DNA of 64,000 nt from Thermococcus camini. Its GTDB lineage: Archaea; Methanobacteriota_B; Thermococci; Thermococcales; Thermococcaceae. Where the stretch lies: positions 1,492,277 to 1,556,276 of the forward strand of contig NZ_LR881183.1 of assembly GCF_904067545.1 (NCBI RefSeq), read 5' to 3'. The notes beneath the pieces are model-generated. The model was not told the DNA's origin. It made no database searches and saw nothing but the letters and a program-made list of their open reading frames with translations. Numbering within the stretch: position 1 is the stretch's first letter; each line of letters begins with the position of its first letter. The position numbers were made by a program, and so were the translations under genes. Positions 1-64,000 of this stretch are shown piece by piece.

Positions 1-57
1 CAGCTCGCCGAGGAGCTCCTCCAGCTTCTTCGGGGTTCCCATCTTTTCGTCCACCAT
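1..57 (-). CDS. N-terminal fragment of an unrecognised protein
   Basis: Nineteen codons are visible, reading MVDEKMGTPKKLEELLGEL, before the window ends. The ATG at 57 is preceded by a GAGGTGGTTGAG purine-rich ribosome binding site. It lies 10 bases beyond the start of the window-proximal end of the HTH gene at 68-529 and reads in the same direction, so it is probably the next gene of that operon. The fragment is too short to assign a family. Confidence 0.55.
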   Translation of the reverse strand, partial: MVDEKMGTPKKLEELLGEL

Positions 58-67
58 CTCAACCACC

Positions 68-529
68 TCAATAATCGTTAGTCTGATCAAACCTAATCGG
101 CATTCCGATCATTTCGAGCCACTTTTTGACCACTTCGCGGGAGAGTGCATAGACCTTTCCCCTCTCACCGGGAACCTCGACAACGATGCCGAGCTCCATG
201 AGTTCCTTCAATTTGACCCGAACGGTATTTCGCGAGGCCTTTCCGCGCCTGCCCTTCAGCTCCCGCGCTATCTGGCTCACGTTGGCCCTCTTCAGGTCGA
301 AGAGAATCTGGACGATTTCACGCGATATGGGGTCATGCTTTATCTCAGGGACGGCAACTTCTATGCCAAGCCCGCCGTACTGGGCGTAGAGGTTGATGAG
401 CCTCAGATAGGCCTGTGCCATCTGAGAAACCACCGCGAAGCTCTCCCTGAGCTCCTCAAGTGCCTTCCTGAGCTCCTGAACTTCCCTGGCAAGGTCTTCA
501 TCGGGCATGATTGTCCATAGAGTGGTCAA
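68..529 (-). CDS. Winged-helix transcriptional regulator (unnamed family)
   Basis: The protein has an N-terminal amphipathic helical segment (about residues 8-50, rich in Leu, Glu and Arg, coiled-coil-like). A winged helix-turn-helix follows at about residues 68-130: the recognition-helix part reads NVSQIARELKGRRGKASRNTV and is followed by a wing ending GKVYALS. This is typical of ArsR/MarR-like archaeal regulators. The annotated start is a TTG at 529 with GGAAAG upstream; an ATG at 508 (MPDEDLAREV) is the alternative but has no obvious ribosome binding site. It follows the broken methyltransferase by 4 bases and probably shares its transcript. Target genes are unknown. Confidence 0.7.
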   Translation of the reverse strand: MTTLWTIMPDEDLAREVQELRKALEELRESFAVVSQMAQAYLRLINLYAQYGGLGIEVAVPEIKHDPISREIVQILFDLKRANVSQIARELKGRRGKASRNTVRVKLKELMELGIVVEVPGERGKVYALSREVVKKWLEMIGMPIRFDQTNDY

Positions 530-533
530 TCAT

Positions 534-1135
534 TTAGTCTTTCCGGTCAGGGGTGAGCATCTCGGTAATCCAGACGTAGCGGTTCGCCCTCTCGAACCGG
601 CACTCCATCCCGAGCTTTTCACAGATTTTCCTCAGCCCCTCGAAGGTCGCAAAGTACTCGTCCTTTATCTCCTCGGTTATGTCGTCCTCCTCGGATATAC
701 GCCTCTTTTCCTCCTCAGATTCGAACATCACGTCGGCGATAAGGATCTTCCCCAGGGCTTAAGAACGCGAAGCATCTCCTTTATTGCGTCCTCCTTCTCC
801 TCATTCGGCACGTGGTGAAAGGCGTAGGTGGTTATTACGGTGTCAGCTACTCCATCCTGCAGGGGAAGTGCCAGGAAGTGGCTGTCGAGCGGCTCGAAGC
901 CGTGTTTCTCCCTGAACCTTTCGCGCATCCCGGCGGAGGGCTCAACGCCTACGTAGCTCTCAGAGTTGAGAAAGCGCAGGATGTTTCCGGTTCCGCAACC
1001 GACGTCAAGGACAAGTCCTTTAACCCGCTCGGCCACGAGTTTCAAGACCTTCCAGTAATCCTTGTGTATCCAGTCCTCCGCTGTTACATCCTCGTCGTAG
1101 CTTTCGGCCCAGTTGTCAAAGTCCCAGCGCTCCAT
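534..1135 (-). pseudogene. Class I SAM-dependent methyltransferase, broken by a one-base frameshift
   Basis: The first part (1135 to 728) starts MERWDFDNWAESYDED and carries the SAM-binding motif LDVGCGTGN at about residue 43 and the post-motif VITTYAFHHVPNEEKEDA typical of UbiE/Methyltransf_11 enzymes. After LRVLKPWG it runs into RSLSPT and stops. In the next frame the expected continuation appears at once: KILIADVMFESEEEKRR and so on to the stop at 534. Inserting one base in the TGGGGAAGAT stretch at 745-754 restores a single protein of about 200 residues. The second part therefore is not a separate 65-residue gene. Either the gene is dead in this strain or the base was lost in sequencing. 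The substrate is unknown. Confidence 0.85.
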
Positions 1136-1158
1136 GAGGATACCCCCAAAACCTCGCC

Positions 1159-1662
1159 TCAGCTTGATAGCCTCTGCGTCAGGTTGAACAGCCTCTCCGC
1201 GCGGGCGGGGGACAGTTCACCCACCCCTCCGTTTTCGAGCACCGCACCCAGTTCTCTTGAGATTTCATTGAGGAGTTTCACGTCGTCCGAGAGCACTTCA
1301 TCGGGATTTGGACTGTTCATGGCCGTGTGGAGGTAGACCTCCAGATTACTGGCCGCCACATGGAGCCTCCAGTACCTCTCATCTTCATTCAGCAGATAGA
1401 GGGAGAACGCTGCCTTTTCCATCATTACGGAGCAGTAGGCATACCGGCTCACCCTTTCCCTAAGGACGTCTTTGCTTACGTTGTTTTCGAGCATGATTCC
1501 GAGGGCATTCATCTCTTCAAGGCAGAACAGGGCGGTGTTGGAGATGGCCATTAAGCCCCTCTCAGCATCATCAACCTCTGTCTTCTTCTCGTGGTATGCG
1601 TAGCCGAGGGAGGCGGAAACGATGAGGAGCACTGAGATGATGATTAACGCGAGATGCCTCAT
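1159..1662 (-). CDS. Membrane-anchored protein of unknown function
   Basis: The product is about 167 residues. It starts MRHLALIIISVLL with one N-terminal hydrophobic segment (residues 2-22) that could be a signal anchor, followed by an acidic, largely helical extracytoplasmic domain containing two cysteines (AYCSVMMEK and LFCLEE). The ATG at 1662 is chosen over an upstream TTG at 1674 because the sequence GGTGGTG sits just upstream of it as a ribosome binding site. It is divergent from the GNAT gene. I do not recognise the family. Confidence 0.7.
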   Translation of the reverse strand: MRHLALIIISVLLIVSASLGYAYHEKKTEVDDAERGLMAISNTALFCLEEMNALGIMLENNVSKDVLRERVSRYAYCSVMMEKAAFSLYLLNEDERYWRLHVAASNLEVYLHTAMNSPNPDEVLSDDVKLLNEISRELGAVLENGGVGELSPARAERLFNLTQRLSS

Positions 1663-1731
1663 TAACACCACCAAACGTAATAACGAAAGGTGCTTAAAAG
1701 GGTTTTTCCAAATGAGGCAACGGGTGGTGGT

Positions 1732-2547
1732 ATGGAACCTCTCATAAGGGAAGCCAGACCTGAGGATAAACCCTTCATCGAGGAGATTGCACAGCTAACA
1801 TGGGGTGGTGAGGATTACCTTGCGAGGGTCTTCGACGAGTGGCTCGGAGATAACTTCTACGTCCTTGAGCTTGATGGTAAGGTCATCGGGACGGCAAAGC
1901 TCACGCTTTTGCCTGGAAAGGTCGGCTGGCTCGAAGGCCTCAGGGTTCATCCGGACTACAGGGGCAGGGGCTACGGGAGGAAGCTCCACGGCTTCATGCT
2001 GGATCTCGGTAAGAAGTTCGCCCGCGAGGGGAAGGTAGATGCTCTGGAGTTCGCGACCTACTTCCTCAACCGCGAGAGCATAGCAATGGCAGAAAGAACA
2101 GGCTTTCACATCAAGGCCAGGTTCTTTGTCTTGGGGGCTAAAACTGAAGAGTTTGGGCCTGAGGAGCCGGAGCGAGTAGAGTTAGCACTTGAAGACCTCA
2201 CCCTGGGTCTAATTCCCATCGGCTGGCGCTTTGCGAGGAGGAGTGAAGAAGCCCTGGACTGGATTAGAGAAAACGCGGAGCTCTACAACACCGACGGCTT
2301 CCACTTCTTGGTTCCCAAGAAGGGAACGACCTTCACACCCCTCAACATCGGCCTGGCAACACTAAAGGCCATGCTTCCAGCGATGGCGTGGGTTGCGAAG
2401 GAAAGGGGCAAGGAAGAGTTCGACGTAATGCTCCCGAGCGGGGTTAAACCCCTCCTGCCGGGCATTAAGAGACTCGGCCTTTTCCTCTGGGATGAGACCG
2501 AGGAGCCGAACGTGCTGGTGTTCAGAAAGAAACTCGTCTCCGAGTGA
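1732..2547 (+). CDS. GNAT-family N-acetyltransferase
   Basis: The N-terminal half is a GNAT fold: IREARPEDKPFIEEIA begins the domain, and acetyl-CoA binding motif A is visible as VHPDYRGRGYGRKLHGFML (R/Q-x-x-G-x-G/A type), followed by FLNRESIAMAERTGF. A C-terminal half of about 120 residues is not an obvious second GNAT domain and may bind substrate. The ATG at 1732 is chosen because GGTGGT lies directly upstream; an upstream in-frame ATG at 1690 would lack a site. The acceptor substrate is unknown. Similar two-part acetyltransferases occur widely in Thermococcales. Confidence 0.85.
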   Translation: MEPLIREARPEDKPFIEEIAQLTWGGEDYLARVFDEWLGDNFYVLELDGKVIGTAKLTLLPGKVGWLEGLRVHPDYRGRGYGRKLHGFMLDLGKKFAREGKVDALEFATYFLNRESIAMAERTGFHIKARFFVLGAKTEEFGPEEPERVELALEDLTLGLIPIGWRFARRSEEALDWIRENAELYNTDGFHFLVPKKGTTFTPLNIGLATLKAMLPAMAWVAKERGKEEFDVMLPSGVKPLLPGIKRLGLFLWDETEEPNVLVFRKKLVSE

Positions 2548-2679
2548 ACGGTATGAAAACAATCCGTCTCGATAAAAGGCATCTAAATGGCTCTGGGCTT
2601 TGCATTTTTCTTGAAGAGGGCCAGTTAAATGCCCGGAAAACGTTTTAAGCCCCCGACTATAATCTGAACGGGGTTTCAG

Positions 2680-3861
2680 ATGCGCTGGAGTGAGATTCCA
2701 AAGGACGCCAAGGCGTACATGCTCTACCACACCCTCATAGCACCCGGCCTAATCGTCTGGATACTCTTCCCGCTCTACCTCATGGAGACAGGCTACTCCA
2801 TTCTTGAGGTCGGGGCGTTCTTTACCGCTGTAAACATCATCTCGATTCCTCTAACGTATCTCTTCGGCAGGCTCTTCAACAGATGGGACATCAAGAAGGG
2901 GCTGATTGTAATAGATGTCCTCGACGGCATCGCCTACGTCCTCTACGGCCTTGCGAAGGGTGCAGTTGCTCCCCTCATGCTCTTTGCCGGAAGGACTGTG
3001 GAAAAGCTCTCGACGGTGCTCTATCCTCTCTACCGTGCTTACGAGCAGATAATCTATCCTGAGGACAAGTACGAGGAGATATTCGCCTGGCACCTGCGCC
3101 TTCCGGAGATAGCAAGGCTGATAACCTTTCCCATCCTCGGCTACATCTTCGGCTACCTCTACCCCGGCGCGGAGAACTACCGCTGGGCCTTCATCTTCTT
3201 CGGTCTGTTCTCGGTGATAACGGTGGCATACATCTGGCGCTTCCTGCCCTCAGCAGGCCGGGAGGAGCGCATTACTCCGGAGGGCTTCACGTTTAGGGCC
3301 GGAGAGTTCAAGCTCCTGCTGGCGTTCGAGGCTTTGCTGACCCTCGCCTGGGAGCTTGCGCCCGAGATAGTGCTGATAAACTACGTCGTCTTCGTGCTTA
3401 AGAAAACCGTCTTTGAGATAACGCTCATAGCCTGCGCGAGCAGTCTGGCCTCAATAATCGGTACCTACGCCAGCGAGAGGGTTCCGAAGGGCAGGGGCTT
3501 CCAGGCCATCGGCGTGGGCATGTTCATAAACGCCTTCTACGCCTTAGTTATGGCGCTCTCACCACCCTTCTGGCTCGTACTGGTTATTTACGCGCTCTCA
3601 GACTTCGGCAACACCTTCTGGTTCCCCTTCTACCGCTCGTGGATGTTCAAACTTATCCCGAAAGAGGAGGCCAGCGAGTTCCACGCGGCGATATCGAGCT
3701 ACAGAAAGGTCCTCGGCCTCTTCACGCCCTTTGTTGCCGGAGCACTGGCAAGCCTTCACGCGACTCTCCCGTACGCGGCGAGTCTGGTGCTGTTTTTGGC
3801 GGCCGGAGCTATGTTCTGGTGGCTGGCTGGGAAAGGTATTTATCCAAAAACCGCGAGTTAG
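2680..3861 (+). CDS. Major facilitator superfamily transporter
   Basis: The protein has 393 residues with about twelve hydrophobic segments and a loop between segments 2 and 3, GRLFNRWDIKKGLIV, which matches the MFS G-x-x-x-D-x-x-G/K-R-K signature. It sits in the cytoplasmic membrane and presumably exports or imports a small solute; the substrate cannot be read. A TATA-like TTTTAAGC lies at about 2642 and a GGGGTTTC ribosome binding site precedes ATG 2680. The next gene begins 13 bases after the stop but belongs to a toxin-antitoxin-like pair, so an operon is uncertain. Confidence 0.82.
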   Translation: MRWSEIPKDAKAYMLYHTLIAPGLIVWILFPLYLMETGYSILEVGAFFTAVNIISIPLTYLFGRLFNRWDIKKGLIVIDVLDGIAYVLYGLAKGAVAPLMLFAGRTVEKLSTVLYPLYRAYEQIIYPEDKYEEIFAWHLRLPEIARLITFPILGYIFGYLYPGAENYRWAFIFFGLFSVITVAYIWRFLPSAGREERITPEGFTFRAGEFKLLLAFEALLTLAWELAPEIVLINYVVFVLKKTVFEITLIACASSLASIIGTYASERVPKGRGFQAIGVGMFINAFYALVMALSPPFWLVLVIYALSDFGNTFWFPFYRSWMFKLIPKEEASEFHAAISSYRKVLGLFTPFVAGALASLHATLPYAASLVLFLAAGAMFWWLAGKGIYPKTAS

Positions 3862-3874
3862 GGATGTGATAGAA

Positions 3875-4147
3875 ATGAGCGAGGTTGTGATTTCGAAGAG
3901 GGACGTGCTGGCCCACGAGAGGCTGAGGGTAATCTCCGAGCTTGCACCTATACGCGAGAAAATCAAGCTATTTGAGGAGAAATACGGGACGAAGTTTGAA
4001 GAGTTCGAGAAAAAAATCAAAAGCTCGGAGGAGTCTTTCGAGGCATGGGACGACTACATTGAGTGGAAAGCCTACGTGAAGAAACTGGAAGAGCTTAAAA
4101 GCAGGCTCAGGGAGATTGAGCATGCTCAGAGAGTTAGAGTTGCTTGA
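3875..4147 (+). CDS. Coiled-coil partner (putative antitoxin) of TumE-type toxin
   Basis: The 90-residue product MSEVVISKRDVLAHERL is almost wholly helical, highly charged and heptad-like, with Glu/Lys-rich stretches from about residue 20 to 85. The ATG at 3875 follows GATGTGAT, a GGTGAT-like ribosome binding site. Its 3' end overlaps the next gene by 26 bases, the usual arrangement for antitoxin-toxin pairs. The role as antitoxin is inferred from position only; the known bacterial TumA antitoxin is an HTH protein and this one is not obviously related. Confidence 0.65.
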   Translation: MSEVVISKRDVLAHERLRVISELAPIREKIKLFEEKYGTKFEEFEKKIKSSEESFEAWDDYIEWKAYVKKLEELKSRLREIEHAQRVRVA

Positions 4148-4469
4148 GAAGAGCTTAGCAGTCAAAAGCTACGAAATTCTAGACTACAAGGAGGGGGACA
4201 GTTTTTACTTTCTGAAAATCAGGGTAGAACTAATAGATGGAAGCGTTCTTTACGTCAGGGAATTTGTATCGGAAGAAGATTACAACTACTCTTTCCAATG
4301 GCAGAAAAACGGAAAACTTATAGTCCGCTGGGACAACGCGCCCCATCACAAAAACGTAGAAACGTTTCCACATCATAAGCACGTCGGTTCCAAGGATAAC
4401 GTTCGGCCTTCCAAGGAGGTTTCACTGGAGGACGTTCTGAGGGTCATTGAAGAAAAATTGAAGACATAG
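4122..4469 (+). CDS. TumE-family (DUF6516) toxin-like protein
   Basis: The 115-residue protein carries the signature I associate with DUF6516/TumE: a beta-rich N-terminal part (SYEILDYKEGDSFYFLKIRVELIDGS), then FQWQ near the middle, then the histidine cluster WDNAPHHKNVETFPHHKHV and a C-terminal helix SLEDVLRVIEEKLK. TumE proteins are toxins of type II systems thought to act on RNA. The ATG at 4122 lies inside the upstream gene and is translated by coupling. The next gene (nadM) is convergent, 5 bases away. Confidence 0.75.
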   Translation: MLRELELLEKSLAVKSYEILDYKEGDSFYFLKIRVELIDGSVLYVREFVSEEDYNYSFQWQKNGKLIVRWDNAPHHKNVETFPHHKHVGSKDNVRPSKEVSLEDVLRVIEEKLKT

Positions 4470-4474
4470 GGAAC

Positions 4475-5038
4475 TCAAAACTCCGGAATCCTTATCGGCG
4501 CTTGCAACTCCTTCTCGTTCTTCTCAAGGTTCGTCGCGAGCATCTTTATCCGTTCGCAGCCCTTTATCTCCCTGATGAACTCGGCCACACTCTTCGGCAC
4601 GAGCTCCTCCCACGGCTTTCCCTCAATCATGCGCTTCCTTATTTCTGTGGCAGAGAGGATGTCCTTCCTGAACATCGGCTGGACGATGACCTCATAGCCC
4701 TTCTCGCGGAAGAGCTGGGCAACCAGGGAGTTGCCGGTGAAGACGACGTCGAAGCTGGGAACCATGCTCACCACGTAGGTCGCCCAGATGGCGTTGAAGT
4801 TTATGTCCGGGAGCGGAATCAGGTAGTAGCGCTTGTCCATACCGGCCTCGTTAAGGGCGCGAATCAGCATCTCCATCCTCTCACTCGTCGTAAAGGGGTT
4901 CTTTAGAGTATGGCTCGCCTGGGCGCTTCCTATACCAATGATTACCTCATCAACCTGCGAAAAAACGAATTCGAGAGCCTTTATATGGCCGTTGTGGACC
5001 GGCTGGAACCGGCCGACGAAGAGGCCGCGCTTGACCAT
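4475..5038 (-). CDS. nadM: Nicotinamide-nucleotide adenylyltransferase (NadM)
   Basis: The enzyme joins NMN and ATP to NAD+ and pyrophosphate in the cytoplasm. The archaeal NadM signature is clear: the nucleotidyltransferase motif GLFVGRFQPVHNGH (T/HxGH) at residues 5-18 and the second ATP-contact motif ILSATEIRKRM at about residue 127. The length of 187 residues is normal. It directly follows the SAM hydroxide adenosyltransferase gene, whose stop abuts its ATG, so the two are one operon on the minus strand. Confidence 0.96.
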   Translation of the reverse strand: MVKRGLFVGRFQPVHNGHIKALEFVFSQVDEVIIGIGSAQASHTLKNPFTTSERMEMLIRALNEAGMDKRYYLIPLPDINFNAIWATYVVSMVPSFDVVFTGNSLVAQLFREKGYEVIVQPMFRKDILSATEIRKRMIEGKPWEELVPKSVAEFIREIKGCERIKMLATNLEKNEKELQAPIRIPEF

Positions 5039-5827
<789 letters not shown>

Positions 5828-5868
5828 CTAAAACTTATTAACGGTGGGGGCTTTAAAGGGTTTGGAAG

Positions 5869-7476
5869 ATGAAAATGAGAAAAGCCATCCTGGTTCCTCT
5901 CCTCATTCTCATAGTGGTGGTCTCGGGATGCCTCTTCAAGCCGCCGGCGGAGGTTAGGTTCTCGATTGACAGAACGGTCGTCGCGCCCGACGGAACGCTC
6001 CACGTCATCGTGTTCGTCAACAACACCGGAAAGGTGGGTCTGACCGGGGCAACCCTCGTCCTGGGCGACGAGGGCTTCCAGATACTCCAGGAACCAAAGT
6101 TCCCCGACGTACTGCCGGTGGGCCACTCCGTTCAGCTGGTCTGGATACTCAAGGCCCCTGCCATACCCGGTTACTACAACCTCAAGCTATCACTTGAACT
6201 GACCGATGAGCTTAAGCGAACCTGGACTGGCTTCTACGGACAGTTCCGAGTATTCGTCTCGGAGGGCGCGGCCCCGTCGGACGAGCTAGGGCTCGGGATA
6301 AGCGGACCCGAGACCCTCCATGGCGGTGAGACCTCCACGATAACTGTCACAATAAAGAACAAGCTGGAGGCTCCAATCGACCTGCTGGATATCAGACTCG
6401 ACCTCCTCGATGGGATGAGGGTGGTGAGTGCGGACGCGCTTCCGGAGAGCATAAGCGAGAACGGGAAGATAACCCTCAGGTACACTGTAAAGGCCCCGTA
6501 CGCGTACAGGAAAGGATACATCTCAACGATACTCAGATACAAAATAGGGAGCTCCGAGAAGAGCGTCATCGAAAGTGTGCCCCTTGAGGTAACGTGGAGG
6601 CCATGGAACGCGGACAGCGGAACGCTTAAGGACGCGTATGACCTTAAATATCATTGGATCACCGACGGATACCTCGTTGACGGCTACTGGTCCGAGCGCT
6701 ACAACTCAACTCCCACTTTCAACAGGACGGAGCTCAGGAACCTCACCCTCAAGATAATTGGAAACGCCAGCTCCGAGCCAGGCGCTGCGAAGGCCATCTA
6801 CGGCTGGATGATGCGCACCTACTCCTTCGGAGACACGACCTCCACCCTTGAGCCGGATAAGATACTCCTCCAGGACAGGCTGAGCTACGCGGAGGGCCAG
6901 ATACTCACGACGGCAATGTTGCGCTCCATAGATATCCCCGCGAGGATCGTAACGCTGTACAACGGGACGGACTGCACACGGAGGCCCGTAACGGAGTTCT
7001 ACACCACGGACGGCTGGTACGTCGTGGACATCGAGCACGGCTTCATAGGCTCCCTCGAGGAGTACCTGGCCAGTCCGTACTTCCCCAGACTGTATCAGAT
7101 AATAACCGAGAACGGCTACAGGATGGTGGCCCAGAGCCCGACGGAGCTCAGCGGTCATGAGCATGTTGACGTTACGGGGGACTTCATTGCGAACCTCGAG
7201 GACAGGCTCATAAGCGTTGTGAGCGGAAGGCTGAAGCCGGAGCTGCGCTCGAAGCTCACCATGGTCCTCAACAATTTGAACGAGAACGAGAGGCTCTACG
7301 CACTCTTCCTTCTTTCATCGGCACCAAACAACGATGACCTCAACAGGGTGATGGAGGAGTACAGCACCAAGAAAATAGAGCAAAACGTAAAAACCATGTA
7401 CGAGTTTTACAGGGACATGGAGTGGAGCGACGATTTCACGCGCTACTGGAAAATATTCGCGGGTGATGTGGGATGA
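5869..7476 (+). CDS. Lipoprotein with two Ig-like domains and a degenerate transglutaminase-like domain
   Basis: Residues 1-21 are a lipoprotein signal peptide ending VVVSGC with the lipobox Cys at 21, so the protein is anchored outside the membrane. Two beta-sandwich (CARDB/NEW3-like) domains follow at about residues 30-140 and 150-240 ([15 protein letters not shown] and [18 protein letters not shown]). Residues about 290-400 resemble a transglutaminase core ([31 protein letters not shown]). The catalytic Cys expected before TTAMLR is absent (the segment reads RLSYAEGQI) and the His is not at its place. The domain is probably a binding module. Its stop overlaps the start of the trm56 gene by 4 bases. 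Confidence 0.75.
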
Positions 7477-8009
7477 TAACCGTCCTTCGCCTTGGACACA
7501 GACCCGAGAGGGATAAGAGGATAACGACCCACGTGGCCCTAACAGCGAGGGCCTTCGGGGCGGATAGAATCATCATCGCGGCCGAGGTGGACGAGCACGT
7601 GAGGGACAGCGTCGAGGACGTTGTCCGGAGATGGGGAGGGCCCTTCGAGATAGCATTCGACCCGGGCTGGAGGAAGTTCATGCGCGAGTGGAAGGAACGC
7701 GGGGGGACGATAGTCCACCTCACGATGTACGGAATCCACATAGACGACGTCATTCCAAGAATCCGGGAAGAGCTGGAGGAAGGCAGGGACATGCTAGTTG
7801 TCGTCGGCGCCGAGAAGGTGCCCAGAGAGGTCTACGAGATGGCGGACTACAACGTTGCCGTTGGGAACCAGCCCCACAGCGAGGTTGCCGCTTTGGCAGT
7901 CTTCCTGGACAGGCTCCTTGAAGGAGGGGGCTTGAGGAAGGAGTTCCAGAACGCCAGACTAAAGATAATCCCGCAGGAGAAGGGGAAGAAGGTAATCGAA
8001 CCTGAGTGA
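7473..8009 (+). CDS. trm56: tRNA (cytidine(56)-2'-O)-methyltransferase
   Basis: This SPOUT enzyme 2'-O-methylates C56 in the T-loop of archaeal tRNAs. The start [30 protein letters not shown] is characteristic of archaeal Trm56, and the C-terminal knot shows [13 protein letters not shown] and [23 protein letters not shown], the SAM-binding SPOUT motifs. The length of 178 residues is normal. Its ATG overlaps the TGA of the lipoprotein gene, so translation is coupled, although the functions appear unrelated. Confidence 0.95.
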
Positions 8010-8018
8010 GGGTTGCGG

Positions 8019-8585
8019 ATGGTGCTCAATAACTACCGTGAAAACGTCAGAGGTTACCTTGAAGCCATCGTCCGGCCCCTCGCGAGGGCCGGTGTTACTC
8101 CGAATACTATAACCGTCCTCGGCCTGCTGATAAGCCTCCTCGGTGCTTACTTCTTCTACCGCGGCGAACAGGCCATAGCGGCCCTCGTTCTGCTCTTCGG
8201 CTCGCTGATAGATGCGCTCGACGGGACTCTCGCGAGGCTCACCGGAAAGACGAGCCGTTTTGGGGCCTTCCTTGACTCCACCTTCGACAGGATAAGCGAT
8301 GGTGCTGTGCTCTTCGGGATAGCCCTCGGAAACCTAGCCGACTGGCGCGTTGCGTTCATAGCTTTCATGGGAAGCTACCTGGTGAGCTACGAGAGGTGCA
8401 GGGCCGAGCTGGCCGGCTCAGGAAGGTTAGCGGTTGGCATAGCGGAGAGGGCCGAGAGATTGCTTATAATAATCATCACAGCCCTCTTCGGCTACGTTGA
8501 GTACGGTGTCTACGCCGTCGCAATCCTCGCATGGATAACCGTTCTCCAGAGGCTTTACGCGGCCTACCAGAGGCTCAGGGAGTGA
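8019..8585 (+). CDS. CDP-alcohol phosphatidyltransferase, probable archaetidylinositol-phosphate synthase
   Basis: The membrane enzyme carries the complete CDP-alcohol phosphotransferase motif D-x2-D-G-x2-A-R-x8-G-x3-D-x3-D, seen as DALDGTLARL, then GAFLDSTFD, at about residues 66-92. About six hydrophobic segments follow. The size (188 residues) and the Thermococcus context fit archaetidylinositol-phosphate synthase, which joins CDP-archaeol to inositol phosphate; archaetidylglycerol-phosphate or other alcohol acceptors remain possible. The ATG at 8019 follows GAGGG. A C/D guide RNA begins 8 bases after its stop. Confidence 0.85.
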   Translation: MVLNNYRENVRGYLEAIVRPLARAGVTPNTITVLGLLISLLGAYFFYRGEQAIAALVLLFGSLIDALDGTLARLTGKTSRFGAFLDSTFDRISDGAVLFGIALGNLADWRVAFIAFMGSYLVSYERCRAELAGSGRLAVGIAERAERLLIIIITALFGYVEYGVYAVAILAWITVLQRLYAAYQRLRE

Positions 8586-8592
8586 AAAAGAA

Positions 8593-8657
8593 GGGGGATG
8601 ACGAGAATTTCGCTAGGTGAGGCTTTGCCAATGAAGAGCCCTGCCGTTGCCGACCCC
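8593..8657 (+). ncRNA. C/D box guide sRNA (2'-O-methylation)
   Basis: All C/D elements are present with archaeal spacing. Terminal stem GGGG (8593-8597) pairs with CCCC (8654-8657). Box C ATGACGA is at 8598-8604, then a 12-nt guide GAATTTCGCTAG, then box D' GTGA at 8617-8620. C' ATGAAGA is at 8631-8637, followed by a 12-nt guide GCCCTGCCGTTG and box D CCGA at 8650-8653. Eleven nucleotides of the D' guide are complementary to the universally conserved UAGCGAAAUUC of 23S rRNA domain IV, which supports the call. D' and D deviate from CTGA. It probably shares the transcript of the preceding gene. Confidence 0.85.
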
Positions 8658-9368
8658 TCATTTTTCCATCAGGCCCTTCACGATTTCAACTACCTCACCC
8701 AGCTTTGAAACCACGAAGTCGCAGTTGCCCCACAGTTCCCTCTTTTCTCCCTTCGGATCAAGTAGTACGCTGAGCATTCCCACTTTCTTCGCACCAACGC
8801 AGTCCTTTGACGGGTTGTCGCCGACGTAGAGGGCTTCTCCAGCTTCAACACCAGCCCTTTCGAGGGCAAGCCTGAAGGGCCCCTCGTGGGGCTTGTAGAA
8901 ACCGGCATCCTCGCTGGTCGTTATGGAGTCGAACATGTCGTAGATACCGAGGGCCCTGAGGTGGGCCCCGATGTAGTCGTTGTCCGAGTCTGTTATGATC
9001 CCGATGTGGAGGCCAAGCTCTTTGAGGGCCTTAATCGTCTCAACGGCATCGGGAAAGAGCCCCCCATAGCGCTCATGCATGGAGATGCTTATCTCCCAGA
9101 AGTCCGCCGGAACGGTGAAGCCGTAACGCCCGGCCACCCTCCGCATGGCCTCGGTGTCAACGTCCCGGATCTTGACGTAGGGCTTGCCTGCGAGCTCCTT
9201 GAACATTGCGGAGCTTTCGGCCTCGTACTCCTCCCAGAGCCTCATGTAATCGAGGCCCTCCCTCCCGGCCCTTCTGAGGACCTCCCTCACGATGTTCTGA
9301 TGGGTAACGTTTTCACCCTCCTTCGTTATGAGCGTGCCCACGAAGTCAAAGAAGACTGCCCTGAGCAT
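8658..9368 (-). CDS. HAD-superfamily hydrolase
   Basis: HAD motifs are in order: motif I FFDFVGTLIT (first Asp as nucleophile, though the usual second Asp is Val, DFVGT), motif II IITDSDND, motif III Lys in the YKPHEGPFRLAL segment and motif IV LYVGDNPSKDCVGAKKVG. The DxVGT form lowers the certainty that it is a phosphatase, since the second Asp is the usual general acid. The helical cap lies between motifs I and II. The ATG at 9368 follows GGTGGTTGTG. It converges on the guide RNA at 8593-8657, whose 3' end touches its stop. Confidence 0.85.
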   Translation of the reverse strand: MLRAVFFDFVGTLITKEGENVTHQNIVREVLRRAGREGLDYMRLWEEYEAESSAMFKELAGKPYVKIRDVDTEAMRRVAGRYGFTVPADFWEISISMHERYGGLFPDAVETIKALKELGLHIGIITDSDNDYIGAHLRALGIYDMFDSITTSEDAGFYKPHEGPFRLALERAGVEAGEALYVGDNPSKDCVGAKKVGMLSVLLDPKGEKRELWGNCDFVVSKLGEVVEIVKGLMEK

Positions 9369-9519
9369 CACAACCACCCCAGGGAAGTTGGGGGCCGACG
9401 TTAAAACACTTGCCCGGCAGAACGACAAGTTAGACCCTAAAATCTTTCAGAAAGTTGCACCTATGACGGAAAAACATTAGAAAAACTTTTATCCACTCCC
9501 GGGGGACGAGGCAGGGGTG

Positions 9520-9786
9520 ATGGAAATCGAGGCGATACTCCTCGTCTGGGGCGTCCGGGACGAGGTTCTGGAAAAGCTCCCCGTCGAAGGGTACTGGCTC
9601 TACGGGGAGTACGACTTCATAGCCAAGCTGGAATTCCGGGACGAGTTCGAGATGGAGACGTTCATGAGAGACCTCAAGCGTGTGATACACGGCGGAACTT
9701 TTAAGCTCATTCCGGTTGTGATTTCTGCCGTTAAAAACGGCGGAAAAACGAACGTCCTCGAGGGGCTCAAACATTCGGTCCCATGA
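9520..9786 (+). CDS. Stand-alone Lrp/AsnC ligand-binding (RAM-like) domain protein
   Basis: The 88-residue protein MEIEAILLVWGVRDEVLEKL has the beta-alpha-beta-beta-alpha-beta pattern of the effector domain of Lrp/AsnC regulators: YWLYGEYDFIAKLEFRDEFEMETFMRDLKRV. There is no DNA-binding domain. Such proteins usually bind amino acids or pair with full-length Lrp proteins. A GTG at 9517 overlaps as an alternative start. Its 3' end overlaps the convergent ASCH gene by 20 bases. TTTTATCC at about 9487 may be the TATA box. Confidence 0.7.
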   Translation: MEIEAILLVWGVRDEVLEKLPVEGYWLYGEYDFIAKLEFRDEFEMETFMRDLKRVIHGGTFKLIPVVISAVKNGGKTNVLEGLKHSVP

Positions 9787-10336
9787 TACCCCTCTTTTTC
9801 AGCTCCTCGTAGGCCCTCCTGAGGGCGTCCCTAATCAAGTACCTCTTGTTCATTCCCCCGAGCCTGTAAGCTGCTTTTCTCAGACTTCCCGCCTGGAGGA
9901 AAAGTTCCAGGAGTTTTCTGTCCCCCTCCGACAGGTCTAGGTACTTCAGGGCCTTCTCGGCTATCTCCACCGGCAGATTACCCTCGTAGGCGTAGTCCGA
10001 GCTCATGACCGGCTTCTCAAAGCGCTCCACGAGTCGGAAGACTATAACGTGGGCGATGGAGTCGTCGTTAACGTGCCTGTAGTGGCTTTTGAGGGCCTTT
10101 ATCAGCTCCTCCCTGCTCGAAAAACCGTCCAGAAAAGCGTCCTCGTCGGTAAGCTCGCCAACGGTTTTGCTCTCGATCCTCTCGATAACAGCCTTCCCTA
10201 TTGCGTAGCCGCCCGAATGGATAAGAACCTCGTCTCCGGGTTTGAGGTTCGGTCTCCTGCCCAGCCTCACCGTCGCTCTCTTCCTTCCGCTCAGTATCGC
10301 CTCTGCGTAGCGTCCGTCGAACTCTAGGTGCCTCAT
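9767..10336 (-). CDS. ASCH-domain protein with C-terminal helical extension
   Basis: The N-terminal 110 residues are an ASCH (PUA-like beta-barrel) domain: [23 protein letters not shown] with the conserved G-R-K-R-A-T-V-R, then [12 protein letters not shown] and [14 protein letters not shown] domains bind RNA or nucleotides. The C-terminal 70 residues are helical ([28 protein letters not shown]) and look HTH-like. It forms an operon with the second, shorter ASCH protein just upstream, overlapping by 4 bases. The substrate is unknown. Confidence 0.82.
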
Positions 10337-10671
10337 CTCCCCTCACCGAGGAGCTTGAATCTTATGGCTATGACTCCGTAGCGGTTCTCCTTCCACTTGG
10401 GATACATACCGTGGAACCTTTTCACCGCCCTCTCAAAGCTCGGCTCGTCTGGAAAGATTTTCTTTATCGGCTCCTCCCTCAGAACCTGACGGAACGTCTC
10501 GTATTCCTTCACGCCCGTGATCACGGCGGGAACCTGATCGTTAAAGATTATCTTGTCGCCGGGCTTCATTCCCCTGAACTGGGGATAGGCAACCCTGACC
10601 TCTATCCTCTTTTCCCCGGACTTTATGTAGTCCAGGTACTCCTCGCGAACCCTCAACCTGTACACTCTCAT
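10333..10671 (-). CDS. Small ASCH-domain protein
   Basis: About 112 residues, starting [30 protein letters not shown], which carries the ASCH signature I-x-S-G-x-K-x-I-E-V-R, followed by [12 protein letters not shown] and a C-terminal beta strand [10 protein letters not shown]. Similar archaeal proteins may bind or hydrolyse modified nucleotides. The ATG at 10671 is preferred over a GTG at 10680 because GTGGTGAAG precedes it. It is the first gene of the ASCH pair and ends on the start codon of its partner. Confidence 0.82.
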
Positions 10672-10761
10672 CTTCACCACGACCCCGATTCCACTCCCCG
10701 CTTAAAAGGCTGATGGAAACTTTTAAATCCTTTAGCACCGAATTAAAGTCAGGTGTGAGAG

Positions 10762-10929
10762 ATGAGAAGAAGCGCTCAGGGGGCCATTGAGTACCTTTTC
10801 ATGCTGGCTGCAGTGCTCGTGCTCGTGCTCATCGCTGCCAGAGTGGTGCTCAACGGTGTTAAGAACATGAACGAGGCCATCTCCAACTACGTGACCCAGG
10901 TGAGACAGGAGATACTCGAAGACCTCTGA
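10762..10929 (+). CDS. Type IV pilin-like protein with class III signal peptide
   Basis: The 55-residue product MRRSAQGAIEYLFMLAAVLV is a textbook class III signal peptide: a short basic leader MRRSA, cleavage before Gln, then QGAIEYLFML (Q-x-x-x-E motif) and a hydrophobic helix. The remaining 30 residues form a short helical tail. A TATA-like TTTTAAATCC lies at about 10724 and AGGTGTGAGAG precedes the ATG. The following gene, 9 bases on, is a prepilin peptidase, which would process this leader. It could be a minor pilin or an adhesin subunit. Confidence 0.85.
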   Translation: MRRSAQGAIEYLFMLAAVLVLVLIAARVVLNGVKNMNEAISNYVTQVRQEILEDL

Positions 10930-10938
10930 GGTGAAATC

Positions 10939-12147
10939 ATGGAATACGTTCCCCTTCTTCTGGGGCTGGTTATGGGAGTCGTTACTTCGTATACCGATAT
11001 GAAAACGGGATTCATAGATGATATACACGTTTTTCCAACCCTCGCACTAATCGGAAAGCTCCTCGGATGGGAGAGCGAGGAAAGTGAGGGGCTCCTCGAC
11101 AGGATACCGATTCCAGCCGTCGAAGTTGGCATACTTTACTACCTCTACCAGGGACTCCACACCCAGCACAACACCATCCCGGCCGTTTCCGGGGTTCTGG
11201 GTTTCATTCTGGGACTTATTCTGGGCCTGCTGCTCTATTACATCGGCGCCTGGGCCAGCGGCGACGCCGTAATACTGGCCGGATTCTCCACACTGCTTCC
11301 TTACCCGCCCTCGACCGCGTCAATGGTGCCCCCCTATGCCATAGGCTACCCGCTCTATCCACTGACCGTGCTGCTGAACAGCATCATAGCGGTCTTCCCG
11401 TTCATATTCATCTACTCCTTCGGCGTGATCATCGCCAGAAGGCAGTTCGAGGAGCTAAGAAAGATATTCACGGACAGGGCACGGCTGACCGCTGAGGTTG
11501 CCCTCTGGATAATGGCCGCACTAGGCTTCCGGCTGATGATCTACGAAACGACAGGAGTGGTTATAGCCGGAATCTGGTCGTGGATCCTCACAGTAGCGGT
11601 GATATACGTCCTGGGCAAGTTCAGGAAAGTCGGGGACGTCATCGGAATAGCCGTTCTGGCGTATCTCCTATACATCGACCCGCTGCCGATGGCAAGGGCT
11701 TTCCTAAAGCTCCTCGCAGTGCTGTACCTGTTCAAGGTGTTTTTCTCCCTTGTGAAGTTTATGAGAAGGAGCGTCCTGATGGAAGAGGTGCCCGTCGAAG
11801 CGCTTGAAGAGTGGGATATACTAGGGGAAACCGTGTTCGAGAGGGACGGAGAAATCTACAGGGACAGGGCCGACCTCTTCACGCGTATCAAGAACGCCGT
11901 CACCTCAGCGGACCCCTCCCTCCTCCGGCCCGACTACGGGAGGGTTATTGCATCATCCTCCGCGGAGGGCCTCAGGAAAGAGCAGATAGAAGAGCTCAGA
12001 CGCCTCGTGGAGGAAGGAAGGCTTGAAAACAGGTTCCTGAGAAAGAAGTCGATGCCCTTCGCCCCGGCGCTCTTCCTAGGCTTCCTGATAAGCTACTTCT
12101 GGGGCGACATCTTCTGGTGGATCCAGCTCAAGATAGCGGGACTGTGA
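10939..12147 (+). CDS. Type IV prepilin (class III signal) peptidase, A24 family, with long C-terminal extension
   Basis: An aspartic membrane protease that cleaves class III signal peptides. Both catalytic aspartates are visible: YTDMKTGFI near residue 20 and the GD of WASGDAVILAG near residue 110. Multiple hydrophobic segments surround them. After about residue 240 comes a soluble charged region (residues 270-365) and a final membrane helix, which makes it longer (402) than the typical FlaK/EppA size of about 230. It is translated 9 bases after the pilin gene, so substrate and peptidase are co-expressed. GAGGTGAAATC is the ribosome binding site. Confidence 0.85.
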   Translation: MEYVPLLLGLVMGVVTSYTDMKTGFIDDIHVFPTLALIGKLLGWESEESEGLLDRIPIPAVEVGILYYLYQGLHTQHNTIPAVSGVLGFILGLILGLLLYYIGAWASGDAVILAGFSTLLPYPPSTASMVPPYAIGYPLYPLTVLLNSIIAVFPFIFIYSFGVIIARRQFEELRKIFTDRARLTAEVALWIMAALGFRLMIYETTGVVIAGIWSWILTVAVIYVLGKFRKVGDVIGIAVLAYLLYIDPLPMARAFLKLLAVLYLFKVFFSLVKFMRRSVLMEEVPVEALEEWDILGETVFERDGEIYRDRADLFTRIKNAVTSADPSLLRPDYGRVIASSSAEGLRKEQIEELRRLVEEGRLENRFLRKKSMPFAPALFLGFLISYFWGDIFWWIQLKIAGL

Positions 12148-12148
12148 G

Positions 12149-12162
12149 AAAAGGATTTAAAA
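12149..12162 (+). promoter_or_regulatory. BRE/TATA promoter of the tandem guide-RNA unit
   Basis: AAAAGG (BRE-like) followed by ATTTAAAA (TATA) lies just after the peptidase stop codon. The expected initiation point about 25 bases from the TATA centre is near 12182, where the GC-rich H/ACA stem begins. Confidence 0.65.
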
Positions 12163-12180
12163 CCGCCGTCGAAATTTTAT

Positions 12181-12240
12181 CTGGCCCGGCGCCCGCCCAC
12201 CCCGCGGAGGAGTGAGGCGGGGGTTCCGGCCGGGCCAACA
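12181..12240 (+). ncRNA. Putative H/ACA box guide sRNA (pseudouridylation)
   Basis: A single GC-rich stem-loop is closed by TGGCCCGGC (12182-12190) paired with GCCGGGCCA, and ACA follows immediately at the 3' end (about 12238-12240), as in single-stem archaeal H/ACA RNAs. An upper CCCC/GGGG stem about 14 bases upstream of ACA leaves an internal loop that could be the pseudouridylation pocket. The apical GAGGAGTGAGG contains GA steps expected for a k-turn/k-loop bound by L7Ae. The target is not identified. It sits in an otherwise AT-rich gap with its own promoter. Confidence 0.62.
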
Positions 12241-12297
12241 GGGGGATGACGAGCTTTTGCTTTGCTGACTGTGATGAGCACGCCCTTCACTGACCCC
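12241..12297 (+). ncRNA. C/D box guide sRNA
   Basis: Terminal stem GGGGG (12241-12245) pairs with CCCC (12294-12297). Box C ATGACGA is at 12246-12252, then guide GCTTTTGCTTTG (12 nt), D' CTGA at 12265-12268, C' TGATGA at 12272-12277, guide GCACGCCCTTCA (12 nt) and D CTGA at 12290-12293. The D guide is complementary to UGAAGGGCGUGC, which resembles the conserved 5' part of archaeal 23S rRNA. It follows the H/ACA element with no gap, so both are probably cut from one transcript. Its 3' end overlaps the last 11 bases of the convergent HAD gene. Confidence 0.9.
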
Positions 12298-12919
12298 GTC
12301 CTTCTATCAGCCCCCTGATTATCTCCATGACCTCGTGGAGGCTCTCGACGTTGTGGTCACCCTCAACACCCTCGTGGGGGTTTATCGCTATGCTGACGTC
12401 TGCTTCTTTAAACATGCTCAGGTCGTTGTATCCATCGCCAACCGCTATCGTCAGCTCGGGCTTGAGCTCATCCTTAAGCTCCCTGAGTATAATCCCCTTG
12501 CTCTTGAAGTCAACGAGGGGATTTACTTTTCCGGTAACGACGCCGTTTTCAAAGATCAGCTCGTTGGCAAAAACGTAGTCAACCCCGAGCTCCTTGGCGA
12601 TCCTTCCAGCCAAGCACATGAGACCGCTTGACAGTATCGCTATCTTGAAGTCGTTCTCCTTCAGAAACTCGATGAGCTCCTTTGCCCCATCCATGTACTC
12701 GACCGAGTTCGCCCATTCCATTATTTCTTCTCTTGTGTGCCCCTTCCACAGGGAGGCATCGAGGTCGGCCCACTCCACGTAGTCTATCTTTCCCGCAAAG
12801 AAGAGTTCGGCGTACTCCTTCCCCTTCTCCCAGGTTCCAAACCTCTTGTGAAGCTCCACCCAGCTGGAGATGGATTTGACCAGAGTTCCTTCAAGGTCAA
12901 AGGCTATGAGCCTCACCAT
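12287..12919 (-). CDS. Phosphoserine-phosphatase-like HAD hydrolase
   Basis: The 210-residue protein has all four HAD motifs: motif I AFDLEGTLV (D-x-E variant as in archaeal SerB-like enzymes), motif II AILSSGLMCLAGRIAKELG, a Lys in VDFKSKGIIL and motif IV AVGDGYNDLSMFKEAD. The layout is that of the SerB/phosphoserine phosphatase group, which makes serine from phosphoserine, but ThrH-like or other phosphomonoesterases share it. The ATG at 12919 has a GGTGGTAC ribosome binding site. It converges on the guide RNA unit. Confidence 0.82.
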   Translation of the reverse strand: MVRLIAFDLEGTLVKSISSWVELHKRFGTWEKGKEYAELFFAGKIDYVEWADLDASLWKGHTREEIMEWANSVEYMDGAKELIEFLKENDFKIAILSSGLMCLAGRIAKELGVDYVFANELIFENGVVTGKVNPLVDFKSKGIILRELKDELKPELTIAVGDGYNDLSMFKEADVSIAINPHEGVEGDHNVESLHEVMEIIRGLIEGRGQ

Positions 12920-12958
12920 AGTACCACCTAAAGAAAAGCCCGGAGGGAGCTTAAAAGC

Positions 12959-15408
<2,450 letters not shown>

Positions 15409-15412
15409 TACC

Positions 15413-15832
15413 ATGAGCAAGAAAAAATTCATCCGCCAGAGGGAGCAGAGGGAAAAGCGCAGGATCGCCCGAGAGAGGATTGAGACCCTCTTTACGCTCG
15501 CAGAAAGGGTTTTTCCCTATGAGCCAGAGCTGGCCAATCGCTACGTTGAGATAGCCCTCGCGGTTCAGCAGAAGGCCAGGATAAGGATGCCGAGAAAGTG
15601 GAAAAGGCGATACTGCAAGAAATGCCATTCCTTCCTCGTTCCGGGCGTTAACGCCAGGGTGAGGCTCAGGAACGGCCACGTTGTCATTAAGTGCCTCAAC
15701 TGCGGCCACATAACGAGGTACCCGTACATCAGGGAGCAGAAGGAGCGTAGAAAAGCCTCCCTTACGGGGGAAACCGTCGAAAATGGACGGGGGGCCAAAG
15801 CACCGTCAGAAAATCATTCCAATCCCCGCTGA
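15413..15832 (+). CDS. rnp4: Ribonuclease P protein component 4 (Rpp21 homologue)
   Basis: A subunit of archaeal RNase P, which trims the 5' leader of pre-tRNAs. The basic N-terminus with two helices (EQREKRRIARERIETLFTLAERVF and ELANRYVEIALAVQQKARIRMP) precedes the zinc ribbon CKKC (about residue 69) and CLNC (about residue 95), matching Rpp21/Rnp4. The length of 139 is slightly longer than usual because of a polar C-terminal tail. ATG 15413 lies 4 bases after the upstream stop, and the 3' end overlaps the convergent cyclase-family gene by 19 bases. Confidence 0.92.
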   Translation: MSKKKFIRQREQREKRRIARERIETLFTLAERVFPYEPELANRYVEIALAVQQKARIRMPRKWKRRYCKKCHSFLVPGVNARVRLRNGHVVIKCLNCGHITRYPYIREQKERRKASLTGETVENGRGAKAPSENHSNPR

Positions 15833-16395
15833 ACTATCGCCACCGCCCTGACGGGGCTTCCTGAGCCACCCTCTATTCTCAGGGGAAAAGCTGCAAAGGT
15901 GAATTCCATCCCGATGAGGACTTCCAGGTTGACCAGATTCTCGAAAACGGGGACCTCCGCACTCAGGAGTATCCTGTGAACGGCGTCGTCCCCGATGCTC
16001 ATGGCATCAGTCCCGACTGCCCTTGCACCTTCCGCCACCAGGAACAGCGCCACCTCAGGGGAGAGCTCCCTGCCGCCCGTCAGGAAAAGCACCATCTTTC
16101 CAAAGTAGCCGCCATCAGGAATCTCGTCGAGTCCTACAGGCCCATCCCCCTCCCTGACATCCAGAACGATGCCCTCACCGATGAACTTCTCAAGCGGCAT
16201 CTCATCAACCGTCTTTCCACCGGGAATAAAGTGCGCAGGGGCATCAACGTGGGTGCCGGAATGCTCCCCCATCTTCAGGACGTTCATGTAGTAGCCGTCC
16301 CTGTCGATGACGGCCCAGAGCTTCACACTCACGGGCGGGTCGTCCGGGTAAACTGGGGTGTTTTCCGAGATGGGGAGGGAGAGGTCGAGTATCAT
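15814..16395 (-). CDS. Cyclase-family (kynurenine formamidase-like) metal hydrolase
   Basis: The metal-binding signature of the family, H-S-G-T-H-x-D-x-P-x-H, is present as EHSGTHVDAPAHFIPGG at about residues 44-60. The N-terminus ILDLSLPISENTPVYPDDP is also typical, and the C-terminal LVNLEVLIGMEFTFAAFPLRIEGGSGSPVRAVAI matches. The reaction in Thermococcales is not established; amide or ester hydrolysis of small molecules is likely. The divergent neighbour is ahcY. Confidence 0.88.
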   Translation of the reverse strand: MILDLSLPISENTPVYPDDPPVSVKLWAVIDRDGYYMNVLKMGEHSGTHVDAPAHFIPGGKTVDEMPLEKFIGEGIVLDVREGDGPVGLDEIPDGGYFGKMVLFLTGGRELSPEVALFLVAEGARAVGTDAMSIGDDAVHRILLSAEVPVFENLVNLEVLIGMEFTFAAFPLRIEGGSGSPVRAVAIVQRGLE

Positions 16396-16537
16396 GGGAA
16401 CACCAACAGTTATAGCGCCATCACCCTAAAAACCTTTCCGGAGGTTGAATGAACCACATTAAATATGAAATTGAATACACAAAAATGGTAGCCCAAGTGT
16501 TTTAAGGTATGGCCCCATAGGTTCACCGGTGATGATG

Positions 16538-17803
16538 ATGAACTGCACGAGGGATTACTGCGTTAAGGACATCAACCTGGCCCCGGACGGCGAGAAAAAG
16601 ATAGACTGGGTCTCCAGGTTTATGCCTGTTCTCCAGGCAATAAGAAAGGAATTCGAGGAGAAAAGGCCCTTCAAGGGAGTCAGGATCGCGGCAACACTGC
16701 ACCTTGAGATGAAGACGGCTTTTCTGCTCCTCACACTCAAGGCTGCCGGTGCGGAGGTCTCGGCGGCGGCCAGCAACCCGCTCTCAACCCAGGACGACGT
16801 TGTCGCTGCCTTGGCAAAGGCAGGGGTCAAGGTCTACGCGATTCGCGGGGAGGACAGGGAGCAGTACTATGAGTTCCTGCACAAGGCGCTCGACATAGAA
16901 CCGAACATCATCATAGACGACGGCGCGGATATGGTCTCGACGGTGCTGAAGGAGAGAACCGAGCTGATAGACGGACTCTGGGGGGCGAGCGAGGAAACGA
17001 CAACCGGCGTCATAAGGCTCCGCGCCATGGAGAAGGACGGCGTGTTGAGGTTCCCCATCATAGCGGTGAACGACAGCTACACAAAATACCTATTCGACAA
17101 CCGCTACGGTACCGGCCAGTCAACGTGGGACGGAATCCTGAGAACCACCAACCTCCTCGTTGCCGGAAAAAACGTGGTTGTAGTCGGCTACGGCTGGTGC
17201 GGCAGGGGCATAGCGATGAGAGCTAAAGGTCTCGGAGCAACGGTTATAGTCGTCGAGGTTGACCCGATTAGAGCTCTGGAGGCCAGAATGGACGGGTTCT
17301 TGGTCATGGACATGATGGAAGCGGCGAAGGTGGGCGACATCTTCATCACCTCGACGGGCGACATCAACTGCATAAGGAAGGAGCACTTCGAGGTCATGAA
17401 GGATGGGGTCATTTTAGCCAACGCCGGCCACTTCGACGTGGAGATAAGCAAACCGGACCTCGAGGAGCTGGCGGTCGAGATAAGCGAGCCGAGGCCGAAC
17501 ATAACCGAGTACAAGCTCAAAGATGGAAGGAGGCTTTACCTTCTCGCTGAGGGCAGGCTTGTAAATCTCGCCGCGGCAGACGGCCACCCGGCGGAAATAA
17601 TGGATATGAGCTTCGCCCTGCAAGCGAAGGCGGCCGAATACATACTGAACAACCACGAGAGGCTTGAACCGAGGGTCTACGTGCTCCCGAGGGAAATAGA
17701 CGAGATGGTCGCTCGCATAAAGCTCGCCTCGATGGGGATAAAAATCGAGGAGCTCACCGAGGAGCAGAGGAAATACCTGGAAAGCTGGGAGCACGGGACC
17801 TGA
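16538..17803 (+). CDS. ahcY: Adenosylhomocysteinase
   Basis: Splits S-adenosylhomocysteine into adenosine and homocysteine and so relieves product inhibition of the many methyltransferases. Visible signatures are [24 protein letters not shown], the substrate region [32 protein letters not shown] and the NAD-binding [18 protein letters not shown]. The length is about 421. Several ATGs are stacked at the start (16532, 16535, 16538). [11 protein letters not shown] at 16538 is chosen because GGTGAT lies 4-5 bases upstream. TTTTAAGG at about 16500 is the likely TATA box. Confidence 0.97.
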
Positions 17804-17829
17804 GTCCCTTTTCTTTTCGGGTGATGACT

Positions 17830-18486
17830 ATGAACTTCGAACCCTTCAAACTCGTTCCCGTTGGCTACGTGAGAAAGGACGGAGAGACCTTCATCGAGAT
17901 CCTCCCGGAGTTCAGGGAAGCTATGGACGGCCTTGCCGAGGGCGACTGGATAAAGCTGATCCTCTGGTTCCACGCCAGCGACACCCCGGAAAGGAGGAAC
18001 GTCCTGAAGGTTCACCCCTACAACAACCCGGAGAATCCGCTGAGGGGAGTTTTTGCCACGCGCTCACCCTACAGGCCGAACCCGGTGGCGCTCTACACCG
18101 TCAGGATACACCGCATCGAAGGGAGGAGGCTCTACATAGACGATATCGACGCCTTCGACGAAACCCCGGTGGTTGACATCAAAATCTTCGTCGAGCGCTA
18201 CGACTGCCCGAAGGAGGTTCCGATTGAAGAAAGGGAGGCCCACATCAGAAAGGGCAGGATGATAGGTGAGGTGAACCTTATCCCGAGAAAAGCAGAACAC
18301 CTCGACGAGCTTGAGGAGGTTTCTCCAGAGGAGTACGACGCGCTGATACTTGAAATCGGGCCGAAGACAACCACACTTACCGCGAAAGAGTTAGCGGAGC
18401 TCATCGAGGCGTTGAAAGATGTCTACGAGAACCTGCCCGTGGAGATAAAGGACAAGCTCAGAACACATGTAATGCACTCGCCTTGA
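17830..18486 (+). CDS. trmO: tRNA (N6-threonylcarbamoyladenosine(37)-N6)-methyltransferase TrmO
   Basis: SAM-dependent enzyme of the TsaA/TrmO (VirR-like) family that methylates t6A37. The family motifs are present: PVGYVRKD at the start, [21 protein letters not shown], then [24 protein letters not shown] and the D-x-K-x-F segment [14 protein letters not shown]. The C-terminal 60 residues form an extra helical part. ATG 17830 is preferred over 17824 because GGGTGAT is 5 bases upstream. Its 3' end overlaps wtpC (convergent) by 29 bases. It follows ahcY in the same direction, which suits a SAM-using enzyme. Confidence 0.9.
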
Positions 18487-19492
18487 AGCTGACGTAGAGC
18501 TCTTTTCCCTTCGTTATTCCCATCTCCAACATCGAGGAGCGGGTTATGAAGGCCCTGAGGTGTAACCCGTCGATTCTCAAATGAACCCTGACGAGCGGGC
18601 CGAGCTCTTCAACCGACTCGACAGTTGCCCTGAACTCGTTTCTGGCCGAGCTCCTGATGGGTTCAAGGGAGAGTATTATATCCTCCGGCCTTAGGCCAAC
18701 GCGAACCCTTCCCATGGTCTCGGCGGGAAGCTCTATCTCGACCCCGTTGCTCCTCAGAATTCTTCCCTCCACGGTGCCCTCGATGATGTTCTCGAAGCCG
18801 AGGAAGCGAGCGACCTCTTCGCTCGTCGGCCTCGAAAAGACGTCCCTGACGGGGCCAACCTGCACAAGCCTTCCGTTGAGCATAACGCCTACCCTGTCGC
18901 CCAGGCTAACCGCCTCCTCGAAGGAGTGGGTGACGTGCAAAGCCGTGAAGCCAAGCTCTTCCCTCCAGCGCTTCATCTCACCTATGAGCTTCGCCCTGGT
19001 CTGAACGTCGAGGTTCGCGAATGGCTCGTCCATGAGCAGAAGCTCGGGTTCCACAACAAGGGCCCTCGCTATGGCCACGCGCTGCTGCTCGCCACCGCTC
19101 AAGGTCTTCGGTTTTCTGCGGAGGAGGTGGCCTATTCCCAGAATCCCGGATATTTCCCCAACTTTCCTCTCGATTTCAGACCTTGGAATCCCCCGGAGCT
19201 TAAGTCCAAAGGCTATGTTGTCGAAAACGCTCATGTGGGGAAAGAGGGCGTAGTTCTGGGGGATATAAGCGAGCCCACGCCTCTCGGGAGGGAAGTGGGT
19301 TATGTCCTCACCGTTGAGGACTATCTTTCCGACGTCGGGTTCGATTATGCCCGCTATTATCTCAAGGAGCACAGTCTTCCCGGCCCCGCTCGGGCCGAGG
19401 ATTATGAAGTGCTCCCCCTCGCTCACGTCAAAGCTTATTCCCCTCAGCCGGAACTCCTTCCAGTCCTTGGAGACTTCTCTGACCTCAAGCAT
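18458..19492 (-). CDS. wtpC: Tungstate/molybdate ABC transporter, ATP-binding subunit
   Basis: The ATPase of the WtpABC importer, which supplies tungsten for the tungstopterin oxidoreductases of Thermococcales. Walker A is GPSGAGKTV (about residue 33), the Q-loop is in IPQNYALF, the signature is [15 protein letters not shown] and Walker B is [12 protein letters not shown], followed by the His switch VTHSF. A C-terminal TOBE/MOP-like oxyanion-sensing domain runs from about residue 260. It overlaps wtpB by 8 bases and is last in the operon. Confidence 0.95.
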
Positions 19493-20231
19493 TGGCCTTC
19501 CTCCCCACGAGCCAGCGCAGGATAACGAAAACGGTGAGGCTCATCACGATAAGGACAACGGAAATCGGTCTCGAGGCCCTCAGGCCGTAGTTGTTGAAGT
19601 ACTCCATAACGAGAACCTGAGCCGTTTTAGGATAATACGCGACGATGAGTATAGCACCGACCTCGCTTATAGCACGAGCCCACGTCATTATGGCCCCGCT
19701 CGCTATGGCCGGAAACGCCATCGGGAGCGCTATTGAGAAGAACGCTCTCATACGCGACGCCCCGAGGGTTCTGGCAACGTTTTCGAGCTTCTCGTCAACA
19801 GCTAAGAAGCCATCTCGCGCGGCGTTTATCGCAAATGGGGCCGAAACAAAGAGCATGGCCGCTATTATACCTTTGTAGCTGTCGAGGATTGCGCTGGAGA
19901 AGGTAACGAGTAGCATTATTCCGACGACTGAGTGCGGGATGACAATGGGGACATCAACCAGGGCCTGGACGAGGCTCTTTCCTGGAAACTCCTTCCTCGC
20001 CAGAACGTAGCCGAGGGGAACGCCGAGGAGAAGTGCTATCAAAGCAGTCGCTGTCGCTGTAAGGAGGGAGTTCCTGAGGGCCTCGATAACGTAGGGGTCG
20101 TGAAGGGTTTTGAGGAGCATATCCACGTCCGAGGCCTGCTTTGCCAGTATGACGAGCAGGGGCAGGGCTATGTAGAGTATTAGAAAGCTCCCCAGGGCTG
20201 CAAAGAAGTAGAGAGTGTAATCCCTCCCCAT
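19485..20231 (-). CDS. wtpB: Tungstate/molybdate ABC transporter, permease subunit
   Basis: About six membrane helices form this integral membrane channel. The coupling-helix signature of ABC importer permeases is seen as [30 protein letters not shown] (EAA loop). The ATG at 20231 ([10 protein letters not shown]) follows GGGGATCGCC; an ATG at 20243 is an alternative. It lies between wtpA (38 bases upstream) and wtpC (overlapping). Confidence 0.94.
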
Positions 20232-20269
20232 GGCGATCCCCATAGAGTTGGATAAGGTGAATAAAAACC

Positions 20270-21367
<1,098 letters not shown>

Positions 21368-21373
21368 TTAACG

Positions 21374-21931
21374 TTAACGATTTTGTTTTCTCAAGGCCAC
21401 AAGCCCCTCCACCAGATCCCGGAAGTGCTCGTAAAACTCGCTCTCGCGGAGCTTTTCCAGAGCACCCCAGAACTCGTCGAGATTGGAAAAGCCGGTCCTT
21501 TCGTACTCATACGCTTGAATCAGCATCTCCAGCTTGTCGGCGAACTTTACAAGCCTGCCCTCCAAGCTAAGCCCCTCCTCGTACTCCCTCCACAGCCTGA
21601 AGTACTCCCTCGGATTCGATGTTTTAATGAAAAGCTCCATCGCGGCCTTCTTCTCGGCCTTGCCCTTGTCGAGGTAGTACTGCGCCGTCAGGGGTATGTC
21701 TGTGACCCTCGCCTCCGCCAGGTCGTGGAGAAGGGCTATCTTGAGGGCCCGCTCAACGTCTATCTCAAAGCCCTTCGCCTTCAGTTCATCGGCCAGAAAG
21801 AGGGTTATCAATGCCACGCGGTAGCTGTGGTCGGCTATGCTCTCGGGGTTTGAAACACCCCGAAGGAGCCAGCCGGTTCTGGGGAGCCTCTTCAGGTTTC
21901 CGGCTTCCAGAAAAAGGTCGAGAAGGGACAT
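21374..21931 (-). CDS. HD-domain phosphohydrolase (5'-deoxynucleotidase-like)
   Basis: The 185-residue protein has the metal-binding HD signature: H in SIADHSYRVALITLFLAD, the HD dyad ALLHDLAEARVTDIPL and the distal Asp in KFADKLEML. The pattern is that of the YfbR/HDDC2 group, which removes phosphate from deoxynucleoside monophosphates. The ATG at 21931 follows GGAGGAGTGAGA. It starts 3 bases before the stop region of the upstream OB-like gene, so the two are co-translated. Confidence 0.87.
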   Translation of the reverse strand: MSLLDLFLEAGNLKRLPRTGWLLRGVSNPESIADHSYRVALITLFLADELKAKGFEIDVERALKIALLHDLAEARVTDIPLTAQYYLDKGKAEKKAAMELFIKTSNPREYFRLWREYEEGLSLEGRLVKFADKLEMLIQAYEYERTGFSNLDEFWGALEKLRESEFYEHFRDLVEGLVALRKQNR

Positions 21932-21933
21932 TC

Positions 21934-22242
21934 TCACTCCTCCGTCGTGAAAACTGCCCTCTCGGTCTCGATGGCGCTCGCCATTATGCAGTCGCCGAGG
22001 AATCTCCCATAGACCTTCACCCATTCGCCCTTTCCGAGGCACGGACTTCCAGAGAACTCCACCCTGAGCCCGGAAACTTTAAAGGTCGTCCTGTAACCAG
22101 GTAGCTCCATGGGGAGGAACTCCACCAGGGGTTTGTCCTCGATGGTGCCCTCGATGACGACGTTCTTACCCCTGAATGAATTCAGCTCATCAACCGTAAC
22201 GATGTAATAGTAATGATGACCGAGTTTGACCCGCTTGGGCAT
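21934..22242 (-). CDS. Small OB-fold-like protein
   Basis: The 102-residue product MPKRVKLGHHYYYIVTVDELNSFRGKNVVIEGTIEDKP has alternating beta strands in the order of a nucleic-acid-binding OB fold (VVIEGTI, YRTTFKVSGLRVEF, WVKVYGRFL). Length and charge fit a small RNA/DNA- or tRNA-binding domain, but no specific family is recognised. GGTGATGAGC lies before the ATG at 22242; ATG 22248 is an alternative. It is upstream of, and coupled to, the HD-domain gene and divergent from the GTPase. Confidence 0.68.
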   Translation of the reverse strand: MPKRVKLGHHYYYIVTVDELNSFRGKNVVIEGTIEDKPLVEFLPMELPGYRTTFKVSGLRVEFSGSPCLGKGEWVKVYGRFLGDCIMASAIETERAVFTTEE

Positions 22243-22291
22243 GCTCATCACCTTTATAGGCCAGCCTTGTAAATATCTGTGGGGTGAGGGT

Positions 22292-22849
22292 ATGATAAAG
22301 GTTGCGATCATCGGTGCCGAGAACGTCGGCAAGTCAACGCTCATGAACGCCCTCATAGGAGGTAGAATTTCCGAGGTGGAGAACCTCCCCGGGACGACCA
22401 AGGGGACGATACGGAGACGCTTCGGAAAGCTCAAGATACCGAAGAGCATGAAAAATCCCCTCGGAGGAGCCGACGAGTTCGTCCTCATAGACACGGCCGG
22501 CCTCTTCGACCCCCAGAGGGAGCTGAGGGGCAAAGTCCTGAGCGAAGAGAAGTTCCGGGAGATAATTGAGGAGATAGTCTCCGCGGACATAGTAATTCAC
22601 ATGGTCGATGCCACGGTCGGCCTGCACAGGGGCATGGAGAAGCTTCACCACATGCTCAAGTTCCGCTACGAGAAGCCCATCATAGTGGTCATAAACAAGA
22701 TTGATCTGGTTCCGCGGGAGCGTGTTGAGGAGCTTAGAAAGATAATAAAGAAGCGCCTGGAGCAGGAGGCGATTCCGCTTTCGCTGGTGACCTATGAGGG
22801 ATTCAATGAGCTAATCAAGAGGCTGGCGTACTACGCCCAGTACGTTTGA
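22292..22849 (+). CDS. Era/Der-like small GTPase
   Basis: A single G domain of 185 residues with all five motifs: G1 GAENVGKSTL, G2 Thr in LPGTTKGTI, G3 DTAGLF, G4 NKID and G5 in LVTYEG. There is no KH or other RNA-binding extension, so it is not a full Era. Such single-domain GTPases in Thermococcales probably assist ribosome assembly or another process not yet known. GGTGAGGGT precedes the ATG at 22292. Confidence 0.88.
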   Translation: MIKVAIIGAENVGKSTLMNALIGGRISEVENLPGTTKGTIRRRFGKLKIPKSMKNPLGGADEFVLIDTAGLFDPQRELRGKVLSEEKFREIIEEIVSADIVIHMVDATVGLHRGMEKLHHMLKFRYEKPIIVVINKIDLVPRERVEELRKIIKKRLEQEAIPLSLVTYEGFNELIKRLAYYAQYV

Positions 22850-22925
22850 AGGCACATTACTCCTCAGGGAACTCTGGACATGGACACACCATGACCTGAA
22901 CCTTCCTGCGCCTCGGGCCGTCCAG

Positions 22926-23279
22926 CTAGATGAAGAGTATTCGCTGCCAGGTCCCGAGCTGGAGCTCGGCCCCATCTATGGGAACGACGACCTCGGGGTT
23001 CAGGAAGAGGGTCGCCCGCAGGTGTGAGTGGGCGTTGCTGTCTATACGGTCGTGGGCGTAGCCGGCATCTTCCGGAACCAGCTCTTCCATCCTAGCTTTG
23101 ATGTCCCGAAGAAGTCCGTTTTCAGCTTCATTTATCAGGAGGCCAGTGGTTGTGTGTTTGACAAAAATGACGGCGATGCCATGTTTAACCCCGGAGCGAT
23201 AGACGAGCCTCTGGACCTCGGGGGTTATATCAACTATCTGGAACTTCTCCCCCGTGGAAACCTCGATCTCAAAGAGCAT
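22926..23279 (-). CDS. YjbQ-family protein, truncated by an in-frame amber codon
   Basis: The family (UPF0047, thiamine-phosphate-synthase-like) is recognised from VFVKHTTTGLLINEAENGLLRDI and the metal-site motif HDRIDSNAHSHLRATLF, ending GTWQRILFI. At that point a TAG (22926-22928) stops translation. The same frame continues LDGPRRRKVQVMVC and ends at a TAA at 22857, which is the usual C-terminus of the family. A single GAG-to-TAG change would explain this. The core and its histidines are intact, so a shortened protein may still fold. The ATG at 23279 has GGGTGATGG upstream. Confidence 0.88.
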   Translation of the reverse strand: MLFEIEVSTGEKFQIVDITPEVQRLVYRSGVKHGIAVIFVKHTTTGLLINEAENGLLRDIKARMEELVPEDAGYAHDRIDSNAHSHLRATLFLNPEVVVPIDGAELQLGTWQRILFI

Positions 23280-23283
23280 CCCA

Positions 23284-23571
23284 TCACCCGGGCAGGTTCT
23301 TTCTGATCTCCACCAGCAGCTCCTCGGCACCCTTAACCCTGCCGGACACTACCGCCTTGAGGAGAACCGCAAGCTCATAGGCCTCGACGAGGTCTCTTCT
23401 GCCTTTCTCGGTGACCTCCGAGCGCAGGATGGAATATATCTCCTCAACCGCATCCCTGAAAAGAACCTCGTCGGAGTACAGCTCCTTGTCGGCCAGGAGC
23501 AGGGAGATCATGTCCGCTATAAACTCTACCCGATTGCTCCTCGACTTCCTCAGTGCTTTGAGCCGTTCCAC
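23284..23571 (-). CDS. Small helical protein of unknown function
   Basis: The 95-residue product MERLKALRKSRSNRVEFIADMISLLLADKELYSDEV is predicted to be entirely alpha-helical, with alternating charged and Leu/Ile positions. Its ATG lies 22 bases inside the 3' end of the helical-repeat gene upstream, so translation is probably coupled. The yjbQ start follows within 5 bases of its stop. I do not recognise a family; it may work with the repeat protein. Confidence 0.7.
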   Translation of the reverse strand: MERLKALRKSRSNRVEFIADMISLLLADKELYSDEVLFRDAVEEIYSILRSEVTEKGRRDLVEAYELAVLLKAVVSGRVKGAEELLVEIRKNLPG

Positions 23572-24833
23572 TGCTTAACCCTCCCCGGAAGCTCCTGTTC
23601 GAGAGCTTTTATCAGGATTTCAGAGACAAGGATCGAAGAGAATTTGGGGTCGCGAACCTCGAGGGCGGCATCGATGGCACGCTCAATATCTCCATTCTTG
23701 ACCAGGTGGTGGGCGATGTCGGCCATGACTATCGAGCGAAGCCTCTCGTCCCTCAGCAGGCTTCCAACCTTCATAGCACCCTCCAGCTCACCCGTAATGA
23801 CGTAGTAGCGGGCGATCTTGGCCCATACCTCCTCGCTGGACGTGCTCTTGCCTATGGCCTTAATTATCTCCCATCCCCCGAGCTCGGGCCTTTCCAGGAT
23901 GCGGTTCATCACGGCCTTCCCGACGAGTTCCGCTTCATCCTCTTCAAGGGCCGAGATAAAAGCCGGGAGAACGTTGTGATCCCTTTCAAGGAGGTCCAGG
24001 GCGATTTTAACAAACACCTCATCGCTGTTCTCCAGGCGCCTTATGAGTTCGGCGGCAGAAACCCCCTCGCCGCTCAAGGCGAATGCGAGGGCAAGCTCCT
24101 CAGTGAACTCCTCCCCAAACTTCTCAATCAGTCCGTTGGCAACGGCCTCAAGGGAATCTATGTAGTGACCGAGTACCTCCCGGTCCTTCAGGTAGAAAGC
24201 CACATCCTTGAAGGCGTGCCTCGCCCACTCCTTCACCTCTATCTCCAGTATCAGCGAGATTCCGTTTTCGTAGCTCCCGAGGGCGAGGTATGCTTTGATC
24301 AGCTCGAGAAGGGCCTTGGAGCGATAGGGCTCATCGTCAATGTACTCAAGGGCAAGCTTGCTCTTTCTGATGCGGGAGGCTACCTTAAGCTGCTCCCTTC
24401 CAATCATCCTTGTGTTGGTCCGGATGATCTCAAGAAGGATCTCGTTCCGGAGGGTACGGTCATTCACCTCCAGTGCGTAGGTGATAGCCTCGCCCACCTC
24501 CCCCAGGGCAAGCATGTAGGCGGCGGCAGTCCTCATTATAACGTCTCTAGGAGGTGCGGGAAGGACGCGTGAGTCCTCAAGAACACCCAGGTATATCCTC
24601 TTGGAGGACTTCAGACCCGCCCTGCCGAGGGAATAACCGACTGACAGGAGCGCCCGGAACATCTTCACGGGATCATCTATCTCCTTCGCCGTTTCGAGAG
24701 CCTTCAGAAACGCGGTTTTATAACTGCCATCTCTGGCCTTGGCAAGCCTCTCACCTATTTTAGCGTACGTTACCGATTTTATATAGGGGTCCGGGATTAC
24801 CTCAACGGAAGCGAGGATTTCCTTGACAATCAT
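23550..24833 (-). CDS. Large all-helical repeat protein (TPR/HEAT-like), Thermococcales type
   Basis: The 427-residue protein consists of about a dozen helical hairpins with recurring patterns such as AAAYMLALGEVGEAITYALEV, LIKAYLALGSYENGISLILEIE, ARYYVITGELEGAMKVGSLLRD and AHHLVKNGDIERAIDAALEVRD, typical of degenerate TPR or HEAT repeats. No catalytic motif is seen. It is most likely a scaffold for a protein partner; the small overlapping helical gene is a candidate. The gene is divergent from trm-G10. Confidence 0.75.
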   Translation of the reverse strand: MIVKEILASVEVIPDPYIKSVTYAKIGERLAKARDGSYKTAFLKALETAKEIDDPVKMFRALLSVGYSLGRAGLKSSKRIYLGVLEDSRVLPAPPRDVIMRTAAAYMLALGEVGEAITYALEVNDRTLRNEILLEIIRTNTRMIGREQLKVASRIRKSKLALEYIDDEPYRSKALLELIKAYLALGSYENGISLILEIEVKEWARHAFKDVAFYLKDREVLGHYIDSLEAVANGLIEKFGEEFTEELALAFALSGEGVSAAELIRRLENSDEVFVKIALDLLERDHNVLPAFISALEEDEAELVGKAVMNRILERPELGGWEIIKAIGKSTSSEEVWAKIARYYVITGELEGAMKVGSLLRDERLRSIVMADIAHHLVKNGDIERAIDAALEVRDPKFSSILVSEILIKALEQELPGRVKQWNGSKH

Positions 24834-24952
24834 GCCACATATCCCCCGTACGTTTGTGGATTTTGCACACCTCCATTATTCCTTATTGCACGTCACATCT
24901 TATTAACCTAACCCTCGGAACGTTTTTAAGGGCTCCCTCGAAGGATGCGACC

Positions 24953-26053
24953 ATGTACGCGGTGATATTTGGCAAAAATCCACGCCTCAGTGAGGCAGAA
25001 TTTTATGCATTCACCAGAAGGTTCAACCTTAAAGTTAGAGTTATCGAGTCCGCGCGGGACTGGCTGGTATTTGAGTCATCCACCGCGGTGGAGAGGTACT
25101 TCCACTGGCTGGGGGGTTCACTCAAACTGGTCCAGATAGCCGGCGAGGGTGAGGATGCCATAAAAGAACTCGAATATGCGAGGCTTTTCACGGTCAGCCT
25201 CTACGGTGAGGGCGACTGGAAGCTCTGGCGGAAGCTGGGGAGCACGATAAAGAGGGAGTTCAAAGCCGAGGGGCCCTCAAAGTTCTTTAAGCCGGCTAAA
25301 GTTTACGCGATGCCGGCGGAACTTATCCTCAAGGGACTTCCAGAGGTTAAGGACTTCGTCTTTCTCTTCCGCGAGGACGGGAGCTTCTGGGTCGGAGAGA
25401 CCGTGAAGGTCACCGACCCGTTCGAGCTGAAGAAGCTCGACGTGGAGAGGCCCGTCCAGAGGCCCATCCTTTCCATCCCTCCCAGGCTCGCAAGGATAAT
25501 GGTGAACCTGACGGAGGTGAGGAAGGGCGCCTTCCTCGACCCCTTCTGTGGCATAGGGACGATAGTCCAGGAGTTTGTCCTTCAAGGGCTTTCAGCTTAT
25601 GGAAGCGACCGAGATCCGGAGAGAATAAGCGAAGCTAAGAAGAACCTCTCATGGCTCAGGAAGGAGTTCCGCCTTAAAAATTCCGCTCACCTTGAAGTTT
25701 GCGATGCGAGAAAGCTGAAGCGCTGCTTCAGGCAGAGGTTCGACGCGGTAGTCACGGAACCCTACCTCGGAAAGCCCCTCAAAAGGAACCCGAGCAGGGG
25801 GGAAGCGATAAGATTGGCGAATGAGCTGGACAGATTCTACTATTCCGTCTTCGAGAGCTTCGGCGACGTTCTCAAGAGGAACGGAAGGGTGGTCTTCGTC
25901 TTCCCTGCCTACAGGCTGAGCGGAGGGGGAATATACAGAAAGGAGAGGAAGTGGCTGGCCAGGCTCGGCTTCGAAGTTCTTGGAAAGTACACTGACTACG
26001 AGGAGAGGCACAAACTCGTCAGGGACATCCACGTGCTGAGGTATCGGGGCTAA
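24953..26053 (+). CDS. trmG10: tRNA (guanine(10)-N2)-dimethyltransferase
   Basis: Archaeal Trm-G10 makes m2,2G10 in tRNA. The N-terminal THUMP region (residues 1-165) begins MYAVIFGKNPRLSEAEFYAF. The methyltransferase half shows SAM motif I LDPFCGIGTIVQEF, motif II YGSDRDPERI and the catalytic motif IV as VTEPYLGKPL, where this family has (T/D)EPYLGxP instead of DPPYG. The product is 366 residues. TTTTTAAGG at about 24923 is the likely TATA box, which would leave almost no leader before ATG 24953. Confidence 0.93.
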   Translation: MYAVIFGKNPRLSEAEFYAFTRRFNLKVRVIESARDWLVFESSTAVERYFHWLGGSLKLVQIAGEGEDAIKELEYARLFTVSLYGEGDWKLWRKLGSTIKREFKAEGPSKFFKPAKVYAMPAELILKGLPEVKDFVFLFREDGSFWVGETVKVTDPFELKKLDVERPVQRPILSIPPRLARIMVNLTEVRKGAFLDPFCGIGTIVQEFVLQGLSAYGSDRDPERISEAKKNLSWLRKEFRLKNSAHLEVCDARKLKRCFRQRFDAVVTEPYLGKPLKRNPSRGEAIRLANELDRFYYSVFESFGDVLKRNGRVVFVFPAYRLSGGGIYRKERKWLARLGFEVLGKYTDYEERHKLVRDIHVLRYRG

Positions 26054-26096
26054 AAACTGTTATAAGGAAACGTGAGTAGTTCTACTTGGTGGTTGG

Positions 26097-26312
26097 ATGG
26101 GAAACATCGTCCTGAGAGTGCCCCCCACAGTGGACGAAAAGCTCGCTAAACTTATAGCAGAGACCATAGTTAGCCGTTTGGAGAGCCTTGAGCGAGTAAA
26201 CGAACTCCTTAAGAACTCAGAGTTGACAGAGGAAGAGGCGATAGAACTCGGAAGAAAGGCAAAAGCTGGACGGGGCGGGTACCTTGAGAGAAAATACTCT
26301 TCTCGTGGTTAA
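26097..26312 (+). CDS. vapB: VapB-like antitoxin
   Basis: The 71-residue protein MGNIVLRVPPTVDEKLAKLIAETIVSRLESLERV is like the short archaeal antitoxins paired with PIN toxins: an N-terminal beta strand, then helices with a conserved SELTEEEAIELGRKAK tail that would wrap the toxin. The ATG follows GGTGGTTGG and a TATA-like GTTATAAGG lies about 35 bases upstream. It overlaps vapC by 29 bases. Confidence 0.82.
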   Translation: MGNIVLRVPPTVDEKLAKLIAETIVSRLESLERVNELLKNSELTEEEAIELGRKAKAGRGGYLERKYSSRG

Positions 26313-26706
26313 CACCAACGTGCTGTTCTCCTTCTTCGGAAAATCCACCACCACAAGGGAGTTAATTTTCCTATTATCTGGAAGGCTTATCAGTCCGAAA
26401 TTCGCCATAGAAGAGCTGTACGAGCATAAAAATGTAATAATGAAAAAGGCAAGGATAACTCCAGAAGACTTCGAGTCTCTGATTTCAACACTGCGAGAGC
26501 ACGTGATGTTTGTTGAAGAGGAGTTCTACGCCGAGTTCATTCCACTCGCTTTGGAGATAACCCCAGACAAAGACGATGTCGATTTTGTCGCCCTCTCTTT
26601 AAAGATAAACGCCCCACTCTGGAGCAACGATAAAAGACTGAAAGAAGTGGATGAAATCCAAGTCCTAACAACGAAAGAACTTCTCAAAATTCTGGGCATC
26701 GGTTAA
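26284..26706 (+). CDS. vapC: PIN-domain toxin (VapC-like) with altered first active-site residue
   Basis: PIN domains are metal-dependent RNases. The fold is clear: the first strand LVVNTNVLFSFF, SPKFAIEELYEHKN with the conserved Glu, ALEITPDKDDVDFVALSLKINAPLWSNDKRL with the Asp cluster at the C-terminus. The expected first Asp (D-T-N) is Asn here (VVNTN), which may change metal binding. The start is a TTG at 26284 inside the antitoxin gene, with GGGCGGGTACC just upstream. It ends 4 bases into the convergent CoA-binding gene. Confidence 0.87.
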   Translation: MRENTLLVVNTNVLFSFFGKSTTTRELIFLLSGRLISPKFAIEELYEHKNVIMKKARITPEDFESLISTLREHVMFVEEEFYAEFIPLALEITPDKDDVDFVALSLKINAPLWSNDKRLKEVDEIQVLTTKELLKILGIG

Positions 26707-27131
26707 CCTATCAGCCTCGCGTGCTCCTGCTTTATGCAGCGGTGGGCAACCGCTACCAAACCTTTCTCCCCGGCCTTTTTGAACGCCTCCCTGTTGTAGG
26801 TGTTGAACTGGAACCAGACGACCTTTGCGCCCTTCTTTATCGCCTGCTCGACGTAGTCCATCGTGAACTCCGGCCTTACGAAGAGGTCGACTATCTCCAC
26901 CTCGTCTGGAACCTCTAAAACGCTCGGGTAGCACTTCCTTCCGAGAACCTCGTCATAGCGGGGATTAACAGGGTAGACCTCGTAGCCCTTTTCAATTAGG
27001 TAGCGCATCACGTCGTTTGCGTCGCGTTCGGGCTTCGGTGAAGCGCCCACGAGGGCGATCTTTCTGTACTTCGTCAAAATATCCTTAATCTCATCGTCGC
27101 TCAGCCTGTCTACGGGCATTATCCTGACCAT
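26703..27131 (-). CDS. CoA-binding protein (YccU family)
   Basis: The Rossmann-like CoA-binding domain begins RKIALVGASPKPERDANDVMRYLIEKGYEVYPVNPRYDEVLGRKCYPSVLEVPDEVEIVDLFVRPE and continues with WFQFNTYNREAFKKAGEKGLVAVAHRCIKQEH. This is the whole-length signature of the stand-alone YccU/HcgF-unrelated CoA_binding_2 family. It probably senses or binds CoA; no enzymatic role is established. ATG 27131 has GGTGATAGC upstream. It is divergent from the membrane protein at 27199. Confidence 0.88.
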   Translation of the reverse strand: MVRIMPVDRLSDDEIKDILTKYRKIALVGASPKPERDANDVMRYLIEKGYEVYPVNPRYDEVLGRKCYPSVLEVPDEVEIVDLFVRPEFTMDYVEQAIKKGAKVVWFQFNTYNREAFKKAGEKGLVAVAHRCIKQEHARLIG

Positions 27132-27198
27132 GCTATCACCAACTTTTGGTTTGAAAAAAGGGTTTAAATCTCTAACCGGAAGTTCCTCCGGTGAGAAT

Positions 27199-27636
27199 AT
27201 GGCACTCTATGAAGAGACCCTAACGAACAGGGTATTTCAGATCATCATGCTGACCCCGATCCTTGCGATGTTCGCGGGCCTCTACGCTACGTATCAGGCA
27301 GGCGAAGGCGTTGAGATAATGCTCGCGACCACGGTTGGAGTTACGGTTCTGCTCCTCGATGTCATTGCAATCAGAATCGAGATAGACGAGCGCGAGCTGA
27401 GGATAAGGGGCGCCATTGGGCTTGTGGTCAGGAAAACGATCCCCATCGAGAACATCGCTAGCTTTAGGGTTGGAGAGGGATGGACCTCCTGCTACGGGAC
27501 GATACACTTCAACCTGCCGGCCAGGGGCTGCGTCACGATACATCAGAGGAAGGGCTGGACGATTTCGTTCACGACCAACAACCCGGAGGAGGTCGCAAGG
27601 GTTTTAGCTACCCTCGGCGTTCCACGAGCACCTTAG
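27199..27636 (+). CDS. Membrane protein with C-terminal PH-like domain
   Basis: Two hydrophobic segments (residues 14-33 IIMLTPILAMFAGLYATYQ and 39-58) are followed by a beta-rich domain beginning RIEIDERELRIRGAIGLVVRKTIPIENIASFRVGEG, similar to bacterial PH (YdbT-like) domains, ending FTTNNPEEVARVLATLGV. The ATG at 27199 follows GGTGAGAAT; TTTAAATC at about 27163 is the TATA box. Its last 29 bases overlap the convergent NfeD-like gene. Function unknown. Confidence 0.75.
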   Translation: MALYEETLTNRVFQIIMLTPILAMFAGLYATYQAGEGVEIMLATTVGVTVLLLDVIAIRIEIDERELRIRGAIGLVVRKTIPIENIASFRVGEGWTSCYGTIHFNLPARGCVTIHQRKGWTISFTTNNPEEVARVLATLGVPRAP

Positions 27637-28003
27637 TGCCCCGAACTGATACCACCCTGACCCCCTCGCCGGCCTTTGCAGTTCCGTTCGTGCATTCCGC
27701 CTTCCAGAGTTCACCGTCAATTTTGACGACTCCCTCAGGTGAAAGGTCTTCAACAACGAGGGCGGTTCTCCCCATCAGACTCTCGGGGCCGGTTTCGGGC
27801 CTTTTGTCCGCTCCACCGCCGAGAACAAAGGGCGCTATGAGGAAGTCCTTGGCCAAGAGAACGGCTATCACGAGCAAGCCTGCCCAGAGGGGAATCTCCA
27901 CGCCTATCCCTGGAAGTATCAGGAATATGAAAATACCGACTATCACCTCATCGGCCATCAGCGCGAGGAGCTTGAGAAGGTTCCTGGTTTTTACACGCCC
28001 CAT
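27608..28003 (-). CDS. NfeD-like membrane protein with OB-fold tail
   Basis: The 131-residue product MGRVKTRNLLKLLAL has two or three hydrophobic segments (VIVGIFIFLILPGIGVEIPLWAGLLVIAVLLAKDFL) and a short OB-like C-terminal domain (LMGRTALVVEDLSPEGVVKIDGELWKAE) ending GTKVLVERRG, the hallmark of NfeD. NfeD proteins usually partner with stomatin-like proteins and a membrane serine protease; neither lies here. Its ATG is 2 bases after the stop of the upstream metallopeptidase gene. Confidence 0.85.
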   Translation of the reverse strand: MGRVKTRNLLKLLALMADEVIVGIFIFLILPGIGVEIPLWAGLLVIAVLLAKDFLIAPFVLGGGADKRPETGPESLMGRTALVVEDLSPEGVVKIDGELWKAECTNGTAKAGEGVRVVSVRGTKVLVERRG

Positions 28004-28005
28004 TT

Positions 28006-28653
28006 TTAAACCTCGCCCCTCGCCAGCCACTTCCAGTAGGGGTTCAGCTCGACTATCGTCCACCACTTCTTGAGCTCCTTCCTCGCGGTTTTGTAGTCGG
28101 GGTAGAACCTTTCGACGAGCTCCCAGAAGGCCTTCGAGTGGTTGAGATACCTTAAATGGGCGAGCTCATGGACTACAACGTACTCCCTAAGCTCCCTGGG
28201 AAGGGCTATGAGGCGAACGTTAAAGTTCAGGTTCCCCCTGGGGGAGCAGCTCCCCCACCGGCTCTTTTGATGGCGAATATAGACCTTTCCATATTTAACT
28301 CCCATCCTGTGGGCGTAGGAATCCACGAGGGGCAGGAGTTCCCTTCGGAGGATTTTCTTCAGGCAGTCAAGGACATCGCTGGGATTGGGTGAGAGGACGA
28401 CGGTCTTGAACCGCTCGTGAACCTTGGGCTTTCTCCCGTGGATGACTTGGTAGAACTCGCCGTTGATGGGAAAGCCAGATTCGGCTATCTCGCGAAGGCA
28501 TTCTATCTCGGCCAATTTGCCCTCAAGCCAGCCGCGGTGCCTCTCGATCAGGGCATCGACGTCGAAACCATCCGGAGCAGTAACGACAACCGTCCCGTCC
28601 GGCCTCACCTCAAGCCTCGCGTACTTAACCGGCCGACGGCGAACCCTCAGCAT
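28006..28653 (-). CDS. YgjP-type zinc metallopeptidase (DUF45)
   Basis: The 215-residue protein shows the DUF45/YgjP signature: a basic N-terminal beta domain (RVRRRPVKYARLEVRPDGTVVVTAPDG), IRHQKSRWGSCSPRGNLNFNVRLIALPRELREYVVVHELAHLRYLNHSKAFWELVERF, with zinc-binding H-E-L-A-H. The third ligand is the His in LNHSKAFW. Substrates of this family are not known. It is first in an operon with the NfeD-like gene. Confidence 0.92.
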   Translation of the reverse strand: MLRVRRRPVKYARLEVRPDGTVVVTAPDGFDVDALIERHRGWLEGKLAEIECLREIAESGFPINGEFYQVIHGRKPKVHERFKTVVLSPNPSDVLDCLKKILRRELLPLVDSYAHRMGVKYGKVYIRHQKSRWGSCSPRGNLNFNVRLIALPRELREYVVVHELAHLRYLNHSKAFWELVERFYPDYKTARKELKKWWTIVELNPYWKWLARGEV

Positions 28654-28692
28654 TGCCGCTCACCTTTTAAGGAGAATGGATAAAAAGTCCTT

Positions 28693-29493
28693 ATGAAGGT
28701 TCGGGTTATAGAGAGGCGCGCCAAGAGCATCTACACCAGATCCAAAATTCCTGGCGTAGAGTGGGTGGCCAACCAGTACGTCGGCTGTGCCTTCGCATGC
28801 GAGTACTGCTACGCCAAGTTTCTGACGAGGTGGAAGGACTACGGGAGATGGGGTAGCTGGGTCGAAGTCAAGACCAACGCGCCCGAGCTGGCTAGAAAGC
28901 ACGTTTCCGGAAGCGTCGTCATGTCAACGGTGAGCGACCCGTATCAGCCGATAGAGGCCGAGTTGAAGCTTACGAGGAAGGTTTTGCGCTACATGGACAA
29001 GAGGAACGAACTCTCGGTTCTCACCAAGTCCCCCCTGGCAACCCGGGACATCGCCCTTTTCAAGGAGTTCCAAACGATAGAGGTCGGCCTCACGATAAAC
29101 GGCTTTAGGGGGAGAGAAAAGAGGCTCTTCGAACCCCTAACGCCGGTTCACGAGGCGAGGGTTAGCGCCCTTAAGGAACTTCACGAAGCTGGACTGAAAA
29201 CGTACGTCTTCGTCAGCCCTATAATTCCAGAGATAACGGACGTTTCCGCCGTAGTGGAGGACACGAGGGACTTCTCGGACTACTACTTCTTTGAAGTGCT
29301 CAACCTCCGCGCCTCCGGAAGGGAATTCCGGGAGCTCCTCCGCGATGAGTATCCGGAGAGCTACGAGGCCCTGACCGGTGATGAGGCCTTTGAAGAGTTC
29401 CTGTGGGGGCTGAAGAAGGAGATAAGAGGCCTACACGTGAAGGCAGAGGGAATAGAGACCCACAGGGAAGGCTGGGAGTTCGTGGGGCTTTGA
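28693..29493 (+). CDS. Radical SAM protein, SPL-like family
   Basis: The [4Fe-4S]-binding motif C-x3-C-x2-C appears as CAFACEYCYAKF near residue 33, preceded by IPGVEWVANQYVGC. The rest shows radical-SAM barrel motifs (VVMSTVSDPYQPIEAELKLTRKVL, SVLTKSPLATRD, VGLTINGF and YVFVSPIIPEITD). The sequence fits the COG1533 (SplB-like) family, whose archaeal members have unclear substrates; they are not proven photoproduct lyases. It is divergent from the YgjP/NfeD operon. Confidence 0.9.
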   Translation: MKVRVIERRAKSIYTRSKIPGVEWVANQYVGCAFACEYCYAKFLTRWKDYGRWGSWVEVKTNAPELARKHVSGSVVMSTVSDPYQPIEAELKLTRKVLRYMDKRNELSVLTKSPLATRDIALFKEFQTIEVGLTINGFRGREKRLFEPLTPVHEARVSALKELHEAGLKTYVFVSPIIPEITDVSAVVEDTRDFSDYYFFEVLNLRASGREFRELLRDEYPESYEALTGDEAFEEFLWGLKKEIRGLHVKAEGIETHREGWEFVGL

Positions 29494-29496
29494 AAT

Positions 29497-30819
29497 TTAT
29501 TGATGTATCTCCGGAATGACAGCCACCACCAGCGAGTTCACGTTCGTTCCGGTCGGGCCAGTCTTGAGGAGCGCGCCGGCCTTTTCCAGCGCATTATATG
29601 CGTCGTGCCTCCTGAGGACTTCCTCGACATCTATTCCCTCGCTCTTGAGCTTCTCCAGCGCTTTCCCGTCCACTATCCCGCCGGCGGCATCAGTTGGCCC
29701 GTCCGTCCCGTCGGTATCAACGGCCAAAACAACCGCGTTCAGACCGCTTATTTTTCTCGCCACGCTCAGCGCGAACTCCTGGTTCGGCCCGCCGAGACCG
29801 GCTTCCCCCTCTATAGTTACCGTCCACTCTCCGCCGGCTACCAGGACGGCAGGCCTTGGAACCGGGCGGTCGTATTTGGCTATCTCCTGGACTATCGAGC
29901 CGATTGCCAGGGCTATCTCCCTGGCCTCGCCTTCGAGGGTCGTGGTGAGTATCGCCGCGTTGTAGCCGAGCTCCCTCGCCTTTGCCAGCGCTGATTCGCA
30001 GGCGAGGGTGCTGCTTCCGACTACGAAGTTGTGGACGTTGGGCAGATCTTCCTTGAGGGTCTCTTCGGCCTTTCCTTCAAGTCCCAGCTTGATGTGCCTC
30101 CTAACGCTCTCCGGCAGCCTCTCCCAGACGCCGTAGAGCTTCAGTATCCGGAAGGCGTCCTGGAATGTAGTCGGATCCTTCACGGTCGGACCAGAGGCTA
30201 TCGCCTCAAGCGGGTCTCCAACGACGTCCGAGAGGATGAGACTTATCACGGTACCTTTTACACGTTTTGCCAGCTTACCGCCTTTCACCGCCGAGATGTG
30301 CTTCCTCACTGTGTTTATCTCGTATATCTTTGCACCGCTCTTCAGAAGGAGCTCGTTCGTTCTAATTTTGTCCTCCAAGGTTATCCCCCTCTCCGGGAGG
30401 AGGAAGAGCGCACTTCCGCCACCGGAGATGAGGACGAGGAGAATGTCGTTTTCTCCAACCTTTTCCGCCAGTTCGAGGCCGAGCCTTCCACCCAGGAGGG
30501 AGTTCCCGTCCGGAACAGGATGCCCGGCCTCGATGACCTTAAGCCTTCCCAGCTTGGGGCAGTTTTCGGCGTAGCCGTACTTGGTGATTATTACACCTTC
30601 CTCAATCCGTTCCCCAAGGAGGTCAACTATAGCTTTTGCCATGGAGCAGGCGGCCTTGCCAAACGCTAGGAGGTAGACCTTTCCCAGAACAGGAAACCTC
30701 TCGCCAGAAACGACCAGGTTGTTCCCCTCAATACCAAGGTTCCTTTTCACCGCGAGGTACGGGTCGGCGGCTTTCAGAGCCGCGTCCATCAGGGCAAGTG
30801 CCGTTTCTTTAGGCGTCAT
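29497..30819 (-). CDS. gck: Glycerate 2-kinase (MOFRL family)
   Basis: Phosphorylates D-glycerate to 2-phosphoglycerate and belongs to the MOFRL (type II) glycerate kinase family. Signatures are LLAFGKAACSMAKAIVD, the Gly-rich LLVLISGGGSALFLLPERGITLEDK, INTVRKHISAVKGGKLAK, ILSDVVGDPLEAIASGPTVKDPTTF and the C-terminal MOFRL block VLAVDTDGTDGPTDAAGGIVDG. The length is normal (440). On this strand TTTTTAAAC lies about 24 bases from the ATG at 30819, so the mRNA appears leaderless. Confidence 0.93.
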   Translation of the reverse strand: MTPKETALALMDAALKAADPYLAVKRNLGIEGNNLVVSGERFPVLGKVYLLAFGKAACSMAKAIVDLLGERIEEGVIITKYGYAENCPKLGRLKVIEAGHPVPDGNSLLGGRLGLELAEKVGENDILLVLISGGGSALFLLPERGITLEDKIRTNELLLKSGAKIYEINTVRKHISAVKGGKLAKRVKGTVISLILSDVVGDPLEAIASGPTVKDPTTFQDAFRILKLYGVWERLPESVRRHIKLGLEGKAEETLKEDLPNVHNFVVGSSTLACESALAKARELGYNAAILTTTLEGEAREIALAIGSIVQEIAKYDRPVPRPAVLVAGGEWTVTIEGEAGLGGPNQEFALSVARKISGLNAVVLAVDTDGTDGPTDAAGGIVDGKALEKLKSEGIDVEEVLRRHDAYNALEKAGALLKTGPTGTNVNSLVVAVIPEIHQ

Positions 30820-30848
30820 GTGAAAAGATAGTTTGCAAAGTTTAAAAA

Positions 30849-31268
30849 TCAGTCGAGCACCACCAGCTCAATCTCGGCAATCGTCTCGGCGTTCTTCAGA
30901 AGCTCCACTATTTTCCTGTCTATGTCCCTGGCGGCCTTGTTGGCCCTTATCGCGAGGGTTCTGGCGTCCACGTAGGTGCTCTTCCTGATGACCATCGAGT
31001 ATTCGTGCTCGAGAATCAGCTCCGGGCTCCCCTCGGCCAGGACCTCGTCGGTTAGGTCGCCCACCCTGATGCGGATTAAGAGCCTCTTCCCGGCCTTGAG
31101 GGCGCGTTTGAAATCCTCGCTCAGGTCGTTTATGCCCCTGTCCGCTTCGATGCACAGTATGCAGTCACCGCGGGGCGTGAGGTAGTTTTCCTTCGTGAAC
31201 TCAAGCGTCGATTTGTGGGTTGCCCTGACGTTCTCGTGTCCCCTGCAGCGGATGATTTCTCTCAACAT
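30849..31268 (-). CDS. DUF371-family protein
   Basis: The 139-residue product MLREIIRCRGHENVRATHKSTLEFTKENYLTPRGDCILCIEADRG carries the conserved region of archaeal DUF371 proteins: H-E-N-V-R-A-T-H-x-S-T-x-E-F-T, then ILCIEADRGINDL. Function is unknown; the compact beta-rich fold and conserved histidines suggest a small-molecule or metal site. TTTATAAAC lies about 30 bases upstream, so the leader is very short. Divergent from the 48-residue gene. Confidence 0.83.
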   Translation of the reverse strand: MLREIIRCRGHENVRATHKSTLEFTKENYLTPRGDCILCIEADRGINDLSEDFKRALKAGKRLLIRIRVGDLTDEVLAEGSPELILEHEYSMVIRKSTYVDARTLAIRANKAARDIDRKIVELLKNAETIAEIELVVLD

Positions 31269-31361
31269 GGTTCCAGCTTCGGGCGGGGGTTTATAAATTT
31301 CCGGCCAAACCAGTGAAAAACTTTTTAAGTGTGACCAGAAAATACTACATCGGGTGATACG

Positions 31362-31508
31362 ATGAGCCTGGGGCGTGTCGTTAAGGGTTTCCTGCGGGTT
31401 CACGCGGGATTTGCCGTTGTAAGGGTAAACTCCCTCGGGAAAGTCTATCCCCGGGGAACCAGCGTTGAGGTGCTCGAACTCCTCCACAGGAGGTTCGGGA
31501 AAAAGTGA
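31362..31508 (+). CDS. Small basic protein of 48 residues, unknown
   Basis: The frame MSLGRVVKGFLRVHAGFAVVRVNSLGKVYPRGTSVEVLELLHRRFGKK is preceded by CGGGTGATACG, a strong ribosome binding site, and by the TATA-like CTTTTTAAGT at about 31321. The product is basic with a beta-strand-rich middle and an amphipathic C-terminal helix. It lies directly before rps17e in the same direction, about 100 bases apart, and S17e has its own TTTTAAAA box. No family is recognised. Confidence 0.72.
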   Translation: MSLGRVVKGFLRVHAGFAVVRVNSLGKVYPRGTSVEVLELLHRRFGKK

Positions 31509-31605
31509 AGAACTCCTTTGTTTTCAATTGTTCTGGGAAAACTTTTAAAAGGCCTCTTATGATGTGAGTTACGGCTGTAAGGATCAAGCTAACGGGGGGT
31601 TGATG

Positions 31606-31809
31606 ATGGGAAACATCAAGCAGACTTTCATCAAGAGAACTGCCCGCGAGCTGTTTGACCGCTACCCGAACGAGTTCACGAGGGACTTCGAGCACAACAA
31701 GAAGAAGGTTGAGGAACTCACCAACGTCACCAGCAAGACCATCAGAAACAGGATAGCGGGCTACATAACCAAGCTCGTGAGGATGAAGGAAGAGGGCAAG
31801 ATGCTCTGA
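31606..31809 (+). CDS. rps17e: 30S ribosomal protein S17e
   Basis: The 67-residue protein [33 protein letters not shown] is the full-length archaeal S17e: basic N-terminus, then [26 protein letters not shown]. It is a component of the small ribosomal subunit. An ATG one codon upstream (31603) is possible; GGGGGGTTGAT precedes both. The TATA box TTTTAAAA lies at about 31543 and the leader is about 35 bases. Confidence 0.96.
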
Positions 31810-31851
31810 GCCCTTTTCTAGGATTTATTCTCTTCGGCCCTTCTGGCCGCC

Positions 31852-32448
31852 CTAAAAGTGCTCCAGGTCCTCAAGTATCTTTCTCGGCAGCCTGGGGGCG
31901 AACTCCTTCAGGAGCCTCTCGAACTCCCGTTCGTTTTCCTGAGCCACCCTTCTGAAGAAATTCTCTATGTACGTCTCCGTCAGCAGGCGGACTTCCTCCA
32001 GCTCCTGCTTTGTCCGGATTATCTCGTTTATCCTCTCCTGTATCTCCGTTAGAAACGTCAGGAGCTCGTCTATCTTGGCGTCCGCGGGCTCGGTGGACTT
32101 TATGAGCGCCCTGGCCTGGTTGTACTCCCTGGTCCGCCTGGGGGCCTTCGGTTCGTACATCTCAGTGCCGAAGGTGTACGGGGTGAGCAGTACCTCCATT
32201 CTGAAGCCCCTCTTTATCGTGTAGTACTTCCTGGGTCTGCCGCGCGGTATCTTCTCAGTCCTTCCCTCTATGAGCCCGGCGCTCTCGAGTATCCTCAGAT
32301 GCTCAAGGACCGCCTTCTGGCCCACCCCAAGCTCCTGGCTAAGCTCGCTCACAAAGTAAGGCCTCTTGGTGAGCAGGATGAGTATCCTCCTTCGCGTCTC
32401 GTTTCCCAGTATGTCAAGTAACTTCCCCATGTTCTTATTTGACTCCAT
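31852..32448 (-). CDS. ArsR-type transcriptional regulator with coiled-coil tail
   Basis: The N-terminal 85 residues form a winged helix: MGKLLDILGNETRRRILILLTKRPYFVSELSQELGVGQKAVLEHLRILESAGLIEG, with the wing RGRPRKYYTIKRGF. The C-terminal half (about 110-195) is a long charged helix, probably for dimerisation (KIDELLTFLTEIQERINEIIRTKQELEEV). This architecture is shared with several Thermococcales regulators. Targets are unknown. The gene is flanked by S17e (convergent) and tdk. Confidence 0.85.
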   Translation of the reverse strand: MESNKNMGKLLDILGNETRRRILILLTKRPYFVSELSQELGVGQKAVLEHLRILESAGLIEGRTEKIPRGRPRKYYTIKRGFRMEVLLTPYTFGTEMYEPKAPRRTREYNQARALIKSTEPADAKIDELLTFLTEIQERINEIIRTKQELEEVRLLTETYIENFFRRVAQENEREFERLLKEFAPRLPRKILEDLEHF

Positions 32449-32529
32449 GGTCTCACCCCCTTTCCCTAACCTGATGTAAGAAAAGATTACTTTAAGCTTT
32501 TCGGTGGATACGGGAGAAAAATTGGGGGA

Positions 32530-33111
32530 TTATGGAACAACGTGGTGCTCCCTGCAGCGTGCCTCATAGCTCTCGCTGCTCCCGACGAGGATTATCGGAG
32601 AGTCCCTCGGGGCCGGCTTCCCATCAATAAGACGCTGACTCCTGGTCGCGGGTTTCCCGCAGACCGTGCAGACGGCGGTGAGGTAGACGATGTTATCCGC
32701 ACGAACAAGGAGGTCCCTGGTCACCGGGAAGGGGTCGGCTTTAAAGTCGAGGTTGAGGCCGCTCGCAATCACGTAGATTCCCTCGTCGGCGAGGCGGTTC
32801 AGCGTCTCAACTATTACCGGCGGAAAGAACTGAACCTCGTCAACCCCGATTACCTCGAAGCCCTCACCCAGGGTAATCCTCTCGATGAGTTCAACGCCCT
32901 CCTCGTTCGTGGGGACGACGAAGGCTTCATACCTGAGACCGTTGTGGGCAACCACGTCATCCTCGGAATACCTGTTGTCGATGCTGGGCTTGAAGAGGGC
33001 AGCCTTCCTCTTGGCAAAGGTCTGCCGCTCTATCCTCTTTATAAGCTCAGTGGTTTTGCCCGCGAACATCGGCCCTGTTATGATCTCCAGGAATCCACCA
33101 GGGTGAACCAT
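32530..33111 (-). CDS. tdk: Thymidine kinase
   Basis: A type II (TK1-like) thymidine kinase that makes dTMP from thymidine and ATP. Motifs: the P-loop GPMFAGKTTELIKRI at about residue 14, the Asp-containing VIGVDEVQFF (Walker B-like), the lid LNLDFKADPF and the zinc ribbon VCTVCGKPATRSQ. ATG 33111 (MVHPGGFLEI) has GGTGGTGTT upstream. The length of 193 is normal. Confidence 0.94.
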   Translation of the reverse strand: MVHPGGFLEIITGPMFAGKTTELIKRIERQTFAKRKAALFKPSIDNRYSEDDVVAHNGLRYEAFVVPTNEEGVELIERITLGEGFEVIGVDEVQFFPPVIVETLNRLADEGIYVIASGLNLDFKADPFPVTRDLLVRADNIVYLTAVCTVCGKPATRSQRLIDGKPAPRDSPIILVGSSESYEARCREHHVVP

Positions 33112-33205
33112 AACACCACCGGGGGAAGAACATCCCCACCCGTTAAATCTCCTCCGGGTGAAAAGTTGAACGGAAGACGAAAATGGAAGAAAAAAGTTGG
33201 CAGTA

Positions 33206-34540
33206 TCAGACTGGAGTGACGTGGCCCCACTTTTCGAGGGCTCTGGCGAGCTCCTTGTGGCTCTTGGCGTACTCGTCAAGCGGGATGCCCTGCATGATGG
33301 CATCTATCGCCTGTCTGACTGCCCTAGCTCCAGCGGCCGGTCCGTCCGGATGGCCCATCGTTCCGCCGCCGAGCTGTAGAACGATGTCCTTTCCAAGGGC
33401 CTCTATGACAGGTTGAATGTTTCCGGGGTGAAGACCACCCGAGCTGGTCGGGAAGACCGGCTTCATGTGGTAGAACTTCTGCTCCAGGTGGAAGACATCC
33501 TTTTCATCCGGCACGTAGTGGTTCTCGGTAATGATCCTCTTGTACTGTATGACGTCCCACTTGCTTCCCTCAAGCTTCCCGGCTCCGGCCGTTCCGACGT
33601 GGAGCTGGTCGACGCCTATAACCCTCGCGAGCTTGGCTAAGACGAACATCGAGAGGCCGTGCATCGGGTTCCTGTCAAAGGCCGCGTGCATGGCCCTGTG
33701 GGCGTGGAGTGCTATGCCATAATCCTCGGCCAGCTCCCTGATGTAGTCCAAGACTCCCCAACCGAGGACGACGATGTCGATCATTGCATGGGGAACACCA
33801 TAATCGGCGAGGATTTCAAGCCTGCGCTCCATCTCAAGAATGGGTGCGGTTATGTTTGCAAACCAGGTCTTCTTCTCGCCGGTCTCGTTTTCCGCCTTTT
33901 CCATAGCCTTCGAGACCACCTCGACCCTGGACTCAAAGCGGTTGTACCATGGGCTGGCGAGGTTCTCGTCGTCCTTGAGGTAGTCTGCCCCGCCGGTGAA
34001 GAGGTCAAGGGCAAGCCGGTATAACTCTTCCGGTGAATAGCCGACCTTCGGCTTTGGAACCACGCCGTAGAGGGGTCTGTCATAGATCTCAAGCTTTTTC
34101 CTCACCCCGTCTATTCCAAAGGCTGGGCCGGGGTAATCGCGCAGGAACCTCTCGGGCAGGTAAATGTCCTCAAGACGGAGCCAGTCCACGCGCTTCATTC
34201 CGTAGACGTTCCCCGCTATGCTCGCGAGAAACGCCGGCATGTTGAACTCCTCAAAGATATCCAGAGGGTAAGCTATTTTTACTATCCAGCTTCTATCTCC
34301 CATGTCAACGAAGTCGTAGGCCTTCGCGGAGAGGCTCTCCCATCTCTCCCTCTCGTACCACTCGTAGAGCGTCGTCCAGGTTCCGGTTGAGCTCTCGGCA
34401 GCAACCGCTCCCGCGGCCGCCTCGATGGTGTACCCCTCGGCAGGGGTTACGCGGAACACGGCTATGATGTCCCTCTTCTTGTTGGGCTCATAGCTCTTGT
34501 CCACGTAGTAGTCGTATATCTTGTCAAACTTCTCTACCAT
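33206..34540 (-). CDS. rbcL: Form III ribulose-bisphosphate carboxylase (RuBisCO)
   Basis: In Thermococcales this enzyme works in the AMP degradation pathway, carboxylating ribulose-1,5-bisphosphate derived from nucleoside monophosphates to two 3-phosphoglycerates. The catalytic lysine/carbamate motif is GGADYLKDDENLASPWYNRF, and the P-site motifs TSSGGLHPGN and LGGGTMGHPDGPAAGA are intact. The length, 444 residues, equals the T. kodakarensis enzyme. The start at 34540 has AGGAGGTGAAAGC upstream, with promoter TTTTTATA at 34581-34588. Confidence 0.97.
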   Translation of the reverse strand: MVEKFDKIYDYYVDKSYEPNKKRDIIAVFRVTPAEGYTIEAAAGAVAAESSTGTWTTLYEWYERERWESLSAKAYDFVDMGDRSWIVKIAYPLDIFEEFNMPAFLASIAGNVYGMKRVDWLRLEDIYLPERFLRDYPGPAFGIDGVRKKLEIYDRPLYGVVPKPKVGYSPEELYRLALDLFTGGADYLKDDENLASPWYNRFESRVEVVSKAMEKAENETGEKKTWFANITAPILEMERRLEILADYGVPHAMIDIVVLGWGVLDYIRELAEDYGIALHAHRAMHAAFDRNPMHGLSMFVLAKLARVIGVDQLHVGTAGAGKLEGSKWDVIQYKRIITENHYVPDEKDVFHLEQKFYHMKPVFPTSSGGLHPGNIQPVIEALGKDIVLQLGGGTMGHPDGPAAGARAVRQAIDAIMQGIPLDEYAKSHKELARALEKWGHVTPV

Positions 34541-34580
34541 GCTTTCACCTCCTGAGTAGCCTAAAGATTGCACCGCCACC

Positions 34581-34588
34581 TATAAAAA
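34581..34588 (-). promoter_or_regulatory. TATA box of rbcL
   Basis: The minus strand reads TTTTTATAGG, about 45 bases from the rbcL ATG. The expected start near 34560 leaves a roughly 20-base leader containing AGGAGGTG. Confidence 0.6.
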
Positions 34589-34599
34589 TGCTGTGGTTC

Positions 34600-34860
34600 A
34601 TTATTGGGACACTCCTGCCCCCATATGAGTATCGGGGACACTTTTCCTGCGTCAACGCTCCAAACTCCTGCCCCGCTTTTGAAAATCAAAGCTGTGTCCC
34701 TCCGGCAAACTGGGTTTCAAGGGCAGATCTGCCTTTTCAAAACTTTGCCCTCTGGTTTGTATTGGGCCGTTCATAAGGTGGCAGGCGAAGGATGCCTAAT
34801 TTCTAAACACCCCACCTAAAAACAGCCGATTATCGCCCCCAGAAGGCCCTGTTTCCGAAA
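34600..34860. other. Intergenic segment with small repeats; no gene supported
   Basis: Between rbcL and the histone gene lie about 350 bases without a convincing gene. Frames here have no ribosome binding site and atypical, Cys/Trp-rich composition. The segment contains CTCCTGCCCC twice (about 34612 and 34667), GGGACAC matched by GTGTCCC about 100 bases later, and CTTTTGAAAA / CTTTTCAAAA blocks. These could be remnants of an inverted-repeat element or of a structured RNA. Confidence 0.4.
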
Positions 34861-34862
34861 AG

Positions 34863-34870
34863 TTTATATA
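34863..34870 (+). promoter_or_regulatory. TATA box of the histone gene
   Basis: AGTTTATATAGG is a strong archaeal TATA element. The start would fall near 34890, leaving a leader of about 40 bases with GGAGGT at 34919-34924. Confidence 0.75.
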
Positions 34871-34931
34871 GGCCTTCCTTCCTAGAATAGAACGCAGATA
34901 CCTGCAAAACAACGTTTAGGAGGTTGGGAAA

Positions 34932-35135
34932 ATGGCTGAGTTGCCGATTGCCCCAGTTGACAGGCTGATAAGGAAGGCCGGCGCCGCCCGCGTCAGCGAG
35001 GACGCCGCCAAGCTCCTGGCCGAGCACCTCGAGGAGAAGGCCATGGAGATCGCCAGGAAGGCGGTCGACCTTGCCCACCACGCCGGCAGGAAGACCGTCA
35101 AGGCCGAGGACATCAAGCTCGCCATCAAGAGCTGA
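34932..35135 (+). CDS. Archaeal histone (HpkA/B type)
   Basis: The 67-residue histone fold [67 protein letters not shown] packs DNA into nucleosome-like filaments. Helix 1 ([10 protein letters not shown]), the L1 loop (AARVS), the long helix 2 and the RKTV L2 loop are all typical. GGAGGT 8 bases before the ATG and the TTTATATA box suggest high expression. The position next to rbcL matches T. kodakarensis. Confidence 0.97.
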
Positions 35136-35181
35136 TGGCCTTTCTTTTCCTTACTCAGCTTTTCTGGGAGTTGATGTGAAC

Positions 35182-35682
35182 CTACCAGAAAGTAATCCTT
35201 TCAACACGGATGTTTTCTCCCTTAATCTCGAGAAACACAAAGCCCGGCGAGTCCATCCTGGGGAACGTTGGCGAGCCAGGGTTGAGGAGAACCACTCTTT
35301 TCCCATGGATTGAGTAGGTATCGTGGTAGAAACGGTGCGTGTGGCCAAATATGAGAAGGTCGACCCCCATGTCAAGGGCTTTGAGCGTCAGAAACTGGGC
35401 GTTGAGCGAGAAGAACTGGGGCCCGTGGAGAAGGCCGATTACAACGTTGTCAACATCGATAACCCTTTCCTCGGGCAGGTTGAGGTAATCAGCGTTTCCC
35501 CGAACGGCTACCACCGGTGCGAACCTCTCAAGCTCCTCCAGAAGCTCATGGGATGTAACGTCGCCAGCGTGGAGTATCAAATCGGGATTTTTCTCCTCAA
35601 GGTGCTGGAAAAGAAGGGAAGGAGGGTTTCGGGTCTTATCACCGTAATGGGTGTCGCTCGTCACCGCTATAAGCACGGACAT
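35182..35682 (-). CDS. Metallophosphoesterase (YfcE/MJ0936 family)
   Basis: A 166-residue calcineurin-like phosphodiesterase. The metal-binding motifs are SDTHYGD, LILHAGDVTS, VRGNADY (G-N-x-D), LLHGPQF and IFGHTHR followed by LNPGSPTFPR. Family members hydrolyse phosphodiesters such as bis-pNPP and 2',3'-cAMP; the natural substrate is unclear. Its ATG lies 3 bases after the tfb stop, in one operon gar1-tfb-yfcE on the minus strand. Confidence 0.91.
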   Translation of the reverse strand: MSVLIAVTSDTHYGDKTRNPPSLLFQHLEEKNPDLILHAGDVTSHELLEELERFAPVVAVRGNADYLNLPEERVIDVDNVVIGLLHGPQFFSLNAQFLTLKALDMGVDLLIFGHTHRFYHDTYSIHGKRVVLLNPGSPTFPRMDSPGFVFLEIKGENIRVERITFW

Positions 35683-35685
35683 CCC

Positions 35686-36597
35686 TCATATCGGGACGTT
35701 TATGTTGAGCTTCTCCACGAGCTCCTTGTAGCGGTTCCTCACGGTGACCTCGGTTACGTGCGCTACCTCCGCCACCTCGCGCTGGGTCTTCTTCTCCCCC
35801 TCCAGGAGGGAGGCAACGTAGAGTGCCGCCGCCGCGAGACCTGTAGGACCCTTTCCGCTAGTGATGCCCCTCTTAATGGCCTCCCGGAGTATCTCCTTGG
35901 CCCTCTTCTTCGTCCTCGCGCTAACGTTCAGAGCGTCGCCAAAGCGGTCAACGTACTCAATCGGGCTGGTCGGGCGGAGGTTAAGGCCAAGGCCCCTGGC
36001 CAGGAAGCGGTAGCTCCTTCCTATCTCCTTCTTCGTGACCTTCGAAACGGCTGCTACCTCATCAAGAGTCCTGGGAATGCTCTCCATCCTGCACGCCGCG
36101 TAGAGCGCCGCGGAGACCATCCCCTCAATCGAGCGCCCGCGGATGAGCTTCTTCATCACGGCCTTTCTGTAGAGCGAGGCCGCGACTTCCTTGACGCGCC
36201 TCGGGAGGCGCATCTGGGCGGCCATTCTGTCCAGCTCGCTCAGGGCGAAGGCCAGGTTACGCTCGGCCGCGTCGTTTATGCGCATTCTCCTCTGCCACAT
36301 CCTCAGGCGGCGCATCTTGGTCCGGTACATGCCGGTTATCTGGTTCCCGTGTATGTCCTTATCGCGCCAGTCTATGTCGGTGGAGAGGCCCTTATCATGG
36401 ATCATCAGCGTCATGGGCGCACCGGTCCTGGCGCGCTTGGCCCTCTGGTCGGGATCGAAGGCGCGCCACTCAGGACCCTCATCGACGACATTCTGCTGAA
36501 CAACGTAACCGCAGACAGAACAGACGATTTCGCCTCTCCTCGGGTCATAAAACAGCTTATCGGAGCCGCAAACCGGACATACATTCTTATCAGCCAA
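35686..36597 (-). CDS. tfb: Transcription initiation factor IIB (TFB)
   Basis: The general factor that recruits RNA polymerase to TBP-bound promoters. The N-terminal zinc ribbon CPVC (residue 7) and CSVC (residue 26) is complete, followed by the B-reader/B-finger region [19 protein letters not shown]. Two cyclin repeats (about 105-195 and 205-300) carry the TBP/BRE-contacting helices. The length of 303 is normal. Thermococcales usually have two TFBs, and this locus corresponds to the one next to gar1. Confidence 0.96.
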
Positions 36598-36603
36598 AAG
36601 CTC

Positions 36604-36921
36604 TCACCCCCTCTTTCTGGGGGCAGGGCGAGAACGCTTGCCCTTGAAACGCTTCTTCCCGGACCGAGCTTTTCTGCCGGACCCGGATTTCTTCCTGGAG
36701 GAATCAACGTACAGCAACGCACCGATGTAGTTCTCGGGATTCTTGACCCGCGGCTTGACGGCCACATAGGGCCTCTTAACCGGCCCGAAAACATCCTTCA
36801 CTACCCCGACCACGGTGAGCTTTTTGTCAACCACCGGGTCGTTGAGTGAAGGAACCCAGTCGGTCCTGAGAACCAGGAACCCCTGCTTTGCATAGTGAGA
36901 AACTTTACCCAGGCGCTTCAT
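36604..36921 (-). CDS. gar1: H/ACA RNP protein Gar1
   Basis: Gar1 binds Cbf5 and helps substrate turnover in archaeal H/ACA pseudouridylation particles. The barrel reads MKRLGKVSHYAKQGFLVLRTDWVPSLNDPVVDKKLTVVGVVKDVFGPVKRPYVAVKP, with the signature G-x-V-x-D-V-F-G-P-V. The Lys/Arg/Gly-rich tail (about residues 80-105) is a typical RNA-binding extension. ATG 36921 is chosen because GGGGTGGGGCT precedes it. It begins the gar1-tfb-yfcE operon; a putative H/ACA RNA is encoded at 12181-12240 in the same window. Confidence 0.94.
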   Translation of the reverse strand: MKRLGKVSHYAKQGFLVLRTDWVPSLNDPVVDKKLTVVGVVKDVFGPVKRPYVAVKPRVKNPENYIGALLYVDSSRKKSGSGRKARSGKKRFKGKRSRPAPRKRG

Positions 36922-37042
36922 AGCCCCACCCCAAAAGGACATATCCTTTTAAGCTTTTCGTTTTTGCCCTTATAAACTTTTCGCAAATTTCCAAAAGATT
37001 TTTATGGAAAGCGTGGCTAACAGTAAAGATTGGGCGGGCAAA

Positions 37043-37891
37043 ATGAGGTGCCTAATCGTTGGTCATCTCGTCAGGGATATCATCGTTAAGAGTTCTGGAG
37101 TCGAGCACCGCATCGGGGGCGGGGCGTACTATTCTGCAATGGCCCTGTCCAGATTCTGCACGGTCGAGATCCTGACCAGCGTTGGGGAGGATTTCCCAGA
37201 AAGCTGGCTCAGGGAACTTGAGGAAGAGGGCATAGTGCTCCATACGATACCCGCGGAAAGCAGCACATCCTACCGCCTCCGTTATCTTGACGGGAACACA
37301 AGAGAACTCAGCCTCCTCTCCGTCGCGGAGAGAATAACCGACATGCCACAAGGGAGCTACGATATAATCATCCTCAACCCCGTTGCAGGCGAGGTTACAC
37401 CCGAAACCGTTGCACTCGCCAAAAGGAGGAGCAACTTCGTTGCTGCAGACGTCCAGGGGTTCATCAGGTCGCCCAATCCTGGAAGACTTAAGCTGACGGG
37501 GGTAGACGGCGGCATCTTTAACGGACTGAGGGTTCTCCACGCCGACGCCTCCGAGGCCCAGCTCGTAAGAAACCTCGATCCCGACAAAATAGAAGTGCTG
37601 CTGGTCTCCCGGGGTGCCGACGTTGGACGGGCATACCTCCGGGGACGAAAGTACACCTACACTCCAGCGAGGGTTGCGGTGGAGGAATCAACCGGCGCGG
37701 GCGACGTTTTTCTGGCATCGTTTGCCATGTTCTACCGGGACTGCCCCTTCATTCAAGCACTCAAGAGGGCCAGCGCCTTCACGGCCCTTTTTCTCCAGCG
37801 CAGAAGCTTCGACTTCCCGATGGACGAAGTGAACGAGCTGGCGAGGAGAGTTACAGTCGAAAGGCTTAACGATATAAATCTTCAGGAATAA
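37043..37891 (+). CDS. PfkB-family kinase, probable myo-inositol 3-kinase
   Basis: The ribokinase fold is seen from MRCLIVGHLVRDIIVKSSGVEHRIGGGAYYSAMALSRF (sugar-binding GG) to the catalytic anion-hole/base motif STGAGDVFLASFAMF near residue 225. Gene order (RuBisCO, histone, phosphodiesterase, TFB, Gar1, kinase) matches T. kodakarensis TK2285, which I recall as a characterised myo-inositol 3-kinase; this assignment rests on synteny and similarity of form, not on a search. The ATG at 37043 follows GGGCGGGC; TTTTTATGG at about 36998 is the TATA box. A C/D RNA lies just downstream. Confidence 0.85.
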   Translation: MRCLIVGHLVRDIIVKSSGVEHRIGGGAYYSAMALSRFCTVEILTSVGEDFPESWLRELEEEGIVLHTIPAESSTSYRLRYLDGNTRELSLLSVAERITDMPQGSYDIIILNPVAGEVTPETVALAKRRSNFVAADVQGFIRSPNPGRLKLTGVDGGIFNGLRVLHADASEAQLVRNLDPDKIEVLLVSRGADVGRAYLRGRKYTYTPARVAVEESTGAGDVFLASFAMFYRDCPFIQALKRASAFTALFLQRRSFDFPMDEVNELARRVTVERLNDINLQE

Positions 37892-37903
37892 TTATGACCG
37901 CCG

Positions 37904-37949
37904 ATGATGAAACGTCAGCATACTGAGAAATGATGAGAGACTTCCCTGA
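37904..37949 (+). ncRNA. C/D box guide sRNA in the leader of the NUDIX gene
   Basis: Box C ATGATGA is at 37904-37910, then a 12-nt guide AACGTCAGCATA, D' CTGA at 37923-37926, C' ATGATGA at 37930-37936, a 9-nt guide GAGACTTCC and D CTGA at 37946-37949. All four boxes are canonical. GATATAAATC at 37871-37880, inside the end of the kinase gene, is a good TATA box whose start would fall near 37900, right at box C. The terminal stem is weak and the second guide is short, so I keep moderate confidence. The ribosome binding site of the next gene begins right after box D. Confidence 0.72.
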
Positions 37950-37958
37950 GGTGATGGC

Positions 37959-38477
37959 ATGGACCGATACGTTCTGCTCGTTAAGGCCCCGAAGGGCTAC
38001 GATATAACCCCCGTAAGGGAGGAGCTCAGAGAGTTTCTCTCCAGAACCCATCCGGAGCTCAAGGTCGAGTCACATAGGTGCATAGGCCTCACCGCAGACG
38101 TTGTGATACTCTACAACGGCGGCGTTGTCCTCATAAAACGGAAGCACGAACCGTTCAAAGGTCACTACGCCCTGCCCGGGGGATTCGTTGAGTACGGGGA
38201 AACCGTTGAGGACGCGGCAAAGAGGGAGGCGAAGGAGGAAACAGGTCTCGACGTGAGGCTCATCAAGCTCGTCGGCGTTTACTCCGACCCAAACAGAGAC
38301 CCGAGGGGGCACACCGTGACGACGGCATTTCTGGCGGTTGGAACCGGAAAACTGAAGGCCGGGGACGACGCCAAAGAAGTGCATGTCTTCCCCATGGATG
38401 AGGCACTAAAGCTGCCGCTGGCCTTCGACCACGCTAAGATTCTGAAGGACGCGCTCGCTCTGAAAGACCGCCGGTGA
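37959..38477 (+). CDS. NUDIX hydrolase (ADP-ribose pyrophosphatase-like)
   Basis: The NUDIX box G-x5-E-x7-R-E-U-x-E-E-x-G-U is complete: GGFVEYGETVEDAAKREAKEETGLDV (about residues 71-96). An N-terminal extension of 35 residues precedes the core (VVILYNGGVVLIKRKHEPFKGHYALP). Activity on ADP-ribose is typical for archaeal members with the VYSDPNRDPRGHTVTTAFLAV region. ATG 37959 follows GAGGTGATGGC. Its 3' end meets the NERD gene. Confidence 0.9.
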   Translation: MDRYVLLVKAPKGYDITPVREELREFLSRTHPELKVESHRCIGLTADVVILYNGGVVLIKRKHEPFKGHYALPGGFVEYGETVEDAAKREAKEETGLDVRLIKLVGVYSDPNRDPRGHTVTTAFLAVGTGKLKAGDDAKEVHVFPMDEALKLPLAFDHAKILKDALALKDRR

Positions 38478-38482
38478 GATTG

Positions 38483-39157
38483 ATGAGACCTCCCCTGTAC
38501 ACCGGGGAAGAAGGACAGTTCAGGGTGAAGCTGGGAAACTTTCTGATGGGAATGGCAGTAATCTCAGGTATTATAGGGATAGCTGTGGCTCCGCCGCTTT
38601 CGATTTTCTCGCTACCCATGTTGGCAGGAGGATTCTATTTAAGGCAAAGTGGGAAGAGGTTTCTAAAAGGGTACATCGGGGAAGTCCGCGTCCTTGAGGT
38701 TCTGGAAGGTATAAACGGATATACTGTCTCAGATGTCGTCCTGCATGATGGAAGAAATATTGACCATGTCTTTATTTCGGAGAGGGGAGTGTTCGCAATC
38801 GAAGTAAAGAACTATAACACGGATGTCATGGTGGACGGGGATAACTGGTGGATACACAAGTCTGCTGGCTGGGCAAAAATAAAAAGCATTAGCAAAGCAA
38901 CAAAAGCGCAGGCCCTTGAGCTATCAAGATTCATAGAACGCTCTACTGGACAAAAGATTTTTGTTAAACCGGTGATAGTGTTTACCGGTTCTGGAACTGT
39001 CATAGGAAAGTCAACTGTTCCCATCCTGACCCCGGACACGTTGAAAAAGTTCATCCTTGAGGAAAAACGCAGTCTTGATCAAAAAATTGTTGAAGAGATA
39101 GTATCCAACCTCGAAAAATTTGGACATACGATAACGGAGGGTCGCTATGAAGGTTGA
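38483..39157 (+). CDS. NERD-domain membrane protein
   Basis: Two hydrophobic segments (about residues 20-45) anchor the protein. The NERD (nuclease-related) domain follows: GYIGEVRVLEVLEGINGYTVSDVVLHDGRNIDHVFISERGVFAIEVKNYN, with the conserved D of NIDH and E-V-K of the PD-(D/E)XK-like core. NERD proteins are predicted nucleases; targets are unknown. ATG 38483 follows GGTGAGATTG and the 3' end overlaps the next gene by 11 bases. The third positions look more AT-rich than in neighbours. Confidence 0.85.
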   Translation: MRPPLYTGEEGQFRVKLGNFLMGMAVISGIIGIAVAPPLSIFSLPMLAGGFYLRQSGKRFLKGYIGEVRVLEVLEGINGYTVSDVVLHDGRNIDHVFISERGVFAIEVKNYNTDVMVDGDNWWIHKSAGWAKIKSISKATKAQALELSRFIERSTGQKIFVKPVIVFTGSGTVIGKSTVPILTPDTLKKFILEEKRSLDQKIVEEIVSNLEKFGHTITEGRYEG

Positions 39158-39503
39158 ATATCCCGCCTTCGGGAAGATAGTCGTCGATGGAAAGGTCTAC
39201 GACCACGACATCGTGATCTATCCAAGCGGAAAAATCGAGAGGCGAAAAAAGTGGCTCAGCAAGGAAAAGCACGGGACAAGCCATAGGCTCGACCCGGATG
39301 AGCTGAGGGAGTACCTGAAGGAGGAGTTCGACGTTTTGATAGTAGGAACCGGCGCCTGGGAAAGGCTGTCACTTTTGCCGGAGAGCAGGTCGCTCGTAGA
39401 GGGGAAAGAGGTCTATGAGCTTCCCACAAGCGAGGCGGTAAATCTATTCAACGAACTGCACAAAAAGAAGAGAGTTCTCGCGATTTTCCACGTCACCTGC
39501 TGA
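39147..39503 (+). CDS. Mth938-like domain protein
   Basis: The 118-residue protein MKVEYPAFGKIVVDGKVYDHDIVIYPSGKIERRKKWLSKEKHGTSHRLDPDELREYLKEEFDVLIVGTGAWERLSLLPES has the features of the Mth938/NDUFAF3-like family: V-D-G-x-x-Y-x-H-D-I-V-I and L-I-V-G-T-G. It overlaps the NERD gene by 11 bases. The function of the family in archaea is unknown. The last 11 bases overlap the convergent ABC permease gene. Confidence 0.82.
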   Translation: MKVEYPAFGKIVVDGKVYDHDIVIYPSGKIERRKKWLSKEKHGTSHRLDPDELREYLKEEFDVLIVGTGAWERLSLLPESRSLVEGKEVYELPTSEAVNLFNELHKKKRVLAIFHVTC

Positions 39504-40956
39504 GGAATCTCTGGACAAGGAGAACCCCCAAAGTTGCCGCGGTTAGTGCATAGGCGTAGCCGAAAAAGTACCAGATCCCGGCAACGGTTCCGAGGGCGAT
39601 TCCGTTGAGGAGCATCAAAACCAACACATGGCCGAAGTTGGTCTCAGGAATAGAGAGTTCCTTTTCGTTCCAGTAAAAGAAGGCCATCGCCACGGAAGAT
39701 GTTAGGAGGGGAAGCACCACGGCAGCGGGCAGGAGAACTATCTTCCTTGGGTCGAGGTAAGAAACCGCAAGGACAAGTCCCGCTCCAGCAGTGACCGGAA
39801 GGGCGTTCATGACGAGGAGCTTCCCCCTGACGAACTGGCCCACCGTTATGGGCAGACTCCTAAGGAACTCGAATTCCTTCCCGTCTATTTTGAGCACAGT
39901 GTCAATGCTGATTGATGCAACCCACGCTATCATGAGGAGGACAGACGCAACGGCCCATTCTCTCACGGAGCCGGAAATGAGAAGATTGACTGCACTCGGC
40001 AGGATTATGAAGAGGGGGAAAATCAAACCCACGAGGAGGGCGCTCTTCCTGAAGGCTATCCTCAGATCCTTGAGGGCAATGGCCAGAACCGGATGGTGGG
40101 TTTCGGCCTTGAAGCGGACGTTTCTGGAGCGGGAAACCTCCACCCCCTCCTCAAGCCTTCCCCAGAGCCGTCCAAGGATAAACAGGTAGAGCGGAACTAG
40201 AACGGTGAGATAGCCAAGAACCAGAAGGAGAGAGTGGAGGGGATCGGCTATCGATGCAACCGAGAACGGATAGGCTATCGAGTACCTGGCAAAGAAGGGC
40301 AGTATCTCCTCGTAGTGCTCGTTGATGTAGCTCTGAAGGTAGTTGAGGGCATAGAACATGCTGATGAAGAGTATAACCCCAACGGTTCTGGCGAGGGTTC
40401 TGAGCTTTGAGAACCTGCCGCCGACGCTCGCCGAACCGAAGAATGTGAAAACGATCAGTCCAAGGACGTGGCCGAGGAACGCCCCCGTAAGGATCCAGAG
40501 AAGGCCGAGTACCCCAGAAAGTCCGTATTTTGTGGCCATAGCAATGACAGCCGGCAGGAGGGCTATAACGGCGGGAACGTTGTCTATCGCCAGGAGAACG
40601 CTGAGATACTTTGAGCCGGTCCTTATCGGCAGAGGCTTGAGAGGCTCAAAGATTCCCATCGAGACGGCGTAGGAAGCGTTTACCGTCGTCGTGTAGAGGG
40701 CCATCACGAAGGGCAGGAGCGCGTAGGTCGCGAACATAACGGACGCCCTCGTCTCGTCCTCCGCTCCGGCGATACCTCCAGCCATCATGATCCCGAAGAA
40801 GAGAAAGGCAACGGACTGGAGGGCTATGCCCCTCTTCATGTCCCCGGAGTTCCTGAGCTGCTTCCTGAACTTCTCCGGGTCGGCCGCTATCTGGGGGTTG
40901 CTCTTAAGGCGCCTGTAGTGAAGCTCCCTGTAGAGGATTCTGACTATCTCGAACAT
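39493..40956 (-). CDS. ABC-type exporter permease, multi-span
   Basis: The 487-residue protein has about twelve hydrophobic segments and begins MFEIVRILYRELHYRRLKSNP, as in large ABC-2-type exporter permeases of archaea. A long hydrophilic loop lies near residues 265-300 (SRSRNVRFKAETHHPVLAIALKDLRIAFRK). It pairs with the ATPase encoded upstream, which ends 9 bases before this ATG. The exported substrate is unknown. Confidence 0.83.
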   Translation of the reverse strand: MFEIVRILYRELHYRRLKSNPQIAADPEKFRKQLRNSGDMKRGIALQSVAFLFFGIMMAGGIAGAEDETRASVMFATYALLPFVMALYTTTVNASYAVSMGIFEPLKPLPIRTGSKYLSVLLAIDNVPAVIALLPAVIAMATKYGLSGVLGLLWILTGAFLGHVLGLIVFTFFGSASVGGRFSKLRTLARTVGVILFISMFYALNYLQSYINEHYEEILPFFARYSIAYPFSVASIADPLHSLLLVLGYLTVLVPLYLFILGRLWGRLEEGVEVSRSRNVRFKAETHHPVLAIALKDLRIAFRKSALLVGLIFPLFIILPSAVNLLISGSVREWAVASVLLMIAWVASISIDTVLKIDGKEFEFLRSLPITVGQFVRGKLLVMNALPVTAGAGLVLAVSYLDPRKIVLLPAAVVLPLLTSSVAMAFFYWNEKELSIPETNFGHVLVLMLLNGIALGTVAGIWYFFGYAYALTAATLGVLLVQRFLSR

Positions 40957-40965
40957 GCTCCCACC

Positions 40966-41727
40966 CTAAAGGGCCTCCTTAAGGGCCATGACTATTCCGG
41001 CCACCTCTTCCTGACTCTCGGTGAGCTTGAGGAACACATCTTCAAGGCTCTCCTCGTGTGCAAAGCTTTTGAGCTGCTCCACAGTTCCTTCAGCGATTAT
41101 CTCACCGTTGTATATGACACCAACGCGGTCGCATATAGTCTCGGCCAGAGCCAGAACGTGGGTGGAGAAGACTATGCTCCTGCCCTCCTCCCTGAACTGG
41201 AGTAAGAGTTCCCGCAGGATTCGGGCGCTCTTGGGGTCGAGACCGTTCATGGCCTCATCGAGGATGAGAACCCTCGGGTCGTGGAGCATGGCGGAGATGA
41301 GTGAGATTTTCTGCCTTGTGCCAAAGCTCAGAGAACCTATCATCTCGCCGAGATATTTTTCTATTCCGAACGCCCTCACGAAGGTCTCAACGCGCTCCTG
41401 GAGCTCTTCCGCTGGAATTCCCCTCACGCTTCCGATGAAGTTGAAAAACTCAACAGGGGTGAGGCTCTCGTAGAGAACCGGTGTTTCCGGGACGTAGCCG
41501 ACTATCCTCTTCACCCGGAGGGGGTCCTTGGAAACGTCTATCCCGTTGACGATGGCCTTTCCTCCGCTTGGGGGAATTATTCCGGCCAGGATTTTCATCG
41601 TCGTGCTCTTTCCGCTCCCGTTGGGGCCGAGAAGGCCGTAAATTTCGCCGTCTTTGACCGTGAAGGTTATCCCTTTGAGTGCCACGTTAGAACCGAACCT
41701 CTTGACGAGGCCTTCGATCTCTATCAT
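40966..41727 (-). CDS. ABC transporter ATP-binding protein
   Basis: The 253-residue ATPase has Walker A GPNGSGKSTTMKIL (about residue 34), the Q-loop region YVPETPVLYESLTPVEF, the signature as LSFGTRQKISLISAML, Walker B VLILDEAMNGLDP and the switch His in FSTHVLALAE. It belongs to the ABC-2 exporter group (DrrA/CcmA-like). ATG 41727 has GGTGGTGG upstream. With the permease at 39493-40956 it forms a two-gene exporter. Confidence 0.92.
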   Translation of the reverse strand: MIEIEGLVKRFGSNVALKGITFTVKDGEIYGLLGPNGSGKSTTMKILAGIIPPSGGKAIVNGIDVSKDPLRVKRIVGYVPETPVLYESLTPVEFFNFIGSVRGIPAEELQERVETFVRAFGIEKYLGEMIGSLSFGTRQKISLISAMLHDPRVLILDEAMNGLDPKSARILRELLLQFREEGRSIVFSTHVLALAETICDRVGVIYNGEIIAEGTVEQLKSFAHEESLEDVFLKLTESQEEVAGIVMALKEAL

Positions 41728-41898
41728 TCCACCACCGATGGTAATAACGGGGAGGCCTTAATAAACGTTATCCCTTGAATGACTCTTCATAAGAGGAACT
41801 CTTAAATAGAATAAGGTACATAAGTGGGTAAAACCCAAGCCTCTGTACGGGTCCCAATTTCGTTTCTTGCCCGCAGGTTTGAGTTTGGAGGCGGTATC

Positions 41899-44451
41899 AT
41901 GAGGAGAGGTACCACGCTTTTGCTGTTCATTTTATTGAGTGTCATTGTGCTCGTGGGCGGGTGTATCGGGAACACCCCCTCTTCCACGGGCACAATGACT
42001 GGAAATTCGGAGGAAGATGGCGGTGGGACTGCCTCAACGATGGAAAGCTCAACAACCGAGACGGGAACAACTGAAACTGTAACCGAGACCCAAACATCCA
42101 CAGATACAGGCACTGAAACTCCAACCGAAACACCACCCAATGAAAGCCTAAGCTACGACGAGGACGGAAACGTCCTCTGCGAAGGTGAAGACCCTGACCT
42201 TGGCTGTGAAGCCGGAGAGACCAACGGGAACGGAACAGGGCCCGGGTTCTCGCTCAACTTCGACTTCAACGTGAGCCTAACTCCAGTAATAGTGCCGGTG
42301 ACGATGGTTAAGGCCAACTTCAGCTACGCCGGGCCGATAAGCTCGATGGCCTTCTCTCCGGGAGAAAGGGACGTTATCGACTGGATAAGCGTATTGACAT
42401 CGAGCAGAGACCCGGGTAAAAACTTCGTCTTCACAATAAAGTTCGCGGACGAAGAACTGGCGGAAACCTACATCCACGCGGAGGTCTTTTACGACGTAAT
42501 CCACAACAGGAAGATAACCTACGAACCGACCGTTCTATACTTCGATGAGGGGAGTGAGTTCGGAAGGATGTGGGAACTGCATCTTTACAGCGGTGGCTTC
42601 ACCCTCTATGAGGTGGGTGAAAACGGACTGATTGAGCTCTCCAGCGGAAACGTGGACGTCAGGGGTTCATCGGTGAGCTTCACCATCGAGAACTTCAGGG
42701 ATGTTTTTCCAAGGAGGGTCTACATGAGAGCCAAGGCCGTCCCGATGGGGGATGGCGAGATAGTGCACTACCCAGGCAACGGTGTCTTTACCATCGAATA
42801 CGAGAGGGGATGGATAGACTACACCAGCTCCTCCTACTACGGAGAGCCCGGAGGAAAGTTCAGCCTCCACGCAAAGGCCCACTCCTACGACCTGAGCCTG
42901 AGCCTCTACTTCGAGAGTGAGGAGGAACTACGAAAATTACCGGTGTTATTCTACATCGACAGCACCGACAACGGAAGGGCCGACTGGATTGCATACATCT
43001 ATGCCGACCACTACCTCCTGAAGGACTCAACCGGAAACGTCTATCGCGAGGGAAAAGCCTTTGCGGACGGCAACGTCCTCAACGTCACCCTGGAGAACCT
43101 CTTCAGCCTGATCCCCTGGAGGTACTTCCGGGGCTGGTTCGGCAACATGGACTACCGCTTCCCCGCGAAGGCAAACCTCTGGTTCAACGCGACCGAGGGG
43201 TTCTCGGTGGAGAAGGACGTTGAGAGATATCTGGTGATAGTGGTCGAGGACGTCTACATAAAGGGCAACAAAGACCAGGCGGAGGGTGAGATACAGCTCG
43301 TCTCGTGGGCCTATGGCGTTGACTGGCCGGAGGGCAAGGTTCTGCCCATCAACTACAGTCCGATATACACCTTCGGCTACCCGGTTGCCCATTGGGTTGA
43401 AGCGGAGGACAGGAGCAGGTTGCTCTACCACGATGACAAGGCTATCAGCCTGGACTACGCCTTTGTAAACGGCTATCCAGTCCTGGCGATGCCCTTGGAG
43501 GAGGCGGAAAAGTACAGGCTGATAGCATTCAAAACGGCCGCGTGGGACAGGGACGAGCCCGGTGACTACGTGAGCATGGGCGCCGGATTCCTCATAGATA
43601 CCGCCATAGGTTTCGCGACTGGTGAGATAAGCACCGCCCTCAAATACGCCTACACGGGGGGCATGTGGACTAACCAGCTCATAAGCGGAAAGAGCGCCAC
43701 GGACGTCTGGGGAGAGGTTTTTAACTGGCTCGTTGGGTCCGAGCCGGACATGATTGGAGTTTCTTCCTACGCTTTACCGCCGAACTCCGCCGAGTTCAGG
43801 AAGGGGGCCCTCGTGAAGGTCCCGTCAGAGGACGGAAACATGCTCGTCACGTACCTCCTCTACACGGTCGAGGTGCCGAGGACGCTCAGGTACGCATCGC
43901 TCAGCTCCCAGCTCCATTCAGTGGACTTCACGAAGGACACCGAGATAGGGCCGGATGAATACTACATCTACGCCCGTTCCTGTGCCGGGTTTACCGAGGC
44001 GAGCGGCGTGAACGTTCCCCAGGACTTCCATAAGCTTGAGATAACGTCAATGGCACCTGTGGGAAGTGCCTACTCCTACCCCAAACTTAGAACGCAGGGC
44101 GGCGAGCTGACCTACGACGTTGACGCATGCATGCCCTCGGGAAAGCTGGAGCACGGGGCAATATCAAAGGAATCCCTCTTCCTCCACAAGGAACTCCTGA
44201 AGAAAGACAGGGCCGACGTCCCCTTCCTGTACATGGAGTACTCCGGCTGGGAAGAGGATTCAGGAAAGTGGGGCAACGACGACGACCCCATGGGGAACGT
44301 GGGGATAACCCTGCTCTTCGATGGCGAATACTTCGACTGGGAGCAAGATTCGGCGATCCCGACCAAGGCCTTTGGTCTGAGCTTCAACGTCTGCGGCGTT
44401 TCCGGAGGCTGCTCACGGGTCAGTCTGTGGGCGGACGTCGAGGAGGGTTAG
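41899..44451 (+). CDS. Large secreted lipoprotein with Thr/Ser-rich stalk, unknown function
   Basis: The signal peptide MRRGTTLLLFILLSVIVLVGGC ends in a lipobox Cys at residue 22. Residues 25-82 are a Ser/Thr/Glu/Gly-rich linker, probably a glycosylated stalk. The remaining 770 residues are beta-rich extracellular sequence with recurring tyrosine/phenylalanine-rich strands; Cys pairs near the C-terminus (VDACMPSG, NVCGVSGGCSR) could form disulfides. No catalytic motif is recognised. ATG 41899 follows GGAGGCGGT; CTTAAATAG at about 41798 is the likely TATA box, leaving a 75-base leader. Confidence 0.78.
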   Translation: MRRGTTLLLFILLSVIVLVGGCIGNTPSSTGTMTGNSEEDGGGTASTMESSTTETGTTETVTETQTSTDTGTETPTETPPNESLSYDEDGNVLCEGEDPDLGCEAGETNGNGTGPGFSLNFDFNVSLTPVIVPVTMVKANFSYAGPISSMAFSPGERDVIDWISVLTSSRDPGKNFVFTIKFADEELAETYIHAEVFYDVIHNRKITYEPTVLYFDEGSEFGRMWELHLYSGGFTLYEVGENGLIELSSGNVDVRGSSVSFTIENFRDVFPRRVYMRAKAVPMGDGEIVHYPGNGVFTIEYERGWIDYTSSSYYGEPGGKFSLHAKAHSYDLSLSLYFESEEELRKLPVLFYIDSTDNGRADWIAYIYADHYLLKDSTGNVYREGKAFADGNVLNVTLENLFSLIPWRYFRGWFGNMDYRFPAKANLWFNATEGFSVEKDVERYLVIVVEDVYIKGNKDQAEGEIQLVSWAYGVDWPEGKVLPINYSPIYTFGYPVAHWVEAEDRSRLLYHDDKAISLDYAFVNGYPVLAMPLEEAEKYRLIAFKTAAWDRDEPGDYVSMGAGFLIDTAIGFATGEISTALKYAYTGGMWTNQLISGKSATDVWGEVFNWLVGSEPDMIGVSSYALPPNSAEFRKGALVKVPSEDGNMLVTYLLYTVEVPRTLRYASLSSQLHSVDFTKDTEIGPDEYYIYARSCAGFTEASGVNVPQDFHKLEITSMAPVGSAYSYPKLRTQGGELTYDVDACMPSGKLEHGAISKESLFLHKELLKKDRADVPFLYMEYSGWEEDSGKWGNDDDPMGNVGITLLFDGEYFDWEQDSAIPTKAFGLSFNVCGVSGGCSRVSLWADVEEG

Positions 44452-44457
44452 TCTCTT

Positions 44458-47400
44458 TTATTTCCTCCAGTCATGTCCCTTCCACACGTTGGGGAGGTAG
44501 AAGCGGTTTTTCCTCAGCCGTTCCTCAACCATCGCCATTCTTAACTTTTCTTGAACTGGAACGTCTCTTCTGCCCGTTGTCATTCCGAAAACCGGATGTA
44601 TAGCCAGTATGCCGAAGTTTTCGACTCCCTTATCCTTTTCCACAACCTTAACGGGAATCTCTGTGTATCTTGATTCTCCAAAGAAGAGTCTCTTCAGGGG
44701 GGAATCTATTCCGTGGGGTATTTCATCGACGTGGAGGGGATACAGGAATGGCACAAGCAGGAGTGATGAGTAGCCCGCGAGAATGTAGCTAGGACGAAGA
44801 GCTTTTTCGAGCTTTCTAGCAAGCTCGTGCTCGTTTTTCACCGAAGACAGATACTCGTCAATCTTGGGAACTAAGTTTCGGAGGAGTTCTGCACTTCTCC
44901 TGTACTTTCGGTCCGCAAGAACCTCCTGGAAGCGTTCAACGTGGTCAAACTGGACCCTCAGGGGTAGCACTTCGAGGGTGAAATTGTTGGCCACGTATTC
45001 TCCGGTTATCCTGTGGACCCTGAAGGGAACCGGAAGCTCCCAATCCTCACTCAGGGCAAATTCAAACTTGAAAACCGGCCTAAGGGAAAATCCGGAGGCC
45101 ATAAATAGACGTTTAAGGGACGGATAGTAGTCCCTCATGAAAGCCTCGAATGAAACCTCCCTGCTCTCTCCCGGCTTCATGTTCCCTCCAGAAGGCTTGA
45201 AGAAACGCCCACCCCCTGAGAACATAGGCAGCCTGATGTGAAAATCCCTGTTCAGAAGCAGGTTTCTGATGAACCCTACGAGTGAAAGGTAAGCCACCCC
45301 CTCTGAGTAGTTTTCGTCGTTTCCCGTCAGTCCAACAAAGATTACGTGCTTCTTTCCTCCCTCATACCCTCTGAGTCGTTTTATCACCTGACGATACAGT
45401 TCTATCCCATATGCGTTGTTGTCGTGCCTGTAGCCGGGGTAGGGAGAGATAAACACGAGAACGTCGTGGTTTTCGAGGTTCACACCAAAGGCCAGGCTTG
45501 ATGTTCCAACAACGTTGCCTCCGAGTTCCTCGTTGGAAAGACCAATCTCTGAGTGGACTGGTGTTGTGGGGTACCCTCTTTCCACGAGGAACTCTGTTAA
45601 GTCATCGACGTAAAGACGGTTGTCCACGTAGAACACGACTTTCCCGTCTTTTAACAAGTTTTCAAGATTTACTTCCCTCTCCCCCAGAAGTTCGCTGGCA
45701 CCAGCTATGACTGCGTTCCAGTCCGGAATTTGGGAATGGACACCCAGACCCATCGCGTAGTATTCGAGGGGGAAGTCGAGATGGATGCGGTAGTAAACAG
45801 CCCTTATCGAGTTCACTTTGAACTCTCTAACTGCGGGGTCTTCCTCAACCCTGGACACGAGGACCTCAAGGGGCGTGTAAACCATTCCTCTGCTCGAGAG
45901 ATGTTTCTTAAAGGTATCCACGTATAGGCCTGGGTGCGTCATGGAAGCGTCGAGAATGGCTACCTTAGTCCCGCGAGGGTTTCGGGAGAATGTTCTAAGA
46001 AAACTGAGCGTGCTCTCAACGGCCCCGGCTCCTGAGTTGGTGAACTCGTCGAATACCACTAGGTCGGTATACTTGAGCACACTTTTCCAGCTCCCTGGAT
46101 TTAGATACTGGAACGCTTGGGAAGTTGCAAGGACAACCCCCGGTTCTTCAGTGCGAAGAGACCCTAGAAGTTTCCTCGATGCCTGATAAGTCCCTGTTTT
46201 CGGTGCTTCAAGGGTCTCAACATAGGTTTTTCTCTTTTTCAGCTTCCTTCGGGCACTTGATGATACAAGGAGAGTTTTTATTCCGTTTCTTTCTAGTTTT
46301 CTCTTGGTTTCGCTTAGAATGTGCAGGCGGGGTGATATAAAGAGCACCTTCCCACCGTTACTAACGACATCTGAAGCATACCTCAAAAACACATAGTTCT
46401 TACCAGCCCCCTGGTCTGACGCATCGATGATGAGGTCGAATTCCTCTAGATACTTCATTAGGTCCTTTTCATGCCTGAGTCTTCTCTTCATAACTCCGAT
46501 ATAGAATGGCCTCGGCGTTTTAATGTGCCCCATGTTTTGCTGTATTGGTCTTTTGTCCCACCTGAGCTGGATCCCCTTATCCTTGCTTTTCTTGTGGAAG
46601 TAAAAGGTCCCGCTTGTCTCGTCGTACTTTATGAATGCATTTCCGGTGTAGAAACCGTCGAGAATTTCCCTGGCATGCTCCATGAAAGACTCAGGCATCA
46701 TCTTTTCCAGCAGTTCAAGTAGCTTGGAGTAGTATTCGCCTATGGCAGAGAAGGAGCCGAGTTCTAGTATTGAAATCCCAAGCGGGAATACAACGACGGC
46801 CTCAATTGGAAATCTGTCGAATTTCCGCGCATAGTTGAGAACCTTTGCATACTTGCCCGCGGCGTTATAGAGGGTTTTGAAACTGTATCCACTAATCCTC
46901 TTCACCCTCGTCAGAAGTTCTTCCATTGAATACGTCTCAAAACTAACGCTCCAGGCAACGTTGGTCAAGTCTGCGTCAAAGTAGCCGAACAGCACCTTGA
47001 AGTCCCCAATGGCAACTGGGGTTCTTCCATTGAAAGCTATAAAATCTGGATACAGATAACCAAGGGAATATCCAACAGGGGCCTCTAAAAGGAACGTTTC
47101 GTACCGCTCCCCTAAAATCTTTCCCGTTCTGTATCCCATCTGAAGGAGAGACAAAATGTTGGCAACATCCGTGTTTGCTAGGAGGGACCCGTCTATGGAG
47201 AACTTGAGGGCCCTCTTGACCTGTTTCTTCCTAAATACTTCAACGATTCTGGAAATTCTTGCATCCCTATCCAGGCCCTTTTCGAGAACGTAGTTGTACA
47301 GGGGCAGTGATTCCCCCGCAATCTCCCTCGCCATTTCTAAGAGGGTATCGTCTCCTTCAAGGAGGGCGTCTTCAAAATCCTCCACGTCGTAACCGTCGGG

Positions 47401-47487
47401 TAGTTGGTAGGCCTTTGAAGCAAGACCCGCTTTTACTCCAAGCTCAAATGCCTCCCCATAAAGTACCGTTAAAGGATTCTCCTTCAT
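44458..47487 (-). CDS. Predicted nuclease-helicase fusion: PD-(D/E)XK-like domain plus SF2-like helicase core
   Basis: The 1009-residue protein is the second gene of a two-gene unit. Residues 125-250 contain YLYPDFIAF and AIGDFKVLFG, i.e. a P-D...D-x-K pair (D148, D162, K164) of a RecB/Cas4-like nuclease. Helicase motifs follow: a P-loop DASDQGAGKN near 355-364 (Asn where Ser/Thr is usual), Ia VLFISPRLHILSE, Walker B LVVFDEFTN near 477, III-like ILDASMTHPG, IV VVFYVDNRL, V GTSSLAFGVNL and VI LYRQVIKRLRG. A 290-residue C-terminal tail has no recognised domain. The start overlaps the upstream stop (ATGA). The region looks less GC-rich than its neighbours. Domain calls are by eye and not searched. 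Confidence 0.75.
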   Translation of the reverse strand: MKENPLTVLYGEAFELGVKAGLASKAYQLPDGYDVEDFEDALLEGDDTLLEMAREIAGESLPLYNYVLEKGLDRDARISRIVEVFRKKQVKRALKFSIDGSLLANTDVANILSLLQMGYRTGKILGERYETFLLEAPVGYSLGYLYPDFIAFNGRTPVAIGDFKVLFGYFDADLTNVAWSVSFETYSMEELLTRVKRISGYSFKTLYNAAGKYAKVLNYARKFDRFPIEAVVVFPLGISILELGSFSAIGEYYSKLLELLEKMMPESFMEHAREILDGFYTGNAFIKYDETSGTFYFHKKSKDKGIQLRWDKRPIQQNMGHIKTPRPFYIGVMKRRLRHEKDLMKYLEEFDLIIDASDQGAGKNYVFLRYASDVVSNGGKVLFISPRLHILSETKRKLERNGIKTLLVSSSARRKLKKRKTYVETLEAPKTGTYQASRKLLGSLRTEEPGVVLATSQAFQYLNPGSWKSVLKYTDLVVFDEFTNSGAGAVESTLSFLRTFSRNPRGTKVAILDASMTHPGLYVDTFKKHLSSRGMVYTPLEVLVSRVEEDPAVREFKVNSIRAVYYRIHLDFPLEYYAMGLGVHSQIPDWNAVIAGASELLGEREVNLENLLKDGKVVFYVDNRLYVDDLTEFLVERGYPTTPVHSEIGLSNEELGGNVVGTSSLAFGVNLENHDVLVFISPYPGYRHDNNAYGIELYRQVIKRLRGYEGGKKHVIFVGLTGNDENYSEGVAYLSLVGFIRNLLLNRDFHIRLPMFSGGGRFFKPSGGNMKPGESREVSFEAFMRDYYPSLKRLFMASGFSLRPVFKFEFALSEDWELPVPFRVHRITGEYVANNFTLEVLPLRVQFDHVERFQEVLADRKYRRSAELLRNLVPKIDEYLSSVKNEHELARKLEKALRPSYILAGYSSLLLVPFLYPLHVDEIPHGIDSPLKRLFFGESRYTEIPVKVVEKDKGVENFGILAIHPVFGMTTGRRDVPVQEKLRMAMVEERLRKNRFYLPNVWKGHDWRK

Positions 47488-49910
47488 TCCACAACCCCTC
47501 CCAGGAGCAAGGACGGCCGAATGACCTTTCTCGAAACGTCCGGATAAGGGGCATAGAACAGACGCTTCGTTCCGGCCAAGCTAACCCCTCCCTTTTCATC
47601 GGCCAATCCCAATGTAAACAGCATCTCCTCGTCTGAGAGAACGCCCTCCGAAAATAGCATCATCAGGGGATGCCTGTAGATGCGGGACTCGGAATTCTCC
47701 TGGGGGTCCTTTGTTACAAAAACCCGGGCGTTATGTCCCCCAACCTCAAGCACCGCCAGCCACGACCGGTAATGCTTTTTGATGCCCATGGCTCTGTCGA
47801 ACTCTTCTTTTGATAGAACCAGTCCATCCCAGTCCACGAATATAGCTGAAGCGGGTAACTCACTGAGAGTTTCTCCAAGTTCAACGTTTCTGAGACTCTG
47901 CACATGCACAAGATGAACCCCATCGTCTTCAACAGCATTTTTTATGTCTTCAAATATCTTGGGATGGCTATCGAGAGCTTTCCTCGGGTTGTCTCTCCTG
48001 TATATTATCCTCTCTGGAAGGAGCCTGACGCGCTTTCCGTCCAAAAGCCCGTAAGTGGAAGTCTTCAAGAGCCTGACGTAGTAGTTTGAGCTACTCGTTG
48101 AATCCCCCACTCTATAAAGGGACCTCGCAAATACCCCGTGAGCGTAAATCTTGATGTGAGTCGCAACGTCCCTCCCGTCAATTGAGAGAAGGTATCCCGC
48201 GGTGGAGGTGTTTCTGAGGGACATGGCGGCGTAGTACTCTTCCCTGTGCTGGGAAATCCTACCCCAGACCCAGTGCCTGTCAAGATTGTCCTCGTACGCC
48301 TTTAGCTTTGATGCTCCGACGTACCAGGCCGTGGACGGCTGTTTTCCTCTCTTCGAAGGATTAAGCAGGTAGACCACCCCTCCAGTACCGTCTTCAAATT
48401 CGTACAGGCGATAGGGAACGACTTCGTTTCGTTTTTTCGACGGTACCTTTTCCCAGAGGTTGAGCGCCTCCTCATCTCCAATTGGTCCATAAGGATAGAC
48501 GTCGTGGCCAAAGTTCTGAACGTTTACCCTTGCCCTCTCCCCAGTACCATGGAGCAGATCCATGTTCTCTACTCCATCCAGCAGGTGGTAATAGTAGTCG
48601 TGAACGACCGTGTTCCTGTCCCTCGTGTTGAGGAAATTCAGAAAAACAACGTGGCCCTTTGAGAACTCCAGCCCCTCAATTCTAACGGCGTTTCTCAAGA
48701 GCGCGTAGAGAAGGACTGAATCAAAGGTTGCCTTGATGACGCTCGTCCATTCCTCCACTTCTTTTGACCTTTTTCCTGAGACTAACTCAAGATTCTGCTG
48801 GAGGACTTCGATGGTTTCTGGTAGGTAATAGGAGTTGGCCATCATCACCGTGAGAAGTTCCTGGATGTTCTTGACCTTCGGTGTTCCTGTTTTGTTCTTG
48901 AAGAAACTCACGAGGTATGTTGTTTTGGTGACCTTATCCACCTTTGTGGGTCGAATTGAGCCTATTCTAACCGTTCCTGTGGGGCGCACGTAGAGAGGAA
49001 TTGCGTCAAGCCCTCCGAGCTTACGCTTTTGTGAGATTTGAACAAGCCTTCCTCGGACTCTGGGAAAAACCTTCTCCCTGAGGGCAAAGAGGATCTTCAG
49101 TTCCTCCGGTTCCAACCACTCAATCCCGTAATGCCTTAGAAACTCAACAACCTGTGGGTTGTCCTTATGCTTTAGGAGGATTCTTAGAACACTCCTATTC
49201 TCGTTCCAGCCCTCCCCAAAGAGGGGGACAGAGTAGAACTTCCCGGAGTTTGGGAAAACTGCCAGACGGACGGTTCTTATTATCCCTGGAAAAGACGGAA
49301 AACTCTTGCCCTCGTAGTTCAGTCTCATTAATTTCTCCGAACTCTTGCTGGGGAGAGTCTTCAGGACGTCCCTGTACTTCTGGTGACCTGTGGAAGGGTT
49401 GAAGTTGTAGGTGAGATAGTCCATTAGAGATTCCCACAGCTTGTTGAACACCTCTGAATCAAAGGCATCCCTCAGAACCTCCCGATAGTAGGTCCCAATA
49501 ACCTCTTCCGAACTCTCGCCGTTCACGAGCAATCCTACTGGGATGCCTTCCCCATTATTTGATAGCTTTCCCCACAGGATTAGGAATTCCGATCGGGGTG
49601 AGGGTATGTCCGATACCCTCCGTGCCCTTGAGATTTGCTTGACGTCCTTTTGATAACCAATGACACCCTGAGATTTAACCATCCCCAACAGTACGTCTCC
49701 AAGACGATAATCGTCGTGAATAAGAGCGTGACCCCAGTCGTAGAGGTTTCTCATGGGAACCTCGTTGTCCAGGAGAATCCTTCGAAATTTTCCATCGGGT
49801 GGTCCAAAATACATTCCCGAACCAATGTAATCATTAAAGGCGCTTACTAATGCCCTCTGGAGCTTGGAACTTTCTCTTATGTAAACCTCTCTATCACTCA
49901 CTAAAGTCAC
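47484..49910 (-). CDS. 808-residue protein with candidate divergent PIWI (Argonaute-like) C-terminal domain
   Basis: Read from GTG 49910 (alternative GTG 49901, preceded by GGTGAC). TTATATTC at 49931-49938 is a TATA box about 25 bases upstream. Residues 1-500 have no recognised family. The last 300 residues show the order seen in PIWI domains: a first strand TAWYVGASKLKAY (about 527-538), KIYAHGVFAR, LPERIIYRRDNP (about 631-642; compare the H-R-D-G strand), FEDIKNAVEDDGVHLVHVQSLRN, WLAVLEVGGHNARVFVTKD, RIYRHPLMMLFSEG and KRLFYAPYPD near the end (compare P-x-x-Y-A). The Asp expected on the first strand is missing, so slicing activity is doubtful. It overlaps the helicase gene by 4 bases. Confidence 0.6.
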   Translation of the reverse strand: MTLVSDREVYIRESSKLQRALVSAFNDYIGSGMYFGPPDGKFRRILLDNEVPMRNLYDWGHALIHDDYRLGDVLLGMVKSQGVIGYQKDVKQISRARRVSDIPSPRSEFLILWGKLSNNGEGIPVGLLVNGESSEEVIGTYYREVLRDAFDSEVFNKLWESLMDYLTYNFNPSTGHQKYRDVLKTLPSKSSEKLMRLNYEGKSFPSFPGIIRTVRLAVFPNSGKFYSVPLFGEGWNENRSVLRILLKHKDNPQVVEFLRHYGIEWLEPEELKILFALREKVFPRVRGRLVQISQKRKLGGLDAIPLYVRPTGTVRIGSIRPTKVDKVTKTTYLVSFFKNKTGTPKVKNIQELLTVMMANSYYLPETIEVLQQNLELVSGKRSKEVEEWTSVIKATFDSVLLYALLRNAVRIEGLEFSKGHVVFLNFLNTRDRNTVVHDYYYHLLDGVENMDLLHGTGERARVNVQNFGHDVYPYGPIGDEEALNLWEKVPSKKRNEVVPYRLYEFEDGTGGVVYLLNPSKRGKQPSTAWYVGASKLKAYEDNLDRHWVWGRISQHREEYYAAMSLRNTSTAGYLLSIDGRDVATHIKIYAHGVFARSLYRVGDSTSSSNYYVRLLKTSTYGLLDGKRVRLLPERIIYRRDNPRKALDSHPKIFEDIKNAVEDDGVHLVHVQSLRNVELGETLSELPASAIFVDWDGLVLSKEEFDRAMGIKKHYRSWLAVLEVGGHNARVFVTKDPQENSESRIYRHPLMMLFSEGVLSDEEMLFTLGLADEKGGVSLAGTKRLFYAPYPDVSRKVIRPSLLLGGVVE

Positions 49911-49992
49911 CTATCCATATGGCGAAGTCAGAATATAAGAGCTTTTTGGAATCTCCTAGAGGTTTAGGATAAACAAGAGTTATGAATATAGC

Positions 49993-50667
49993 CTACTTCC
50001 ACTCCAAATGCGCCTTCCTCACCTCAAGCACGCCCGAATAGCTGCATTCGCTCCACTTCTTCTCGACCTCATCGAAGACTATCCTCGCCCTGAAGAAGGG
50101 GGCATCTCTCACAAAGGTCTCGAACTCACCGCCCTCACCGGCGACGTGAATTTTGTACTTCTCATGGAGCTTCACAAGTTCCTCCAAAGCTTTCTCGTCA
50201 ATCCTCCTTCCGAGCCAGCTCTCGTCGAGGCCATAGGCTGCCGTGCCGACCATGACAACGTCAAAGATGCTGATTATCTCGCACATATACTCGATTGGGT
50301 CGCGGTGCCAGGCCGGGGCGAAGCTCTCTATGCCGAGCTCCTTTGCTACCCTGTCAACGCGCTTCTTCTGGTACTCACTGGCCAGAGCACCGGCAACGAC
50401 GCCGTCTATCTTAAGCCCCTCAAGGACGGCCTTCATCTCCTCAACTTCCTTCTCCTTCTCACCGCTGGTGAAGCCCTTGACGAGGGGAATTCCTATCGCC
50501 TTCGCCTGGAGCTCTGTGAGGTGGATGTTCGGCACGTGGTACATGTAGCTCTCGTCGCTCTCGCTCACCATCGAGACGAGGTACCTGACCTCAAATCCCT
50601 GCCTAAGCGCCCAGTAGAGGGCGTAGTTAGAGTCCTTCCCGCCCGAATACAGCACGGCAACGCGCAT
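49993..50667 (-). CDS. dph6: Diphthine-ammonia ligase family (Dph6-like) PP-loop ATPase
   Basis: The PP-loop motif [17 protein letters not shown] is at residues 7-23. The family signatures [49 protein letters not shown] and [17 protein letters not shown] follow. Such proteins amidate diphthine on elongation factor 2 in archaea and eukaryotes. ATG 50667 follows GGGTGAGAG. Divergent from the inositol-phosphate cytidylyltransferase gene. Confidence 0.88.
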
Positions 50668-50752
50668 CTCTCTCACCCGAAAGCTTCAAATCATTGGTCG
50701 GATAACCATCACTTGAGAGAGGCTCGGCGGGGGCTTTAAAAAGGTGATGTCG

Positions 50753-52051
50753 ATGGCGCCAGAAACGGCGGTTATTTTGGCGGCAGGTCTCGGCACGAGG
50801 ATGGGAGAGAAACCCAAGGGGCTCCTGAAAGTCGCCCGGAGGGAGATCCTGTACCGGACGCTTACCCTCCTCGGACAAAACGGCGTTGAGAGGTTCATAA
50901 TAGTCACCAACGAACGCTATGCAAGACTTTACCGTGAGTTCTTGGAGAGGCACGGCTTCAACGCCGAGCTGGTAATCAACTCCGAGCCGGAAAAGGGCAA
51001 CGGGCACTCCCTCCACCTGGTCAAAAACCACGTCTCAGGAAGATTCGTTCTGGTGATGGGCGACCACGTTTACGGTGAGGAATTCATCAGGGAAGCCCTT
51101 AGGGGAAGCGGCCTGATAGCCGATAGAAAACCGAGATGGACGGACGTGGGCGAGGCGACGAAGCTCAAGGTTGAAAACGGCAGGGTGACGGAGATAGGGA
51201 AGAAGCTTGAGGGATGGGACGCGGTCGATACGGGCTTCTTTGTCCTCGATGACACAATATTCGAGATAACAGATGCGCTGGAGAGGGAGAGAGGAGGAGA
51301 CTACCCCTTAAGCGAGATTGTTAAGAGGGCCGAACTGCCAGTTACCTTCCTCGACGGCCTCCCCTGGATTGATGTTGACACGCCCTCTGACCTTAAGATG
51401 GCCAAGAGGATGCTCGTCAAGACCGCGGTGAAGGGAACGGGCGACGGCTTCATCAGCAGGCACCTCAACAGGAAAGTTTCAACCGAGATAAGCTGCCTCC
51501 TCGCCGAGAAGGTCACCCCGAACCAGATGACCCTCATTACATTTGCCCTCGGAGTGATTTCGGCCTTTCTGACGCTCGTCAGCCTTCCGCTGGCGGGAAT
51601 ACTTTATCAGATTAGCTCAATCCTCGACGGCGTTGACGGCGAGCTGGCGAGAGCCCAGATGATGACGAGCAGGTTCGGGGGCTACATTGATTCCATCCTC
51701 GACCGCTACGTTGACGGCGCGTTTCTGGCCCTCCTGGCCTATTCGACCCTTACCGAGTCTCTCTGGTATCTAATCGCCCTCTTGGCACTCCTCGGCTCGG
51801 TGATGGTGAGCTACTCGACCGAGAGGTTCAAGGCCGCCTACGGTGAGGACGCCTACGGCTCGATTCCCGCCCTCAGAAAGCTCCCCGGCAAGAGGGACGA
51901 GAGAATCTTCACCACCATGCTCTTCCTTCTGTATCCGGTCGGGGCTTCGGTTAAGGCACTCTTCCTCCTTCTCGCAATAATCACGCACCTGCGGGTGGCG
52001 GCAACGGCGTATTTAATTTCTAGGAAAGTTTTGCAGCCGAAAACTATTTAA
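50753..52051 (+). CDS. Bifunctional inositol-1-phosphate cytidylyltransferase / di-myo-inositol-phosphate phosphate synthase
   Basis: Catalyses two steps to the thermoprotectant di-myo-inositol phosphate. Residues 1-220 are a nucleotidyltransferase with AVILAAGLGTRMGEKPKGLLKV and metal-site motifs LVMGDHVYG and WIDVDTPSD. Residues 235-433 are a CDP-alcohol phosphotransferase membrane domain with D-G-V-D-G-E-L-A-R, then GGYIDSILDRYVD. The fusion is typical of hyperthermophilic archaea. ATG 50753 is chosen because GGTGAT is 4 bases upstream. It is followed by the inositol-1-phosphate synthase gene, which makes its substrate. Confidence 0.95.
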   Translation: MAPETAVILAAGLGTRMGEKPKGLLKVARREILYRTLTLLGQNGVERFIIVTNERYARLYREFLERHGFNAELVINSEPEKGNGHSLHLVKNHVSGRFVLVMGDHVYGEEFIREALRGSGLIADRKPRWTDVGEATKLKVENGRVTEIGKKLEGWDAVDTGFFVLDDTIFEITDALERERGGDYPLSEIVKRAELPVTFLDGLPWIDVDTPSDLKMAKRMLVKTAVKGTGDGFISRHLNRKVSTEISCLLAEKVTPNQMTLITFALGVISAFLTLVSLPLAGILYQISSILDGVDGELARAQMMTSRFGGYIDSILDRYVDGAFLALLAYSTLTESLWYLIALLALLGSVMVSYSTERFKAAYGEDAYGSIPALRKLPGKRDERIFTTMLFLLYPVGASVKALFLLLAIITHLRVAATAYLISRKVLQPKTI

Positions 52052-52092
52052 CTGTTGTAAAATATCTTAGAGCAACTGAGGAGGTGGATGAA

Positions 52093-53241
52093 ATGGTGAA
52101 GGTTGTCATACTCGGACAGGGCTACGTTGCCAGCATCTTCGCGAGCGGCCTTGAGAAGATAAAGGCCGGAAAGATGGAGCCGTACGGAGTCCCCCTTGCC
52201 GATGAGCTTCCAATCAAGATTAAGGACGTTGAGATAGTTGGTTCCTACGACGTCGATGCAAACAAGGTCGGCAGGAGCCTCTACGATGTCGTCAAGGTCT
52301 ACGATCCGGAGGCGCCGGAGACCCTCAAGGGCATCACCGTCAGGAAGGGAATCCACCTGAGGAGCCTCAGGAACCTTCCGCTCGAGGCCACCGGCCTTGA
52401 GGACGAGATGACCCTCAGCGAAGCGGTAGAGCACCTCGTGAACGAGTGGAAGGAACTCAAAGCGGAGGTCTTCATAAACGTCTGCACCACCGAGGCCTTC
52501 GTTCCCTTCGGAAGCAGGGAGGAGCTTGAGAAGGCCATCGCTGAAGACAACAGGGACAGACTCACCGCCACCCAGGTTTACGCCTACGCGATAGCCCAGT
52601 ACGCCAGGGAGGTTGGCGGGGCTGCCTTCGTCAACGCGATTCCAACGCTTATAGCCAACGATCCAGCATTTGTCGAGCTTGCCAAGGAGAACAACATGGC
52701 CATCTTCGGTGACGACGGTGCCACCGGAGCCACTCCGCTCACCGCCGATGTGCTCAGCCACCTCGCCCAGAGGAACAGGTATGTGCTTGACATAGCCCAG
52801 TTCAACATCGGCGGAAACAACGACTTCCTGGCTTTGACCGACAAGGAGAGGAACAAGAGCAAGGAGTTCACCAAGAGCTCGGTCGTCAAGGAGCTCCTCG
52901 GCTACGACGCTCCCCACTACATCAAGCCCACTGGATTCCTGGAGCCTCTCGGCGACAAGAAGTTCATAGCGATGCACATCGAGTACGTCAGCTTCAACGG
53001 TGCCCACGATGAGCTGGTCATCACCGGCAGGATAAACGACAGTCCAGCTTTAGCGGGCCTTCTCGTTGACCTCGCCAGACTTGGAAAGATAGCGGTCGAG
53101 AAGAAGGCCTTTGGAGCCGTTTACGAGGTCAACGCCTTCTACATGAAGAACCCGGGACCGAGAGACAGGCCGAACATACCGCGCATCATAGCCCACGAGA
53201 AGATGAGGATGTGGGCGGGTCTGGAGCCGAAATGGCTCTGA
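52093..53241 (+). CDS. Inositol-1-phosphate synthase
   Basis: Converts glucose 6-phosphate to myo-inositol 1-phosphate (NAD-dependent). The Rossmann start is MVKVVILGQGYVASIFASGLEKIKAG, and the family motifs EIVGSYDVDANKVG, FINVCTTEAFVPFGSREE, IFGDDGATGATPLTADVLSHLAQRN and NIGGNNDFLAL are all present. The length of 382 fits archaeal MIPS. ATG 52093 has GGAGGTGGATGAA upstream; a GTG at 52084 is unlikely. Together with the previous gene this is the core di-myo-inositol-phosphate operon. Confidence 0.95.
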   Translation: MVKVVILGQGYVASIFASGLEKIKAGKMEPYGVPLADELPIKIKDVEIVGSYDVDANKVGRSLYDVVKVYDPEAPETLKGITVRKGIHLRSLRNLPLEATGLEDEMTLSEAVEHLVNEWKELKAEVFINVCTTEAFVPFGSREELEKAIAEDNRDRLTATQVYAYAIAQYAREVGGAAFVNAIPTLIANDPAFVELAKENNMAIFGDDGATGATPLTADVLSHLAQRNRYVLDIAQFNIGGNNDFLALTDKERNKSKEFTKSSVVKELLGYDAPHYIKPTGFLEPLGDKKFIAMHIEYVSFNGAHDELVITGRINDSPALAGLLVDLARLGKIAVEKKAFGAVYEVNAFYMKNPGPRDRPNIPRIIAHEKMRMWAGLEPKWL

Positions 53242-53304
53242 TTCCCCTCTTCTTCCAACAAACCTTTTAATCCCATCAATCCTATTTCTTCCGGAGGGAA
53301 GCCG

Positions 53305-53907
53305 ATGAGCTGGAAGAGGGGAGCCTATCCTGAGTTCACGCTTGAGGATGCAGTTGCGGTTCTTTTCATGCTCCAGAACCCGACGGGAAGAAAGGCCGTA
53401 TCCGAGGCATTGGACCTTGGAGAGGGCAGTGTCAGGACCCTCTTGAGGAAGCTTTTGTGGCAGGGCCTTATACGCTCAACCCAGCGCGGACACTCGCTCA
53501 ACGGGAGAGGAATGGAGCTTCTTGAGGGGATTTCCAGGCATTTCTCAGAAGTCCGCCGCGTAGGGGAGATTGAGGGCCACCCCGCATTCGCACTGACCGT
53601 GAGAGAGCCAGGGAAGTTCAAGAGCATCGAGCTCCGGGACGAGGCGATACGGTTCTTCGCAAAGGGTGCGATGATACTGGTAGTGAGGAACGGGGAGCCG
53701 ATCTTTCCGGAGGATGGGAGACCGCTGAGCGAGACCATGCCCGAACTGGCGGAGAAGGTTAAGGGAGCGTTCAGGCTGGAGGACGGCGACCTCGTCGTGG
53801 TAACCTGGGCAGAGAAGGAAGCGGACGCCATGAAGAGCGCCTACCACGTGGCACTCTCCCTGAAGGAGGAGGTTCTTCCGGAGGAGATAAAGTCCCTCGT
53901 GAGGTGA
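53305..53907 (+). CDS. DUF4443-type winged-helix protein
   Basis: The N-terminal 75 residues are a winged helix (EFTLEDAVAVLFMLQNPTGRKAVSEALDLGEGSVRTLLRKLLWQGLIRSTQRGHSLNGRG). The C-terminal domain (about 95-200) is of DUF4443 type, with KSIELRDEAIRFFAKGAMILVVRNGEPIFPEDGRPL. Function is unknown; ligand-sensing regulation is plausible. GGAGGG precedes the ATG. It leads a tight cluster DUF4443-pyrF-PUA-ribL with spacings of 0-5 bases. Confidence 0.85.
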   Translation: MSWKRGAYPEFTLEDAVAVLFMLQNPTGRKAVSEALDLGEGSVRTLLRKLLWQGLIRSTQRGHSLNGRGMELLEGISRHFSEVRRVGEIEGHPAFALTVREPGKFKSIELRDEAIRFFAKGAMILVVRNGEPIFPEDGRPLSETMPELAEKVKGAFRLEDGDLVVVTWAEKEADAMKSAYHVALSLKEEVLPEEIKSLVR

Positions 53908-53911
53908 CGAA

Positions 53912-54559
53912 ATGAGCGGGAGTGAAGACCGCAGGCTAATCCTGGCCCTTGACGTGTACGAACGGGAGAGGGCGCTTGAGATAGCCGAGTGCACCGCCGA
54001 TTATCTGTGGGCGGTGAAGGTTAACTGGCCGCTGATAATCGGCTCAGGGTTGGAAATAATCACCGAACTCAAGCAGGTTACGGGACTGCCGATAATAGCC
54101 GACCTCAAACTGGCGGACATACCGAACACCAACCGGCTGATAGCGAGCAAGGTTTTCGAGGCAGGAGCAGACTACATAATAGCGCACGGCTTCGTCGGGA
54201 GCGACAGTGTTGATGCCGTAATGGGGCTTGGGAAGACCATAATAGTCGTCGAGATGAGTCACCCGGGTGCGAAGGAGTTCATCCAGCCAGCCACGGACAA
54301 ACTCATCGAACTGGCCAACGAACTTGAGCCCTTCGGCGTTATAGCCCCCGCCACCAGGCCCGAGCGCGTTTCGTACATACGCTCGAAGCTGAAGCCGGGA
54401 ATCAAAATCCTCACCCCGGGTGTCGGTGCCCAGGGCGGCAGAGCGGGTGATGTTTTAAAGGCCGGGGCGGACTACATAATAGTCGGCCGCTCAATCTACG
54501 CGAGCGAGAACCCGAGGAAAAGCGCCAGAATGCTGTACGCGGAGACGTTGGGGGTGTGA
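53912..54559 (+). CDS. pyrF: Orotidine 5'-phosphate decarboxylase
   Basis: Last step of UMP synthesis. The OMP decarboxylase motif ILALDVYERERALEI begins the barrel, and the catalytic D-x-K-x-x-D is ADLKLADIPNTNRL (about residues 64-77). The phosphate-binding ILTPGVGAQGGRAGDVLKAGADYIIVGRSIY completes the site. The length of 215 is normal for archaea. It is translated 4 bases after the DUF4443 gene. Confidence 0.96.
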   Translation: MSGSEDRRLILALDVYERERALEIAECTADYLWAVKVNWPLIIGSGLEIITELKQVTGLPIIADLKLADIPNTNRLIASKVFEAGADYIIAHGFVGSDSVDAVMGLGKTIIVVEMSHPGAKEFIQPATDKLIELANELEPFGVIAPATRPERVSYIRSKLKPGIKILTPGVGAQGGRAGDVLKAGADYIIVGRSIYASENPRKSARMLYAETLGV

Positions 54560-54561
54560 GA

Positions 54562-55080
54562 ATGGAACTGAAGGTCAAGCACCCGCTCAGCAAGAAGGAA
54601 GTGAAGGAGATAATCCGGGAGATGAGCGAGACTTTCGGAGAGGAGATAGCGGGGAAGATGCTGAACAGGAAGGACAGGGTCGAGGTCGCGGAATTCGATA
54701 AGACGACGGAGATACTCCTGGTTAACGGGAAGCCATTCTTCATAAGAAGGAAGGGACTCATCTTCCCGCTTGTTATAGCGCTCTACGAGCTATCCAATGA
54801 GGAGAATCTGAGGGAGTGGCCCAGGCGCGTCGTGGTCGATGCCGGCGCCGTCCCGTTCGTCCTCAAAGGTGCAGACGTCATGGCCGCGGGGATAACGGAC
54901 GCCGATGAGAGCATAAAGGAGGGCGATTTCGTCTTCGTGGTGGAGGAGGACTACGGAAGGCCCCTGGCGATAGGCATAGCCCTGATGGACGGAAAGGCCA
55001 TGAAGGAGAAGCCCAAGGGGAAGGCCGTGAAGAACATCCACCACGCCAAGGACAGGATCTGGGAACTGACGGTGGGTTGA
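54562..55080 (+). CDS. PUA-domain RNA-binding protein
   Basis: The 172-residue protein ends in a PUA domain: [60 protein letters not shown], with the conserved V-D-x-G-A-x-x-x-V-x-x-G-A-x-V-M-x-x-G-I. The N-terminal 75 residues ([29 protein letters not shown]) form the usual pre-PUA domain of TIGR00451 archaeal proteins. It is probably RNA-binding; a specific target is not known. ATG 54562 is 2 bases after the pyrF stop. Confidence 0.88.
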
Positions 55081-55081
55081 T

Positions 55082-55540
55082 ATGGGCGGGGAAACGGAGG
55101 GGAGGAGAAAAATCCGCGTCCTCGTCGGCGGGGTTTTTGACCTCCTGCACATCGGTCATATTCACTTTTTAAGCCAGGCCAAGGCCCTGGGGGACGAGCT
55201 GGTGGTTATAGTTGCCCACGACGAAACGGTGAGAAAACGGAAGCGCAGGGAGCCCGTGAACACGGCGGAGGACAGGGCGGAACTTCTGAGGGCACTGAAG
55301 ATGGTGGACGAAGTCTACATCGGCTCCCCTGGAGGTATAGACTACGAGCTGGTGCGCAGGATAGACCCGGACATCGTCGCGATAGGCCCGGACCAGGACT
55401 TCAACTGCGAGCGCCTCCGGGACGCGCTGAGGAACCACGGAATAGAGGCGGAGGTCATACGGATCCCTTACCTCTACAGGAGCGACAGGGCAAAGACGAG
55501 CAAAATAATTCAGAGGATAGTGGAGGCGTACTGCGACTGA
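55082..55540 (+). CDS. ribL: Cytidylyltransferase-family FAD synthetase (RibL-like)
   Basis: The nucleotidyltransferase motif H-x-G-H is in [26 protein letters not shown] (about residues 10-35), and the second contact motif is the C-terminal [15 protein letters not shown]. The 152-residue length and the [48 protein letters not shown] segment fit archaeal RibL, which turns FMN into FAD. It starts 1 base after the PUA gene stop. Related glycerol-3-phosphate cytidylyltransferases share the fold. Confidence 0.88.
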
Positions 55541-55673
55541 TTTCAGGGGGTTATTCCAGAGCCTGGTTCGAGCAGATTATTCCATGGTTGCCGCTCGATG
55601 TCCATCCACCGGGAGTTGGGGCATGATTTAAGCGGGCTTATTCAACGGGTGAATCTAGGCATCTGGGTTAACG
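55541..55673. other. Intergenic segment with short repeats at the end of the ParA operon
   Basis: About 130 bases between two convergent gene ends. GGTTATTCCAGAG, GATTATTCCATGG and GCTTATTCAACGG share TTATTC(C)A. The 10-base palindrome TTAACGTTAA at 55668-55677 overlaps the stop of the RHH gene. No gene, tRNA or guide RNA is seen. The repeats could bind the neighbouring partition-like protein. Confidence 0.4.
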
Positions 55674-56018
55674 TTAAAGTTTGAACCTGCCCATGTAATC
55701 CCGCAGGAACTCCGGGTCTTCCCTCCTCACAGCGCTCAGAAGCTCCTCGAACTTCTTCTCACCCAGTGCCATTCTAAGGTAGTAGTAGAGGTTCACCGCA
55801 TCTTCCACGATTATGCTCTGCCTCCTTCCCTCCTCGCCGTACAGCTCAATGAGCTTCCGGTTCATGTCCCTGCTTATGTAGAGGGTCTTCTGCATCTTCT
55901 CCTTCTTCATGTCCTTGGATTTCAGGGTACCCTTTTCATCCTTCTTCCTCGGCCTGGAAGGCCTCGTGAGCTCGTTAACGGAACCGTCAAAAAGCTTGGG
56001 AATTTTATCCTTCGACAA
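55674..56018 (-). CDS. Putative RHH-type partner of the ParA ATPase
   Basis: The 114-residue product is read from TTG 56018 (SKDKIPKLFDGSVNELTRPSRPRKKDEKGT), because GAGGTGG lies 6 bases upstream, inside the parA end. A disordered basic N-terminus leads to a short ribbon-helix-helix-like segment QKTLYISRDMNRKLIELYGEEGRRQSIIVEDAVNLYYYLRMALG. That order is typical of archaeal ParB-like partners of ParA (compare RHH proteins such as those of plasmid partition). Translation is coupled to parA. Confidence 0.74.
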   Translation of the reverse strand: MSKDKIPKLFDGSVNELTRPSRPRKKDEKGTLKSKDMKKEKMQKTLYISRDMNRKLIELYGEEGRRQSIIVEDAVNLYYYLRMALGEKKFEELLSAVRREDPEFLRDYMGRFKL

Positions 56019-56775
56019 GCTCAACCACCTCGCGGGCAAGCTTTGAAAAGGCCTTTGCAGCCCTTCCATCACCCTCGAACTCGAATATGCTAACCCCCTG
56101 GCTCTGAGCCTTCTCCAGGGCTATGGCCTTCGGGATGGTCGTCAGAATCGGAGCATCGGGGTAGGTCTCCTTGAGTTCCTTGAGGCGCATCTTTGGAACC
56201 TTCGTCTGGCGGGTGAACTTGTTGGGAACCAGACCAAGGAGTTTAAGGTTCTCGTTGGTCTCCTGACGTATCATGCGCATCAGGTTGAACATCAGCTGCA
56301 TTCCTATGACGCCAAAATAGCTGAGCTCCAGAGGTATGAGGACGTAATCCGAGGCCGTCAGGGAGTTGACCAGGAAGATGCCCATGCTCGGTGGGTTGTC
56401 AATGAGAACGTAGTCGTAGTCCGGCAGAACAGGAAGGAGGGCCTTTTCAAGCCTCCTCTCACGGTTGTAGGTGTTGATGATCTCAATTTCCTTGGCCGAG
56501 AGGTTGAGGTGGCTGGGTATCAGATGGAGGTTCTCTCGAACTTCCACTATGGTGCCCTCGATGTCGCTTTCCCTCGTCATCAGCGTCCCTACGTTGCTGT
56601 CACCGTGCTGAAGGACGTCCATGCCTATAAGACCAAATGTAAGGTTAAACTGGGGGTCTATGTCCACCACAAGAACCCTTCTGCCCATCGCGGAGAGAGC
56701 GTAGGCGAGGTTCATCGTCAGGGTAGTCTTTCCGACCCCACCCTTCTGATTGGCTACGCTAATAACCACTGCCAT
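56005..56775 (-). CDS. ParA/Soj-family ATPase
   Basis: The deviant Walker A motif is VANQKGGVGKTTLTMNLAYALSAMG (residues 6-30) with signature lysines; Walker A' VLVVDIDPQFNLT and Walker B VLIDNPPS follow. The 256-residue length fits chromosome or cargo-positioning ParA proteins. ATG 56775 has GGTGGTTCT upstream. It lies between ftsZ (36 bases upstream) and the RHH gene (overlapping), so it is part of a division/partition operon. Confidence 0.92.
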   Translation of the reverse strand: MAVVISVANQKGGVGKTTLTMNLAYALSAMGRRVLVVDIDPQFNLTFGLIGMDVLQHGDSNVGTLMTRESDIEGTIVEVRENLHLIPSHLNLSAKEIEIINTYNRERRLEKALLPVLPDYDYVLIDNPPSMGIFLVNSLTASDYVLIPLELSYFGVIGMQLMFNLMRMIRQETNENLKLLGLVPNKFTRQTKVPKMRLKELKETYPDAPILTTIPKAIALEKAQSQGVSIFEFEGDGRAAKAFSKLAREVVELVEG

Positions 56776-56810
56776 AGAACCACCTGTGTCCAAATGATGA
56801 AGGAAGAAAT

Positions 56811-58064
56811 TCAAGCAATATCCAGGAAGTCGTCGAGAACCCTCTTCGCGTAGGGCGGAAGCTCCTTCCCCTTCTTCTCAGGCCTGCCCGATATCATATT
56901 GAATATCCTGTCGAAATCTCCCTCTTTGGACTTGAACGGCTTGACCGGCTCGGGAGCTATTATGTTGTCCTTCATCGACGAGCCGACCTGGAGGGCGTGC
57001 TCTCCACCCAGGATGTGCGGGCTTTTAACGCCGGTCATGATGACCATTGCCCTGACGACCTTGCCCATATCCTCGTCTATCCTGGCGCCCCACTTGATCT
57101 CGCTCTTCTCGCCGAGCTTCTCGTAAACGATGTTCATTGCGTCGTTTATCTCGCCGAGGCTCACGTCTGGACCAACGGTGAAGTGAACCAGTGCCCTATC
57201 GCCGCTGCCGTACTCGACCTCAAGCATCTTGTTCTCAAGGGCGTTCTTGACGGCATCAACCGCTCTGTTGCTGGAGTCGCTCTCGCCGATTCCTATCAGA
57301 GCGGCACCTCCGTTGTGCATGACGCTGTAAACGTCGGCGAAGTCAATGTTCACCATGGACGGAAGCTTTATGGTCTCGGTGATGCCCTTGACCATCCTGG
57401 CTATTATCTCATCGGCGAAGCGGAAGGCGGCATTGATGGGAAGCTTCGGAACGAGCTTGAGGAGCTTGTCGTTTTCGATTATGATGACGGTGTCGGAGTA
57501 GTACATGAGGGCCTTTATTCCCGCTTTGGCCTTCTCAATCCTTATCTTACCCTCGTTCTTGAACGGATAGGTCACAACGCTGACGACGAGCGGTTCCCTA
57601 AACCTTCCGTTGTGCCTGGCACGCTCCTTTATGACCTTGGCAACAACGGGAGCAGCGCCCGTACCGGTGCCGTTACCCATACCAGCGGTTATGAACACAA
57701 GATCGGCGTCACCTATGGTCTCGGCAATCTCATGGGCGCTCGCCTCGGCGGCGCGATAGCCTATCTCGGGGTTTCCACCGGAACCCTTGCCCTGCGTTAT
57801 CTCCTTGCCGAGGAGAAGCTTCCTGTGCGCCTTCGTCCTGGCAAGGTGCTGGGCGTCGGTGTTCATGGCTATGAGCTCCGCGCCCTGAACGCCAAGCTCG
57901 TAGAGCCTGGTTATGGTGTTGTTTCCAGAACCACCAACACCGACGATGACGATCTTTATGAGGTCCTCAAGGTTCTCGTCGGAGAACCCATCAACCTGCG
58001 CTACCCTCGGCTCGTCGTCCAGATCGAGTTTTATTCCGGCCTGTTCTAAGAGTTTAAATACCAT
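56811..58064 (-). CDS. ftsZ: Cell division GTPase FtsZ
   Basis: A tubulin homologue that forms the division ring. The GTP-binding signature GGMGTGT appears as [20 protein letters not shown] and the N-terminal [21 protein letters not shown] is typical. The T7 loop (catalytic) is seen in [14 protein letters not shown]. The length is about 417 and the C-terminal tail ends [23 protein letters not shown] 58064 follows GGGGGTTGGGGCG. It is preceded by a small RHH protein and followed by parA. Confidence 0.97.
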
Positions 58065-58129
58065 CGCCCCAACCCCCAATTCAGGTTCGACTATTAAATG
58101 ACTTTGATTTTAACGTTGATTTCAGCGGC

Positions 58130-58321
58130 TTATTTCAGGACGTACTCAGGCGTTGAACGTTCCTCAGTCTCCAGTTGATAGAGCTCCTTCTTCAAAAGCT
58201 CGCGGATAGCTTCTCTGATTATCTCGCTTCTGTTGGGGTATACCCCCTTTCTAACGAGCTGATCCATAGCGTTGATAAGTCCCTGGGGAAGCTGTACACT
58301 GATGATCCGCATTTTGGCCAT
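58130..58321 (-). CDS. Ribbon-helix-helix regulator, CdrS-like
   Basis: The 63-residue protein is a CopG/RHH DNA-binding domain: RIISVQLPQGLINAMDQLVRKGVYPNRSEIIREAIRELLKKEL (strand, then two helices). In haloarchaea the RHH protein CdrS is encoded next to ftsZ2 and controls cell division genes; the same linkage here supports CdrS, by analogy. A palindromic TTCAGC-N5-GCTGAA lies at 58337-58353, in its promoter. It ends 65 bases before the ftsZ ATG and is likely in the same operon. Confidence 0.85.
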   Translation of the reverse strand: MAKMRIISVQLPQGLINAMDQLVRKGVYPNRSEIIREAIRELLKKELYQLETEERSTPEYVLK

Positions 58322-58336
58322 CCCTGCACCACCCAG

Positions 58337-58353
58337 TTCAGCAAGCCGCTGAA
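58337..58353. promoter_or_regulatory. Palindromic operator candidate upstream of the RHH-ftsZ operon
   Basis: TTCAGC-AAGCC-GCTGAA is a perfect inverted repeat 16 bases upstream of the RHH start codon, next to an AT-rich promoter. The 13-base sequence AAGCCGCTGAAAT within it (58343-58355) recurs on the minus strand at 58131-58119, between the RHH gene and ftsZ. This suggests autoregulation by the RHH protein. It is inferred, not shown. Confidence 0.6.
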
Positions 58354-58359
58354 ATAAAT

Positions 58360-58500
58360 AGTGATTTAATTAGTTAAATACTTTGCGCTTGCTTAATATT
58401 ATTGTGATAATATAATTTTCAAAAAATTTTTAAAAAATTGCCAATTTACAAAAAATTAACAAGTAATCAAATCAACGGGACTCAGAAAGGGTTTTAACGT
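58360..58500. other. Strongly AT-rich divergent promoter region
   Basis: This segment is dominated by A and T (for example TAATATTATTGTGATAATAT and TTTTTAAAAAATT), in contrast to the GC-rich neighbours. It separates the cdrS-ftsZ operon from cgi121 and holds several TATA-like elements. TTTTAACG at about 58490 probably serves cgi121. No gene is seen. Confidence 0.55.
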
Positions 58501-58530
58501 CGAAGAATCCACCGGGGATGGGGTGGCCCG

Positions 58531-58938
58531 ATGAAAGAAATTACGGAAAATCTTCACATCACGAAAGTATTCGTCAAAGATGCCGGAGAAATCATACCCT
58601 TGATAGGCGGCGACTTTCAGATAGTTAGTGCCGAATGCTGGGAAGAAGTGGCGTTTGCGGCGCTTTTGGTGCTCCGTTCATTTGAGAGGGACACCAACCA
58701 CGCCAGAACCCCCGGCGGCGAGCTCCTCCTACGCCTTGCCGGAACACTCCAGATAAAAGATGCGATAGCAAAGCACGGTGTCAGGGAGGGGGAGAATTAT
58801 CTTGTGGTCTTTGGGAGCCGCAATAGGGTCGGAGAGATTCTTGCGAAGCTGAACCTGGAGGAGCTGCCCATGACCGACTGCGGGGCAGAAAAATCGAAAA
58901 GATTTTTTGAAAAGGCGGCTCTCGTTGAAGTTTTATAG
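58531..58938 (+). CDS. cgi121: KEOPS complex subunit Cgi121
   Basis: Subunit of the KEOPS complex, which makes t6A37 on tRNAs with Kae1, Bud32 and Pcc1. The 135-residue protein has the conserved core ECWEEVAFAALLVLRSFERDTNHARTPGGELLLRLAGTLQIKDAIAKHGVREGENYLVVFG, where Cgi121 binds Bud32. GGGGTGGCCCG precedes ATG 58531. The gene is divergent from the cdrS-ftsZ operon. trmO at 17830 acts on the same t6A nucleotide. Confidence 0.9.
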   Translation: MKEITENLHITKVFVKDAGEIIPLIGGDFQIVSAECWEEVAFAALLVLRSFERDTNHARTPGGELLLRLAGTLQIKDAIAKHGVREGENYLVVFGSRNRVGEILAKLNLEELPMTDCGAEKSKRFFEKAALVEVL

Positions 58939-59023
58939 GCAGCCCATGGCCATTCATGTGCTTTATGGTGGATAGGTTTATAAAATCCCCTCATCATTCC
59001 CGACTGCCTGGGGTGATGTCTTC

Positions 59024-60202
59024 ATGAGATATAAAAAACGCAAATACTTCCTTGCGGGCAGAATAAACCTCATCCAGCGCTCAAAGATTAGGGAGCTCTT
59101 CGAAAAGGCAAAGAAGATGGACGACGTTATATCCCTCGGCATCGGTGAGCCTGATTTCGACACTCCACAGGTCATAAAGGAGGCCGCTAAGAGGGCGATA
59201 GATGAAGGGTACACCCACTACACCCCCAACGCGGGCATCCCCGAGTTCCGTGAAGCGATAGCCGAGTACTACAAGACCCACTACAAGGTTGATATATCCC
59301 CGGATGATATAATCGTCACCGCCGGCGCCTACGAGGCCACCTACCTCGCGTTCCAGACCCTTCTGGAGCAGGACGATGACGTTATCATTCCAGACCCGGC
59401 CTTCGTCTGCTATGTTGAGGACGCAAAAATCGCCGAGGCCGGCATCCTGAGGATACCCCTCCGCGAAGAGAACGAGTTCCAGATCGACCCCGATGAGCTT
59501 GTTGAGGCCATAACCAAGAGAACGAGAATGCTCGTTATCAACTATCCAAACAACCCAACAGGCGCAGTTCTCAAAAAGAGGACTGTGAAGGCAATAGCTG
59601 ACATAGCGGAGGACTACAACCTCTACATTCTCAGCGACGAACCCTACGAGCACTTCCTCTACGAGGGGGCGAAGCACTACCCGATGATCAAATACGCCCC
59701 GGACAACACGATTCTGGCAAACAGCTTCTCCAAGACCTTCGCCATGACCGGCTGGCGCCTCGGCTTCACCATAGCCCCAACCCAGGTTATCAGGGACATG
59801 ATAAAGCTCCACGCCTACGTCATCGGAAACGTCACGTCATTCATTCAGATAGCCGGAATCACCGCCCTCCGCGACAAGCGCAGCTGGGAGGCTCTTGAGG
59901 CCATGCGGCAGACCTACGCGGAGAGGAGGAAGCTGGTTCTCCACCACCTCAACAAGATGCCCCACATCACACCGTTCAGACCGAAGGGCGCCTTCTACCT
60001 CTGGGCCAAGATCGACCCGGAGCTCGGGATGAGCAGCGAGGATTTCGCAGACTGGCTCCTCGAGAATGCCGGCGTTGTCGTCATACCCGGAACAGCCTTC
60101 GGCAAGGCCGGAGAGGGATGGATAAGGATAAGCTATGCCACAAAGAAGAGCCAGCTCACAGAGGCAATGCAGAGAATGAACGAGGCACTGTCAAAGCTCT
60201 AG
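59024..60202 (+). CDS. Class I aminotransferase (aspartate/aromatic type)
   Basis: A PLP-dependent transaminase of 392 residues. The family motifs are GIGEPDFDTPQVIKEAAKRAIDEGYTHYTPNAGIPEFREAIAEYY, NYPNNPTGAVL, LSDEPYEHF and the PLP-lysine region NSFSKTFAMTGWRLGF (Lys in SFSKTFA). Archaeal relatives act on aspartate or aromatic amino acids; substrate cannot be read from sequence alone. The gene has TTTATAAAAT at about 58974 and GGGGTGATGTCTTC upstream. It begins an operon with the GDT1, MFS and 4-TM genes. Confidence 0.93.
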   Translation: MRYKKRKYFLAGRINLIQRSKIRELFEKAKKMDDVISLGIGEPDFDTPQVIKEAAKRAIDEGYTHYTPNAGIPEFREAIAEYYKTHYKVDISPDDIIVTAGAYEATYLAFQTLLEQDDDVIIPDPAFVCYVEDAKIAEAGILRIPLREENEFQIDPDELVEAITKRTRMLVINYPNNPTGAVLKKRTVKAIADIAEDYNLYILSDEPYEHFLYEGAKHYPMIKYAPDNTILANSFSKTFAMTGWRLGFTIAPTQVIRDMIKLHAYVIGNVTSFIQIAGITALRDKRSWEALEAMRQTYAERRKLVLHHLNKMPHITPFRPKGAFYLWAKIDPELGMSSEDFADWLLENAGVVVIPGTAFGKAGEGWIRISYATKKSQLTEAMQRMNEALSKL

Positions 60203-60214
60203 CGGGGGAAAGGG

Positions 60215-60478
60215 ATGGACGGCGTTCTGGCCATCTTCTTCGCCATTTTTCTAGCCGAGCTCGGAGACAAGACCCAGCTGGCAACTATGGCCTTCGCGTC
60301 CAGATACGGATGGAAGGTAGCGTTTATGGGGGCCATTCTTGGCCTCGCAGCGGTAAACCTCATCGGCGCGGTTCTCGGCGACAGGCTCGGCGACTTCATT
60401 CCCCTCGAACTGGTCCACAGGTTCGCAGGGGCGCTCTTCATAGTATTTGGCATCCTAATGCTGTTCGGAAAGCTATAA
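60215..60478 (+). CDS. GDT1/TMEM165 (UPF0016) half-protein
   Basis: The 87-residue membrane protein carries one conserved UPF0016 motif E-x-G-D-K-T, seen as AELGDKTQLATMAF near residue 13, with three hydrophobic segments (residues 1-22, 30-52, 63-85). Full-length family members have two such motifs and move Mn2+ or Ca2+. A single repeat would have to act as a homodimer. It follows the aminotransferase by 12 bases. Confidence 0.87.
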   Translation: MDGVLAIFFAIFLAELGDKTQLATMAFASRYGWKVAFMGAILGLAAVNLIGAVLGDRLGDFIPLELVHRFAGALFIVFGILMLFGKL

Positions 60479-60490
60479 GGAGGGAGACTC

Positions 60491-61693
60491 ATGGAGAAAA
60501 GATGGATTACCGTGCTTCTAAACACGCTCGTCGTCGCGGCGGGCTTTGGAACCATGCACATGCTTGAAAAGTTCGCGGGGATTGTGATAGACCACTACGG
60601 TATAACCGAAGCGGCCATGGGCTACCAGCAGACCGCTTACGTCGTCGGTCTGTTCGTCGCGTTCCTCCTCGGTGGAACGAGCCTGTTTAAGGGCTCCTTC
60701 AAGAGGAGCGTTGCCCTCATAATCAGCTTCGCGGCGATACCGCAGTTGCTGATTCCGTTCATGCCGAGCTGGGGCGGGGTTGTAGCGCTCCGCTTCTTCC
60801 AGGGTTTCATAGTCGCACTCATAGCTGTCTTCAGCAACCAGATTGGAAGGCTCTTCGTCGCAGAGAGGCCCTTTGCCAAGGGCATAATCCTCTCAGGCAT
60901 ATTCTGGGGCGGAATCTACGGTATAAACCTCGCCAAATGGGCCTCCCACAACTACTCCGATTGGGGAGCCGTCAAGGTTGCGTTCCTCGTTTCGGCCGCT
61001 GTAATGTACGCTGTGCTTGCCCTCTGGTGGCTCTTCATTGAAGATTTCGAGATTCCAAAGGAAAAGCACTCCTCAGGCTCAAACGTCTGGAAGATGCCAT
61101 TCACCTGGGTCTTCGGCTTTACGTTCTTCCCCGCGCTCTGGATAATCTTCACCCTCGGTTCATTCACGCTCCACAACGTCAAATTCAGCGATGCCCAGGT
61201 TGCGAACCTTGTTATGACGCTCGAGGTCTCAATGGCACTGTGGTCAATAATAATGGGCTATCTCGGCTACCGCCTTTCAGTCAAGAACACCAGCAACCGC
61301 GGTCTCTTTAAGGCCATAGTAAGCGTCATGACGCTCTCCTACGCGGTGACCTTCGCGGGAATTTTCATTGTCTGGAAGGCGATCTCGGCGAACGACTACA
61401 GGCTGGCACTCATAGGAATCGCGATTACCGGAATAGTCCAGGGAACGGGACCGGCCTTCTGGACGACGGCACCGGCAACGTACCCGAAGAAAATCTATCC
61501 GGAGGCCAGCTTCGCCCTCGGCCTCATCTCCAATTCCGCCAACGCAGTGGCCCCCAACGTAATGTTCGTCCTCGTCCACGGCGTGACCACGGGGATGCTG
61601 ATATATCTCAGCATGGCAATCCTCGGAATCCTTCTTCTCCTTGCCTCGGCAAGGATGAAGCTCCCAGTGGAGGAGCTCGGCGATGCGGCCTAA
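60491..61693 (+). CDS. Major facilitator superfamily transporter
   Basis: The 400-residue protein has about twelve hydrophobic segments. Recognisable MFS features are the GGTSLFKGSFKRSVAL loop between helices 2 and 3 and the second-half equivalent GYRLSVKNTSNRGLF. It starts 12 bases after the GDT1 gene and overlaps the next gene by 11 bases. The substrate is unknown. Confidence 0.84.
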   Translation: MEKRWITVLLNTLVVAAGFGTMHMLEKFAGIVIDHYGITEAAMGYQQTAYVVGLFVAFLLGGTSLFKGSFKRSVALIISFAAIPQLLIPFMPSWGGVVALRFFQGFIVALIAVFSNQIGRLFVAERPFAKGIILSGIFWGGIYGINLAKWASHNYSDWGAVKVAFLVSAAVMYAVLALWWLFIEDFEIPKEKHSSGSNVWKMPFTWVFGFTFFPALWIIFTLGSFTLHNVKFSDAQVANLVMTLEVSMALWSIIMGYLGYRLSVKNTSNRGLFKAIVSVMTLSYAVTFAGIFIVWKAISANDYRLALIGIAITGIVQGTGPAFWTTAPATYPKKIYPEASFALGLISNSANAVAPNVMFVLVHGVTTGMLIYLSMAILGILLLLASARMKLPVEELGDAA

Positions 61694-62012
61694 GCCCTTC
61701 GTCGTTTCTTTCTTTACATTACTCGCGGTTTTCTTCTACGGCATAGCCGCGATGAGTTTTGGGGAGAGGTACACGTTTTTTGGCTACATCCTCGTTGGGA
61801 GCGTGCACCTGCTCTTCGCCCACGGGATTTGGGTGGGGCACGAGACACTCGTGGACCTCTCGGCGTACATAGCCCTCCTCGACCTTCTCTTTGGACTCCT
61901 CTGGGTGATGGTTGGCCTTTCAATTCCGGCAATAACGCTGACACTCCTCTCGGCGCTGATTCTTTTCGTCCTGATGGACGAGGAAGTGAGGACTGAGCTC
62001 AAGATGCCGTGA
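61683..62012 (+). CDS. Four-helix membrane protein of unknown function
   Basis: The 109-residue protein MRPKPFVVSFFTLLAVFFYGIAAMSF has four hydrophobic segments and a short acidic C-terminus (MDEEVRTELKMP). Its ATG lies inside the MFS gene end, indicating coupled translation. It is the last gene before the palindromic element. No family is recognised. Confidence 0.72.
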   Translation: MRPKPFVVSFFTLLAVFFYGIAAMSFGERYTFFGYILVGSVHLLFAHGIWVGHETLVDLSAYIALLDLLFGLLWVMVGLSIPAITLTLLSALILFVLMDEEVRTELKMP

Positions 62013-62014
62013 GG

Positions 62015-62350
62015 AAACTTTGCTTGCGCAAAGCTTGACCAAAGAAACTTTGCGGGGCAAAGTTTCATCAAAGTTCGTGATTCCTGTGGTAGGAAGCTTT
62101 TTGGTGAGTGTTTGCACTTTCCAATAGCCCCTTTGGATGTGTGAAATTCCTCAAAGTTAAGAGCCGTTACCATTAGGTTCACACTTTCGCGTGCTCCGAA
62201 GGAGCTCTTTTTAGAGGAAACCTCGTTTAATAACCCCCTAAAGAGAATTTCCCTGAGAAAATAGCCGTTGGAAAGTGCAAACGCTCTCAGAATCCCAGTT
62301 GGGAGAAGAATCACACACTTTTGATCAAACTTTTGCGGAGCAAAAGTTTG
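62015..62350. repeat. Palindromic, MITE-like element of about 300 bp beside tRNA-Leu
   Basis: The segment is built from nested inverted repeats. The outer left hairpin GAAACTTTGC-GGG-GCAAAGTTTC is at 62044-62066 and the outer right hairpin CAAACTTTTGC-GGA-GCAAAAGTTTG is at 62326-62350. A third related hairpin is at 62015-62035. Inside, GTTTGCACTTTCCAA (62110-62124) is a perfect reverse complement of TTGGAAAGTGCAAAC (62268-62282), and GTGATTC (62077) matches GAATCAC (62308). The middle holds GCTCC-GAA-GGAGC and GAGG-AAA-CCTC hairpins. There is no gene. The element ends 3-4 bases from the encoded CCA of tRNA-Leu. Its left hairpins could also act as terminators. Confidence 0.72.
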
Positions 62351-62353
62351 TAA

Positions 62354-62441
62354 TGGTGCGGGGGACGGGATTTGAACCCGCGAACCCCTGCGGGACGGGA
62401 CCCTAAATCCCGCGCCTTTGGCCAGGCTCGGCAACCCCCGC
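62354..62441 (-). tRNA. tRNA-Leu (anticodon UAG)
   Basis: The minus strand folds as a tRNA with a long variable arm. Acceptor GCGGGGG pairs with CCCCCGC, the discriminator A is at 62357 and CCA is encoded (62356-62354). The D-arm starts GCCGAGCCTGG. The anticodon stem CGGGA / TCCCG encloses TTTAGGG, so the anticodon is UAG (reads CUA). The T-arm GCGGGTTCAAATCCCGT is intact. Promoter TTTTTAAAG is at 62465-62474. Confidence 0.95.
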
Positions 62442-62464
62442 GCGGATTGAACTTCTTCCCGGTG

Positions 62465-62474
62465 CTTTAAAAAC
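62465..62474 (-). promoter_or_regulatory. TATA box of tRNA-Leu
   Basis: The minus strand reads AGTTTTTAAAGC about 28 bases upstream of the tRNA 5' end, at the expected spacing for RNA polymerase recruitment. Confidence 0.7.
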
Positions 62475-62488
62475 TTTGAGGGGAAAGG

Positions 62489-62531
62489 CTTATAAGGATG
62501 TAAAGGAAGCTTTACGTAAAGGAAACTTTAC
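62489..62531 (+). promoter_or_regulatory. TATA box and two tandem palindromic operators of the DUF2178 operon
   Basis: CTTATAAGG at about 62489-62497 is followed directly by GTAAAGGAAGCTTTAC (62500-62515) and GTAAAGGAAACTTTAC (62516-62531). Each is an inverted repeat GTAAAG-N4-CTTTAC; they touch each other and cover the expected start near 62518. The likely regulator is the HTH protein that begins at 63960, in the same operon. Confidence 0.8.
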
Positions 62532-62542
62532 ATGGTGGGAGC

Positions 62543-62923
62543 ATGGAGAGATGGAGGATTGTAGGTTACACAATCACCATAGCAACGGCCTCTCTACTGG
62601 CCGTTGCCTTGTGGATGGAGAACATGGAAATGGCTTTTGGAGTTTTAGTGACGGCAATCGCGGTTTCGTTCCTCTACGCTGACTGGCTCAAAAAACGAGG
62701 GGAGATTATAAGCGACGAGAGAACGCTCCGCATCGAGGAGATGGCCTCACGGAGAACCCTTCAGGTCCTAGTGTTGGCTTTAGCCTTTGCGGTCGTGGCG
62801 CTTTCCATTCTCTCCGAGAACGACCCAAGCCCGAGGAGCGCCTATTACCTGGCCATCAGTTTGATGGTCTTAACCTCGACTCTCAAACTGTATTTGAAGC
62901 ACCACTATTCAAGGGTGATGTGA
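62543..62923 (+). CDS. DUF2178-type membrane protein (copy 1)
   Basis: The 126-residue protein has four hydrophobic segments with a cytoplasmic loop reading ISDERTLRIEEMASRRTLQV, the D-E-R-x-x-x-I motif of DUF2178 proteins. It ends LKHHYSRVM. GGTGGGAGC precedes ATG 62543. It is the first of four tandem, related genes and sits directly under the twin operators. No function is established for the family. Confidence 0.82.
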   Translation: MERWRIVGYTITIATASLLAVALWMENMEMAFGVLVTAIAVSFLYADWLKKRGEIISDERTLRIEEMASRRTLQVLVLALAFAVVALSILSENDPSPRSAYYLAISLMVLTSTLKLYLKHHYSRVM

Positions 62924-63286
62924 ATGAAGTACGAAGGCCTGCTCGGGATTCTCATCACGGGCATGATAATCGGGCTGGCTTACTCAACAAAGTCCGGAAA
63001 AGCCCTTCTGGCTGTGGGAATTTTTGTGGCGGGCTTTTTACTCAGCTATCTGCTGGCTTGGTACTACAACTCAAAGGTTGAGAGGATTGAGGACGAGAGG
63101 AGCAGGCTCATAAGTGCGAAGAGCGCGAGGAATGGCTATGCTGTGATGAGCTTTTTCCTCTTCGCTGAATATCTATGGGAGTACAGCAGAGGAAACGTTG
63201 TGGTGGCGACGAAGCTTATAATTCCTCTTGCCCTTGGTGCGGCCGTGCTCCTGATTTCTCACTATCATTACAAGCGGGTGATGTGA
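62924..63286 (+). CDS. DUF2178-type membrane protein (copy 2)
   Basis: The 120-residue paralogue has four hydrophobic segments and the loop VERIEDERSRLISAKSARNGYAV, with E-D-E-R-x-x-L-I. It ends SHYHYKRVM. Its ATG follows the stop of copy 1 directly (TGA-ATG); the last codons of copy 1, GGGTGATG, serve as the ribosome binding site. Confidence 0.82.
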   Translation: MKYEGLLGILITGMIIGLAYSTKSGKALLAVGIFVAGFLLSYLLAWYYNSKVERIEDERSRLISAKSARNGYAVMSFFLFAEYLWEYSRGNVVVATKLIIPLALGAAVLLISHYHYKRVM

Positions 63287-63655
63287 ATGAGGTTCGGGGT
63301 CATTCACTTCGTCTTTCTCTTCATGGCAATTTTCCTGATGAGTTATTACTCGCGAACCAGCACATACCTAAGCTGGTTCTTCTTCACCCTCGTCTGGCTC
63401 GGAACCTGGGCCCTCACGAAGACCTACGAGAAGGAAGTAGGGCCCCTCAGAGACGAAAGGACCGAACTGATAACCATGAAGAGTTTTTACCGAGGCATAG
63501 GAGTCGGTTTCATCGTTCTTGGCTACGAACTGATCTGGCTCGCTGGCCACGATTATGAAACGGTGGTTCTGCTTTCGAAGTGGCTCCTGTTGCCGACGTT
63601 GGCGGGTGTTCTGGCCGCTGCAGTCCTGAAGGCGCATTATGAGCGGGTGATGTGA
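63287..63655 (+). CDS. DUF2178-type membrane protein (copy 3)
   Basis: The 122-residue paralogue has hydrophobic segments at about residues 6-20, 28-45, 70-90 and 95-115 and the loop GPLRDERTELITMKSFYRGIG, again with D-E-R-x-E-L-I. It ends KAHYERVM. Its ATG follows the stop of copy 2, with CGGGTGATG as the ribosome binding site. Confidence 0.82.
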   Translation: MRFGVIHFVFLFMAIFLMSYYSRTSTYLSWFFFTLVWLGTWALTKTYEKEVGPLRDERTELITMKSFYRGIGVGFIVLGYELIWLAGHDYETVVLLSKWLLLPTLAGVLAAAVLKAHYERVM

Positions 63656-63955
63656 GTGAACGAGCTCGCCCTGATTTCGCTGGTTGCCTTGATTGGGGGC
63701 GGACTCCTGGGCCATTTCATGACCCGGACGATAGTGAGGGATATCGGTCTTCCTCCAGACGAGAGGGCCTTTGAGATAACCAAACTCTCAGCGGCGAGAA
63801 CGCTGGAGCTTGTCCTTCTCGTCACAGTGGCGGCGCTCTACTACTCGTGGCTGGTTCTCAAGGACGAGCGGTGCACCAACCTCGCCGTTCTGATATTCGC
63901 CACTATATTTTTCGGCAACCTGATCTTTAGAGCCTATTATGCGAGGAGGATGTGA
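63656..63955 (+). CDS. DUF2178-type membrane protein (copy 4, shorter)
   Basis: The 99-residue paralogue starts with GTG at 63656, which overlaps the TGA of copy 3. It keeps the motif LPPDERAFEITKLSAARTLEL and four hydrophobic segments but lacks about 20 residues. It ends RAYYARRM. Its C-terminal codons AGGATGTGAG provide the ribosome binding site of the HTH gene that follows 4 bases later. Confidence 0.8.
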   Translation: MNELALISLVALIGGGLLGHFMTRTIVRDIGLPPDERAFEITKLSAARTLELVLLVTVAALYYSWLVLKDERCTNLAVLIFATIFFGNLIFRAYYARRM

Positions 63956-63959
63956 GCCT

Positions 63960-64000
63960 ATGAAAAATCGCCTTCGCGAACTGAGGGAGAGCAGAGGCCT
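63960..64000 (+). CDS. Start of an HTH regulator (XRE-like), cut by window edge
   Basis: Thirteen codons read MKNRLRELRESRG, the usual beginning of Cro/CI-type HTH proteins (MKNRLRELREERG...TQEELA). It follows the DUF2178 genes at a 4-base gap with AGGATGTGAG upstream. Such a small HTH regulator next to DUF2178 membrane proteins is common, and it is the likely ligand of the twin operators at 62500-62531. Confidence 0.8.
   Translation, partial: MKNRLRELRESRG

Follow-up and report, generated by a model that had tools for sequence, protein, structure and literature searches.

The locus at positions 12149-12297 of the window (the whole stretch of Thermococcus camini DNA that was analysed, 64,000 nucleotides) raises the question of whether an H/ACA and a C/D guide RNA are encoded there as a single gene, and whether the product acts on rRNA or on the mRNA of the gene that it overlaps. 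The sequence-only reading had described tandem H/ACA and C/D guides at these positions, and every element of that description was found (Table 1); the locus also gave a full-length match to Rfam RF00065.

Table 1. Positions of the snoR9 elements and of the flanking genes in the window
Feature	Position	Strand	Basis
Upstream archaeal prepilin-peptidase-like gene	10939..12147	+	ORF; Pfam PF06819 2.8e-29
TATA-like box TTTAAAA, presumed single promoter	12156..12162	+	Sequence; conserved upstream position in relatives
H/ACA sRNA, Pab21 ortholog (5' half of snoR9)	12182..12240	+	5' part of RF00065 match; covarying helices
H/ACA lower stem, 9 bp	12182-12190/12229-12237	+	Fold
5' guide strand CCCGCC, pseudouridylation pocket	12192..12197	+	Complementary to GGCGGG, own 16S 874-879
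H/ACA upper stem, 6 bp	12200-12205/12217-12222	+	Fold
Apical K-loop-like GGAGGAGUGAG, putative L7Ae site	12206..12216	+	Conserved GA and UGA in terminal loop of homologs
3' guide strand UUCC, pseudouridylation pocket	12224..12227	+	Complementary to GGAA, own 16S 868-871
ACA box	12238..12240	+	Sequence; conserved in 43/44 aligned homologs, ACG in one
Box C/D sRNA sR9 (3' half of snoR9)	12241..12297	+	All four boxes and terminal stem
C/D terminal stem GGGG/CCCC	12242-12245/12294-12297	+	Sequence
C box AUGACGA	12246-12252	+	RUGAUGA consensus with one mismatch
D' guide GCUUUUGCUUUG, predicted target 23S G206	12253..12264	+	11 Watson-Crick pairs with own 23S
D' box CUGA	12265-12268	+	Sequence
C' box GUGAUGA	12271-12277	+	Sequence
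D guide GCACGCCCUUCA, predicted target 23S G54	12278..12289	+	10 Watson-Crick pairs with own 23S
D box CUGA	12290-12293	+	Sequence
HAD-family hydrolase gene, convergent, distinct from the RNA	12287..12919	-	ORF; Pfam PF00702 8.5e-24

The match to RF00065 ("snoR9") covered 12182-12307 (model positions 1-128) with 121.8 bits and E = 5.2e-28, the gathering score of the family being 90 bits. Although RF00065 is typed as CD-box in Rfam, its model alignment includes the H/ACA hairpin. Matches to HgcG, sR12, sR30, sR39, and anti-hemB were also obtained from Rfam at a permissive threshold; all of them were under their own cut-offs and were rejected. The RF00065 model also recovered G066:C1:230449-230575 (minus strand), which corresponds to the published coordinates of P. 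abyssi snoR9; thus, the tandem was already known. In the P. abyssi transcript, the H/ACA sRNA Pab21 was placed 5' of the C/D sRNA sR9, and the annotated transcript covers both (PMC4652768); sR9 was described elsewhere as containing the C/D and H/ACA sRNA together (PMC2241582), and Pab21 was active in vitro after reconstitution with aCBF5, aNOP10, L7Ae, and aGAR1 (PMC3726423). It is almost certain that this locus holds the Thermococcus version of snoR9/RF00065, a known gene, with one TATA promoter, Pab21 on the 5' side, and sR9 on the 3' side. Since both Rfam and the literature already contain the tandem, its finding alone changes nothing: the tandem arrangement, the co-transcription, and the in vitro activity of Pab21 have been published, and only the losses of the H/ACA half described below may be unpublished.

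The 5' half has the form of an archaeal H/ACA sRNA, namely a hairpin of two stems (9 bp and 6 bp) with an internal pocket, in which the pocket strand UUCC starts (12224) 14 nt upstream of ACA, at the expected distance of about 14-15 nt. The hairpin alone folded modestly better than shuffled sequences (z = -2.3). Homologous hairpins (44 sequences) were aligned (alignment A1), and covariation, evaluated over the 43 distinct homologs, was strong. Standard pairs occupied 97.5% of the paired cells of the H/ACA helices, and 9 of the 15 stem pairs were changed on both sides, a level that was reached in none of 500 shuffles; when the partner was slid by one column, pairing fell to 56-57%. The pocket strand UUCC was almost invariant in A1, and GA and UGA were conserved in the apical loop, to which L7Ae may bind. 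The 3' half begins directly after the ACA box (from 12241) and, with two 12-nt guides and the C, D', C', and D boxes, has the composition of an archaeal box C/D sRNA; the mismatch in its C box was common among the relatives. The spacer between D' and C' was a few nt in most loci and was enlarged by about 11-18 nt in L033-L035, L044, L045, L047, L048, L130, and L131, where it was GC-rich and sometimes hairpin-like; of three enlarged spacers that were folded, two gave a local hairpin and one did not.

As for the promoter, the GC-rich hairpin starts about 26 bp downstream of TTTAAAA (12156-12162). A TATA-like match (at least 7 of 8 positions) was found within 50 bp upstream of the H/ACA half in 91% of the 58 intact relatives, usually between -27 and -38 relative to the H/ACA half, as against 26% of shuffles. 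The two halves might instead be independent neighbouring genes whose adjacency is incidental, with the C/D RNA produced from its own start or by processing of read-through from the upstream gene. The C/D part does survive without the H/ACA half in several lineages, and in L130 and L131 it comes immediately after the upstream gene's stop codon and no TATA box intervenes, so that supply by read-through is possible there. In intact loci, however, only a few nt separate ACA from the C/D part, which leaves no room for a promoter between the halves, the H/ACA body is G+C-rich and has no TATA box, and the P. abyssi transcript mentioned above spans both halves. We therefore give very little credence to two separate genes. 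The earlier claim of one promoter for both guides is instead supported by that transcript, the covariation, the conserved TATA-like box, and the lack of promoter room. Structure, homology, and guide-target complementarity were observed at the locus itself, and co-transcription of both halves is probable by analogy with the orthologs: the single TATA promoter would give a short RNA with the Pab21 half at the 5' side and the sR9 half at the 3' side. How the halves might be cut apart, or whether they are at all, can only be surmised.

The 16S and 23S rRNA of the same genome were retrieved by family search and are numbered here from the first position that Rfam matched. In the pocket, the strands CCCGCC and UUCC fitted 16S GGAA-UU-GGCGGG, with U872-U873 left unpaired; this was the single match in 16S and 23S rRNA, and a match was also reached by 64 of 5,000 shuffled pockets (1.3%). 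The predicted pseudouridine site is presumably at about position 920 in E. coli numbering, within a universal primer site. The D' guide formed 11 unbroken Watson-Crick pairs with 23S 203-213 (G206), and only 1 of 5,000 shuffled guides was as good (0.02%); it had no good target in the 16S rRNA of the genome. The D guide formed 10 Watson-Crick pairs with 23S 51-60 (G54), equalled by 142 of 5,000 shuffled guides (2.8%). Since the matches of the D guide and the H/ACA pocket are, taken alone, modestly above those of shuffles, the argument for these targets depends on the matches combined with the near-invariance of both C/D guides. Both C/D guides were nearly unchanged across the loci, an invariance that is somewhat overstated by the selection of the set partly with guide seeds. 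The UU of the predicted 16S target agrees with the substrate of Pab21, which has a U immediately 3' of the target U (PMC3726423). By analogy with the orthologs, the tandem would be active in both modifications: with Cbf5-Nop10-Gar1-L7Ae bound to it, the H/ACA half would isomerise 16S U872 (the first U of GGAAUUGGCGGG), and the C/D half, bound by L7Ae-Nop5-fibrillarin, would direct ribose methylation of 23S G206 by the D' guide and of G54 by the D guide. Note that 1.4 kb from the tandem, at 13695-13816 on the minus strand, there is a 5S rRNA gene separate from the 16S-23S operon.

The 3' end of the RNA overlaps the 3' end of the convergent HAD-family hydrolase gene, as had been noted from the letters, and the overlap amounts to only 11 nt (12287-12297). 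The further suggestion that the RNA could affect this mRNA is unsupported. An antisense regulator would fit the overlap itself, and the HAD stop codon lies within the D-guide/D-box region in most loci of that orientation. At 60 loci, the RNA runs in the same direction as the prepilin-peptidase-like gene and converges on the HAD gene. At 8 others, however, the cassette is turned round between these two genes, running in the same direction as the HAD gene and converging on the peptidase gene; one further locus (L026) showed the HAD gene alone, in the inverted arrangement; and in the 9 loci of the Pyrococcus group, neither gene adjoins the cassette. The inverted-cassette loci were L026, L027, L028, L031, L038, L039, L043, L077, and L079. 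Since the cassette flips and moves while both guides stay fixed and continue to match rRNA, it is not under selection to pair with one particular neighbour. Such overlap is also ordinary among Thermococcus sRNAs, because 16 of the 17 antisense snoRNAs of T. kodakarensis arise from the 3' end of the sense gene (PMC4247193). Antisense regulation of the HAD mRNA was thus rejected on the inverted or displaced cassettes of the relatives, and we give it hardly any credence.

The two halves of snoR9 differ in their conservation. RF00065 was present in 52 of 61 searched genomes of the genus and in 40 of 41 genomes sampled from the family, and 21 sampled genomes that represented other families of the class gave no match. 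Almost every genome kept the C/D half and its two guides, and the H/ACA half was less conserved: in L037, L067, and L081 it was eroded or truncated, in L038 and L039 it was replaced, and it was absent from L130 and L131, where no TATA box precedes the C/D part, and absent from all examined genomes of groups g6, g4, and g3. At the loci just named and at L068-L079, where the H/ACA half was eroded, truncated, or absent, the C/D part and its guides were retained. One g3 genome yielded, as a remote hit of the H/ACA model, an H/ACA-like RNA that has two hairpins and two ACA boxes (L086, G062:C6:14298-14356). In a tree of the flanking proteins (69 loci, reconstructed with a quick method and with SH-aLRT support only), 8 changes of the H/ACA state were needed, of which at least 6 were forced by branches with support of at least 95%. 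The remnants show that some of these changes are losses; in g3, g4, and g6, the absence may be ancestral rather than a loss.

When H/ACA-less genomes were scanned with a model of the H/ACA part alone (R1; 26 genomes in all), no second Pab21-type pocket came up, and the matches belonged mostly to other H/ACA families. Two of its matches were rejected as carrying no intact Pab21 pocket, one in L090 being a truncated remnant and one in L107 lying inside an apparent protein gene. The 16S target sequence was unchanged in 10 of the checked genomes that have no H/ACA half; the site was not found in a few draft assemblies, probably because these lack the 16S gene. Since no second copy of the pocket was found and the 16S target is unchanged, the Pab21-type pseudouridine guide seems to be dispensable, or to be replaced by something that escaped detection. 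We lean towards the view that a near-invariant C/D gene carries the H/ACA half as a dispensable addition, which was lost or eroded independently in several Thermococcaceae lineages, with the 16S target unchanged and no relocated copy detected. If this is true, the species concerned would not need the pseudouridine at this universally conserved position of 16S, or would owe it to a different enzyme or guide. The intact, eroded, missing, and inverted cassettes form a small natural experiment on whether the pseudouridine near 16S position 920 matters. The labelling of RF00065 as C/D only conceals an H/ACA gene in most species, and the RF00065 label would falsely imply the full tandem in species that have the C/D part alone.

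Compared with RF00065 and with Pab21 and sR9 of P. abyssi, the T. camini copy is the same in design (H/ACA followed by C/D at near-zero spacing, the stem, the pocket, ACA, the four C/D boxes, and both guides) and differs in its letters, with compensatory changes in the stem, and in its genome neighbours. The other Thermococcales RNAs HgcE, HgcF, and HgcG (Pab105, Pab35, and Pab40) share with it H/ACA hairpins having a K-turn or K-loop and ACA, but they have other pockets and no C/D part, and the window scored 21 bits with the HgcG model, well under its cut-off of 77. Co-transcription of a guide RNA with another stable RNA is shared with the tRNA-sRNA Tko-sR44 of T. kodakarensis (PMC4247193) and with the dicistronic RNAs of Nanoarchaeum equitans (PMC3491384); in contrast to these RNAs, the partner at 12182-12297 is an H/ACA guide and not a tRNA.
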